Positions 1 through 64,000 of a DNA stretch of 64,000 nucleotides are shown here, one piece after another; the first letter of the stretch is position 1, and every line of letters starts with the position of its first letter. Where the stretch lies: the NCBI RefSeq assembly GCF_964204865.1, contig NC_135253.1, positions 21,550,001-21,614,000 of the forward strand, given 5' to 3'. The notes under the pieces were generated by a model. It was not told the DNA's origin. It searched no databases and saw only the letters and a list, made by a program, of their open reading frames with translations. This stretch comes from Styela clava. Lineage: Eukaryota; Chordata; Ascidiacea; Stolidobranchia; Styelidae. Made by a program: the position numbers and the translations under genes.

Positions 1-240
1 TTATCTTTACTCGCTTGTCACAAATTTCTCCGAGATAAATTGTGCAGTGGAAAGCAAGCTAATTCATCGCATTGATGTCGTTTGTGTTGTGGATAAAACA
101 TTATCTTTACTCGCTTGTCACAAATTTCTCCGAGATAAGTTGTGCAGTGAAAAGCAAGCTAATTCATCACATGATGTCGTTTGTGTTGTGTTGGGGATGA
201 AACTCGTCACTATCTTTACTCGTTGGTTAGGCACTGAAAT
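1..240. repeat. 100-bp tandem duplication in DDX54 intron
   Basis: Two near-identical copies of a 100-bp unit lie head to tail: the segment starting TTATCTTTACTCGCTTGTCA at 1 recurs at 101. A degenerate third start lies near 206. Both copies precede the first DDX54 exon seen here, so they are probably intronic. No coding potential was recognised. Confidence 0.85.
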
Positions 241-440
241 TGATACGACAGAGCGTGGGGGGTCCGTGGGAAACTTTGGTCTAGAGGCCTAGGAGGCGTT
301 TCAAGCTACAAAAATTGCTACGTATTATAGGGGAAAAAAATTTCCCTACGTTTTGATAGGAGGGGGGGTCTGGCACTGACATGCCTAACTATATTCTGGG
401 TATTACACTGCTCTTGACTCTTTTACATTTCAAATTTCAG

Positions 441-3400
441 GCAATATATTCGGTCTCGACCTGTTGCTTCTTCGGAGTCTATAAAACGAGCCAAAGCAAT
501 TCTGGAAGATAAAAAAATTGGAATACATCCAGCTTATAGTGAGTTCCTAATTTTTAAATATTAATTAATAGTTATAAGTTGTTTTGGTAGAAGCTTGATG
601 TCGCCAATTGATGTATAATGCTCGACTCCTCATCGCCATAGAGTGGTACACTTAACCGCTGGTCGAGAGGTTGTCGTATGCTATATGATTAAGATGCCTC
701 ATCAGCTTTCCTCTCCCATCTGGATGGATGGGGAAAATCCTATTTTATGTATACCTGAGGGTATGTTATATTATTCAGCTGTCCTATTGGCTTCACTCTT
801 CTGGATAAATAGGAAAATTCTATGTATATCTGAAGGTCTTCAGAGCATGAACTTTGAGAATCAAAGTCTGTATAATGTGGGCATTCTGATTGAAGCATTA
901 TTTTTTTTATGTTTATTTTGAGTTATGAGAACCCGTTAAACTAAAGCTGTTATTTCCTTTTTGAAGTTGAGACATTTGAGATGAAATTTCGTTTTTTTCT
1001 GTTTTGCAATGGAATTTATTTTTTTTTGCTCAATTAAAAGGAAAAAAATAACTGGAAAATACTATATTGCAGTGAAGTAATAAAAATATCGAGATTGGAA
1101 TCAAATGCTTGCGGGATATGATGCCAAACCATCAAGTATTTGTAGTTTTATATCCAAGAGACAAAGATCTATAATAATTAATAGTACTATAAAGTTAAGA
1201 GTTGCAATGGATGATCTCATGTGGGGATGATCATGTGCGAGAGTATTGCTGGACTTCTCGTCGTAGGGTGGTTCACGTAACTGCTGGTCGGTTACGGCTT
1301 CCTCCACAATCAAGTCCATGCTTACGAAAACAAATAACTGGCTAACTAATCCCATACTCGACCTGGACTGGTAACCGGACGAGAGGCCGTGGTTTGCCCT
1401 ATTGTTAAGCCGTCTTATAGGCTTTCTTTTCCCCCGGGATAAATATGTAAATCCTTTCCTATTCATGTCATTGTATGACACAGAAAATCTAGATTAAGTC
1501 TACACTTACTACTACAATTAAGTCTATTATATTCATTTCATTAATATTTATTTATTTTTTCAGGAAACGCAATAGATTCTTCTGAAGAACTCAGACAACA
1601 ATTGTTAACAAGCATGAAATCATATAAGCCAAACAGTGTAAGTATCTGGTAATAATGTTTAAATTGTGGGGAATGGTTATTCAATTTATCGGTTGTCCTA
1701 GTTTATAGTTCTAGATGGAATCGGATGGCATAGCCGCTATGTGACGCTGCGAAGGCGAGGACTCCAGTGACTTTTCCGCACATAATAGTTAGTCAGCTGC
1801 ATACATTTTTTATGTAAAATTTCGATAATTTAACCTGAACAAGGGGTTAGACCAGGGGTGACGAACCTATTTGCTATCGCGGGCCATTTAATCAGTCACC
1901 GCTGAGTGAGTGGGCCACACAACTTTTCAGTCATACTATGATAACTGCTAATTTTCATCCACAAACGAACATATAGCTGACGTTATGTAATGATATATTG
2001 CCGCATAAAATTTAAAAAAAATACAAAAAACACTCAACACCCAGATTTATGACTTCACTCCTAACGTGCACTGAATCGCTTGAATGCTTCGCGGGCCACA
2101 CAAAATTTTTTAGTGGGCCGCATGTTTGTCACCTATGGTCTAGACCAGGGCTACTCAACTATTTTCATCAAAGGTCCGTACACAAACTTTTAAAATCACC
2201 GGGGTTCGAATATATATACTACAAAAACAAGTTAATGTTCACCACCATGTCTAAAAATCAGTGAAAAATGTATGAAGAAGCTACTAAAACTTCAGTTTTT
2301 ATGCCGGCATTGACATCTTCTTGATGAGTGAGTCGATGCTCTGAGAATCTTGTAAATGCTTTACAAAACGTCAAGAAGTAGCCGCGGTCCAAATTTAGCA
2401 CTCAAAAGGTCCGGATTCGGACCGAGGTCCACCCGTTGAAGACGGACCCTTTTGTAGCATCAAGTGTTAACCATTGTCGATTCTGTATCATTCACTTTAA
2501 TGGGAGCATGATACTCAGTGCATGAGAGTATTATTACTGCACTGACACTTTGTCTCCCTACATTAACATGCTTTCTGAATACCCTGACATCTTAAGAACT
2601 GATAAACGGGACAGATACGGAGCATACAACTTGTATCTTTGCTGTTTTCTGGTTTATTGTGAGTGGATCCTTTATCACTGTCTAGCTGTTGTTTCCCTAG
2701 TACAGAAAATTCAAGGTTTGAATTTGACAATGGATGCTGTAATTATGTGAGCAAATATTGCTGAGATGGCCAGAATATATTTCCTGTTGGCTCCATTGTT
2801 AAAGTGACTCTAAAGTATATTTAATAAATGCCTTAATCAAACAGCAATGTCCAAAGCAATAACTAAAGTAACACATACAGACATAAGCAACACCAACTGA
2901 ACTGTGCACAACACTACTGAGTGCACATAGTCACATCACCTTCACAGGTGGTTGGTCATGATCAGTCACCTGAAACTGATGACATCAAAGGTCATGCACA
3001 ACCGTCTGGGAAAATGCTAGTTGCCAGAAATACAGTTAACATCCATCACTATGCTGTATTCTGTGATCATATGAGAAAATATGGCAGAAAAGGCAAAATT
3101 AAATAATTTACTATTTCGAATAAATTCTTAAATAACATTTTCAAATATCGGATACAGGGAAGCTTCAATTGCAAAATAATGATTTTCCTAGTTAAACTAC
3201 TCAAACAAAAGTTATTCATATATACAAGAAGTCAAGAACTTAATTTATCGAATGTAATTAAATTCAAATATTCGATTCAGTTAAAAATCTCTCATCTTTT
3301 TTTAGACAATATTTGAGATTGGTTCGACTGGGAAATCTTCAGGATTCAAAGCTATGCAGGCAACGAGAAAACAGAATGAAAAATATATCGAGAAATATCA

Positions 3401-6400
3401 GAACAAGAAACAGAAACTTCATGAAGAAGAAAAAGATGGATGTTCAAAGTGGGTATTCTTACCTAATTTCAAGACTTTTGCTTTGAAAATATCTTAAGAT
3501 TAGCTAAGTTCACAATATAGCTCGGACCTCTCATTAGGTATCAATCTTGATCGGTAAGTATGTTGATAGCCTAAATCAGGGGTGCGCAAACTGCGGCCCG
3601 CAAGATGTGCCAATTTTGAATGGTGTGCCCCCGAAACGAGTTTTGAGTGTGAGCAATTCCAATCACTTTGCGTCGCAAAGCCAGTACAAGTACCCTAGTG
3701 CCATTGTCATATTAGCAAAACTAGCTAGCAAAAATATATTTTGTGCTTGAAACTACTATAAATTGTACCTTAAAGGAAAAAGTGCGGCCCGTGGCTTCAC
3801 CCAATCACTTGAATCTGGCCCTCCTGCAATAAAGGTTGCACACCCCTGGCCTAAATGATAGATGTTTGTCTGTTAGATACACGCAATATTTCACGAAAGC
3901 GAGGTTAAATCTGCTCCAAATTTTGCATGTTCATAGTGCATTCATCATATCTCGGACCAGAAGCCTATTGATTTTGGATGAATTATGTCATATAATTAGC
4001 GAGTTATTAATTAATTAGTGATGGGACGCACAGTGTCACTATGGAGTAAGAGCGGATGAATCGGAACCGCAGTTTCTGTTTTGGGGAATAGTCTAACTTT
4101 GGATCCATAAGTCTTCGGTCTCCGACCGGTATTCTTGTATTGATATTGCTGTCTGACCTGGTTTGTGTCCGAACTTATGTCCCCACGTTCCATACAATTT
4201 GCCCAACCCGAATCGAATTTCCCACTAGAGTCATTCTTGAGACGGAATTCGTTGTATTACGATTTTATCATTCTTCAGTTCTTTATTATCACAAAAATAC
4301 CTACTTATGCTCACATTATAAACTACTCGAACTGCACAAAAGCAGGAGAGGAACTTGTGCGTAACGCCAACTAAGGATACAGCAAAGATTGAATAAATAA
4401 ACTAGTTTTGGCGCTCCCGAAGTATGTGCACCAAGATGGCGCACAACCTGAACCCTAACCTTGTACACATACTATGTTCAGGTTGTGCGCCATCTTGGTG
4501 CACATACTTTCAGAGGCCCCTGGTTTTTATGCTTAGGAAGGAATAAAGAGTTCCAAAATAGGCAAAGGAGGACTTATATGTATTATATTTTACCGCATTA
4601 TTTCAGAATTCAAATTCCATCAAGTAGCAGCGTAACAACAGAAGAGTACCATTCACTTATGGGGAAAGAAGACAATACTGATAAGGTAATTACTTATCGA
4701 TCTCGATCGGTAGGTATTAGTCTGTAGGTATTTGTCTGTTAGACACTTTCGTATGTTACGCGATATTTCACGAAAGCGAGGTTGAATCTGCTCCAAATTT
4801 TGCATGTACATTCATAATATCTCGGACCAGAAGCCTATCGATTCGGGTGAATTATGTCGTATTATTAGCGAGTTATTGAATAATTAGTGATGGGACATGC
4901 AATGTCGCTATTGAGTCAGAGCGAAGGATACATGCCGCTAGATTGATAAGTCGGCGCTCTTCGATCGCTATCTCGTTTCAACGTCAATTGTTGGCGTAGC
5001 GAGTTAGAAACACAACATACCTCTGAGTTTATGGAAGTTGAAGTTTGTGAAAGGCAATCACTGGACTCTTCGCTTACTTATTGTAGTTTAAGCAACCACT
5101 TGTCACTTCTAACTGCTGGAGTCCATGCATCTTAAACATATATTTATTTAATTATCCATCACTTAGGGGCGTAGCCAGAAATTTTCAAAAGGGGGTGGTT
5201 CGGAAATTTTTTTTTGCCAAGTTAGATCGAAACAGCTTGCGGGTCCGATCGAACGCTGGAATACGCGTGTTTTTATTAGTCTTGGGGTCTAAAAAGCATA
5301 TCAAGCTACGGAAAATTGCTATCTATGATACAGAAAATTGATTTAATTTTTTTACATTTCAAAAGGGGGGGAAAGGGGGTCGACCCGCAACCCCCCCCCT
5401 GGCTATGCCGCTGCCATCACTAACCACAAACTAGATGGTCCAGATGTGAGATTGTTGAGCCATCTTTTTCAATTTCTTTTTCTGGGTGAAAAGGTGCAAA
5501 AATATAAAATTTTTACTTCAGGTTTCAATTGGTGATTTTGCTGGCAGTATAAGGAAGAGAAAAAATGACGAAGGCGTCTTTGGTAAGCTAAGACTTCAAT
5601 TATCCATTGGGTCATATAAGATAGTCAGCTTCACTCTTGCTACAGCATCCTTGCATTATATGCATACTGATTGAGAAAATTAACTTTCGTAAATCTTCGG
5701 CATAAACAAGGCCCCATCTCTCAATCAGTGTAAACATCGCAACTTCACAACCTGTTGTTATGCCTTCACGCATCGGAGAGGCCAGACAGTCAAGATTTTT
5801 GTCAATCAAGAGGCTTTTCGGGGCTCCCGAAGTATGCGAACCAAGATGGCGGACATCGGAATGTAGTATGTGTACTAGGTTAGGGTTAGGCCATAATTTT
5901 AGGTATAAATACTACGGGAGGCTCTTGGCTAGTCTTCGAACTGATAATAGGACTAAAATAAGGAAAATTGGAAAAAAATTATCGCCTAACCCTAACCTGT
6001 TACCCATGTTACGTTCCGATGTCCGCCATCTTGGTTCGCTTACTTCGGGAGCACCGGCTTTTCAATAGCTCCGAGTCCGGTGTAATTTTTTCTTTGACTC
6101 CACAGCGCTCCATTAGCATTACAGTATTTTTTTGGTGGAAATATGTTCAATAAAGAATTTTCGTCTTGATTTAATTCAGAACTTTCAAATAAAAAGATGA
6201 AAAAACTTTCTCATTCTGCCAAAGATGAAGAACATTATATTAATTATAAACCGAAGGATCATCACACAGAATCTGGGTGAGATTCAATTTATTTTTATGG
6301 AATTTTCCCCTACTTTTGCTCAGAACACAGCATTTGACAAGTTACCACCGATAATTATCTTCGAGAGCACATGGCACAGGATTTGAATTTTCTGATTTTT

Positions 6401-9400
6401 TTCCATTCACCACAAATCACTTGTTTCTTTTTAATTTCAATTCTTGAGCGATTTACGGACGGGGCACCATGATAAAAACATGTTGATGTTATGAAGTCAG
6501 TTCTCAATATAACTTACCAGGTTTGTTGTTTTTAATCAGTAATTGTTTAAGTAATTTTACTTCATTTAATAGGGTCGAAACAATATATGGTATCGATAAA
6601 TTTCCTTTGCAATTTTAAAAAATTTCAAGATTTCATGGACACCCTATATAGTTTTGGGTACTCCTGAAGTATGCGCACCAAGATGTTGCATAACCTGAAT
6701 CCTAACCTGGCACACAACCTGAGTTAAGGTTGTGCGCCATCTTGGTGCGCATACTTAGGAGGTCCTAGTTTTGTAATTTGTAATGTAATTTACTGACTGT
6801 CCTTTGCATTACACATTTTTTTATTCAACTCCAGGCTCAGTCTTGATATCTCAAAATCTTCGTTTGAACATGAAGCATCAGGAGCTGTGTTGGATCTGAT
6901 GGGAGACGACGACAAATCTGTGAGTGCTTGAATTTTTTGCATCAGTTATTTTTCTTTGAGCAACTCCCCAGCCTCTATTATTATTATCCGAAACAGCGGG
7001 ATCTCTTCAATGTGGCGTTTGTACCTAATTCATTACACTGCATCAGTGGTTCCCAAACTTAACTTCGGGTCCGCAGACCTTTTGGGGCCCGTGAAGCACT
7101 TTCGGAGGGTCTGGGAAATATATCTGTTATATGGCTTATAGCTTGATAATACAAAAATTATGTGCTCAAATTTGCAAATTCACATTTGTCGCCTTTTGCT
7201 GCATCGCAATCATTGCTGGAGACGCTGAGTTTTCACTTTCGGTTTTGACAAGGCTGCCCTATTGTGATGTCACAGAGAGAGTTCAATTGCTGTCATTACA
7301 AGTTAACTAACTGCAGAAGTGTTTTATTGTTTTTCATTATGCGGCGCATTGATTTTTTGTTTTGATCCTTTAATAAGTGCACAAGGCTGTTAATCATTAA
7401 AAAAATTGCATGGGGTCCGCCATGGAATTTTTTTTTAAAAGTTTGGGAACCACTGCCCTACACCATAAGTGAGGTGGGGAAGCATGGAAGTTAAGACTTT
7501 ATGTCGTTAAAATAGTGCTCTGTGTTGTTCAGTGATTATGGAAATTGAAATATTTGGCCTGATGTTTGTTGCATTTTGCTCATCATCATACGGTTGTAGC
7601 ACCTCCTTTTTGTCTTGGCTAGAACTGATTAACAGGTGTGGGGGACTCTGCTCATTTTATTGACTTTTCTGTCTAGACCAGTGGTTCCCAAACTTGCTAG
7701 AGTTGGGACCCACTATTTATTATCATGGCTTATGGCGACCCATTTAACTTTGATAAATTAATAAAACATTGATGGAGGAAACAAATTTATTTTTTCAAAC
7801 TAAATTTTCAGTGAAGCTAGTGAGAAGGATGAGCCTGTTTCTTGCTACTTTCCATAATAGACTTGACATTTATTTCAATTTCAGATAGTTTCAGACGTGA
7901 AGAATTCGAAAGTTGCTGTTTATTTCGAAATTTGCTTTTAATCCCAACCATTGCTGGAAATCAAGATTCACATTTATAAGCTTTCTACATCTTTTCATGA
8001 CCCACTAAGATTCCTTTTGCGATCCACCAGTGGGTTGCGACCCATAGTTTGGGAACCGCTGGTGTGTGATATTATGATGAAGTTTTAATTCAATAAAATT
8101 ATTGCGTTCTATAATTCTGTGTTTTTATTCAGATTCGAAAACAAAAAGGACAACGCAAGGTTTGGGACAGAAAAAAGAAAAAATTTGTTCAGGTATGTGC
8201 AGAAGTTCGAAAGCAAGGCTGTAGAGTCCAATCATGTTTCCAGGCTTTTCATGGTGGTGATCAGAGCCAAAATCTTCGACAGAAACTAAAGTCAAATCAA
8301 AAATGAAGTTTTCTTTCAGTCTATCAAGTCTAAATTTCCATTGGAGCAATTTTTTCAACTTTTATCGAAGTTTTATCGTCTTTTATCGAAGACTGAAGTT
8401 TTAACGGGTCTGTAGGCGAATCAAATTCCATTGTAAATTTTTCCAAGACTCACACCATTGGTTATGTGATTGCACTTTGAAACTTCTTAGTAGGATCATA
8501 TGAAATGCAGTATTTTCTTTTATACAATTCTTTTAAAACTCTTAAAGATGCCGGCATCATATTCATACACATTACCACGCTTCAGTTGGTATTTACTAAT
8601 GCCCAATTATACAGTTTCCGGAATTTGCCAGTAATAAAAAATAGACCTGGTTACTGGGCCCGAAAGCTGGAGGCTTGCAACTCATTATGGAAAACTATGA
8701 ATAAAAAACAGTTTATAGACCAATGTTTATATAATAACAATAAGTGCAACGTAACAATTGGGGTGGTCATTATGACTTGATTTTCAACGGAAATTTATAC
8801 TCATGAAAACTATTGTCATAGTTTCAGTAGACACAAGTGAGCTGAATGAAACACTACGGTGGTCTTGATCCGGCCTACGGGCTGTAATTTGCCCACCCCA
8901 ACAATAATTCACACACTGTGACTCCTAACACTGTTAAAATATCCAAATTCAGCTGCAATCCAACATGTCAATAAAGAACGGAAAAATCCGCACAGAAAGT
9001 GGAGCCATAATCAAGAAATCATATAAGAAAAATATTTATCAGGAATGGAAAGATAAAACAAAACAAGAAGAACAGGATGAAATGACAGGAGAGGATGGTG
9101 GTGGGGCTACTAATAGACGAGGTAATTAATCATATCCTGACATTACCTCTTTGTTATTACAACTTATTTTACTTACAAATACCTAATCCCATACCCGACA
9201 TGGACTGGTAATCATATGAGAGGCCGTGGTTCGTCATATAATTAAGTTGTGTTTTAATCGGCTTTCCTCTCTTGTGTGAATCTATCGTATGCGTATCCTA
9301 TTCTCACAGTAAGGAGAAGGACACAGCACTGGGATGGCTAGGTCGAGTTGGCCATAAGCCTAAATATATTCTTCCTGCAACAGATTTTGAGTGTGATATG

Positions 9401-10036
9401 GTATTCCAATAATTTTTAGACATTTCGCATGTTCAACCAACCTACATCTTTAACAAGCATGACAGACATACCGGTAAGCCTCCCTGTGGCAGCCTTGTTA
9501 GTTCTAATACGAGAAAAGTGTTTTTATGAAATTCCATATAGCACCGATCATTTTCATTGCTTGTATTTTTCAATGTATTCATTTGATGGAAATAAAAACA
9601 TTTTATTCCAGGGTTCAAGTTCAATAAAGTTGGTAGAAGAGGACAATCAGGCCCTCGAGTGAAATCAGAACTCAAACGCCCTGATGAAATATTGAAAGAA
9701 AGAAAAGAGAGAGAACGTAAAATGCAACGTGGACGAGGTGGTGGATCGTCAAGGGGACGGGGAGGGCCTTCTCGGGGTGGTGGAAGCTCGAGGGGCCGTG
9801 GAGGGCCTTCTTGGGGTGGTGGAAGCTCAAGGGGCCATGGAGGGCCTTCTCGGGGTGGTGGACGCTCAAGGGGCCGTGGGGGGCCTTCTCGGGGTGGACC
9901 CTCGTTTGGGAATAAAAAGGGTTTTGGTGCATCGAGAGGACAACAATTTGGACATGGTAGACCTTCTAGAGGAGGTTTTAGAGGTGGCTCACGGGGGCGT
10001 GGTGGAGGAGGAGGTCGTGGTGGAAGGAGGAGATGA
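441..10036 (+). CDS. DDX54: DDX54 / Dbp10 ATP-dependent RNA helicase, 3' ten exons (partial)
   Basis: Nucleolar DEAD-box RNA helicase of the Dbp10 family (large-subunit ribosome assembly; transcriptional corepressor in vertebrates). Exons by splice sites and phase: 441-538, 1564-1637, 3306-3448, 4607-4685, 5522-5582, 6180-6276, 6835-6919, 8133-8192, 8953-9121, 9612-10036, all with GT-AG introns. They encode about 429 residues up to TGA at 10034-10036. The helicase core lies upstream of the window. Recognised parts: the post-helicase segment with SYKPN..TIFEI (exons 2-3), and the DBP10CT domain with HYINYKPKDH, GAVLDLMGDD, VWDRKKKKFV and a KIRTESG-like motif (exons 6-9), all matching DDX54 closely. 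The final exon holds the conserved RPDEILKERK helix and then a long RGG/RGGPS-rich tail that vertebrate DDX54 lacks. Introns are filled with MITEs, hAT elements and SINE pieces. Confidence 0.93.
620..760 (+). repeat. degenerate tRNA-SINE body fragment
   Basis: Diverged copy of the SINE body seen at 18313-18632 (variants of GGTGGTTCACGTAACTGCTGGTC, here mutated, followed by the TATGATTAAG.CGCCTTATCGG..TTTCCTCTCC segment). It lies in a DDX54 intron. Confidence 0.5.
1206..1467 (+). repeat. tRNA-derived SINE copy, 5' truncated
   Basis: Carries the family body (GGTGGTTCACGTAACTGCTG, then GGCTAACTAATCCCATAC) and the 3' end GGGATAAATATGTAAATCC. The tRNA-like head is mostly missing. Inserted in a DDX54 intron. 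Confidence 0.8.
1853..2137. mobile_element. hAT-type non-autonomous element
   Basis: Begins CAGGGGTGACGAACCT and ends with the imperfect inverse (GTTTGTCACCTATG). Flanking 8-mers GGTTAGAC and GTCTAGAC match at 6 of 8 positions, as in an aged hAT target duplication. A second CAGGGCTACTCAACT terminus follows immediately at 2146, so another element is inserted alongside. Confidence 0.6.
3541..4150 (+). repeat. 'GATCGGTAAGTATG' repeat family copy, split by an insertion
   Basis: A repeat seen at least seven times in the window starts with CTTGATCGGTAAGTATGTTG and contains CTCCAAATTTTGCATGT, TCTCGGACCAGAAGCCTATT and ATTAATTAGTGATGGGAC. This copy is interrupted between 3569 and 3856 by a hAT-type element and resumes after it. 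I see no open reading frame in the family; its class is unknown. Confidence 0.8.
3577..3848. mobile_element. hAT MITE with exact 8-bp target duplication
   Basis: Termini CAGGGGTGCGCAAACTGC and (inverse) AAGGTTGCACACCCCTG. The 8-bp direct repeat GCCTAAAT lies at 3569-3576 and 3849-3856. CAGGGGT termini with 8-bp duplications are the hAT signature. It sits inside another repeat copy, so it is the younger insertion. Confidence 0.88.
4410..4519. mobile_element. ~110-bp hairpin MITE (family M1)
   Basis: Near-perfect palindrome: GAAGTATGTGCACCAAGATG at the left end reappears inverted at the right, with a GCGCACAACCTGAAC / GTTCAGGTTGTGCGC core. Flanks CTAGTTTT (4402-4409) and CTGGTTTT (4520-4527) are an 8-bp target duplication with one mismatch. 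Confidence 0.85.
4689..4990 (+). repeat. 'GATCGGTAAGTATG' repeat family copy
   Basis: Contains ATCGATCTCGATCGGTAGGT, the CGAAAGCGAGGTTGAATC segment, TCTCGGACCAGAAGCCTAT and GTGATGGGACATGCAATGTC. It directly follows a DDX54 exon donor site, so it lies at the 5' end of an intron. Confidence 0.75.
5164..5413. mobile_element. hAT-like element, TAGGGGCGTAGCCAG termini
   Basis: Left end TAGGGGCGTAGCCAG, right end CTGGCTATGCCGCTG (imperfect inverse). Exact 8-bp target duplication CCATCACT at 5156-5163 and 5414-5421. The interior has G- and C-runs and no coding sequence. Confidence 0.88.
5820..6055. mobile_element. ~236-bp hairpin MITE (family M2)
   Basis: Inverted ends GGGCTCCCGAAGTATGCG... and ...CGCTTACTTCGGGAGCACC, with CCAAGATGGCGGACATCGGA near the left end. 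Exact 8-bp target duplication GGCTTTTC at 5812-5819 and 6056-6063. Internal TTAGGGTTAGGCCATAAT recurs inverted. Confidence 0.9.
6656..6764. mobile_element. hairpin MITE (family M1)
   Basis: Ends ACTCCTGAAGTATGCGCACC and inverse; a short palindromic element in a DDX54 intron. Both flanks end in TAGTTTT (ATAGTTTT left, CTAGTTTT right), fitting the TAGTTTT-like target seen for other copies. Confidence 0.82.
7050..7457. mobile_element. hAT-type element, CAGTGGTTCCCAAACTT termini
   Basis: Begins CAGTGGTTCCCAAACTTAAC and ends AAAGTTTGGGAACCACTG, a classic hAT inverted-repeat pair, with GGGTCCGC near both ends. I could not match 8-bp flanks, so the insertion is old or its edges are damaged. Confidence 0.7.
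7680..8062. mobile_element. hAT-type element, CAGTGGTTCCCAAACTT termini
   Basis: Left end CAGTGGTTCCCAAACTTGCT, right end AGTTTGGGAACCGCTG, with GGGACCCACTA / GTGGGTTGCGACCCA subterminal motifs. The same subfamily is present at 45556-46353. No clean target duplication was seen. Confidence 0.72.
9181..9305 (+). repeat. tRNA-SINE body fragment
   Basis: Contains CTAATCCCATACCCGACATG, GGACTGGTAAT and GAGAGGCCGTGGTTCG from the SINE body, without head or clean 3' end. It lies in the last DDX54 intron. Confidence 0.75.
9755..9910 (+). repeat. coding minisatellite, 39-bp unit, RGG/PSRGGG repeats
   Basis: Four in-frame 39-bp units begin at 9755, 9794, 9833 and 9872, each encoding 13 residues of the form GRGGPSRGGGSSR with single changes (W, H or R variants). 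They form the DDX54 C-terminal RGG tail. The period is an exact multiple of three, so unit gain or loss keeps the frame. Confidence 0.9.
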
Positions 10037-11192
10037 TTTAATATTCGAGACTCCTTCCACATTTAATACCAGAAAAAAATATTGGTTGCTCAAAAATTGC
10101 TCCGACTTCGTAATGCAATTTAATGTTGCGAATCTAACATGTTATTCTGAAACTTATATATGAAGTAAGGACCACGGCAAAAATAAGCAATATTACATGG
10201 TATGAAATAAATATCCTCATTCCACAAGAATAAATGTATTAAAAATATGCATTTGGTTTCTTGTACATTCACTTAGTTGGGTGGAGTTATTGCATTTCAA
10301 GATTGCTGTTACTTTGGTTACATTCTCAAAACGTGTGTTAAGTGTGATAGCGGAGGCCAGGGTTATGCAGTTGGAGTTTGCCTGTTTTTATTTGATATTG
10401 GGTCTGCATTTTGCTCTCTCGTGGCGCAGCTTAAGTATAAAATGTCTTCGTCAGATGGGATGAACAATGTAAAAATATTTATAATATGAGAGAATAATTA
10501 TTTGTCAATCAATGAAACGACCCATAACAACAATACCAATATATACATTGGGCTAATAGCTAGAACAACGTTTTTTTTTTCGGTATAAACCAGGGAGAGA
10601 TACGGCCATGTCATCAAGTTCCGCTCCCCAGTTTCGCGCCGATGAGTTTACAGTAGATACGAGATGCTCCTGAAGTATGTAAACCAAGATGGCGGGCATC
10701 GGAACGTAGTATGTGTACCAGGTTAGAGTTTGGCCATGATTTCAATTTTCCTTATTTTAGTTTCATTACGAGTTCGGGGACTAACCAAGTGACTCCCGTA
10801 GTATTTTTACCTGAAATTATGGCCTAACCTGGTAAGCTACGTACTGGTGTCCGCCATCTTGATTCATATACTTCGGGAGCACGCAATACGACAGTGTTCA
10901 CAATTCTTGGAACAAAATTGCCGACCCTTAATTTTAATAACATCATGTAATATTTAAATGTATTTCACATTGTATTATCTGCGCCCGATCAAGATCGGTG
11001 CTATTATCCGGTGGTTGTTATTTCATACCTATCTATTGTGTTATTATTACAAAATTTTCTCACTTTGTTGCAACTTGGTATTTTCTGGAAAGAAATACGA
11101 AAGTCGCACTTATTCGTGAATTATCGATTTGATAAAATTCGGTTCTGAGATCTTTCTAAGTTTTGCTACGGTGCTTTGCGTGCGTTTTTGAA
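10037..11192. other. DDX54 3' end and intergenic region
   Basis: Two AATAAA hexamers at 10206-10211 and 10229-10234 are likely polyadenylation signals of DDX54. Beyond them I see only an M2 hairpin MITE (10667-10882) and AT-rich sequence up to the CRHBP start. No clear TATA box was recognised. Confidence 0.6.
10667..10882. mobile_element. hairpin MITE (family M2)
   Basis: Ends ATGCTCCTGAAGTATGTAAA and inverse CATATACTTCGGGAGCAC, with AAGATGGCGGGCATCGGAAC near the left and GTCCGCCATCTTGATTC near the right. The internal part is shared with the copies at 5820 and 60302. Confidence 0.85.
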
Positions 11193-12194
11193 ATGACGAC
11201 AATCACCAAATTACCTGGCGCTACATTGCTGATTTTAGCTTTAATCAACGTTTGTGTTGTAAATGGAGTAATCGAATCAAATTCGACTGAAGATAACATG
11301 CCAAGAAGGTTTTTGGAATGTGTAGACATGATCAGGACACCTGGGTTTTGGACTTTTGAGCAGACAGAAGTCGAAAGCGACATGTGCGCGGTGTATCTGA
11401 TTGCCGACCCAGATGAAATAATTATAGTAACAATCACAGATCTCGAAGTCGATTGTTTGGGTGGAGAATTCGTTGAAGTTTTTGATGGGTGGTTGAGTGG
11501 TGGCCAAGTCATGCCCAGCGAATATGACCACGAGAAAATGATGCATGAGAGGCTGGCACAAGCTTGCAACGATGGTGAAAGTTTACAAAGTTTAACCATG
11601 AAAACATCGCAGAATTTTGCTCTCGTACAATTGTGGTTGGAGGTCGGTAAACGTTTGACCTTGAAATTTGACAAGGTCAAAACTGATTCACCTTGTAATG
11701 CTATCTCACCTTCTGCATATGGACAATATATAATGCGCTATGCCGGGAATGAAATGCGAAACTGCACATTTTCTGTCTTTTACCCTTCACGAGTTACGCT
11801 CAGTTCCTTGAATATTGGAGTTACTGCGGATACACAAAACGAAAGATCGATCAATAGCATGAGCAAAGTGCCGAACGAAGGATCATTGAGTCAAAATGGA
11901 AATTTTGATGGGTATTCCATGAGTCGCACTGATAAAGACGAAGGGAACACCATTGATTACGAACTGCTTAAAGAAAATGGGAACACATTATATGATAAAC
12001 TGTTCGTGCTGAGCGGAAGCCATATGCAATTCAATGATAATTTAATTGCGACCCACCATGGACCGAAACAAGATAATGGTTGCCACGTTTACAACCTTAC
12101 CGATAACCACTCAGCAGTTAGAATGCTGTCATCCGGACAACATCAAAATGAAGTCACCATAACTTACTCAAGATTGCAGATTGAATTCCCATGA
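11193..12194 (+). CDS. CRHBP: corticotropin-releasing hormone binding protein, single exon
   Basis: Secreted glycoprotein that binds CRH/urocortin-type peptides. An uninterrupted frame of 333 codons begins at ATG 11193; the open frame runs further upstream but without an earlier ATG. Residues 1-26 form a signal peptide (hydrophobic ATLLILALINVCVV). Family landmarks in order: FLECVDMIRTPG, CAVYLIADPDE, EVDCLGGEFVEVFDGW, the CN.ISP segment, RNCTFSVFYP, and near the end a stretch matching HGP...GC followed by VRMLSSG. Cysteines matching the first three disulfide pairs of the family are present. The fourth pair is absent, and the seventh cysteine appears to lack its partner because the protein ends right after the ITYSRL strand; the vertebrate tail is missing. 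N-glycosylation sequons are visible (NST, NCT, NLT, NHS). Vertebrate CRHBP has several introns; none is needed here. Confidence 0.9.
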   Translation: MTTITKLPGATLLILALINVCVVNGVIESNSTEDNMPRRFLECVDMIRTPGFWTFEQTEVESDMCAVYLIADPDEIIIVTITDLEVDCLGGEFVEVFDGWLSGGQVMPSEYDHEKMMHERLAQACNDGESLQSLTMKTSQNFALVQLWLEVGKRLTLKFDKVKTDSPCNAISPSAYGQYIMRYAGNEMRNCTFSVFYPSRVTLSSLNIGVTADTQNERSINSMSKVPNEGSLSQNGNFDGYSMSRTDKDEGNTIDYELLKENGNTLYDKLFVLSGSHMQFNDNLIATHHGPKQDNGCHVYNLTDNHSAVRMLSSGQHQNEVTITYSRLQIEFP

Positions 12195-12642
12195 GATGGC
12201 AGATTCTGAAATAGATTTTATTGGCGGTAGATTGTATATCAGGTGTTTTCAATCTTTGTTCTGCTGTTTATGGATTGCAAATTTCAAACTGCAAATTTAG
12301 CCCTGGCTGATAACCCCTGCTTTATATATTTCAACATTAGACATGTCATTTTCACGTTTTAAAAGTAAAAATTAATACATTATATAGATAAACATGATTG
12401 CATTAATCACAATTGACGAAGAATAGCAATAGCCAAGTTTATTTTTTCCAGTCAGTGAATATGAACTAATTCAAAATTACGAGAAAAGAATAAGCACACC
12501 GATTTACTGACGAAGAGAAGCCGCGGGGAACCAAAGCTGTTTATCAACAACACCCAAAATGCCAAAAAGACTATCTACCGATTAATTCCTTATCATTATC
12601 TACCTTCCCAATAGCCATTAAAAATTTAGTGGGGGGCTAGAA

Positions 12643-12954
12643 CAGTGGTTCTCAACCTTTTATGACTTGTGGCCCCCTTTCGGAGGCTTTTAGCACTCAT
12701 GGCCCCCACTTTAATATTCCAGAGGTATTAATAGGGTTATTTTCATTGATAGATTCCAAATCCCATTATGTTAAAACAATTTGCACAAAAGAGAGCGAAA
12801 ACACCCTGCGAAATAACCTTGTTGAGCAGCAAACTAGGAAAAATTTCTTTTAAAGTGAAAAGTAAATTCAGATTTCAGCCCATCCTTGTGGCCCCCCTCC
12901 AACTCCTATGTGGCCCCCCTTAGGGGGTCGAGGGCCCCCGGTTGAGAACCGCTG
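12643..12954. mobile_element. hAT-type element
   Basis: Termini CAGTGGTTCTCAACCTTTTA and CCGGTTGAGAACCGCTG. Flanks GGCTAGAA (12635-12642) and GGCTAGAC (12955-12962) form an 8-bp target duplication with one mismatch. TGGCCCCC motifs lie near both ends. Confidence 0.85.
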
Positions 12955-13121
12955 GGCTAGACTTTCATATAGATTTTAGAAAAGCCGATGAGGTCACGTG
13001 AACACATCGGAACGTATGGTTTCTATCCTGGGACGAATATGGTAAATTCCTCCCAAGTTATCGTTTTTGTGGCCTAGCGATCAAAGCGTTAGCCGTTACT
13101 AGGGTAGGGTCTACTTATCAT

Positions 13122-13650
13122 CCTAGGGGAGACGAAAGTCGATAATACGGTCTAATCCGGGGCTCCCGAAGTATGCGAACCAAGATGGCGGACATCAGAA
13201 TGTAACATGTGTACTAGGTTAGGGTTAGGCCATAATTTTAGGTATAAATACTACGGGAGGCTCTTGGCTAGTCTTCGAACTGATAATAGGACTAAAATAA
13301 GGAAAATTGGAAAAAAATGATTGCCTAACCCTAACCTGTTACCCATGTTACGTTCCGATGTCCGCCATCTTGGTTCGCATACTTCGGGAGCACCTCTAAT
13401 CATATAGCGAACCACGGCCTAATGTCTAGTTACCAGTCCATGTCAAGTGTAGGATTAGTTAGTCAGTTATTTGTTTTCAGATGCATGAACTTGATGGTGG
13501 AGGAAGTCATAACTGTCCAGCGGTTACGTGCCCAGCAATCCTCCTGCACATATTTATTCCCGCATGAAATTCGAACCCACGTAGGGTAATCGGAGGTGCG
13601 GTGGCGAGCTTATTCCTAACGCTTAGCGCGATGCACCACACCGCTAACAT
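13122..13650 (-). repeat. tRNA-derived SINE interrupted by a MITE
   Basis: Minus-strand SINE whose head (13590-13650: TTCGAACCC complement of box B, AACGCTTAGCGCGATG..CACACC) and body (13403-13580) are followed, beyond the inserted M2 MITE at 13159-13394, by the expected continuation at 13122-13158. Confidence 0.8.
13159..13394. mobile_element. hairpin MITE (family M2) inside a SINE
   Basis: Same termini and interior as the copy at 5820. The direct repeat TCTAATC lies at both junctions (13151-13157 and 13395-13401). It splits the SINE exactly at that target. Confidence 0.88.
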
Positions 13651-15659
13651 CGTGTACTTTTCATCTCGGGTAGGCGTGGGCAATATAGAACACCAATTCC
13701 GGAGGATTCGAATCCATAAGGATCCGATAACAGAATTCGGTTTCCGCCTCTTCGGCGTCAATTTTGTATTTCCTGTTTCTAATTTATTAATCAAAGATGA
13801 GCGATTTCTCTTGCGTGAAAATCTCTCTCGTTTAATTATACTTGGGTTTTCTCGTAAAGAACCCGCAAAATCGGTAAACATCAAATAACGGTAATCTCAC
13901 CCGGCGTATTCATAACAAGACAACGGTGATGCACACATCACGGCGAAGAGGCGTTATTGCACCATTTTTGCATTTCCGCACCATTTTTGCATTTCCGCTT
14001 TACTATCTAGTTAGCGTATAATAATAATTATTTGTGCCGACTCGTAACATTCCGATAAACTGACTGCAACGATTTTTACAGACGTGCCTTGCTTCGATTT
14101 ATATTAAATGATTTTTGTGACCTGCGAGTTTTTCAAAAAACGATGCATGTAAAGCTTGTAAACCAGAAGCAAGGTGTTAAATGTTAGTTGCGATTAATTT
14201 AGATCAAATATTATTTACGAATAATTTTATTATACCATTTTCCGAAATACAAAGTTATATCGCAAAATGCGAAACGCACATTTAAACTTTACTCTCAAAA
14301 GATTACATATTTTTCGGTCCGTTTTTATCGTTCAAGATAGACGCACGTTTGATCGAGTGTCTGTAGTATTTTAGTCGCCGATAAATTAAAAAAAAAGTTG
14401 CCGCATCTGGCGAAGATAGTGACGCATTGAGTTTGAGTAGGGCCAAGTCTGGGTAGATAATGATATGTAACGATAATCATAGAAAATGAATTCTTCTTTA
14501 GATGTTATTACCTAATACCTAAGTACGAAATCGCGTTTACGGGAACTTGGTTTTACGAGTCTTGCTCGCACAGAATAAAAAGTTGATTTCAATTGATAGT
14601 GGTTAAATTTAATATTTTACAACGGCCGCATAGGTTGCAGTGGCCACACGCTGGTCGTGAATCTAATTAATTCTCAGCGGGTCAGTTTTAGTACGCTGGG
14701 CAGACTAACATTAATAATAATAAAAATGATTTTAACGCCGTTCATATATATTTTTGTATTTAACCGCTTACTATTAAAGTGTGTAAAGCGTGTCTTAATT
14801 TAGCATATCGGTGTTTAGGGATTACATACATTTGGAACAATTGAAGGCAAAATATATTGTAATATTCGTAAATTTTATTGTCCTGGGATATGCCTGTTTA
14901 GTATCAAATAAAATCCAATGACATTTACATCCAGGACATTTCCAAATGAAAATACATTTATATCACCGGTAATACATTTACAATCGAGCAATGTAGAAAT
15001 TCCCACTATTTGAATAAGAATGAAAATAGAATAGGATTCGGTATTCTGGATTCGATTCAACTATTCTAGAATAGTGAATTATTCTATATTGCCCATCCCT
15101 AACCTTGGGTGTAATCAATGAGTTCGCAACGCAGAATAAGAAAGTTTTTGGTCCTTCCGAAAATGTCAGATATCAGTGGACAGGTCCTTATTCGGATAAA
15201 AAGGCGTGAATAAGCTCACCACAACCTACAGAGAAAATTTGTCGCCGTGGTTTATCGGGTAACCCACGTCTCACAGCCACAATTCCCTATTGACCGTTAA
15301 TTGTTGTACATATTTTAACACTACAACCTGATATTTTCACTCGATGGCCTTGATAGCCTAAAAACGAAATATGTTGCTTTAATTAAATTCTATTTTGGCA
15401 ATTTTATAGGAAAAATATAGCAGAATTAACGCATTATAAGCTTGATTTTATAAGAAATTGCATATAATTATAAAACAAATTAAAGAATGATGTATAAAAA
15501 ATGAATGAAGTATATTGATATCGCAATAGAATGTACAGCTGTGCATGTTAACATTAATTAAATTACATTAAAATTACATGGGACTGAAATTGAGTCCGTA
15601 TCAATGTTAAATTGAGATGAGCATGTAAGGAAAGTCGATAACACTATATATTCTATATG

Positions 15660-15815
15660 GCGAACCATAGCTTCTCGTACGAATCACGCTGGCTAACTAA
15701 TCCCATACCCGACATGGACTGGTAACCGGACGAGAGGCCTTAGTTCGCCATATGATTAAGCCGCCTTATCGGTTTTCCTCTCCCCGGGGATGAATGTGTA
15801 AATCCAATCCTATAG
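15660..15815 (+). repeat. tRNA-SINE body copy
   Basis: Contains GGCTAACTAATCCCATACCC, GACATGGACTGGTAACCGGA, TATGATTAAGCCGCCTTATC and the GATGAATGTGTAAATCC 3' end. Confidence 0.8.
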
Positions 15816-16213
15816 GTTTGATTCCCCAGTTTAATTATCTTATGAGAGATGACACGATTCGAATTGATCGGCGGTATGGCGATTCATCCACATTTCTTGT
15901 GTAGTGTGCTCCCAAGCTTTTCATTTTAGTGGTGTGGTCAAATTGAGGCGGTGGTAGATATTTTGCTATCAGTGAGAAAACTATTTTACACTTTTAAAAT
16001 GTGTTATATATTCTACTGATCATCTGCACTGGAATATATGCTACTTACTGAATATTTACATATAATTATAACCAAGTTAGAGATTAAAATATGGGATGGG
16101 GGGGGGGGATTTTTTAGGGGTGTATGGAAATCACCGATCTTTTGTTTAGTAACTTGCAGTGCGCTAGCTATCATTTAGTAATGATTCGGGTGATGTTAGT
16201 AAATACGATAGGG

Positions 16214-19147
16214 TTAGAGAGATATCTTTTCCATCCCTGTCTGTATATTAGTTGGCAGCTTTTGCACTGGTTTACCATCAGCGCCATCAACAAACACATG
16301 AACGTATTTAGAAAGAAGACAAGGATTAGGATTGTAATGCATCATTAACTTCATTATTACATCACTATCGTCGCTATTGGTGATGAGCCCTTGAACCCCT
16401 ATTCCGATTTCCATCAGAGGGTCTTGTGAAGCGTCACCCAGATAAGTTAAATACTGCTTTTTTGGAGTAAAAACAGCTGATCCATATTGCACACTAGATC
16501 GTCCTATCCTGTCCACTCTCAGCGCTCCCAGGAGTATTTCTGGATAGACGGCTGAAGACCTGAAGAAACAATTATGAGTTTGACATGTTTTATGGGATAA
16601 AGCCAGTGGCGTAGCAAGATTCTCGTGGGCCCCCCCCCCGCAAAAATATTTCGTGGGAATGACCCTAAAAATTCTTGGACATAAGCAACGACTAACATAC
16701 CGACATAAGCTAAAACAACCCTTTTTTTATTTCGTCAAAAAGCTTAACATGTCGCTATTAAAAGGCAATGGTAACCTAAAATTTGCCGTTTATCTTGGTT
16801 ACTTTAATTTTTTCCATACGTGCTTCCTCTTCTGCCCTTTTTCTGTGTTTCTGTGCGCCACTGAGAGGTTTTGCTTTCGACATTCTGACAGCCTTCGTGA
16901 TTTTGCCGGTGCGATCAAACCACAAGACGCCGAAAATCGACGACTCCTTGGCATTGTTACGTAACAAAACGATTTGAGCAGAACTAACATCAACGTTATA
17001 AGATGTGCATTATTGGTTTTGCAATACAGCTTTTGGTTTTGCGGCTTAAATTTCCTAATTCTAACTGCTTGGGCCCCTGTTCGCTGTGGGCCCTCCCGCG
17101 ACCGCGGGGGGGGGGGGGGGTGCTACGCCACTGGATAAAGCAGTCTTATTTTTAAACTCGAAGAGTCGGACTTCAATTTTTCAGAATAGGGAGCCGAAAT
17201 TCCAGACTGCTTATGGTGGTAATCAAGTATAAATTTCTGACAGGAAATGAAAAACCATTAAGTTAATCTGAAGAGTTCGGTCGGGTGTAAATTTTCCCTG
17301 ACCCTATAGCCCTGGTTTCCATACACAGCCAACTATGTGCAAGATAAGCATTGTATATTCGGTTTTCATATAAAAATCATATCCATGGTTTACAATGATA
17401 ATTTTTAATGAGGCATCTCCACACCTTTACTCCAAACAAGGCTTTGTATAAGCCACCGGTCCTCAACCAGTGGGCCATGGCCCACTGCTGGTTCACAACA
17501 ACATTCTCAGGTGGGCCACAAACCTAGGTATTTAAAATTGCTAGAGATATTGATATTTCAGTTTTATTTGTGTCACTATAGTTAAATTTTGATTTTTGTG
17601 GTGAATGAATGAATGATGATACACTTTTCTGCAACTGAGGGGCAATTTTCATGCTAACTATACAGGTGAAAATGCCCATTTTTGTGAACATAGTTTTGCT
17701 TTTCTTGTAGTTTTTCACTTGCATAAAAAATGTAATGGTCCACAAGATTTTTATGCAAAGAAAATGGACCACGAAAGAAAAAAGAAACCACTGGTAGAAG
17801 CAATCTCTCCGGCTTGGCATTATGAAATCTATATCAATATTGAAAAGGTAGTGGGTATGGTCGCCGTGTGGAACCCCGAGATCTTAAATGTGCAATGCCG
17901 ACTTAATCAAGTCTAATAAAGCATGGAGAAGGTCCGGCTTCACTCACAATAGACCATCACTCCAGAAGTGTGTGTACCAATATGGAGGTAACCAATTTTG
18001 TTCACAGAAGTTGTGTAAAGGGACTAAAACCTATGGGCAGGGGGTGTATTCACCTGGCTAACACAGACATTCCCTGAACTCGTAATAGAACTAAAATAAG
18101 GAAAATCGGAATAAAATTATGGCCTAACCCTAACCTGGTACACATACTACGGGAGTACCGAAAGAATAAACTTACTTGTAATCAAAACTTGCATGGGCAA
18201 CCAATCTTTTGCAGTTTGTTTCTTTCTGGTTAGGAAATCCATACCTGTTTTATAAAAATAAAATTAAGATTCTTCCCATGTTTTGTTTTGATACATATGT
18301 CTATAACATTGCACGGCGGTGTGGTTCATCGTGCTAAGCGTTAGGTATAAGCTCGCCACCGCACTTCTGATTACTCTGCGTGGATTTTGCAGGTGCGAAT
18401 CCCATGCGGGGATGGTTTTGTGTGAGAGGATTGCTGGATTCCTCGCCGTCGTAGGGTGGTTCACCTAACTGCTGGTCGATTACGGCTTCCTCCACCATCA
18501 AGTCAATGCCTCCGAAAACAAATAACTAACTAAACCCATACCCGACATGGAATGGTGATCGGACATGGTTCGCTATATGGTTAAGCCGTGTTATCGTCTT
18601 TCTCTCCCCCGGGATAAATATGTAAATCCTATCCTAAACAGTAATGCAACAATCTTAATTCTTCTTTATATTTCCCAGCCCTAGTAGACTCACAGTTTGG
18701 CACTCCCGTAGTATGTGCACCAAGATGGCGCACAACCTGAACACTAACCCGGAACACATACCATGTTCAGGTTGTGCACCATCTTGGTGCACGTACTACA
18801 AGAGCACCCACAGTTTTTTTAGTTCAAATATCTACTCACCAATTTATGTAATTATTAATAATTGTGTCGACATATAAATTGTAAATTGTGTTGTTAACGT
18901 GAGAATAAGCATCATTGTCGTTCGCTCGAGTCTGAATAGGAAGAAAAAATCTGAAATGAATATGCAATATAAACAACATATCTTTTACCGGTCCACTTTT
19001 ACTTGAAGGCCAACTTGTATGATAAAACACAATCTCTCACCTGTAGTCAGATATTGCAGTCCCAGTTGATGATGAACTGGACAATCTTGACCATATTAAA
19101 TCACACTTTTTGACTTTAAATAACGTTTGCCTAAGCGAAGAAAACAT
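16214..19147 (-). CDS. hot-dog fold acyl-CoA thioesterase (4HBT/FadM-like), paralogue A
   Basis: Predicted thioesterase of the 4-hydroxybenzoyl-CoA thioesterase/FadM type, which hydrolyses acyl-CoA; the substrate is unknown. Exons (minus strand): 19041-19147, 18840-18950, 18176-18244, 16214-16559. All introns are GT-AG and phase 2. The product has 210 residues. Exon 1 encodes MFSSLRQTLFKVKK..., a basic, Ser-rich leader that could be a mitochondrial presequence. Exon 2 holds the family signature TRANDNDAYSHVNNTIYNLY (DND with HVNN; the first Asp is in the catalytic position). Exon 3 gives the VAHASFDYK strand. Exon 4 gives YPEILLGALRVDRIGRSSV and the C-terminal HVFVD...LP segment. The paralogue at 22050-24868 has the same exon plan, which supports this model. 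Intron 3 contains a MITE and a hAT-like element. Confidence 0.88.
16604..17133. mobile_element. hAT-like element in thioesterase A 5'-of-exon-4 intron
   Basis: Left end CAGTGGCGTAGCAAGATTCT, right end TGCTACGCCACTG. Exact 8-bp duplication GATAAAGC at 16596-16603 and 17134-17141. C- and G-runs lie just inside the ends, as in the element at 5164. Confidence 0.88.
17957..18156. mobile_element. ~200-bp MITE (family M3)
   Basis: Left end CTCCAGAAGTGTGTGTACCA with ATATGGAGGTAAC, right end CATACTACGGGAGTACC. Shares the GGCCTAACCCTAACCTGGTA interior with M1 and M2. It abuts thioesterase A exon 3. Confidence 0.78.
18313..18632 (+). repeat. full-length tRNA-derived SINE
   Basis: Best complete copy. 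The tRNA-like head begins GGCGGTGTGGTTCATCGTGC (box A-like) and continues to a box B-like GTGCGAATCCCATG. Then come the GGTGGTTCACCTAACTGCTG body and the 3' end GGGATAAATATGTAAATCC. The head suggests internal RNA polymerase III promotion. Confidence 0.85.
18699..18808. mobile_element. hairpin MITE (family M1)
   Basis: Palindrome with ACTCCCGTAGTATGTGCACC ends. Exact 8-bp target duplication CACAGTTT at 18691-18698 and 18809-18816. It ends about 30 bp from thioesterase A exon 2. Confidence 0.9.
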
Positions 19148-20694
19148 TCTAAACTTATTAGCTACAACGGTGTAAAGAAAAATGCATATTATGGATTGAG
19201 AATGTGGATTAGGTCAGATAGCTATTCATGTTTAAAATTCGTAAAGAGAATTTATTTGATTTAACGAAGTATAATAGTGTTGGGGCCATGAGTTACCATT
19301 TATCAAAGACTCAAGTCAGTGGTTGCAAAATTAGAGGATATACCGCCAAAGGGGTAATTTGGCAATTTTAGGGGGTAATCCAGACGTTAACTGTTTTGAC
19401 AATTCCTTTTGTAATCTCCATAATTATGACGAGTATGTTGAAAAAAGTTTTCGAACCACTGAAAGTGATTCGGAACTAAATGAAGTGACTCAAGCTCAAC
19501 TAACCACCAGTGAGAATTAACTCTACTTCAAACTCGAGGCCCTGATGACCTTGAATTTGGGTATTAAGGACTTATCCGACACTGCAACATACACACATAC
19601 AGGGTATCCAAAAACATTTCACCCAATTTTATAATAACAATTTAAAATATCTTTGTTTTTGTTTATTAAGAGTTTTCTTATTGTGCCTTTAGTTCTCATT
19701 TATCATACAATAAAATTTATTCAAACTTACAATTGTTGTTAATATAAATTGGGTAATTTATTTGGGTACCCTGCATATAAAATATTACAGAAAAATATTA
19801 AGCAATGAGATGAATGAACAGTGAACAGTATGAATGAAACAGTAATCTGATGATGTTAAACAATTGATTGGAAGATAGAATTTTTTAATCGAACACGCAT
19901 TATCCCAATGTGAGGCTTTTGACTGAATTTGGGAGTCGAGTTAACATTTATCGAAAACTCAGATAAATTAAGTCGACTAAGCAACTAAGAGAAATGACTC
20001 GGACTGAACTAACTGACTTCAGACTCGTGATGAGACTAGGACTCAGGGTTTAAGTACTCTACACTAAAATATACAAACATAAATAAACATTTTCGGTAAA
20101 TGATTTGGTTGTGTGAAGATACCATTGTCATCAGAGTCTGTTTTCACCCGATGGCCAAATTCAAATATCATTCGATTACAGACTGTAAGTTATGGAGAAA
20201 AAATCTTCGAATATATTTCAGTAATAAATTGAGTAAGCAATGCAACAATCAAATTGTTTTTTTGCAAAACTTGTCAATTCCCACCTATTAGTGGACAAAA
20301 TTTTCATCAAAGTAAACTGCTGTTGAGGTAGCTAATAAAGGGAATTTTACATAGATAAAGGATGTTCATAAAGTCATGTTTTAAAATTAAGTGAAACCCA
20401 TTTATATGCTTCGTACTACTACATATTCAACAAATTAAAAAATCGTAAACGAACACTGAAAAAAATAAACAAACCTGGTTGAGATATATTGAAAACAGAC
20501 TTCATAAAAAAATTTCACAAAAATCAATAATTCCGAACATCAGAGTTCTCGAAATACATTTTCTTTTAATACAATAAATCTAGGTTTCCCAACCAGAGAA
20601 GAACTTTCATCATGGAGGATTATAAATTACACAAACAGGGAAAAGGTCAGAATGTGAGTTGCAGGTATCACTAGCTTAAGTTCCATTGAAGATT

Positions 20695-20791
20695 GAGCGC
20701 CCCAGTAGTATGTGCACCAAGATGGCGCACAACCTGAACACATACTTTGTTCAGGTTGTGCGCCATCTGGGTGCACATACTACAGGAGCGC
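20695..20791. mobile_element. hairpin MITE (family M1)
   Basis: Palindromic element, CAGTAGTATGTGCACCAAGA and inverse. Exact 8-bp duplication TGAAGATT at 20687-20694 and 20792-20799. Confidence 0.9.
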
Positions 20792-21546
20792 TGAAGATTG
20801 AACCAACAATGGAATTTTGCTGCATAGTGAGGAACGAATAAAAATGTTCCAAAAAAGGCAATGGGGGGGAATATATCGAATAGGGTTGGAAACCAATGGA
20901 TTTGATATAAAATTCCAATCAAATTAATAACTTCTGGTATTCTTCCTTATGGTGAATAAAATGGAAAATATACACCACAGATCAGCATTGCAACAAATCC
21001 ATTTTGCTATCTTGGCGTCTATACTGGATTAAAATGGGAAAATATCAACAACAGGTCATTGTTGCAACAAAATTCATTTCAAAAATTATATAAAAATAAT
21101 TGTGATCATCTTCATTAAAAAATTTGGGCGGATAGTTATTATATATGAAAAATGAGGCAAATTTTAATAAAATCAGCTTATCATAGTGATTGGCAAATTC
21201 ATTGTACCTAAATAATATAAAAGTATTAATTTAATAAAAATATCGTTATATCACATATTAGGTTTGACGTTTTAATCTTGGTATAATTCTTCTTCTGTAA
21301 CCACAAATCAGCAGCTGCTGTAGTTAGTTGCATGTAAATTTTCTAATAGATGAGTCACCTTCACTCCAGAGTGGATGGAAAGCTCTTGGTATTCCAGTGG
21401 TTAGCAATAACTTTTGTTCAAAGATGGGTGTGGTTAGGGACAAGTGTGGCAAAGAGAGACGAGAATTCTACATTTTAGAGACACTCAGTTAGGAAAATTG
21501 CCATTATTTGATACTTATTATTGTGAACCTAATAGTAGTATTTAAG

Positions 21547-21781
21547 GTACTCATGTAGTATGCGAATCAAGATTGCGAACACCAGAACGTAGTATGTGTA
21601 CCAGGTTGGGGTTGGCTATAATTCCAGGTACAATTAATAGGGGAGTCACTTGGCTTGTCCCTGAACTCGTAATAGAACTAAAATAAGGAAAATTAGAATA
21701 AAATTATGGCCTAACCCTAACCTGGTACACATACTACCTTCCGGTGTCCGCCATCTTGGTGCAAATACTTCTGGAGTGCGC
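21547..21781. mobile_element. hairpin MITE (family M2/M3 type)
   Basis: Starts GTACTCATGTAGTATGCGAA and ends CAAATACTTCTGGAGTGC, with CATCTTGGTGC near the right end and the AGAACTAAAATAAGGAAAAT interior typical of M3. Confidence 0.78.
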
Positions 21782-21809
21782 CCTATATTATAAGTGAGAC
21801 ATGACATTT

Positions 21810-21917
21810 CTGGAACCTTCAAATATGCACCAAGATGGCGCCCAACCCGAACCCTAACCCGGTATACATACTCTGTTCAGCTTGTGCGCCATCTTGGTGC
21901 AGATACTTCGGGAACAC
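21810..21917. mobile_element. hairpin MITE (family M1)
   Basis: TATGCACCAAGATGGCGCCC on the left and GCGCCATCTTGGTGCAGATA on the right. The left end is partly degraded, and it lies close to the preceding MITE. Confidence 0.8.
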
Positions 21918-22049
21918 CCATTTCACAAGTTTGAAGCACTGAATTATTCAAACTGTGGCAAAGTTGGACATTACATTTTTGAGACAACAGCACCACCAGG
22001 AAATATTGTTGAATTGTTGATTAAGCACCCTATATATGAGTTTTGAACA

Positions 22050-24868
22050 TTAAAGTTTGGCTTGATCAACCAATAATTTTGACATCCCTCTCATTACACT
22101 AGTTGGCATCTCTTTCAATCTTTTATCTTCTTTTTTAACAAATACATGGACTAAGTTGGCCAACATACATGGTTCTCTGTGATAATACTTCACAATGTTA
22201 TCAAAAATTAAAGAGTTTTTATCGACAACAATCCCATGGAACCCGATACCAAGATCAAAAAATGGATCTTTATGTCCATCTGGAAGTGCCTGAGTGTAGT
22301 CAAGTTTGGGGCTGTATAATGCACATCTATATGAGACGCTCGATTTGCCAATTTTGTCCACTTTGAATGCCCCAAGAAGGATTTCTGGGTATTGTATCTC
22401 AGATCTGAAATTGGAAAAGTTTGTATTATTTTTTTGACAAACCTTGAACCTAGAAAAGATTATAGAAGCAACGAATAATTAGAGATGTTCAAAAAGACTT
22501 TGTCGCCCACTTGTTTAGAATTTTGGCGCTCCGGAAGTATGCGCACCAAGATGGCGCACAACCTGAACCATAACCTGGTACAATTACTATGTTCAGGTTG
22601 TGCGTCATCTTGGTGAACCTACTTCTGAAGCTTCAAAATTTTTGTATAAAATTTTATTCATAATCATTTTTTCTGTATCACAAAATTTAAAATATTCAAA
22701 ACTAAAAAAAAACATTAATTTATCAAGGTAAATCACATTTTTTATCAAACAAACACATAGAACTCTCACTGACTTGAATTCAAAACTTGAGTGCACCATC
22801 AATCTTTTGTACTTTGTGTTGTCAAATCCACAATACCTGATGAAAAATTTACAACAATATAACAATGGATATATCATCTTATGCACAACCATATATATTG
22901 TGTAAGATGTTCCTGGCGTATCATTGGTGATAAGTTTCATTACTGAACAACAATATAACACTGGATATTGTGACAGAATTTTATTTTCATCTTATGCACA
23001 ACCATATATTGTTTATTAAGTGGCTAATGACATTTCATTCAAAGCGAAGTGTGCATGCTAAGACCTTCAGAACTATATCTTTGCATCAGACAGTCCGTTT
23101 GCTGTGTAAGAAATATATCGCGAATGAAGTCAAAACTAAAACCATATTTGAGTACTGGTCAGAAAATTCAACTGAAACAGTAACGAGAATATCAGCCGGA
23201 GACCGAAGACTTATCGATCAAAACTACGGTTTCGATTCATGACTCTATAGTGACACCACGTGTCCCATCACTAATTAATTAATAACTCGCTAATTGTACG
23301 ACATAATTCATCCAAAATCTATAGGCTTCTGGTCCGAGATATGATGAATGCACATGCAAAATTTGGAGCAGATTTAACCTCGCCTTCTTGAGATATCGCG
23401 TTCATCTAACAGACAAACAAACAGACATACAGACAGACAAATACCTATCAACATACTTACCGATCTTAAGATCGATAAGTAATAATCAAAAACAAAACTC
23501 ACCATAGCAAATAATTATTAATGAGAGTGTCCATGTAGAAAGAGTAGACTGAGTTGTTGACATGATTATAAAAGTCATTGTCATGTAATCTTGTCTGTAT
23601 GGGAAGAAAATATCTGAAAAAAGCAGATTTAAATGAAGAGAATTGGAGACACTAAAACAATGGTTCTCAAACGGTAGGGCGTGCCCCACGGGCATGGACA
23701 AGTATTCAGAGGACATGAAGCTGATTAAAAATATTTGTTAGATTTGATCTATTTTGCATATTTACATTTCTTTATTGTTTACATTTCTTTATTATGTACA
23801 CTTTAAACATGTTTTTTTGAGTAAAACATACTATCTGTTATTTGTAGCTTATTGTTTGCTACCTATTTTGAGGTGGGGCGTGGGACTTAACTTGGAGTGG
23901 CCTGCTTTTTTCCAAATTGAAGACATGACCAACCACTAAAAAGTCTGGCCCGTGAATAATTTACCACTCAGGAACTATGTTATTTTTTTTGAAAATATAT
24001 TTTAGACCTAGCTCACACAAAGTTAATGAAATTCAAGTACATATAGCATGAGTTCAATGTAAAACTGTCCCTCAAGATCTGTATTTTCATCTAACATATA
24101 CTTGTGTCTTGGCATGCTGGAATGCTTTATTTGATTATTTCAAAATGTTCATATCTAGCTACACGAAAACAAATGTTTATATTCGGCATTATGTACTAAG
24201 TTAGATGCTCCAGAAGTGTACCACTTTACAATATGGAGGTAATAATTTCATTCGCCTACTTTACATCAAGTTGTGTAAAGGGACGGAAACCTATGGGCAA
24301 GGGGGATATTCATATGGCTAAAGCAGACAGTCCCCAAACTCGTAATAGAACTAAAATAAGGAAAATTTGAATAAAATTATGCCCTAAACCTAACCTGGTA
24401 CACACACTACGGCAGTACCCTTAGTTACATATACTGGAGGAATGCATGTAATGGCTCATTGGAAATGCAGCACTCTCAGTTACTGTGTAGAAAAAAATTT
24501 GCAATTCAAGTTACCTTGATCACCATTGTGCATAAAAATCTCTAAAATAGCTACTCCCGTAGTATGTGTACCAGGTTAGGCCATAATTTTATTCCGATTT
24601 TCCTTATTTTAGTTCTGTTACGAGTACCCATAGTAATCAGTCCCTACACACAACTTGATTTAATAAGGCGAACAAAATTAGTTACATCCTCCATATTGGT
24701 ACACATACTTCTGGAGCACCCTAAAATGTGGCCAGGATAAATATATATAAAAGGTACGTCTTGCCTGTATTCTGATATGCCAGTTGACATTCCTCTTGCC
24801 GTTCTGGTTGTCATTAGATGAAGACAATGTCCATTATTAATCAATCGACCGACTATTAACCTTAGCAT
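22050..24868 (-). CDS. hot-dog fold acyl-CoA thioesterase (4HBT/FadM-like), paralogue B
   Basis: Tandem paralogue of the gene at 16214-19147. Exons (minus): 24765-24868, 23503-23613, 22774-22836, 22050-22404; 210 residues and phase-2 introns at the same places. The exon-1 donor reads CAG|GCAAGA, a GC-AG intron; the nearest GT would break phase with exon 2. Exon 1 encodes an Arg-rich leader (start MLRLIVGRLINN) compatible with mitochondrial import. An in-frame ATG 51 bases upstream (24919) would add 17 residues, and I prefer the internal one because the leader is better formed. Exon 2 contains TRLHDNDFYNHVNNSVYSFY, exon 3 LMVHSSFEFK, exon 4 YPEILLGAFKVDKIGKSSV and a C-terminal HVFV...MP segment. 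The substrate is not predictable. Confidence 0.88.
22525..22633. mobile_element. hairpin MITE (family M1)
   Basis: GCGCTCCGGAAGTATGCGCA on the left and inverse at the right. Flanks AGAATTTT and AAAATTTT match at 7 of 8. Lies in intron 3 of thioesterase B. Confidence 0.82.
23155..23488 (-). repeat. 'GATCGGTAAGTATG' repeat family copy
   Basis: Minus-strand copy with GTCCCATCACTAATTAATTA, GGCTTCTGGTCCGAGATATG, a short ACAGACAAACAGACATACAG run, and CATACTTACCGATCTTAAGA at its end. In intron 2 of thioesterase B. Confidence 0.82.
24209..24418. mobile_element. MITE (family M3)
   Basis: GCTCCAGAAGTGTACCACTT with ATATGGAGGTAAT on the left, CACACTACGGCAGTACC on the right, and TTACATCAAGTTGTGTAAAG internally. 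Confidence 0.75.
24552..24720. mobile_element. MITE (family M3), opposite orientation
   Basis: Starts ACTCCCGTAGTATGTGTACC and ends ACACATACTTCTGGAGCACC. Inverted relative to the copy at 24209, so the pair could form a hairpin around 24430-24550 in intron 1 of thioesterase B. Confidence 0.75.
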
Positions 24869-25782
24869 TTTATCTGTAAGACAGCAGTAAATAAGACAAG
24901 TGAATTTAGAATAATTCAAACTACTCTGTTATAAAAAATCGTTGAAATAAAATTGGTCGGAATATTATCACTGCAACAAGGGGTTGGCAATTCTGCTTTC
25001 GTTTCTTATTGATTTATGCGTCAGAAGAAGATCAAATCATGGAATGACAGAATCCACAACACTCAATTTTTTCTGATATAATGGGTATAAGTCTTGTTTT
25101 AAATAATTATTATGACATCTATTCTGCCCTTGGAAGCAATTATGCTGTGGTATTGGTACATTCTTTTTGGTTTTTCACTCATGAGTATGCCTTACACTCC
25201 AAATAAGGCTCTGCAAAAGTAGCCACTGCTGGGAAAAGGAGCTGCTATAGTTTGGAAGAACTAGAATCTCTCAGTCCAGCATTGCCTATCTGATTTATTA
25301 CACCCTGTGTGAAGCAGTGGGCATGGGATTCGAAACTGAAATATTAACCTGTAACGGCATCATCGCCAAGTCTTGACATTTTACCCACTAGGCAATTGTG
25401 TAATGATTCTGTTTTAACAAAAATAATTTCATCAGTTGTAAAACGGTCCAACACCAGTTCTTTGTATTTAGAGAAAATTTATCATACTACCTTAATCTAT
25501 CCTCTGTTCTATTTGCTGTTGTGCAACATCGCAGGATCATAGCCAGAGGGCAACAGAAAATATCTTGTCTAGACAATTAAGCTTTGATCTTGTGCCATGC
25601 TTGATATCCTATTAGTATGGAGCAGGTATGGCAAACCAATGACATACGAATCAAAAGTGGGCCGCCATTTTTCTTCGGTGACCCGATACAAGCACTGCTT
25701 GAGTTATGATTAATACTACACAAACCGATTTAGGTTATAAGACTTTTGCAAAGAAACAACAAGAGCTTCCCATTGACCCTAG

Positions 25783-25892
25783 GGTGCTCCTGAAGTATGC
25801 GCACCAAGATGTCGCATAACCTGAACCCTAAGCTGGTACACAACCTGAGTTCAGGTTGTGCGCCATCTTGGTGTGCATACTACAGGAGGTCC
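25783..25892. mobile_element. hairpin MITE (family M1)
   Basis: GTGCTCCTGAAGTATGCGCA and inverse. Flanks GACCCTAG (25775-25782) and GATCCTAG (25893-25900) differ at one of 8 positions. Confidence 0.87.
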
Positions 25893-26436
25893 GATCCTAG
25901 AGACCAAAAAATCAAATCTGTGACCTTTTTCAGTGATAAAAATATAATGTGACTCAATTGGTGAAAAGGATTCGCCATCCCTGAATTCAATCATACTAAT
26001 GTTGACAGATTCAACATTCATTCAGATATTCCATCACTGACAGTTGTGGCAGTCTGGAACGGTTCTTAACCCCTATTCTTTGTGGTCCATTTTCAGCCCA
26101 AAAAAGGAAATTGATGACGTTACCTTGAGACCTACTGCATGCCGGCCCATTGAAAACTCCAGGCCTATTTAAAAATCCGGATAAAAGGGATTTGGACTCA
26201 ACGCCACATTAATTTCAGTATTCAGTAGTCAATAACCTTTGTTTTCTAGTTTCCAAGCTGAATAACATTTTTATCTAAGTAACTATTATAAAACTAGGAT
26301 ATTTGAATTCTAAAATAAAAGAACAACAATATTAGACATGATATAAATTTATTGGAACAGGCAAATTAATATTGAAACATGCACATCTGGTAACAGGCAA
26401 TAAGTGTACTTTAAGCAAGGTTTCGAATGTCTATAT

Positions 26437-26823
26437 CAGTGGTTCCCAAAGTCGATTAACCGAAGGCCAAAATTAGAAGCAGGATATTCTCGGGCCAGGA
26501 GCGCCCACAAGGGGCCGATCCTGGTACATACAAGTAAGATACTAGTAAAATTGAAATGGACCTCTTGAAGTATGCGCACCAAGATGGCGCACAACCTGAA
26601 CTCAGGTTGTGTACCGGGTTAGGGTTCAGGTTATGCGACATTTTGGTGCGCATACTTCAGGAGTACCATTGAAATGTTACTAATACACACGTGCTTGAAT
26701 TGTAATAATCGGGTAACAATTGGCGATATCTGGAGACTGGAGCACACAAAGAAATAAACATAAAGTTCGGTGGGCCATATTAAATCACTATGCCATAATT
26801 GGCCCGTTATTTGGGAACCACTG
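26437..26823. mobile_element. hAT-type element hosting a nested MITE
   Basis: Termini CAGTGGTTCCCAAAGTCG and CGTTATTTGGGAACCACTG. Flanks GTCTATAT and GTCTATAC form an 8-bp duplication with one mismatch. An M1 MITE is inserted at 26558-26665. Confidence 0.87.
26558..26665. mobile_element. hairpin MITE (family M1), nested
   Basis: CTCTTGAAGTATGCGCACCA and inverse, with exact 8-bp duplication ATTGAAAT at 26550-26557 and 26666-26673. Younger than the hAT element that contains it. Confidence 0.9.
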
Positions 26824-27189
26824 GTCTATACCGACGAACTTCATCATAGCAATGAATGAAAATAAAGGTAACAAATACAAAAAAGCAGATTTTCATGAGT
26901 ACCATAGCAAATAATAATTTAAACTTTAAAGCTTTTAATTTCCTTGCAACTTAATTAATGTTTTTAGAATTGCCCTTGTTTTGGCAGTTGAGTGATAATG
27001 ATGTATAGAGAGAGGGGAATGGTGACCGAATTTAAACATAAAATCTTACTCAATTTCACAAAAACATTTATAGTTTTAATTAGCCAGAGATATGCTAGTT
27101 TATTTTTGAATTATTAAAAATATATTGGGGTCCATAAAAGATCATATGTTAGCATAACACCCCAGCATAAGAGTTTTCGCTATTATTTG

Positions 27190-27530
27190 ATAAAGTTCTC
27201 TTCTATTGTCAAAACTTTGGTTGGAACTTCAGCTGCATCATATTCACGAGTACTCAATATCAATGTATGTTTCCCCAAGCGACGTCTTCCTTGTTTATTG
27301 CCGTAACAATGACCAATCAGCAAAAAGTCAATAATGACGTAACAATTGAAATTTTTTGCAGCAGTTGATTTAAAGAGGTTTTCGAGCAAGGTTGTAAACA
27401 TTGCCTCGTTTGTATCAGTTTGTAAGTGTTAATAACTCTTCAAAACACTCGCAAAATAGGCGTCCAAAACTCGTAATAGTAAAGTAGAGGGAAAATTTTT
27501 CTGGTGTCACGGGTCGAGGAAACATCCATC
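27190..27530 (-). repeat. interspersed repeat shared with 44330-44820
   Basis: CAATGACCAATCAGCAAAAA with AATGACGTAACAATTG, and further GGTTGTAAACATTGCC, CACTCGCAAAATAGGCG and ATTTTTCTGGTGTCACGGGT, resembles the reverse complement of the segment flanking the Foldback-like element on its right. A small part recurs at 35118-35170. Class unknown. Confidence 0.65.
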
Positions 27531-27583
27531 ACATTACATCAAACACTAGTACATCCATGCAAATATAAAGCATAAAACAATCG

Positions 27584-29642
27584 TTAAATCTTTCCCAAGT
27601 TGACAAACACTCTGTGACAAAGCCAGTTGATTTCGGGCTCTGCAGAAGAATCAATTGCTTGTTGAAGCAGAAAAGCAACATTGCTATGATGATCGTACTT
27701 CATCGAGAAAGAAATCCAAACATCATCACCTGCAACGAATAATAATTGTATATTATTTGACATGAATAAGTGTTTATTTCCGACGAAATATCATTGACGC
27801 GTCGTGGTGGTGTGGCCCATAGTGCTAAGTGTAGGGCTCGCCACTGCACCTTTGATTACTCTGCGTGGGTTCACATACCATGCAGGGATAGTTATGTGCG
27901 AGAGGATTGCTGGACTCTTCACCACCATAGGGTGGTTCACGTAACTGCTGGTCAGTTACTGCTTTCAAAAACAAATAACTAACTAATCCCATATCCGACA
28001 TGGAATGGTGACCAGACGAGAAGCCATGGTTATCCGTATGTTTGATGTGTCTTATCGACTTTCCCCTCCCCCGGGATAAATATGTAAATCCTATCCATTA
28101 ACAAAAGATTTTACAAGCATGAACATACATTGTCAAATTACCACCTTGTTTGTGCTTGTGACCATACAGTTCTAAGAAAACGATCTTTGTATCTTATTAC
28201 CTTAAATACAATTCTATATTATATTTCCCAATCCTTATTTATGAAAAAGTATAAAAAAAAGGAAGTTCTTTTATACAATGCTTATTTCACACCATTCACT
28301 CCGAACAAATCCCTTTACAATCAGCACTGATATGTATCGACGTACTATTTTTAAAACAGTTTAGCCTCGCCTACCCATCAAAGAATCAAAGATAATTCCT
28401 ACCTTCTTTCAAATCTGGATCAGGTGTGCACCAAATATAAAATCCCAATTTGTTTGCTTGTCTGAAAGCTATGACATCGGGATCATCTTTAGATTTGTTT
28501 GGGTCTTCGACAGCATCGAATTCCGCTTCTTGAAATGGTGCAACTACTAATTCTTGTTGTGGCAAATCACATTTTGAGTTTCCAATTGGATAATTCAAAT
28601 TTTCAGCAACCAATGGCGTCAATGTAACATGAGACGCGTTGTCAGTACGATTGATAACAACAAAAGTTACTCGAACTCTCTCTCCTGGCTTCAACTCTGG
28701 CTGAGAGTGAAATCGAATCTCAGGTATGTAGTGAATTGCAACGAGCTGCATTTTGAATTTAATTGACGAAGGATGATATTCAGGTTTAATTAAATTATGC
28801 TCGCATTGTTTGCAACGTAACGAACGCTTTATGAACATAGTAGATCGCTTGGGATAATAATCTTCAACTCTGATTGGTTGATGGTCAGGCTGACTTATCC
28901 GTTTTTCAATTGAAGAAACTTTTGTGAAATCAACTTGCTTGGAGTACGTATCTTCTGACAGGGGTTCGACATCTTGGATCGAAAATGTTGACGAAGGAAC
29001 GATTTTAACTTCTTTTAGTTCTTGTTGTTCTTTCATGCGTGACATGACGGCATTCATCGGGCTTGCTGGATGGGGTTTTCGGCCAGTTTTTGTGCTGCCG
29101 TAACGTTGCTGTAACTGCATAGTCAGAGTTTTATATCCACGTTTTTTAGCATTTTTGTTGTCTTGGGCTTCTTTTTGTGCAATATATTTATAATAATCCA
29201 TTACTTCATTGATTCTACCTAAATTTGGAGGCTCTTTTTCAATCCAACCCCCACTTGCTGATATTTTATCTTCAATTCCGACATCTCTGGATATCCAGCG
29301 ACAAAACGAACAAGTCTGGTAGTAAGATTTCTTAGACAACTGCTTAGAAGGGTCATCAGGGTCTGGAATCAGCAGTGTAGTAGCCCTTGTGGATAAAGTA
29401 TGCGGACAAGCAGGACATTGCCAACAATTAGTAGATTTATTCTTCTTCAAAACTGCTTCAGTGCTCGGTACACCATCCAGTGACTGAGAACAGAAATGGG
29501 AATCGACCTCGTGGTGCAGGTTATCAGCAGAACGAATATCGAGACAATATTTGCAGAAATATAAGTAACATAACGGTAGCTTCTCTCCAGTCTCTTCATT
29601 CCAAACATATTGAACTTTGTCTACCTGAAGTAAATCAACCAT
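27584..29642 (-). CDS. DCTN4: dynactin subunit 4 (p62)
   Basis: Pointed-end component of the dynactin complex, the dynein activator. Two exons: 28403-29642 (413 codons plus one base) and 27584-27729, GT-AG, giving 461 residues, essentially the vertebrate length of 460. The start MVDLLQVDKVQYVW matches the family N-terminus. The zinc-binding Cys region follows: CKYC (about 30-33), HEVDSHFC, then CWQCPAC around 72-78. One Cys pair is changed: the family CPSC after HYC reads CSQS here. Further landmarks are HTLSTRAT, CRWISRDVG, a lysine-rich linker, KRSLRCKQCEHNL with HPSSIKFKMQLVA, and a C-terminal beta domain ending RVFVNLGKI. SLX4 lies upstream on the same strand, about 2.4 kb away. Confidence 0.95.
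27794..28098 (+). repeat. tRNA-derived SINE copy in DCTN4 intron
   Basis: Head GTGGTGTGGCCCATAGTGCT, box B region diverged, body GGTGGTTCACGTAACTGCTG, and end CCCGGGATAAATATGTAAAT. Orientation is opposite to DCTN4. Confidence 0.82.
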
Positions 29643-29877
29643 TTTAACAATATTTAATTACAATTAACTAGCGACCTAAAACCTGTAAAAATATTGATAA
29701 GAGTAGAGTATTAGTGCAATTGTTAAAGTAAATGAAGTCAGGCAATATTACCGAAAACCTTCAACAGTCCAGATTGACAAAATAAAAATACTCCAAACAT
29801 GCATTTAAAAAGAGAGATTCTTTTTTGGCTACAATACATCACAAGCATTATGGACATGATGTTCTGGTGGTTTAAAG

Positions 29878-30202
29878 CAGGGGTGTGCAACCTTTATTTC
29901 AGGAGGGCCAGATCCAAGTATTTGGGTGAAGCCACGGGCCGCACTTTTATTTAAGATATAATTTATAGTAGTTTCAGGCACAAAAATTGTTTTTGCTAGT
30001 TTTGGTAATATGGCTGTGGCAATCGGGTACTGGTACAAGCTTTGCCACGCAAAGTGATTTTAATTGCTCGCACGTGCCAAAATAATCAAACTAAAAACTT
30101 GTTTCGCGGGCGCACCATTCAAAATTGGCACTTCTCCGCGGGCGGAACAATATTACCTTGCGGGCCGCATTTGGCGTACGGGCCACAGTTTGCACACCGC
30201 TG
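29878..30202. mobile_element. hAT-type element 1 of a double insertion
   Basis: CAGGGGTGTGCAACCTTTAT on the left, ACAGTTTGCACACCGCTG on the right, flanked by GTTTAAAG at 29870-29877 and 30203-30210. GGGCCGC motifs lie near both ends. Confidence 0.88.
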
Positions 30203-30210
30203 GTTTAAAG

Positions 30211-30507
30211 CATGGGTGTGCAACCTGCGGGCCAAATGCGCCCACAAGAAAAAGTTGTGCAGTCCGCAGAGAAGTGCCAATTTTGGATGATATATGGCCC
30301 ACAAAACGAGTTTTTAATTTGGTACGAGCGAGTAATTCCAATCCCTTTGCGCTGCAAAGTCTATACCTGAATCCAATTCATTATCCATGCCTTTGATGTA
30401 ACAATGCCCTAACAGCTAGCTTGTGCGAAGCGAACAACGCATGTCATATGATCAACAACTAAAATTTTTGTGCCTGCAACTACTGTATTGAAGGTTGCAC
30501 ACCCCTG
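30211..30507. mobile_element. hAT-type element 2 of a double insertion
   Basis: CATGGGTGTGCAACCTGCGG on the left, GAAGGTTGCACACCCCTG on the right. GTTTAAAG at 30203-30210 and 30508-30515. It shares its left target duplication with element 1. Confidence 0.88.
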
Positions 30508-30991
30508 GTTTAAAGTGTTGGACAAGGATAAGAAGTTCATAATATCTCATGACCACCCCCTCACCTAGGAGAAATGAATTGGCTTCTTAAAAATAGCATC
30601 TCCTTATATATCAGTGGCTCTTGTTTATGTGAAAGGCAAAAAAAGCATCTCATAAAGAAATTAATCAACGGCATTGGCAATGCACATACAACAAACTTCT
30701 AAAATAATTTATTACAAGCGCTTAGCAAACTAGGACCTGTAAAAATACTGATAATGTTTATTAAAGTACAAGTCCAATTTAAAAATATATAAAGTGGAAT
30801 GTTATCATCATAGAGACATAGACAGACCAAAGGGTCTGGACCAACAAAAGGAAATATGTTCTGAATCAGGCTCCAAACAAGCATTCATTTATAATAGTGC
30901 ATTTGTGTCCTATTGGGCGTTCAACACAACGATCTCAGCCTCGCAGGTTAGACATCTCTGGTTCAAAAAACATGACCACTACCTTATACAG

Positions 30992-31565
30992 CAGTGGTTC
31001 TCAAGGGGGCGTAGACAGTTTTTTGAGGGGTCATGAAGCTAATTAAAAATAAAAATATTTGTTAGATTTGATCTTTCTCACCTTATTTTGGATATTTAGT
31101 TATTTACATTTGAAAAGTTTTCATTTAGTTCATAATTTAAGTTCAATCCACATATTTTCAGCGTGTTTTTCCAATAAAACATACTTTACTTTACTATCTG
31201 TCATTTGTAGCTTATTGTTAGCTAGTTATTTTTGAAGGTGGGAGCAAGATTTGACAAATTCTAAAAACGAGAATATCGGTCGGAGGCCGAAGACTTTTCA
31301 ATCGAAAGTTAGGGGATTTACAAAAACAGAAACTGTGGTTTCGATTCACCCGCTCTTACTTCATAGTGACACTGTGTGTCCCATCATTAATTAATTAATA
31401 ACTCGCTAATTATACAACATAATTCATCCAAAATCAATAGGCTTCTGGTCCGGGATATGATGAATTCACATGCAAAATTTGGAGCAGATTCCGCCTGCAT
31501 GCACATGCTTAACGATCAAGATCGATAAGTAATGAGGCGCGACCTAAAAAGTTTGAGAACCACTG
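30992..31565. mobile_element. hAT-type element carrying a nested repeat
   Basis: CAGTGGTTCTCAAGGGGGCG and AAAGTTTGAGAACCACTG termini. Exact 8-bp duplication TTATACAG at 30984-30991 and 31566-31573. Contains a copy of the 'GATCGGTAAGTATG' family at about 31268-31536. Confidence 0.9.
31268..31536 (-). repeat. 'GATCGGTAAGTATG' repeat family copy, nested
   Basis: GAGAATATCGGTCGGAGGCC, GTCCCATCATTAATTAATTA and GGCTTCTGGTCCGGGATATG, ending ACGATCAAGATCGATAAGTA. Located inside the hAT element at 30992-31565. Confidence 0.82.
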
Positions 31566-32036
31566 TTATACAGTGTGTAATAAATCGAGCCAAACTTGAA
31601 AGATTCTGTCGCTTTAAAACTGTAATAACTCCTTATGTATCAGCAGCTCTAGTACAGAGCCATGTACTAATTATATTACATTTCATAAAAATTCTATATT
31701 AACGAGGATACGAGGCATAGCAGATATTGGAATCTGAGAGAAATACTTGTGGGCTAAAGGTGATCTATATAACCACTGATCGTTTACCGGCCAGGGGCCC
31801 AAAATTTTTTCCCACCTAGACTGGCAGTCATGTAAGTGTTACACAAAAAGTTACACTTGACCGCACAGGACAAGCGCAAAAAGAATGCCGTCAAATCGAG
31901 TGAGCGAGAAAACGTAAAGATTTGTTAACGTCCCCATATAATAAAAGTCTGTGGGCGTGGCAACCTAAAACAAAACTTACACAGACTCCGATCATATTGA
32001 ATTTCCTTTTTCCAGGATAAATATCAACATGCTAAA

Positions 32037-34849
32037 TCAAGCCTTTTTCTTCTTTTTAGGAATCCTTACAGCCTTAGTTTTATTCTCATCCGCAGTAGAA
32101 AAAGTAATTCCACGACTATCAAGAAAATCATACAAATCGGATGATTTCACTTTAATGTTATTTTCCACCATCAGTTGTTTAAACTGGCTTAAATACACAG
32201 GTGTATATTGCAATATTGAAGTATAGATTTCTTTATTCGAGCGAATTGCTTTTAATATCGCTGAAGTTCTTTCTTCTTCAGTAAGTTTAATCTTTTTGCC
32301 AGGTTTTGGTTGCTTTTCAGACAATATTTTTCCAGTCTTCGTACTGACAAAGTCAACTTTTTTAGGTTTCGATGTTTTCGTTGACAAATTCTCATCCATC
32401 TTATCAAATTCTTTCTGCCTTGGATAATCAAAAGAACATGAAACATTCGTATTCATTGAGTCTTTTGTTTTTATCATCGATTCAGGCAAAGTTCCTGAAT
32501 CAACAGAACTATTTTGTTGTAGTGGCATAGGTGACTGATGAATAAAATCCTTGTCTCCAGTTATCTCCGAATTCCCAAGATATGGATTCTCAGGCTGGTT
32601 CTTTTTCATAATTCTCTGCATCAAGCTCATACATTCTTCTTCTTCTTCGCTCTCAGAAGACAATTCATTGTGAAATGATTGAAATAATGATCGATGCAAT
32701 TCATCGTGATCACTTCCAACGTCTTCCTGAGAGTCAGAATCTTCATGTTTCATCGAAGAATTTGGTGAATCTAAAATAACATTAGAGTGTTGTATAGCCC
32801 AGAATAGTTATCTTTACTCTTGCTACTCAAGCAGTGGACAAACCTATTAAAAACCTATTACCCACCTATTAAAATTGATTGTTCTTGAAAACCCACATTT
32901 CTGGCCTGGACCGAGAAACATATAAGGATGCCGCACAAAAAAACAAGAATAAACATTGATTGAAAATTTCAAGCAACAGAAAAATTGTTTCTGAAAAGAT
33001 GACTCTTCTAGCGAACAGCATAAACGCTGCGAGTGAGACTATTTTAAAAGCCATCACGAATTTCTAATTTTGAAACCCTTTCTTTTGAAAATTCTGGCTG
33101 AATGTATATATAGAACATAAAACTCCCTATTCTATCTCAAACCTCGGCTTGTATATGCATCCAGCTCATGGTTCTCATCAGGCATTGCATTATCACGTTC
33201 AGTTACACTTTCATCACTTGGAAGAGAAATGACTTCATCCCTGTTGACATCTATGATGAGATTGCTGTTTGAATCTGATGAAAAATCATTGAAAATGTTT
33301 GAATGAGAGTCCAATGTGACACCAAGAACGCCATTTTGACTCGAAAATCATGCTAAGCATAAGAAATAAGCAAATCTGATCATCCTGCATGGCAAGGCGT
33401 AGGAACACTTTGGCAAGCTCTATGACGTAATTGTGACAGCTAAGTGACATATGTTTTGGATGGCGTAGTCAGGTATGAGTTAGGATCGACATAAATCGTT
33501 ATACTAAAGTACTTGAGGTACGAAACTACACTACACCCAACACAAACACAACAACAAACGAAACTATACCCCAAAAAATTAGTTGAAATTTAAAATTGAC
33601 TACATTTTTAATGATCCATACAAAATAGGAAAACATGAGGTGATTTACCTTTTGCATTCACTTTAAGGTCAAAGTTTGTTTGTGAATTTCCATCAGTATA
33701 ACACATTACTCCACTGGCATCAGCGTTATCATCCAATGTAGATACATCATTAGAATCATTGGCCAGAATTTCTGCTTTATTTATGTTATTATGCCGTAGA
33801 GCAAAAGGAAAACTTTTTCTGTCTGTGATATTTTCCACTTCATTGCACTTTATTCTGTCAATCACAGGCATACTAGTACTTTCTGTATGTTCACTTTCTC
33901 TACTGGAATCAAGTAATGAAATAATTGCACATGGTTCAGAGGGAACACTGTTTTTTATCGGTGTGTATTTCAATGGAGAAACAACATAATTTTCTTGCAA
34001 TTGAGAACTGCTTGCAAAGTCACTAAAATTGTCGTTTGATTTCTTCTTTAAATTACAGCCAGAATCTTCATGTGGAAAATCATGCCCCATCTGCACAACT
34101 CCAGACAAGTTTAAATCATAAGAATCATTTCCGATATTAGGAAAGTCAGTACGACTGTCATTAAAATTTTCATTTGTCGCTAAATCAAAACTTGTTCTAT
34201 CGCTTTTACCAATTTGGCCAGCTTCAATGTTATTTGTAAAGTCGTTTGAAGAATTTGCAACAGAATTATTAAACTTTTCGTTAACCACTGGACTTGGAAG
34301 TGGGATACTGATGGAAGGACTAGAAGAAATACAATGCAATATGGAATTTTCACCATCGTCGCCAAGATCATGATTTATATTCCCCATTTCTAAGTCACCA
34401 CTTTCATCTAATACTATTACAGAATCACTGGCAGACGATTTGCCATTTGCTTGGGTTTTCGCAAATTTGTTTATGATAGGAATAATATATTCATTTTGAG
34501 CTCTTGACTTTGAACTTATTGGTGTGGAACTACCATCACAATTACCAGTTTTTTGATTAACCGTATTTTCAGTAGGTGAATAGATTTGATGAGTGTAAAG
34601 GTACGCTTCTTTCAACTTAGTTCTTAATTTAGTTTTTGCCAAACGTTTTTTAATTCCAAACTTCTCTGCACGCCGTTGAATTTCAGGTGTGTTCATCTCA
34701 TTAAAATCTGGCATGGGTGTGATCGGTACAACGCCAGTATAACTTGACAAAGGAGACTCGAAGGCTCTTCTTTTTGAAGGAGGCATTTTGTTGTTAATAT
34801 TGCATAATGATTTAGGTGTACTGGATGATAAATTCCTTGGCAAATCCAT
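32037..34849 (-). CDS. SLX4: SLX4-like structure-specific endonuclease scaffold (short form)
   Basis: Scaffold that binds and activates SLX1 and other nucleases in Holliday-junction and crosslink repair. Three exons on the minus strand: 33649-34849, 33143-33274, 32037-32770, phase-1 introns, 688 residues. Exon 1 contains TPMPDFNEMNTPEIQRRAEKF and then GIKKRLAKTKLRTKLKEAYL..THQ, the SAP domain (about residues 43-90). Exon 3 ends in the SLX1-binding C-terminal domain (LTEEERTSAILKAIRSN..., YDFLDSRGITF) and a lysine-rich tail. The middle is acidic, Ser/Asn-rich and low complexity. An in-frame TGA lies 12 bases upstream of ATG 34849, so this is probably the true start. The protein then lacks the UBZ, MLR and BTB regions of vertebrate SLX4 (about 1,800 residues). 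The exon-2 donor (GTTTGA) is weak, so that junction is less certain. Confidence 0.85.
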
Positions 34850-36470
34850 GAAATATATTCAGTTCTATGACTTATTTTTTCATACCGACAGAAAATATAA
34901 CAAATAATTTTTTCTTATTTCTCAAGGCTGCAAGGCCAACATGCTAAATCTGTAGCCACCATGTCCATGCAGCCATAAATCTGTAGACAGATCAACACAT
35001 AATTAAATTCATAAAACTTAGATTTATAGATATTCTAAAAAATGAAATAAACATATTAACAGAGATAGTGTATCTTTGCGGTTCACAGACTTTGGGACTC
35101 TTCTTACATGTCTTATGTTGGAAAGATATTCAAGCATGGTTGTAAACATTGCTTTGTTTGAGTGTGTTAGTATAAGTATAAGTTTATTTCGACTCCATAA
35201 TCAGCAATAGACGATAAAAAAATAGATAAAAACAAAAGTAAAAGTAACTGATTATAGAATCGGGAAAGCGAACAAAACCTCGAGTAAGGTTTGAAACGTA
35301 CAGATTTTAGATGGAAAGGTATTGATAAAAGAAGTAGTACGTGTTCGCTCACCCAAAAGTAAAAAAAAAACTAATTAAGGCACGCACGCACGCACACACA
35401 CACATATACAATCATCGAGACATGATACTGTCGGAAGCGAAAAAAGCGAGACTTGAAAGTAAAAAGGAAGGAAAATATACAAACAAATAAAAATGAATAA
35501 ATTCTTTTGCCACACCAAATTAATAATTTTTTGAGGATGCCAAATTTGTCAGTTTTCTGTTGTGTATTCAAAAATTAGTTAATCAACCGATTGAATTGTC
35601 ATTATGCCTTCCGAGGAGCTTTAGTTTAGGTGCAATAATAAAAAATTAGACCCCAAAAAGCTGCGATAAATTACTGGATTAGATAAAAATTAGCAAGACT
35701 ATTACTGTATTACTATATTAGTAGCCAAACTGTAAGTAAGCGGTTAAATATTTAAAATTGAATTCCTTTTAATGAAAAATACCATAAATAAAATATTATT
35801 ATCAAAAATTAATACCAACAGTACCATATTAATAGGATATACATGGTTATACATCCATGGAAGAATTCGTATTTAACACCAACCATTTATTCCATATTCC
35901 TCATTCATACGATTACAAAACGATACAATAGGCCTACATACGATCCCCCGGGATAAATATGTAAATCCTTCCATCCTACAATATTCAGATATTATTATTT
36001 TTAAGATAAGCATGTAAAAACAAGATTTCCCAATTATTATTCATCTTCTAATTACATACTAATATATAAACTTTTGTATACTATATATCTGTATACGGTA
36101 TATACATAAGATAACAGGCTTTATACACCGTTACATAATAAACTTAGCCCTCTTGCTGTTTTGTAAATTTAGGTACGGTAATTTTCTAAATTGCTTTATT
36201 TTATTTCTACATTTTGAAGTGTGACATTTTTAAAAATTATTGCATTTCGATGCAACTAAATAGGCCTTTAATAATAACTAAAACTGATGATTTTGAACAA
36301 GTAAACCAGTCGGTAAGCGCCAACTTTTTATAACACTCTCCAAATGAATATCAAAAGTATAGTATAAGTTTCCCGATCTTTTCGTCGCCCTTGTCTGTGT
36401 TATTTTGTGTTCGGTGTTGTCAAGTTGTAGACGAAAGACCAAAATAAAATTGTATTGTATTTATTTCGAC
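34850..36470. other. AT-rich intergenic region
   Basis: No gene recognised. Contains a short simple repeat (GCACGCACGCACACACACAC near 35382-35404), a SINE 3'-end fragment at 35944-35972 (CCCGGGATAAATATGTAAAT), and a fragment at 35118-35206 related to the repeats at 27.4 kb and to the flank of the Foldback-like element (TTTATTTCGACTCCATAATC occurs at both sites). Confidence 0.55.
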
Positions 36471-36714
36471 TCCATAATCGCCACTGTCATATGAGCAAAA
36501 TGCTAGCAAAATCCCGCAGCAAAATATACGATGTCATAAAAACGTGTTTCCACTTTGCGAAATATTTTTAATTATTAACCACAGAGATGTAGAATTGTAA
36601 ATTGAACGTTATTATGTAGCATTCAATCACACAAAGCATTTAGGATCAAGGGAGAAGTACAACAAACTATATTTATTAAAATAAAATAACGTAATATTTA
36701 TGAAAAAATGAAAA

Positions 36715-38095
36715 GTTTGTTAAATTGACACTAAATTTGAACAAGATCTGCCTTTGGGGCTCAAAAAATATTTTGGGTATGGATTTACAACTCAGACATC
36801 TTTCCAATCAAATAAAGAATATGACAAAAAAATTGATCAGTTTTCTAACAAAATAATTTTAATACAACGCAATAACGTAAATTTCTTAAAAATTCGAAAA
36901 ATCGTTAAATTGACCCAAAATTTGACCAAGATCTGCCTTTGGGGCTCAAAAAATATTATGAGTATGGATATCTGAATTCATCATCTTTCCAATGAAAAAA
37001 GAAATTGGAAAAAACTCGATCAGATTTCTAACAAAATACTTTTAATATAACGCAATAACGTAAATTTCTTAGAAATTCGAAAAATCGTTAAATTGACCCA
37101 AAATTTGAACAAGATCTTTCTTTGGGGCTTAAAAAATATTATGAGTATGAATATCTGAATTCATCTTCTTTCCAATGAAATAAAGAAATTGAAAAAAACG
37201 CGATCAGTTTTCTAACAAAATACTTTTAAAATACCGCAATAACGTAAATTTCTTAGAAATTCGAAAAATCGTTAAATTGACCCAAAATTTGAACAAGATC
37301 TGCCTTTGGGGCTTAAAAAATATTTTGAGTATGGATATTTGAATTCATCATCTTTCCAACGGAATAAAGAAATTGTAAAAAAACTCCATCAGTTTTCTAA
37401 CAAAATACTTTTAATATAGCGAAATAACGTAAATTTCTTAGAAATTCGAAAAATCGTTAAATTGACCCAAAATTTGAACAAGATCTGTCTTTGGGGCTTA
37501 AAAAATATTATGAGTATGGATATATGAATTCATCATCTTTCCAATGAAATAAAGAAATTGAAAAAAACGCGATCAGTTTTCTAACAAAATACTTTTAAAA
37601 TACGCAATAACGTAAATTTCTTAGAAATTCGAAAAATCGTTAAATTGACCCAAAATTTGAACAAGATCTGCCTTTGGGGCTTAAAAAATATTATGAGTAT
37701 GGATATCTGAATTCATCATCTTTCCAATGGAATAAAAAAATTGAAAAAAAACTCGATCAGTTTTCTAACAAAATACTTTTAATATAACGCAATAACGTAA
37801 ATTTCTTAGAAATTCGAAAAATCGTTAAATTGATCCAAAATTTGAACAAGATCTGCCTTTGGGGCTTAAAAAAATATATTGAGTATGCATATTTGAATTC
37901 ATCATCTTTCCAGTGGAATAAAGAAATTGGAAAAAAACTCGATCAGTTTTCTAACAAAATACTTTTAATATAGCGCAATAACGTAAATTTCTTAGAAATT
38001 CGAAAAATCGTTAAATTGACCCAAAATTTGAACAAGATCTGCCTTTGGGGCTTAAAAAATATTTATTAGAGTATGGATATCTGATTTCATCATCT
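36715..38095 (+). repeat. left arm array, about 8 units of ~183 bp
   Basis: Tandem units each carry GAACAAGATCTGCCTTTGGG (variants at about 36747, 36930, 37111, 37298, 37484, 37668, 37850, 38037), GATCAGTTTTCTAACAAAAT and GCAATAACGTAAATTTCTTA. The outermost unit is the most diverged. No unit carries a long open frame. Confidence 0.93.
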
Positions 38096-38974
38096 TTCCC
38101 CACAACCCCACATGTTGAGGAACAATCTCTCCATTATGTTTGATTGCGTTGAAATAATATGTTTATATACTGGATAATGTCTTCGCTTTTTCATGGTTAA
38201 ATTATATTTAAAATTTAAATAGTCACAGATAATTTACAATTCGATTTACTTTCATTTCAGGTGAGACAAAACAAGAATTTTGCAGCATTGCATTATAAGC
38301 TGAACTGGTGATTTTATTTTTGCAAAATGGCTGCGCTCAAAAATTGTTACGTTGTTCCGGTATACATGCAACATGAACGAAAAAGAAGTACAAATAATTG
38401 ATTAGTAGAGATGAACAGTATCCGAAGAAATAACCCATGTGCTTCCGTAACAGTGAAATAGTTGCGGCGTTCCACTCCACGGCAATTTACATTCGAATCC
38501 GAATTGAAAAAAAAATTGACTCCGACTCTAGACTCGGGGTTGCAAACAATTTTGACCCCGACTACAGCTCCGAACTCTAGGAAAATCAAATTTTGATAAC
38601 AAAATTTTTAGCGCATGTTAGCTTTCATTAATTAATTAATTGTTAGAAAACGCTTAGGAAGCTTGATGCTTTTTTGACTTCCATTATCACCATTGAATGT
38701 CTGAAATTATGACTTTTACGATCGAATTCAAAATCTTACAGTTTAATATTAAGCTTCCAGATCCAGTGAGCGAATTCCTACTATACATCCCGTAAGTATT
38801 GAAACACGCGAATCAATTGTATGCTACAAATTGGCACATATATTTAACGAAATACTTATGAATATTGGCAAAAAAATGTAACCTAATAAAAAAAATCCAC
38901 AAAAATTACGTCAACTTCTTTAGTTTTCAAAGATAAATATAAATTGAACCAAAACGTTTATTTGTTTTCACTAC
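38096..38974. other. spacer between left array and protease stop
   Basis: AT-rich unique DNA of the transposon, downstream of the protease stop codon; probably the 3' non-coding part of the transposon gene. No further coding sequence seen. Confidence 0.5.
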
Positions 38975-41383
38975 TTAGTCAATTATCTCTCTATCTCTAC
39001 AAAATACAGTATTGAATATGGCATGTACTTTCGGATGTAGTTTTTTAGATCCAAGACAAATTGCATACATCATCCAACTTTGAAATATGTCTGGGGAGAC
39101 AAGGCCAAGGTCATTTTTGAAGTCCGAACAAATCATGTCCACTGCCATACAGACACATACGCCACAGCTTGTCACATCCGTTTGCCTAATAAAGCATTTT
39201 TGAAGAATGGAAATGTTTCCTTCATACTTTCCGAGATTCAATAAAAACGGGAGAAGATATGAGGCAATATTCTCTTTCGTGGTGTCTATTTTACTTTCAG
39301 CCGAGTCTATAATGAACGCGGTAAGCATAGGAATAGAAATCAAAATCAAATGATGGTTGTAGAGCAGAGGAAAGAAAAGATTCTCTCTCAAAATCCCAGG
39401 TTGGTTCGGATTTTCAAGAGCTGCCCTGATAAGTTCTTTATTTCTAATCGGTTTTCCTGCTAAAATATGCTGTGTTAGAAGACAATCAACATATCCAAAA
39501 CGAATGACGTCGCCTGTAATACTATTACATACTTCAATTGTTGAACACATATATGCCTCTACTATACTTTCGTTCAGCCATCCTGCTTGATGCGATCTAT
39601 CCAACAGACATTTCCCAGCCAAATCCAAAACTTTAGATGGCGCAGGACACAGAGTATAAATATCTAGCCATCGAACAATTTTATCATTTTCCGTCACAGC
39701 AGTAACACTCAGCATTGAATCAGTTGGAATACTACCCCACACATCTCTAGAAAACTGTATATGAAGTTCAATATTCAACTGATGTTCTGAGAAGAATATC
39801 GGATGTCGCACATTATGAGTCAATTCAAGCGTTTCTGAAGATACAGTCGAATTGGTTTCAATATGCGCGATGCATTGTTTCTGGTGATTTTTCCCGTAAT
39901 CGAAATGAATTTTATGTGAGGCGGTACCTGTAGTATAAAATCCTTTATCTCGTGTTTTTCTTATTTTAAACTTTTCTTTGACAAGCAGAGATTCTGTCTG
40001 AATTTTATTTGTATTTATTTTGTATCCTCGATGTAGGACACAATCCGCGTGCATTTTTTGTGTTACTTTGACTTGTTTTCGATACATCCAAACGAATTCG
40101 TCGAGATGACTCAGGCGTTTTCCGTGTAAATGGTTTCGTTTCAATTGCCCAAAATGTTTTCAATTATGCCTTGCGTTTTATTATTCTGGTGAGCCGATTG
40201 TACGTTAGAGTTTTTTATTGTTTGATACTTTTTGGCAAATTTTTCGTAAAATTCTCTGTCTACGGTCGTTTTTTTCACATGGCGTGATAAATCCCCCAAC
40301 ATCAAGCTAGATGTTGCCGCTAATTTACTCATAATTACTTTCAAAAAAATGTCGCAAAATTTATCCGAGTAGTATGGATTTTGACAGGGGAATGAAATTT
40401 CATCTATGTGACTTTTATAGATCTCCGAGTGTCGAAAGTTGTCCAAAATAATACGATATCTGTTGTAAAAGGGTGAGAGAGGGTCTATACTGTCATTAAC
40501 TGTGTCAAAAATCCCTTGTTCACGGTATTCGTGTTCATCAGTGTAGAATCTACTGACATAATTTCTTATCCTCAATTTTTCAAAATGTATCTCGACGAGA
40601 GGGGACAATTGTTTTAATGCTGTGACGATAAAAAAAACTATTAGCTATTCCGTCAAGTTCTTCGATGCTTTCTGATGCAAAAAACCTTTCGCCCCAATTC
40701 ATGACGACGACTCTATGACTTTTTCTATAATATTTAACACACAGCAATTTGGCCGCATGCATTGCATGGCTGAGGCAATTGTGCAATATAGGCATGTCGT
40801 CGTGTGGCGATGCCGCGCCTGTAACAATACGATAACATCTTTTGTAGTACGCTATCCGTGTTTCATGGCAAAAAGCCCGTAATATGGCAATCCACATTGC
40901 TGCTGATCCGTCAATTATAATCAAAATGGGCTGATGGTGAGAGCCACAATCGTGCTTAGAAGAATCTACAATGAAACGCTGCAAAAAATAACAAATATTT
41001 GCTGCTGTGTGATCATTTGTAACAGTTCTCGCCACTGGCAATGGCAAGTGTCCTTGATAAGGGTTCCTCACTACCAGAGAGTAGATATAGAAATCTTTTT
41101 GTCCATCTCTTGCTTTTATAATGATGCCAGTAGCATCAAAATATAAAATATCGCGCTTAGTAATGAGCTTGTAAATTTCCAATTGTCCGTCAGTGTAGAG
41201 GATAAAGCCGGGAGGGTCGTTTGAGAAGCAGCGAATGAAGTGCTCGTTATTACTTTTAAATATAGTTTGCATAATACCAATATTCTGCAACCATGATTCA
41301 GTGAATCTGTATTCTTTATTTTCTGACTTAATGTAAAAGTATTTTGTTAGAAAACTGATCGAGTTTTTTTCCAATTTCTTCAT
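38975..41383 (-). pseudogene. DDE transposase fused to Ulp1/C48 cysteine protease, frameshifted
   Basis: Three overlapping minus-strand frames read as one protein of about 800 residues: 40580-41383, 40141-40608 and 38975-40144. First frame: LYFDATG (Asp 83), IIIDGSAAMW (Asp 158) and a C-x2-H pair at 203/206 (NCLSHAMHA), fitting a Mutator-type DDE core; the Glu may be among E232-E242. Third frame: a segment resembling the post-catalytic ENHFGQLKR-type region, then a Ulp1 domain with WLN at 189-191, His 265, Asp 280, Gln 321 and Cys 327 (QTDVTSCGVC), the complete C48 set. The first break can be explained by a T8 run near 40625; the second lies near 40150 by AAAA/TTTT runs. Either may be decay or an assembly error. 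The frames are not separate genes: each overlap is only a few codons and similarity runs through. Confidence 0.8.
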
Positions 41384-41384
41384 T

Positions 41385-43960
41385 TCACTTGAAATGATGA
41401 TGAATTCAGATATCCATACTCATAATATTTTTTGAGCCCCAAAGGCAGATCTTGTTCAAATTTTGGGTCAATTTAACGATTTTTCGAATTTCTGAGAAAT
41501 TTACGTTATTGCGTTATATTAAGAGTATTTTGTTAGAAAACTGATCGAGTTTTTTTCCAATTTCTTTATTTCATTGAAATTATGATGAATTCAGATATCC
41601 ATACTCATAATATTTTTTAAGCCCCAAAGGCAGATCTTGTTCAAATTTTGGGTCAATTTAACGATTTTTCGAATTTCTAAGAAATTTACGTTATTGCGTT
41701 ATATTAAAAGTATTTTGTTAGAAAACTGATCGAGTTTTTTTCCCAATTTCTTTATTTCATTGGAAAGATGATGGATTCAGATATCCATACTCTTAATATA
41801 TTTTGAGCCCCAAAGGCAGATCTTGTTCAAATTTTAGGTCAATTTAACGATTTTTCGAATTTTTAAGAAATTCACGTTATTGCGTTATATTAAAAGTATT
41901 TTGTTAAAAAACTGATCGAGTTTTTTCCAATTTCTTTATTTTATTGAAAAGATGATGAATTCAGATATCCATACCCACAATATTTTTTCAGCGCCAAAAG
42001 CAGATATTGTTCAAATTTTGGGTCAATTCAACGATTTTTCGAATTTCTAAGAAATTTTCGTTATTGCGTTATATTAAAAGTATTTTGTTAGAAAACTGAT
42101 CGAGTTTTTTCCAATTTCTTTATTTCATTGAAAAGATGATGAATTCAGATACCTATACTCCTAATATTTTTTGAGCCCCAAAGGCAGATCTTGTTCAAAT
42201 TTTGGGTCAATTTAACGAGTTTTCAAATTTCTAAGAAATTTACGTTATTGCATTATATTAAAAGTATTTTGTTAGAAAACTGATCGAGTTTTTTCCAATT
42301 TCTTTATTTCATTGAAAAGATGATGAATTCAGATACCTATACTCCTAATATTTTTTGAGCCCCAAAGGCAGATCTTTTTCAAATTTTGGGTCAATTTAAC
42401 GAGTTTTCAAATTTCTAAGAAATTTACGTTATTGCGTTATATTAAAAGTATTTTGTTAGAAAACTGATCGAGTTTTTTTTCCAATTTCTTTATTTCATTG
42501 AAATGATGATGAATTCAGATATCCATACTCACAATATTTTTTGAGCGCCAAAAGCAGATATTGTTCGAATTTTGGGTCAATTTAACGATTTTTCGAATTT
42601 CTAAGAAATTTTCGTTATTGCGTTATATTAAAAGTATTTTGTTAGAAAACTGATCGAGTTTTTTCCAATTTCTTTATTTCATTGGAAAGATGATGAATTC
42701 AGATATCTATACTCATAATGTTTTTTGAGCCCCAAAGGCAGATCTTGTTCAAATTTTGGGTCAATTTAACGATTTTTCGAATTTCTAAGAAATTTACGTT
42801 ATTGCGTTATATTAAAAGTATTTTGTTAGAAAACTGATCGAGTTTTTTTCCAATTTCTTTATTTCATTGGAAAGATGATGAATTCAGATATCTATACTCA
42901 TAATACTTTTTGAGCCCCAAAGGCAGATCTTTTTCAAATTTTGGGTCAATTTAACGAGTTTTCAAATTTCTAAGAAATTTACGTTATTGCGTTATATTAA
43001 AAGTATTTTGTTAGAAAACTGATCGAGTTTTTTTTCCAATTTCTTTATTTCATTGAAATGATGATGAATTCAGATATCCATACTCACAATATTTTTTGAG
43101 CGCCAAAAGCAGATATTGTTCGAATTTTGGGTCAATTTAACGATTTTTCGAATTTCTAAGAAATTTACGTTATTGCGGTATATTAAAAGTATTTTGTTAG
43201 AAAACTGATCGAGTTTTTTTCCAATTTCTTTATTTCATTGGAAAGATGATGAATTCAGATATCTATACTCATAATATTTTTTGAGCCCCAAAGGCAGATC
43301 TTTTTCAAATTTTGGGTCAATTTAACGAGTTTTCAAATTTCTAAGAAATTTACGTTATTGCGTTATATTAAAAGTATTTTGTTAGAAAACTGATCGAGTT
43401 TTTTTCCAATTTCTTTATTTCATTGAAATGATGATGGATTCAGATATCCATACTCTTGATATATTTTGAGCCCCAAAGACAGATCTGGTTCAAATTTTGG
43501 GTCAATTTAACGATTTATCGAATTTCTAAGAAATTTACGTTATATTAAAAGTATTTTGTTAGAAAACTGATCGAGTTTTTTTCCAATTTCTTTATTTCAT
43601 TGAAATGATGATGAATTCAGATATCCATACTCATAATATTTTTTGAGCCCCAAAGGCGGATCTTGTTCAAATTTTGGGTTAATTTAACGATTTTTCTGAT
43701 TTTTAGGAAATTTACGTTATTGCGTTGAATTTTGTTAGAAAACTGATTGTGTTTTTCCCCAATTTGTTTATTTGATTGGAAAGATGATTACTTCATATAT
43801 CCATACTCAAAATATTTTTTGAGTTCCAAAGGCAGATCTTGTTCAAATTTTGGGTGAATTTAACGATTTTTGGCATTTTTGTGAAATTTATATTATTGCG
43901 TTGTAATTAATGTGTTTTGTTAGAAAACTGATCGAGTTTTGTCCCGGTCTCTTGTTTGAA
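41385..43960 (-). repeat. right arm array, about 14 units of ~183 bp
   Basis: Same unit as the left arm on the opposite strand (CCCCAAAGGCAGATCTTGTT and variants at about 41437, 41622, 41808, 41993, 42176, 42359, 42545, 42732, 42915, 43101, 43286, 43471, 43648, 43824). Variant units recur every third position (see findings). The innermost unit runs into the start of the transposase frame. Confidence 0.93.
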
Positions 43961-44269
43961 TTTTTCGACAAAAATTAATTTTTTTGAGAACTTTATTGTT
44001 ATTCACGTATATGTTTTCGACATGTATACATTATTTTATTTCAATACTTACATAATATCATCATATCAAAGTATACAATCTTAATTTATTCACATGAGAC
44101 TGGATACTGGTATTGTATTTATACACGAAAATGATAGACCGCATTAAATTAATTTTTAATCCTAAATTTTATAATGAAACACTTTTTATGACTTCGTGTT
44201 TTCGAGCAGCAAGATTTTGCTAGCATTTTGCTAGCTTGACAGAGGTCCATAATCCTGTAATCATAACAA

Positions 44270-44372
44270 GGAAATTTTTCTGGGGTCAAGGGTCGGGGAA
44301 AGATCCATGGCGAGATGAAGGAAGATTTTTTTATGGACCTTTCTCCGACCTTTGACCCCCGAAAAAATTCTT
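44270..44372. repeat. imperfect hairpin
   Basis: GGTCAAGGGTCGGGGAAAGA with TCCAT on the left faces ATGGACC and TTTCTCCGACCTTTGACC on the right, around a roughly 25-bp loop. Part of an interspersed repeat rather than of the Foldback-like element. Confidence 0.7.
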
Positions 44373-45026
44373 CCTATACTTTACCATTGCAACATTTTCA
44401 GGGCTATTTTAAGAGCGCTTTTGCGAGTTGGCGCCTGTAAAATGGGGTATGTGTTGCAAACCATCATTATGATTCATCGCATACAACAATCTGTTTTTTA
44501 AAAGTACCGGTAAAGAATTTTAGCCTGGTCTATCACAGCTATTTCTACACTAATTTTTTTTCACTGCAATTAAATTAAAACTCCTAGGAAGACAGAAAGA
44601 TCATTGAATTATCTGATTTATATTTAAGTTTCTGAAACACAACTGAAAACTGACGAATAGAGTTCAAAAACGCGAAAACGAGATAATGTTTACGACCACG
44701 CTTGAAAATCTGTCTGAGTGAGAAAAGTGTCTGAGTGGAAGCGAAAAGGGAGCATTGTTACGTCATTTTTTGCATCTTGCTGATTGGCCAATGTCACGAT
44801 GTAAACAAGGAAGTCGATGCTCGGGGAGAGGTCCATTGGATACTAACGAAACAGCAAAATAAATATATTTAGTGCCAAAGTTCCCTCATCTATTCTAACT
44901 GAACACAACGCTTTCTATAATAAAAAGCAAGAAGTTCCAATGATATGAACTTTGGGGGTATATTGAATCATTTACTGTCAGTAATAACCGTATGTTAGTC
45001 GTTGGTAATAACGAAATTCATATTAG

Positions 45027-45290
45027 ATAGAATAGGATTTACATATTTATCCCGGGGGAAGGAAAGCCGATATAACGGCTTCATCATATGGCGAACCACG
45101 GCCTCTCGTCCGGTTAATCAGTTCATGTCTGTTGTGAGATTAGTTAGCCAGTTATTTGCTTTTTCAGATGCATGGACTTGATGATAAAAGCATACCGTAA
45201 CCGACCAGCAATTTTCGCACATAAATATCGGAGGTGCGATTGCGCGCGTATTCCTAACGCTTAGCACAAGTCAAGTTTTTTTTCAAGCTC
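45027..45290 (-). repeat. tRNA-derived SINE copy
   Basis: Starts ATAGGATTTACATATTTATC (complement of the 3' end), continues through GGCGAACCACGGCCTCTCGT, and ends in a shortened head (CCTAACGCTTAGCAC). The box B region is deleted. Confidence 0.8.
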
Positions 45291-45555
45291 GATGCACAAT
45301 GCGCCAAGATTTCATTGTTCAAGCAATCATACCACAACATTTGTTTCCGGATTAGGTATTTCAAGCATATTGGATTGTTCATATTGAAAGATTCCTATTG
45401 TATGCAACAGATGGAATGAACAGCTGCATTTCGTATTTTTTTTTTCTTAAAATTTACAGATGAATCAGTGCTATTGCCATTGCCATTTATTAAATTGCTC
45501 CTTGCTTGGTCAAGAAATAATACGATTAAGTCTGAGTATTTTGAATCGTATAGTA

Positions 45556-46353
45556 CAGCGGTTCCCAAACTATGGGTCGCGACCCACTGGTGGGTCGCAA
45601 AGGGAATCCTAGGGGGCCGTGAAAAGATGTAGAAAGCTTTGATTAATTATACTGTTTATTAAGATCGGTGGCGTCTCAAATACGTAAATCTTCAAAAAAA
45701 AATTAAATTGAAATTCTAATCTGTGGAAGTTTCTTTCTACGATCTTCTCAAAGGAACAAAAATTTGCTACACAAAAAATGACCATGTGGCTTTTTTACGC
45801 ATAGCAGTTTTGTACACTGTACAGCACTTCTTACCATGTTTCCCCGAAATTTAGACAGGATTTAGATTTATTTTCTTTTGAAGAATAACACTATGGTTTT
45901 TTTGGGAAGAGGGTTTTTGTGTTCATTAATCAAAAACAAAATTACATTGTAGAAAATCACAAGATTTTTCACTAAACATTATATAAAAACCGACATCCAT
46001 TGTTTGTTTTTTTTTGTATTACCTATACGAAACGAAAATTACGAAAATTAAGTGACAAATAATTGTAATATCACACAATCTTGAATAGTGGTGTGATTTT
46101 CACCTTCTCACACATTTTAAATTTATTTTAAGGGTTTATTTAAAATCATTTTGAAAATTCAAATTATTATTCTATTTTTAGGCCAGGTCTTATTTTCGAG
46201 GAAACACGGTAGTTTTGCGATGATTAGCCATTGCTGTGTTCTGTGTTATGTCTCAAAAAAAAAATAAAAAAAATGAAATTGAAGTTAAGTGGGTCGCCAT
46301 AAGCAGTGGTAATAAATAGTGGGTCCCAACTCTAAAAAGTTTGGGAACCACTG
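45556..46353. mobile_element. hAT-type element, ~800 bp
   Basis: CAGCGGTTCCCAAACTATGG and AAAGTTTGGGAACCACTG termini. Flanks GTATAGTA and GTCTAGTA match at 7 of 8. The same subfamily is at 7680-8062 (GGGTCGCGACCCACTGG). No transposase frame seen inside. Confidence 0.85.
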
Positions 46354-46508
46354 GTCTAGTAAATTATTCGAATCGGTGAAGAACTTTAGACGAAAGTTTC
46401 GAATCCCCGTCATATTGTTTTTATCCGCCAAAGGTCGAGATGAATTCCTCATTTTTTATTGAAGCTCTACTTTAACAATGCAATTTTGACATACGACTTT
46501 TTTTGGTA

Positions 46509-46586
46509 CAACCTGAACATAGTATGTGTACCAGGTTAGGGTTCAGGCTGGGCGCCATTTTAGTGCACATACTTCGAGAGCGCCCT
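46509..46586. mobile_element. MITE M1 fragment
   Basis: Only the right part remains: ACAACCTGAACATAGTATGT, then TTAGGGTTCAGGCTGGGCGC and TGCACATACTTCGAGAGCGC. The left arm is lost. Confidence 0.7.
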
Positions 46587-47062
46587 TTTCGGGAGTGTTC
46601 GATGAGTTCAGTAATTAATGTGTCTGGAGGACACATTGCAATGAAAAAAATTACATTTGAATTACATAGTATCGAGAATCGAATCGATTCAAAAAATATG
46701 CGAATTGATTAGAAATCATCAGGTATTCGAAAATTTCAAGCACTAATCATAAGAGCATTTCGGCATCTAGAATTCTTAGATACATACATACAACAATTTT
46801 TCGTATCTTGAAGCGCATTTTAGAAATTTTCGACCTCACGCCCTTTGAAATTTTACACAGCAATGCTGTTTAATAATACGACTATTGAAACATTTACATA
46901 TGGCCATTGTTTTGATAATCAGGGACAGATGTGTATCTATTTGAATGGTTTACCAGCCAGCCGGCCAGCCAAGATGTTTTTAGCACGCGAACAATTACAA
47001 TATGCTCATTCAATATGAGGCAAAAAAATAAAATTGGATATTTTATGAAACGCTATGAACCA

Positions 47063-47070
47063 TATAAATA
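47063..47070 (+). promoter_or_regulatory. TATA box of the defensin-like gene
   Basis: TATAAATA lies 50 bp upstream of the start codon at 47120. A transcription start 25-30 bases downstream (near 47090-47098, TTATCACAGCA) would leave a short leader. Position and sequence fit a TATA-driven inducible gene; start site not verified. Confidence 0.55.
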
Positions 47071-47119
47071 AAGCTGAATTCAGCAGGTAATTATCACAGC
47101 ACTTCAAACAGAAAAAAAA

Positions 47120-49549
47120 ATGGCGAAATCTCTGTTCCAAGTTTTGATAGTTTCGGTACTGGCTCTGATGATGACACCATCAATCCAAGGTAAGTTGTAA
47201 CATTGCTTTTTGGGCGCTCCAGAAGTATATAGGTGTACCAATATGGAGGTAACTAATTTTGTTTGCCTATTTTACATCGAGTTGTGTAAAAAGACAGAAG
47301 CCTATGGGCAGAGGGTATATTCACTTGGCTAACACAAACACAGAAAGTCACCGAACTTGTATTAGAACTAAAATAAAGAAAATAGGAATAAAATTATGGC
47401 CTAACCTGATATACATACTACGGGAGTACCAACCTTTGGGGTACAATTGTAGCCAAACAGAAGTTCAAGTGTTGAATAAATGATGTTTATTTTCGTAAAT
47501 ATAACCAAGGATTTTAGGAGTCTCTTTTGTGAAACAAAGGCAGGTTCTCTGTTTCTTCGAACAAAAATTTGAGTCGTAATGTCAATAATATTTTCAAAAA
47601 AACTTTCTATTTAGGAACACATAAATTTTTTTTATAATTTGGTACTTCAATTGTCCATACGACTTTTTAAATATCCAAATGTTTAATTACAGGAGCGTCT
47701 CCTTGTAAGGAGAACGGTATGGGCGACTGCTACATATGGCAAGAGGTTACTGATTGTATTAACGGCTACTTCGGTGCTGGTGTTGCGGCTGCTGCTTGCA
47801 ATACCGCTGGTGCCCAATGCTGTCAATCATATGACAACGCAGGTAGGATAAGATTTTTAGAGATTTATTCCAAGGAAAGCTGATGATAGGCTTATTTATA
47901 CCGAAAACTACAACTTCCCGCCCGGTTATCGGTCTATGTCGGGTATGGTATTAGTTAGCTAGTTATTTGCTTTCGGAAGCATGTAGCTGACAGTGAAGGC
48001 AGCTGGGATCTTTTGTTTAAAGCCCACTTCACAAAAACACCCCTGTCGCGGCTCTAAATAAGAAAACGAGAATATCGGTCGGAGACTTATCGATCGAAAC
48101 TGCGGTTTCGATTTATGACTCTATAGTGACACCGCGTGTTCCATCACTAATTGATTAATAACTCGCTAATTATACGACATAATCATCCAAAACCAATAAG
48201 CTTCTGGTCCGAGATATGATGAATGCACATGCAAAATTTGGAGAAGATTCAACCTCGCTTTCGTGAGATATCGCGTGCATCTAACAGACAAACACCTATC
48301 AACATACTTACCGATCAAGATCGATAAGTAATTAGTAATTTATCCAGTTAGTGCTTGGGTTAAGAATGCGGATTGTGCTAGAAATTCAAATTTTAAAATC
48401 ATCCCTGACCCCAACTCTAACTGGATAAATACTAATTTGTCATTACTTATCGATTTTAATCGGTAAGTATGTTGATAGGTATTTGTCTGTTTGTCTGTCT
48501 GTTTGTCTGTTAGGCGCACGCGATATCTCACGAAAGCTAGGTTGAATCTACTCCAAATTTTGCATGTGCATTCATCATATCTCGAACCAGAAGCCTATTG
48601 GTTTTGGATGAATTATCTCGTATAATTAGCGAGTTATTAATTAATTAGTGATGGGACACAAGGTGTCACTATGGAGTAAGAGCGCTGTTTTGAGGATCCC
48701 CTAACTTTCGATCGATAAGTCTTCGGTCTCTGACCGATATTCTCGCTTTAAAACTTGGCGGGCGTGTTTTTCTCAAATCTCACATTTTTGCATTAGTGGC
48801 GGGGCTTTGTACAAAAGATCTGAAAGCCGTAACAAATCACTCTAAGGCGGCGAGCAGGCCACCAATCCTCGCGCACATAATCATCTTCCCGGGGACTCGA
48901 ACCAGCGAACCCACACGGGATAATGAGAGGTACGATTGTAATCGTATTCTTAGTAGGATAGGATTTACATATTTATCCCGTGAGAGAGGAAATCCGATGA
49001 GCAGGTTTAATCATATTGCGAGCACCGGCTCTCGTCCTATTACCAGTCCATGTCGGGTATGGGATTAGTTAACCCGTTATTTGTTTTCGGAAGCATGGAC
49101 TTGATGGTTGAAGAATCCGTAACCGACCAGCGCTTACGTGAACCACCCTACTGCAGCGAGGAGTCCAGCAATCCTCTTGCACATAACCAACCCCGCATGG
49201 GATTCGAACCCATGCAGGGTAATCAGAGGTGTGGTGGCGAGCGTATCCCTAACGCTTAGGCAATGCGCCACACCGCCGAGCCTAACGCCTGGGCGTCGCC
49301 AACCGCCACAACAAAATTTTTATTTTATGAATATCCTGTATAATCATTTTATAACAAAAATCATATATTTTCATAAAAAAAAAAAAAAAAGATTTGCAAC
49401 AACATCTGACGGACACAGCCAGCGCTGCTGACGGACTTTGTACTGCTGCTGGAGGAGGGTGTCGCCATTTTTCAAACTTCTGTGCCGGGGCCTACAACGG
49501 CAATCCCGCACATTGTGCTGGTTTTCCAGCGCGTCAATGTTGTGTGTAG
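47120..49549 (+). CDS. secreted peptide with two six-cysteine, beta-defensin-spaced domains
   Basis: Small secreted protein of 116 residues in three exons: 47120-47189, 47693-47842, 49419-49549 (GT-AG, both introns phase 1). Residues 1-24 are a signal peptide (MAKSLFQVLIVSVLALMM, then TPSIQG). Two Cys-rich domains follow, nearly one per exon. Domain 1: C-x7-C-x8-C-x13-C-x6-CC. Domain 2: C-x6-C-x6-C-x10-C-x7-CC, ending QCCV and stop. This spacing is that of beta-defensins and big defensins, hence a possible antimicrobial or immune-effector role. Against it, domain 1 is not cationic (several Asp/Glu) and both are Gly/Ala-rich, so another secreted disulfide-rich role is possible. Intron 2 is about 1.6 kb and full of repeats. 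The exon-3 acceptor (GACGGACACAG) has a poor pyrimidine tract but keeps phase. Confidence 0.72.
47212..47430. mobile_element. MITE (family M3) in intron 1 of the defensin-like gene
   Basis: GCGCTCCAGAAGTATATAGG with CAATATGGAGGTAACTAATT, then ATACTACGGGAGTACC. It begins about 20 bp after the exon-1 donor. Confidence 0.8.
47880..48000 (-). repeat. SINE body fragment
   Basis: CCGGTTATCGGTCTATGTCG, then GGTATGGTATTAGTTAGCTA and TTTGCTTTCGGAAGCATG, a diverged minus-strand SINE body without head or tail. Confidence 0.65.
48066..48755. repeat. inverted pair of 'GATCGGTAAGTATG' repeats
   Basis: A minus-strand copy (48066-48332) faces a plus-strand copy (48440-48755). The inversion continues into the spacer (AGTAATTTATCCAGTTAG against CTAACTGGATAAATACTA), so about 690 bp can fold back on itself. 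It lies in intron 2 of the defensin-like gene. Confidence 0.85.
48955..49285 (-). repeat. tRNA-derived SINE, nearly complete
   Basis: From GGATTTACATATTTATCCCG through CCATGTCGGGTATGGGATTA to the head at 49195-49280 (GGGATTCGAACCCATGC, the box B complement, and AACGCTTAGGCAATGCGCCA). It is about 130 bp upstream of the third exon. Confidence 0.83.
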
Positions 49550-49581
49550 GGTAAGGTTCATGATTTTCTGTGGGTATTTTC

Positions 49582-49692
49582 AGACCTCCAGAAGTATGTG
49601 CACCAAGATGGCGCACTACCTGAACATAGTCTGTGTACCAGGTTAGGGTTCAGGTTGTGTGCCATCTTGGTGCACATACTTCGGGAGCGCCT
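49582..49692. mobile_element. hairpin MITE (family M1)
   Basis: ACCTCCAGAAGTATGTGCAC and GTGCACATACTTCGGGAGCG. Inserted about 35 bp downstream of the defensin-like stop codon, possibly within its 3' UTR. Confidence 0.85.
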
Positions 49693-50605
49693 ATTTTTTA
49701 TTCCCGCCTCTCGCTCCGAATAATGCGCGTTTGAAGGGCGACTTATATACAAGAAACCACTATTTATGTTGAAACTGAAATTGTCTTGGCTCAGCATTGC
49801 CCGGCCCAGTATGTTCCCCAGCAAATTTATGGGATGGTAGATGTTTTGTTGTTTGTGATTAAACTATTAATAACTACTATCGTTTTTTATTATGTTGTTC
49901 TTTGTCATAGAAAAAAAATCGCTTTTCTCTTTGATTACTGGACCAATCCGGTGAGCTGTATGGGATTCATTTTTTCGTCACCGAAACTTGCCACCATGTG
50001 GCGTTACGTGTCCATATATTTGAGCATATTTCTCTTTGTATTTAAATGTTCGTGTGCACTGGCATATGAGCCACTTTCTGGATAGTCTAAACTTTTAACA
50101 ATATAAGTTTATTAACGTTAAAAATTATTAATTAAGTGGTGTCACGGCCCAAATTAGGGGGCGTTCGAAATTTTAGACAGGGGTAAAGAAATCAATGCTG
50201 GCTAATTGTTACACCATGGGTGGGCATTGGATTCTTTTGCTACAAAGCTTCATTTTTTGACACAAATTGTATTTTATTTTTTTCAGAAAACATCGTTTTG
50301 ATCGGACAAAGAAATTTATGTGTTCAGAAATATTGTAATCGGAAAAAATTTTGTTTCTCACTTTATTATATATTGTCATAATCTTCAACAGTTTGTAGTC
50401 TTTATGACTGTGGTTCCCTTCCGTAGGCTTTTAGCACCCATGGCCTCGTTAATCATTCCAGTGGTATTTGGAGTGTTATTATGATTGAAATAACCTTATC
50501 AAGCAATGAATTGGTTTCTGCAAGACTAACTAATTATCCTTCTTCTATACTTTTGTTCCGGCGGATCCGTATGCATATAATCATAGTTGAACGATGTATG
50601 TCTGA

Positions 50606-50680
50606 AGAAGTCTGACCTTGGTCAGACGAAACGTTACAGAAATATATTTGTGTTAGTGTGCAGCAAGACTCTTGAATCAC
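50606..50680 (+). repeat. probable retroelement 3' end fragment
   Basis: CTGAAGAAGTCTGACCTTGG followed by TCAGACGAAACGTTACAG resembles the terminal stretch often seen at 3' ends of animal non-LTR or Penelope-like elements. Only this piece is visible; class uncertain. Confidence 0.4.
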
Positions 50681-51026
50681 TCAAGCAATGAAACTAGGAA
50701 AAGGGTAGTTTTCTTATAACTGTAAATGTAAAAGCATCGTGGGCCTTCCAATCGCTCTGGGGGCCACGGACCCCCGCTTCGGAACCGCTGCATTATGATA
50801 TGTTGTAATTTATTTTTTAACAAAATCAAACGTATTTACTCAGAGCTGAAAAAGAATGAAAAATTATGTGCATGATATCTAGACATTCAGTGTTTATTCA
50901 TTTTAATGTCAAATAAATTCGTGTGATAAAAGATGTTTAGTATTGTGTTTGTTGGAAAAAGCATTGGATGTGTTAAGTTGAAATTCTAAGAAGATTATCG
51001 CTAAATACACAAATAACCATTATAGT

Positions 51027-51400
51027 AATAACAAGAGAGCAATGCTGAGTTATATGGACGCGGAGTTGTATGGAAATAAAAAAGTAGTAGCCTTCTAGCA
51101 AAAAGTACAATCTTTAACCACTGAAAATTTCAAAGCAATTGAGCCGTAGTTAATGGAAAAAGCGATTTTTTAAAAACGTGTCAAAGAACAAGAAGAGTGC
51201 CAGCATAAAATGCAAAACGATCGTTATGTCTACTAACATGTCCAATAATAAGAGAGCGATGCTGAGATATATAGACGCGGAGTTGTGTGGGAATAAAAAA
51301 AAAGTAGTCTTCTAGCAAAAAGTACAATCTTTAACCACTGAAAATTTCAAAGCAATTGAGTGGTAGTCCAGTAGTCAAAGAAAAAGGCGATTTTTTTCAA
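51027..51400. repeat. ~219-bp tandem duplication
   Basis: AACAAGAGAGCAATGCTGAG...GGACGCGGAGTTGTATGG at 51027 recurs as AATAAGAGAGCGATGCTGAG...AGACGCGGAGTTGTGTGG at 51245. Each is followed by CTTCTAGCAAAAAGTACAAT. Not coding. Confidence 0.85.
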
Positions 51401-51746
51401 AACAATACGAAGAAAAAAAACAATACCAACAACAACATAACACCGAAACGATTCATGTGAAAAAAAAGTGAGTCACACATACAAAACGATCTATATGTGT
51501 CCAATAATACTAGTAGTTGTACTAGAGCAAAATTCCTCGCTAAAGACAAAATTCCTCTCCGTTGTTACACGTTGGGTTAAAGCAGCGTTTCTCAAGCCGT
51601 GTTCCTCGGAATGCTGCTGTTCCGCTCACTTCTTTGGAGTGTTCCGCGGGGCAATGATCGAAATTGCGACTAAATTTGTCGCCAGGGTAATCTCGACTGT
51701 ACTTCTATGCCTCGGTCGCAAACTTGTCTCCCAGCTGGCGACAGGC

Positions 51747-51852
51747 GCTCCGGAAGTATTCGTACAAAGATGACTCACAACCTGAACCCTAACCTGGTAC
51801 AATAGTATATTCAGGTTGTGCGCCATCTTGGTAGAAATACTTTGGAGCACCC
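51747..51852. mobile_element. hairpin MITE (family M1)
   Basis: GCGCTCCGGAAGTATTCGTA, CACAACCTGAACCCTAACCT and GCGCCATCTTGGTAGAAATA. Diverged ends; palindrome still clear. Confidence 0.8.
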
Positions 51853-53431
51853 AGATGAGCCTCGTTATCTAAGCAGGCGGATAGGCCTCGTGCCAGCCTG
51901 GCGTTTCGTTTACCGTTCAGTATCGTTAACCGTCGGCCTAATTTTTTTTAATTGTCAAGTTTACTGCCACATTTTTAATCCTAACACAGGCTATTTTTTT
52001 TTGAAACGACTCTTCTTAACGATTGTTTAAAAATTGCAAGCCTCCAAATATGTCGCGATAAGTCGGTTGTGCAAGTTGATGCATAAAGTAAATCCATTAC
52101 ACAATTTTATTATAAATTTTACCTTCTACTTGCTTGGTGTTCCGTAAGGCGAGACAAAGAAGTAGGTGTTGTTGGTAATCAGAGGTGCGGTAGTGATGGT
52201 ATTCCTAACGCTTAGTCGATGTGCCACACCGCCGAGCAGACAATGAACAAACTAAAATTTCTCTCAAGGTAAAATTAAGCATTACAGGCTACAGAAAACA
52301 GGAATCTTTGATTTTATTTAGGAACATTTGCAAAACCTTCACATAATTTTTCAACAATACAGCACAAAGGAGAGTTCATCGGCATAGAAGATATAACAGA
52401 GTGTGAAAATATCTTAAATTTGAAACACTTCCAACCGAGCATACACATAATCAAGTAATTACTAAATATAGAGACACCGTCCTATAGGGATTCTTTTCCC
52501 CACAAGAGAAAACACGAAAAATTCAACCCCAGAGAAAAATGATTTCAAAATTCCAAGACCCAGTCAAAAGACTAACTACCAGTGTTGGAGAGACATAACT
52601 CAGACGTCACACTCCCGAGACTTATAGAAAGCCTAAGATTTGAACCCAGAAATACTGGACTTATACAAAACACTGCAAAAAAATGTTGGTTGTTGAAACT
52701 GTTAAATAATAAATGGTAATTATTGACTTTTGAACTTAAAAAATAATAAATGAAACTTTTAAGGTTGCTTCCATAACAGAATTTGCTTCAGATCTTTTTT
52801 GCTACTTTTATGAAATGGTAATTGAAGGGAGCTGAAAAGATTTTTAGGAATGCTTTCGACAAAACAAATAACATATCAGTTATATTCTATGTCACAATGG
52901 GAGATTTCTCAAGTAGGGCTTTTATATCTCTACTTTAAACTATTTAAATTCCCAAACGATTGAAATTTTGGCAACTTTGCTTATTCCTGACAAGTGTGTT
53001 ATAATTTTTCTTAACAAGATAAAATAAATTATCTAGGTAATGGATATTTTGTTGAGATGACATCGAATGTTTATGCAAAAAATTGTCCAACTTTTCACAT
53101 CAAATTATATAATAAGTTGTTAGGTCTGATGGGGAATGGGATAGGAAAAAAGGCACCAGAAAAAAAAAAACAGTTGCTTCAATTTATAATCATTTTTTCA
53201 CTTGAATATAAAAATCAAAAAACATTTTATCCCCCAATCAAAGCAAGCATATCTTAAAAAATAATTCCGAATCATATTACATACATGCTGCTGTATGTGC
53301 TCAAAAACACTCTTGCCGTGATATAGAAATGTAAACTAATCTTTTATGTTTGAAATTAAATGTTTTTCTCAGTTGGAAGAAATTTGATTCGTTATTCATG
53401 CTTCAAAAAAGTGCTGCCTCATGTGACCGTA

Positions 53432-63559
<10,128 letters not shown>

Positions 63560-63590
63560 CTGTATATAGAACAGAAATAAAAATCGTGGT

Positions 63591-63770
63591 ACTCCCGTAG
63601 TGTGTGTACTAGCTTAGGGTTAGGCCATAGTTTTAATTCCGATTTTCCCTATGAGTTCGGGGACTGTCTGTGTTAGCCAAGTGAATATCCTCTTCCCATA
63701 GGTTTCAGTCCCTTTACACAACTTGATGTAAAGTAGGCGAAAATACTGGTACACACACTTCTGGAGCGCC
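63591..63770. mobile_element. MITE (family M3)
   Basis: ACTCCCGTAGTGTGTGTACT, CCATAGGTTTCAGTCCCTTT and ACACACTTCTGGAGCGCC. Upstream of the first STT3A exon present, so probably intronic. Confidence 0.75.
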
Positions 63771-64000
63771 AAAATCGCAATGTGAGATAGGCAAGATAAA
63801 GTAATTATAAAAAAAAGGTAAAAACATGAGATTATTTCAATAATATTCTTTTATCGTTTATGGTCAGTGTGATGGCCAAAGAGGCTTAGAGTGGTGGACC
63901 TAACTACGCAGGAACAGTAATGTTCCGCGGAGCACAGTTTGAGGAACGCTGCTTTAGAGAGCTTGTGAATAACTTGCAAAAAATAACAGATTAAAAACAA
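63771..64000. other. probable STT3A intron, right edge
   Basis: No exon found. Ends with a hAT-like terminus near 63918-63955 (GTTCCGCGGAGCACAGTTTG, then AGGAACGCTGC), which resembles the left terminus at about 51586 (CAGCGTTTCTCAAGC). Confidence 0.45.

What the first reader, a model, noticed from the sequence alone, without database searches (positions are those of the whole stretch)
36471..44254. Foldback-like Mutator element with repeat-array arms in an animal genome
Seen: 9-bp direct repeats TCCATAATC, short inverted ends (CC[A/T]CTGTCA...AGCAAAATGC), then arrays of one ~183-bp unit in opposite orientation, and a central transposase-protease gene. Known: Drosophila FB elements have arms of tandem subrepeats, and NOF carries a Mutator-like transposase with 9-bp duplications. 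Inference: this is an independent or distantly related Foldback-type lineage whose arms use a far longer unit and whose gene also carries a protease.
Basis: partly seen in the sequence, partly recalled or inferred. Interest (0 to 1): 0.9.

Follow-up and report, generated by a model that had tools for sequence, protein, structure and literature searches.

The report
Foldback-type transposon with satellite arms
A worn-out copy of a jumping gene whose two ends are long, mirror-image stacks of one repeated unit; this body plan is already known from beetle, fly and nematode elements, but the copies in this genome show unusually clearly how such stacks grow, shrink and get rewritten.

Summary
Window 36480-44246 is one DNA-transposon copy: short inverted ends, two inverted arrays of a ~185-bp unit (7.7 and 14.2 copies) and a broken central gene. 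The genome holds more copies with the same ends; nine core copies measure 3.9-36 kb. Two details change. The target duplication is 8 bp, not 9: the ninth base belongs to the right end. The window's gene is a truncated, frameshifted remnant; two intact copies elsewhere encode 1264 aa with a PHD finger, a transposase-like core and a C-terminal Ulp1/C48-type protease with H-D-Q-C conserved. The architecture is not new: Rehavkus-1_TC of Tribolium (9.5 kb, 164-bp units in inverted termini), Tetris and Tm1 share it, and Ulp1 domains are published in animal Mutator transposons. I call it Rehavkus-like, a new member of a known kind; no Rehavkus sequence was on hand, and the core matches no Pfam MULE model. 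Arm behaviour looks new: left and right arms carry distinct unit lineages shared across copies; two sister copies with 99.8% identical centres differ by 10 kb, mostly in the right arm, and their right arms carry left-type units. Array-free ~210-260-bp derivatives also moved. TTAGGG telomeres argue against an arthropod host.

The parts
36472..36479 (.). left target-site duplication CCATAATC (8 bp)
   Evidence: identical to 44247-44254
36480..44246 (+). whole element, 7767 bp
   Evidence: same ends in other copies
36480..36551 (+). left terminal inverted repeat (71 bp aligned, 79% to right end)
36685..38099 (+). left arm: array of ~185-bp unit, 7.7 copies
38975..40144 (-). gene remnant, third piece (389 aa), holds the protease
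38975..39751 (-). Ulp1/C48-type protease domain (left boundary approximate), catalytic H-D-Q-C letters present
   Evidence: domain identified through relatives
40141..40608 (-). gene remnant, second piece (155 aa)
40580..41333 (-). gene remnant, first piece: DATG and DGS acidic motifs of the transposase-like core; N-terminal ~476 codons incl. PHD finger missing
41334..43940 (-). right arm: inverted array of the same unit, 14.2 copies; begins directly at the gene breakpoint
44176..44246 (-). right terminal inverted repeat, outer end AGAGGT
44247..44254 (.). right target-site duplication CCATAATC

Best explanation
It is a degenerate, internally deleted copy of a cut-and-paste DNA transposon of Foldback/Rehavkus type. 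Intact relatives encode one protein with a PHD finger (probably chromatin binding), a transposase-like core with two conserved Asp motifs and a C-terminal Ulp1-type protease. The protein recognises the outer ~100 bp of each end, cuts the element out and inserts it with an 8-bp duplication. The arrays inside the ends are not needed for movement; they grow, shrink and invert like small satellites, and sometimes one arm is rewritten from the other, probably through hairpin or inverted-repeat recombination. Shown: anatomy, copy number, duplications, PHD and protease domains, array-free derivatives, arm lineages. Inferred: catalysis, end recognition, protease role (removal of SUMO or ubiquitin-like tags from host factors or from the transposase), and the hairpin step.
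For: Same ends genome-wide with 8-bp duplications (11 of 22 exact, 16 of 22 at 6 or more; cross-pair control 1 of 462). Intact 1264-aa frame in two copies. PHD finger E 5.5e-7, above its cut-off. C48 protease: Pfam C48 match in 5 of the 7 aligned sequences, best 3e-9; profile match to SENP2 at 4.2e-9; H, D, Q and C invariant in 10 of 10 aligned sequences, which include two of this family and three near-identical ones. DATG, DGS and C.SH motifs in 6 of 6. C2_27 and C6_15 centres differ at 11 of 5304 bases, have different duplications and lengths of 21.2 and 11.2 kb. Six array-free copies of ~212-259 bp were read, three of them with exact 8-bp duplications.
Against: No convincing match of the transposase core in Pfam or in a PDB profile search. 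This family's own protease sequence has no C48 match by itself, only a weak ElaD/SseL-like one (E 0.15 and 0.065); the assignment leans on its relatives. 6 of 22 end pairs show fewer than 6 matching bases at 8 bp; one of these has 9 bp. Structure predictions unusable (pLDDT 33 and 37). No empty site found. The only flank of a distant relative I could read (2.5 kb, one side) shows no array. The third acidic residue was not placed across relatives, because most sequences end before it.
Confidence: 0.86

Rival explanations
1. The arrays are an independent satellite DNA, and the element merely inserted beside or captured it.
For: Unit arrays look like satellites (tandem, ~185 bp). The whole-genome unit search gave 495 matches and listed only the best of them, so arrays outside elements are not excluded.
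Against: In 9 of 9 core copies arrays of opposite orientation lie between a left and a right end (the inner part of some right arms was not fetched); every row that one search lists lies inside a copy already known; arm-specific unit lineages are shared across copies.
Confidence: 0.06
2. It is a member of the Phantom clade of Mutator elements like Tm1.
For: Tm1 combines composite inverted arms, 9-bp duplications and a Phantom-like transposase (PMC3169594 abstract and first part of the discussion).
Against: Phantom transposases carry an N-terminal FLYWCH finger and a MULE domain; the intact protein here shows a PHD finger and no FLYWCH, SWIM or MULE match listed at E up to 10.
Confidence: 0.06
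3. The two sister copies with different arm lengths are an assembly artefact (collapsed or expanded arrays), and arm rewriting is spurious.
For: Tandem arrays are prone to misassembly (recalled); one right arm contains a ~650-bp inverted block.
Against: Left/right unit lineages hold over 9 copies: the observed labelling is matched, among 512 arm swaps, only by its mirror image; left-type units are interspersed through the right arm of C2_27, not in one block.
Confidence: 0.2

Closest known systems
Rehavkus-1_TC, Tribolium castaneum (PMC10218199 passages; Rehavkus group in PMC6446971, section 8 and passages)
   Same: 9.5-kb element; [quoted passage not shown]
   Different: group listed with 9-bp duplications (here 8) and with arthropod and annelid hosts; unit ~185 bp and arms of many kb here; no sequence comparison possible
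Tetris / DAIBAM, Drosophila virilis group (PMC4079207 passages and section 10)
   Same: ~220-bp tandem units inside inverted ends, 8-10 bp duplications, a relative (DAIBAM) probably derived by deletion
   Different: no coding capacity; a left/right difference of units was not mentioned in what I read
Tm1, root-knot nematodes (PMC3169594 abstract and first part of the discussion)
   Same: Foldback-like arms with a transposase gene and short derivatives
   Different: ~14-bp units, 9-bp duplications, Phantom-type FLYWCH transposase
Drosophila FB4/NOF (recalled; FB4 passage in PMC8277862)
   Same: inverted arms of subrepeats (recalled); long duplications
   Different: 9-10 bp duplications and ~700-bp inverted ends; shorter subrepeats (recalled); protease not known to me
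Mutator transposons with Ulp1 domain in hydra, lancelet and plants (PMC2836005 passages)
   Same: transposon protein with Ulp1-type protease, PHD in some
   Different: no array arms mentioned in the passages seen

Membership tests
Foldback-type DNA transposon (structural class) | inverted ends containing tandem subrepeats | tested here: met
Foldback-type DNA transposon (structural class) | dispersed copies with target duplications | tested here: met
Rehavkus group | PHD finger in the transposase protein | tested here: met
   (intact copy; missing in the window copy)
Rehavkus group | minisatellite at the termini | tested here: met
   feature
Rehavkus group | 9-bp target duplication | tested here: not met
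   8 bp exact in 11 of 22 pairs; one pair with 9
Rehavkus group | sequence kinship with a named Rehavkus transposase | not testable with these tools
   no Repbase sequences held
Mutator-like (Pfam MULE PF10551) | MULE domain match | tested here: not met
   0 of 5 core sequences, not in the intact protein; 0 of 82 genome hits overlap the lineage, compared by eye
Mutator-like superfamily | DDE triad, 8-11 bp duplication | tested here: inconclusive
   two Asp motifs and 8-bp duplication; third Glu not assigned
Peptidase C48 (Ulp1/SENP) | profile match and H-D-Q-C | tested here: met
   as a lineage; this family's sequence alone does not match Pfam C48
Phantom | FLYWCH zinc finger and MULE domain | tested here: not met

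The most novel reading that the evidence does not exclude
The two arms of one transposon are separate satellite lineages that are inherited as 'left' and 'right' through transposition, expand by many kilobases between sister insertions, and are occasionally overwritten across the inverted repeat, so that transposition itself is a satellite-making and satellite-converting machine. The protease-transposase protein and the nucleosome-sized units may be linked in this.
Probability: 0.35. Interest if true: 0.6.

Novelty: new member of a known kind. Interest (0 to 1): 0.42.

Why it matters
Foldback-type elements are a proposed source of satellite DNA (Tetris abstract passage) and of inversions (Galileo abstract). 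Here copies in one genome, from array-free forms of little over 200 bp to a 36-kb form, with two almost identical centres and very different arms, let the rate and direction of arm growth and arm-to-arm conversion be measured directly. TTAGGG telomeres suggest a host outside arthropods, which may widen the known range of Rehavkus-like elements; one survey limits Rehavkus to insects and annelids.

Tried and rejected
Pfam on the three window pieces: only sub-cut-off matches. Relatives in viral contigs: 4 pattern stretches, none a relative. Pfam and PDB profile of the transposase core: nothing convincing. AlphaFold2 without alignment on the window's 389-aa and 267-aa pieces: pLDDT 33 and 37, so no fold search was done. 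Empty site by joined flanks of the window copy: of 41 matches, two are its own flanks and none of the other 39 crosses the junction (40 of 591 candidates scored). Array in the 3' flank of one distant relative: none within 2.5 kb, inconclusive. Independent-satellite reading and Phantom membership: judged unlikely (see rivals). Rows dropped: the protease profile A1 used 7 of the 10 sequences, leaving out the window copy and two near-duplicates; the core alignment A2 used 5 of the 6. The unit comparison used 397 full-length units from 14 regions; the left/right test used 9 of these regions, dropping five with one arm only or strong decay; right arms of C2_27, C2_19, C19_9 and C2_4 were only partly fetched (C2_4: 4 usable units).
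Full report
What is there. The window interval 36480-44246 is one element of 7767 bp between two copies of CCATAATC. Its ends are inverted over 71 bp at 79% identity. After 205 bp of left end comes an array of a ~185-bp unit (36685-38099, 7.7 copies), then 3.2 kb of centre, then the same unit in opposite orientation (41334-43940, 14.2 copies), then 306 bp of right end. The most common spacing between units over the copies read is 185 bp, then 184 and 186.

It is a repeated mobile family. In the 376.6-Mb genome the left end gave 42 matches (40 of 146 candidates scored) and the right end 36; each list includes the window itself and two matches to the opposite end. I paired 22 sets of ends. Eight-base duplications are identical in 11 of 22 and match at 6 or more in 16 of 22; among 462 cross-pairings one reaches 6. 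Six pairs show less than 6, one of which has a clean 9-bp repeat. Nine core copies measure 3.9, 7.8, 8.2, 8.8, 11.2, 21.2, 21.8, 32.1 and 36.1 kb. Of eight shorter copies read, six of about 212-259 bp hold only ~105 bp of left and ~80-105 bp of right end and no array match, while C5_5 and C3_15 hold array pieces. Of the six, C3_23, C19_18 and C5_21 have exact 8-bp duplications, C17_6 has 7 of 8, and C16_12 and C2_6 have 5 and 3 of 8; in C2_6 the right end was not located. So the arrays seem not to be needed for movement.

The gene. In the window it is split into three frames and lacks about 476 N-terminal codons; it meets the right array at 41334, with about 1.9 kb or more missing relative to C2_27. 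Two copies, C2:27274451-27278314 and C6:15749633-15753496, hold one open frame of 1288 codons, 1264 from the first Met, with identical 1264-aa proteins. The protein has a PHD finger at 148-180 (Pfam E 5.5e-7, score 29.9 over a cut-off of 24; best solved relative DIDO1), two conserved acidic motifs and a C.SH motif in 6 of 6 core sequences (D543 in DATG, D618 in DGS, C663), and a C-terminal protease. The protease is supported by Pfam C48 in 5 of 7 aligned sequences (best 3e-9), a profile match to SENP2 at 4.2e-9 with the catalytic letters aligned, and H, D, Q and C in 10 of 10 sequences at identities down to 26% to this family. This family's own sequence is not among the five; alone it gives only a weak ElaD/SseL-like match. 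The pattern over such divergence argues that the protease is used. The genome holds many longer relatives with open frames up to 1950 codons.

Is it a Mutator? The core matches neither Pfam MULE nor any PDB chain, and the 82 MULE-domain hits found in the genome lie elsewhere (compared by eye). Repbase moved Rehavkus into MuDR on weak but significant similarity (PMC4455052 passage), so a missing Pfam match does not exclude it. I treat the superfamily as likely and unproven.

How the arms behave. I aligned 397 full-length units. Left-arm units resemble left arms of other copies in 9 of 9 core copies, and right-arm units resemble right arms in 6 of 9; among 512 arm swaps only the mirror image of the true labelling does as well. 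Six alignment columns separate the types at the threshold used. The exceptions are informative: C2_27 and C6_15, whose centres differ at 11 of 5304 bases, carry left-type alleles through much of their right arms (left share 0.87 and 0.69), while C2_4 (0.54) had only 4 right units to judge. These two insertions have different duplications, so at least one moved since their common ancestor, yet they differ by 10 kb, mostly in the right arm (58 unit hits in the part fetched against 12; left arms 20 and 19). C2_27 also has a short inverted block inside its right arm. Against strong homogenisation: for 172 of 397 units the nearest unit lies only in another element and for 165 only in the same arm; a nearest unit in the other arm of the same element is rare (11 of 397, alone or tied). 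The simplest account is unequal exchange or slippage within an arm plus rare copying across the inverted arms; the hairpin step is inferred, and misassembly is the main rival.

Host. The window carries open frames matching CRF-binding protein, dynactin p62 and Slx4, so the host is an animal. TTAGGG runs give 3093 and 5245 overlapping matches by strand, the listed ones near the tip of contig C1, while TTAGG and TCAGG runs gave none. From recalled telomere types that argues against a typical arthropod; a spiralian or other non-ecdysozoan animal is my guess.

Comparison. [quoted passage not shown] passages of PMC10218199) is the closest body plan, and the Rehavkus group is listed with a PHD finger, minisatellite and 9-bp duplications (section 8 and passages of PMC6446971). 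Tetris shows ~220-bp units and 8-10 bp duplications (section 10 of PMC4079207). Ulp1 in Mutator transposons of hydra and lancelet is in PMC2836005 (passages). A 2026 survey of arthropod MULEs reports elements of 1.4-10 kb and inverted ends up to 1193 bp (section 10 of PMC13359780); the 21-36-kb copies here are larger than that. A search for papers holding Ulp1, MULE, transposon and PHD finger together found none; it covers only the open library. The Phantom paper was not held. In Galileo, transposase binding sites lie within the arm repeats (abstract of PMC3688188), an alternative role for the arrays that the array-free copies here do not exclude.

Verdict. Real, well-built observation; ordinary in kind, informative in detail. 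I call it Rehavkus-like rather than Rehavkus, because the duplication length differs and no Rehavkus sequence could be compared.

Noticed in passing
whole genome, listed matches at contig C1 37-942: TTAGGG telomere runs, no TTAGG or TCAGG runs: host unlikely to be a typical arthropod.
   Followed up: partly
window 9737-9897: 39-bp tandem unit, 4.1 copies, inside an open frame at 9696-10163 (+); no Pfam match.
   Followed up: no
window 36369-36461: The left flank of the insertion belongs to another dispersed repeat: 39 further matches at 76-94% identity.
   Followed up: no
window 44275-44400: Imperfect palindrome just right of the insertion, seen by eye; possibly another small inverted-repeat element.
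   Followed up: no
G000 C9:8.05M, C1:9.18M, C18:14.24M, C8:13.76M, C14:20.10M and others: A large set of related genes with open frames of 1500-1950 codons, protease-bearing where read; their ends and arms are mostly unread.
   Followed up: partly
G000 C10:15980920, 15985677, 15990431: Three left-end matches of equal score about 4.8 kb apart, suggesting a tandem array of copies.
   Followed up: no
L010/L011 (C2:27282475-27283125): A ~650-bp block of four units lies inverted inside a right arm.
   Followed up: partly
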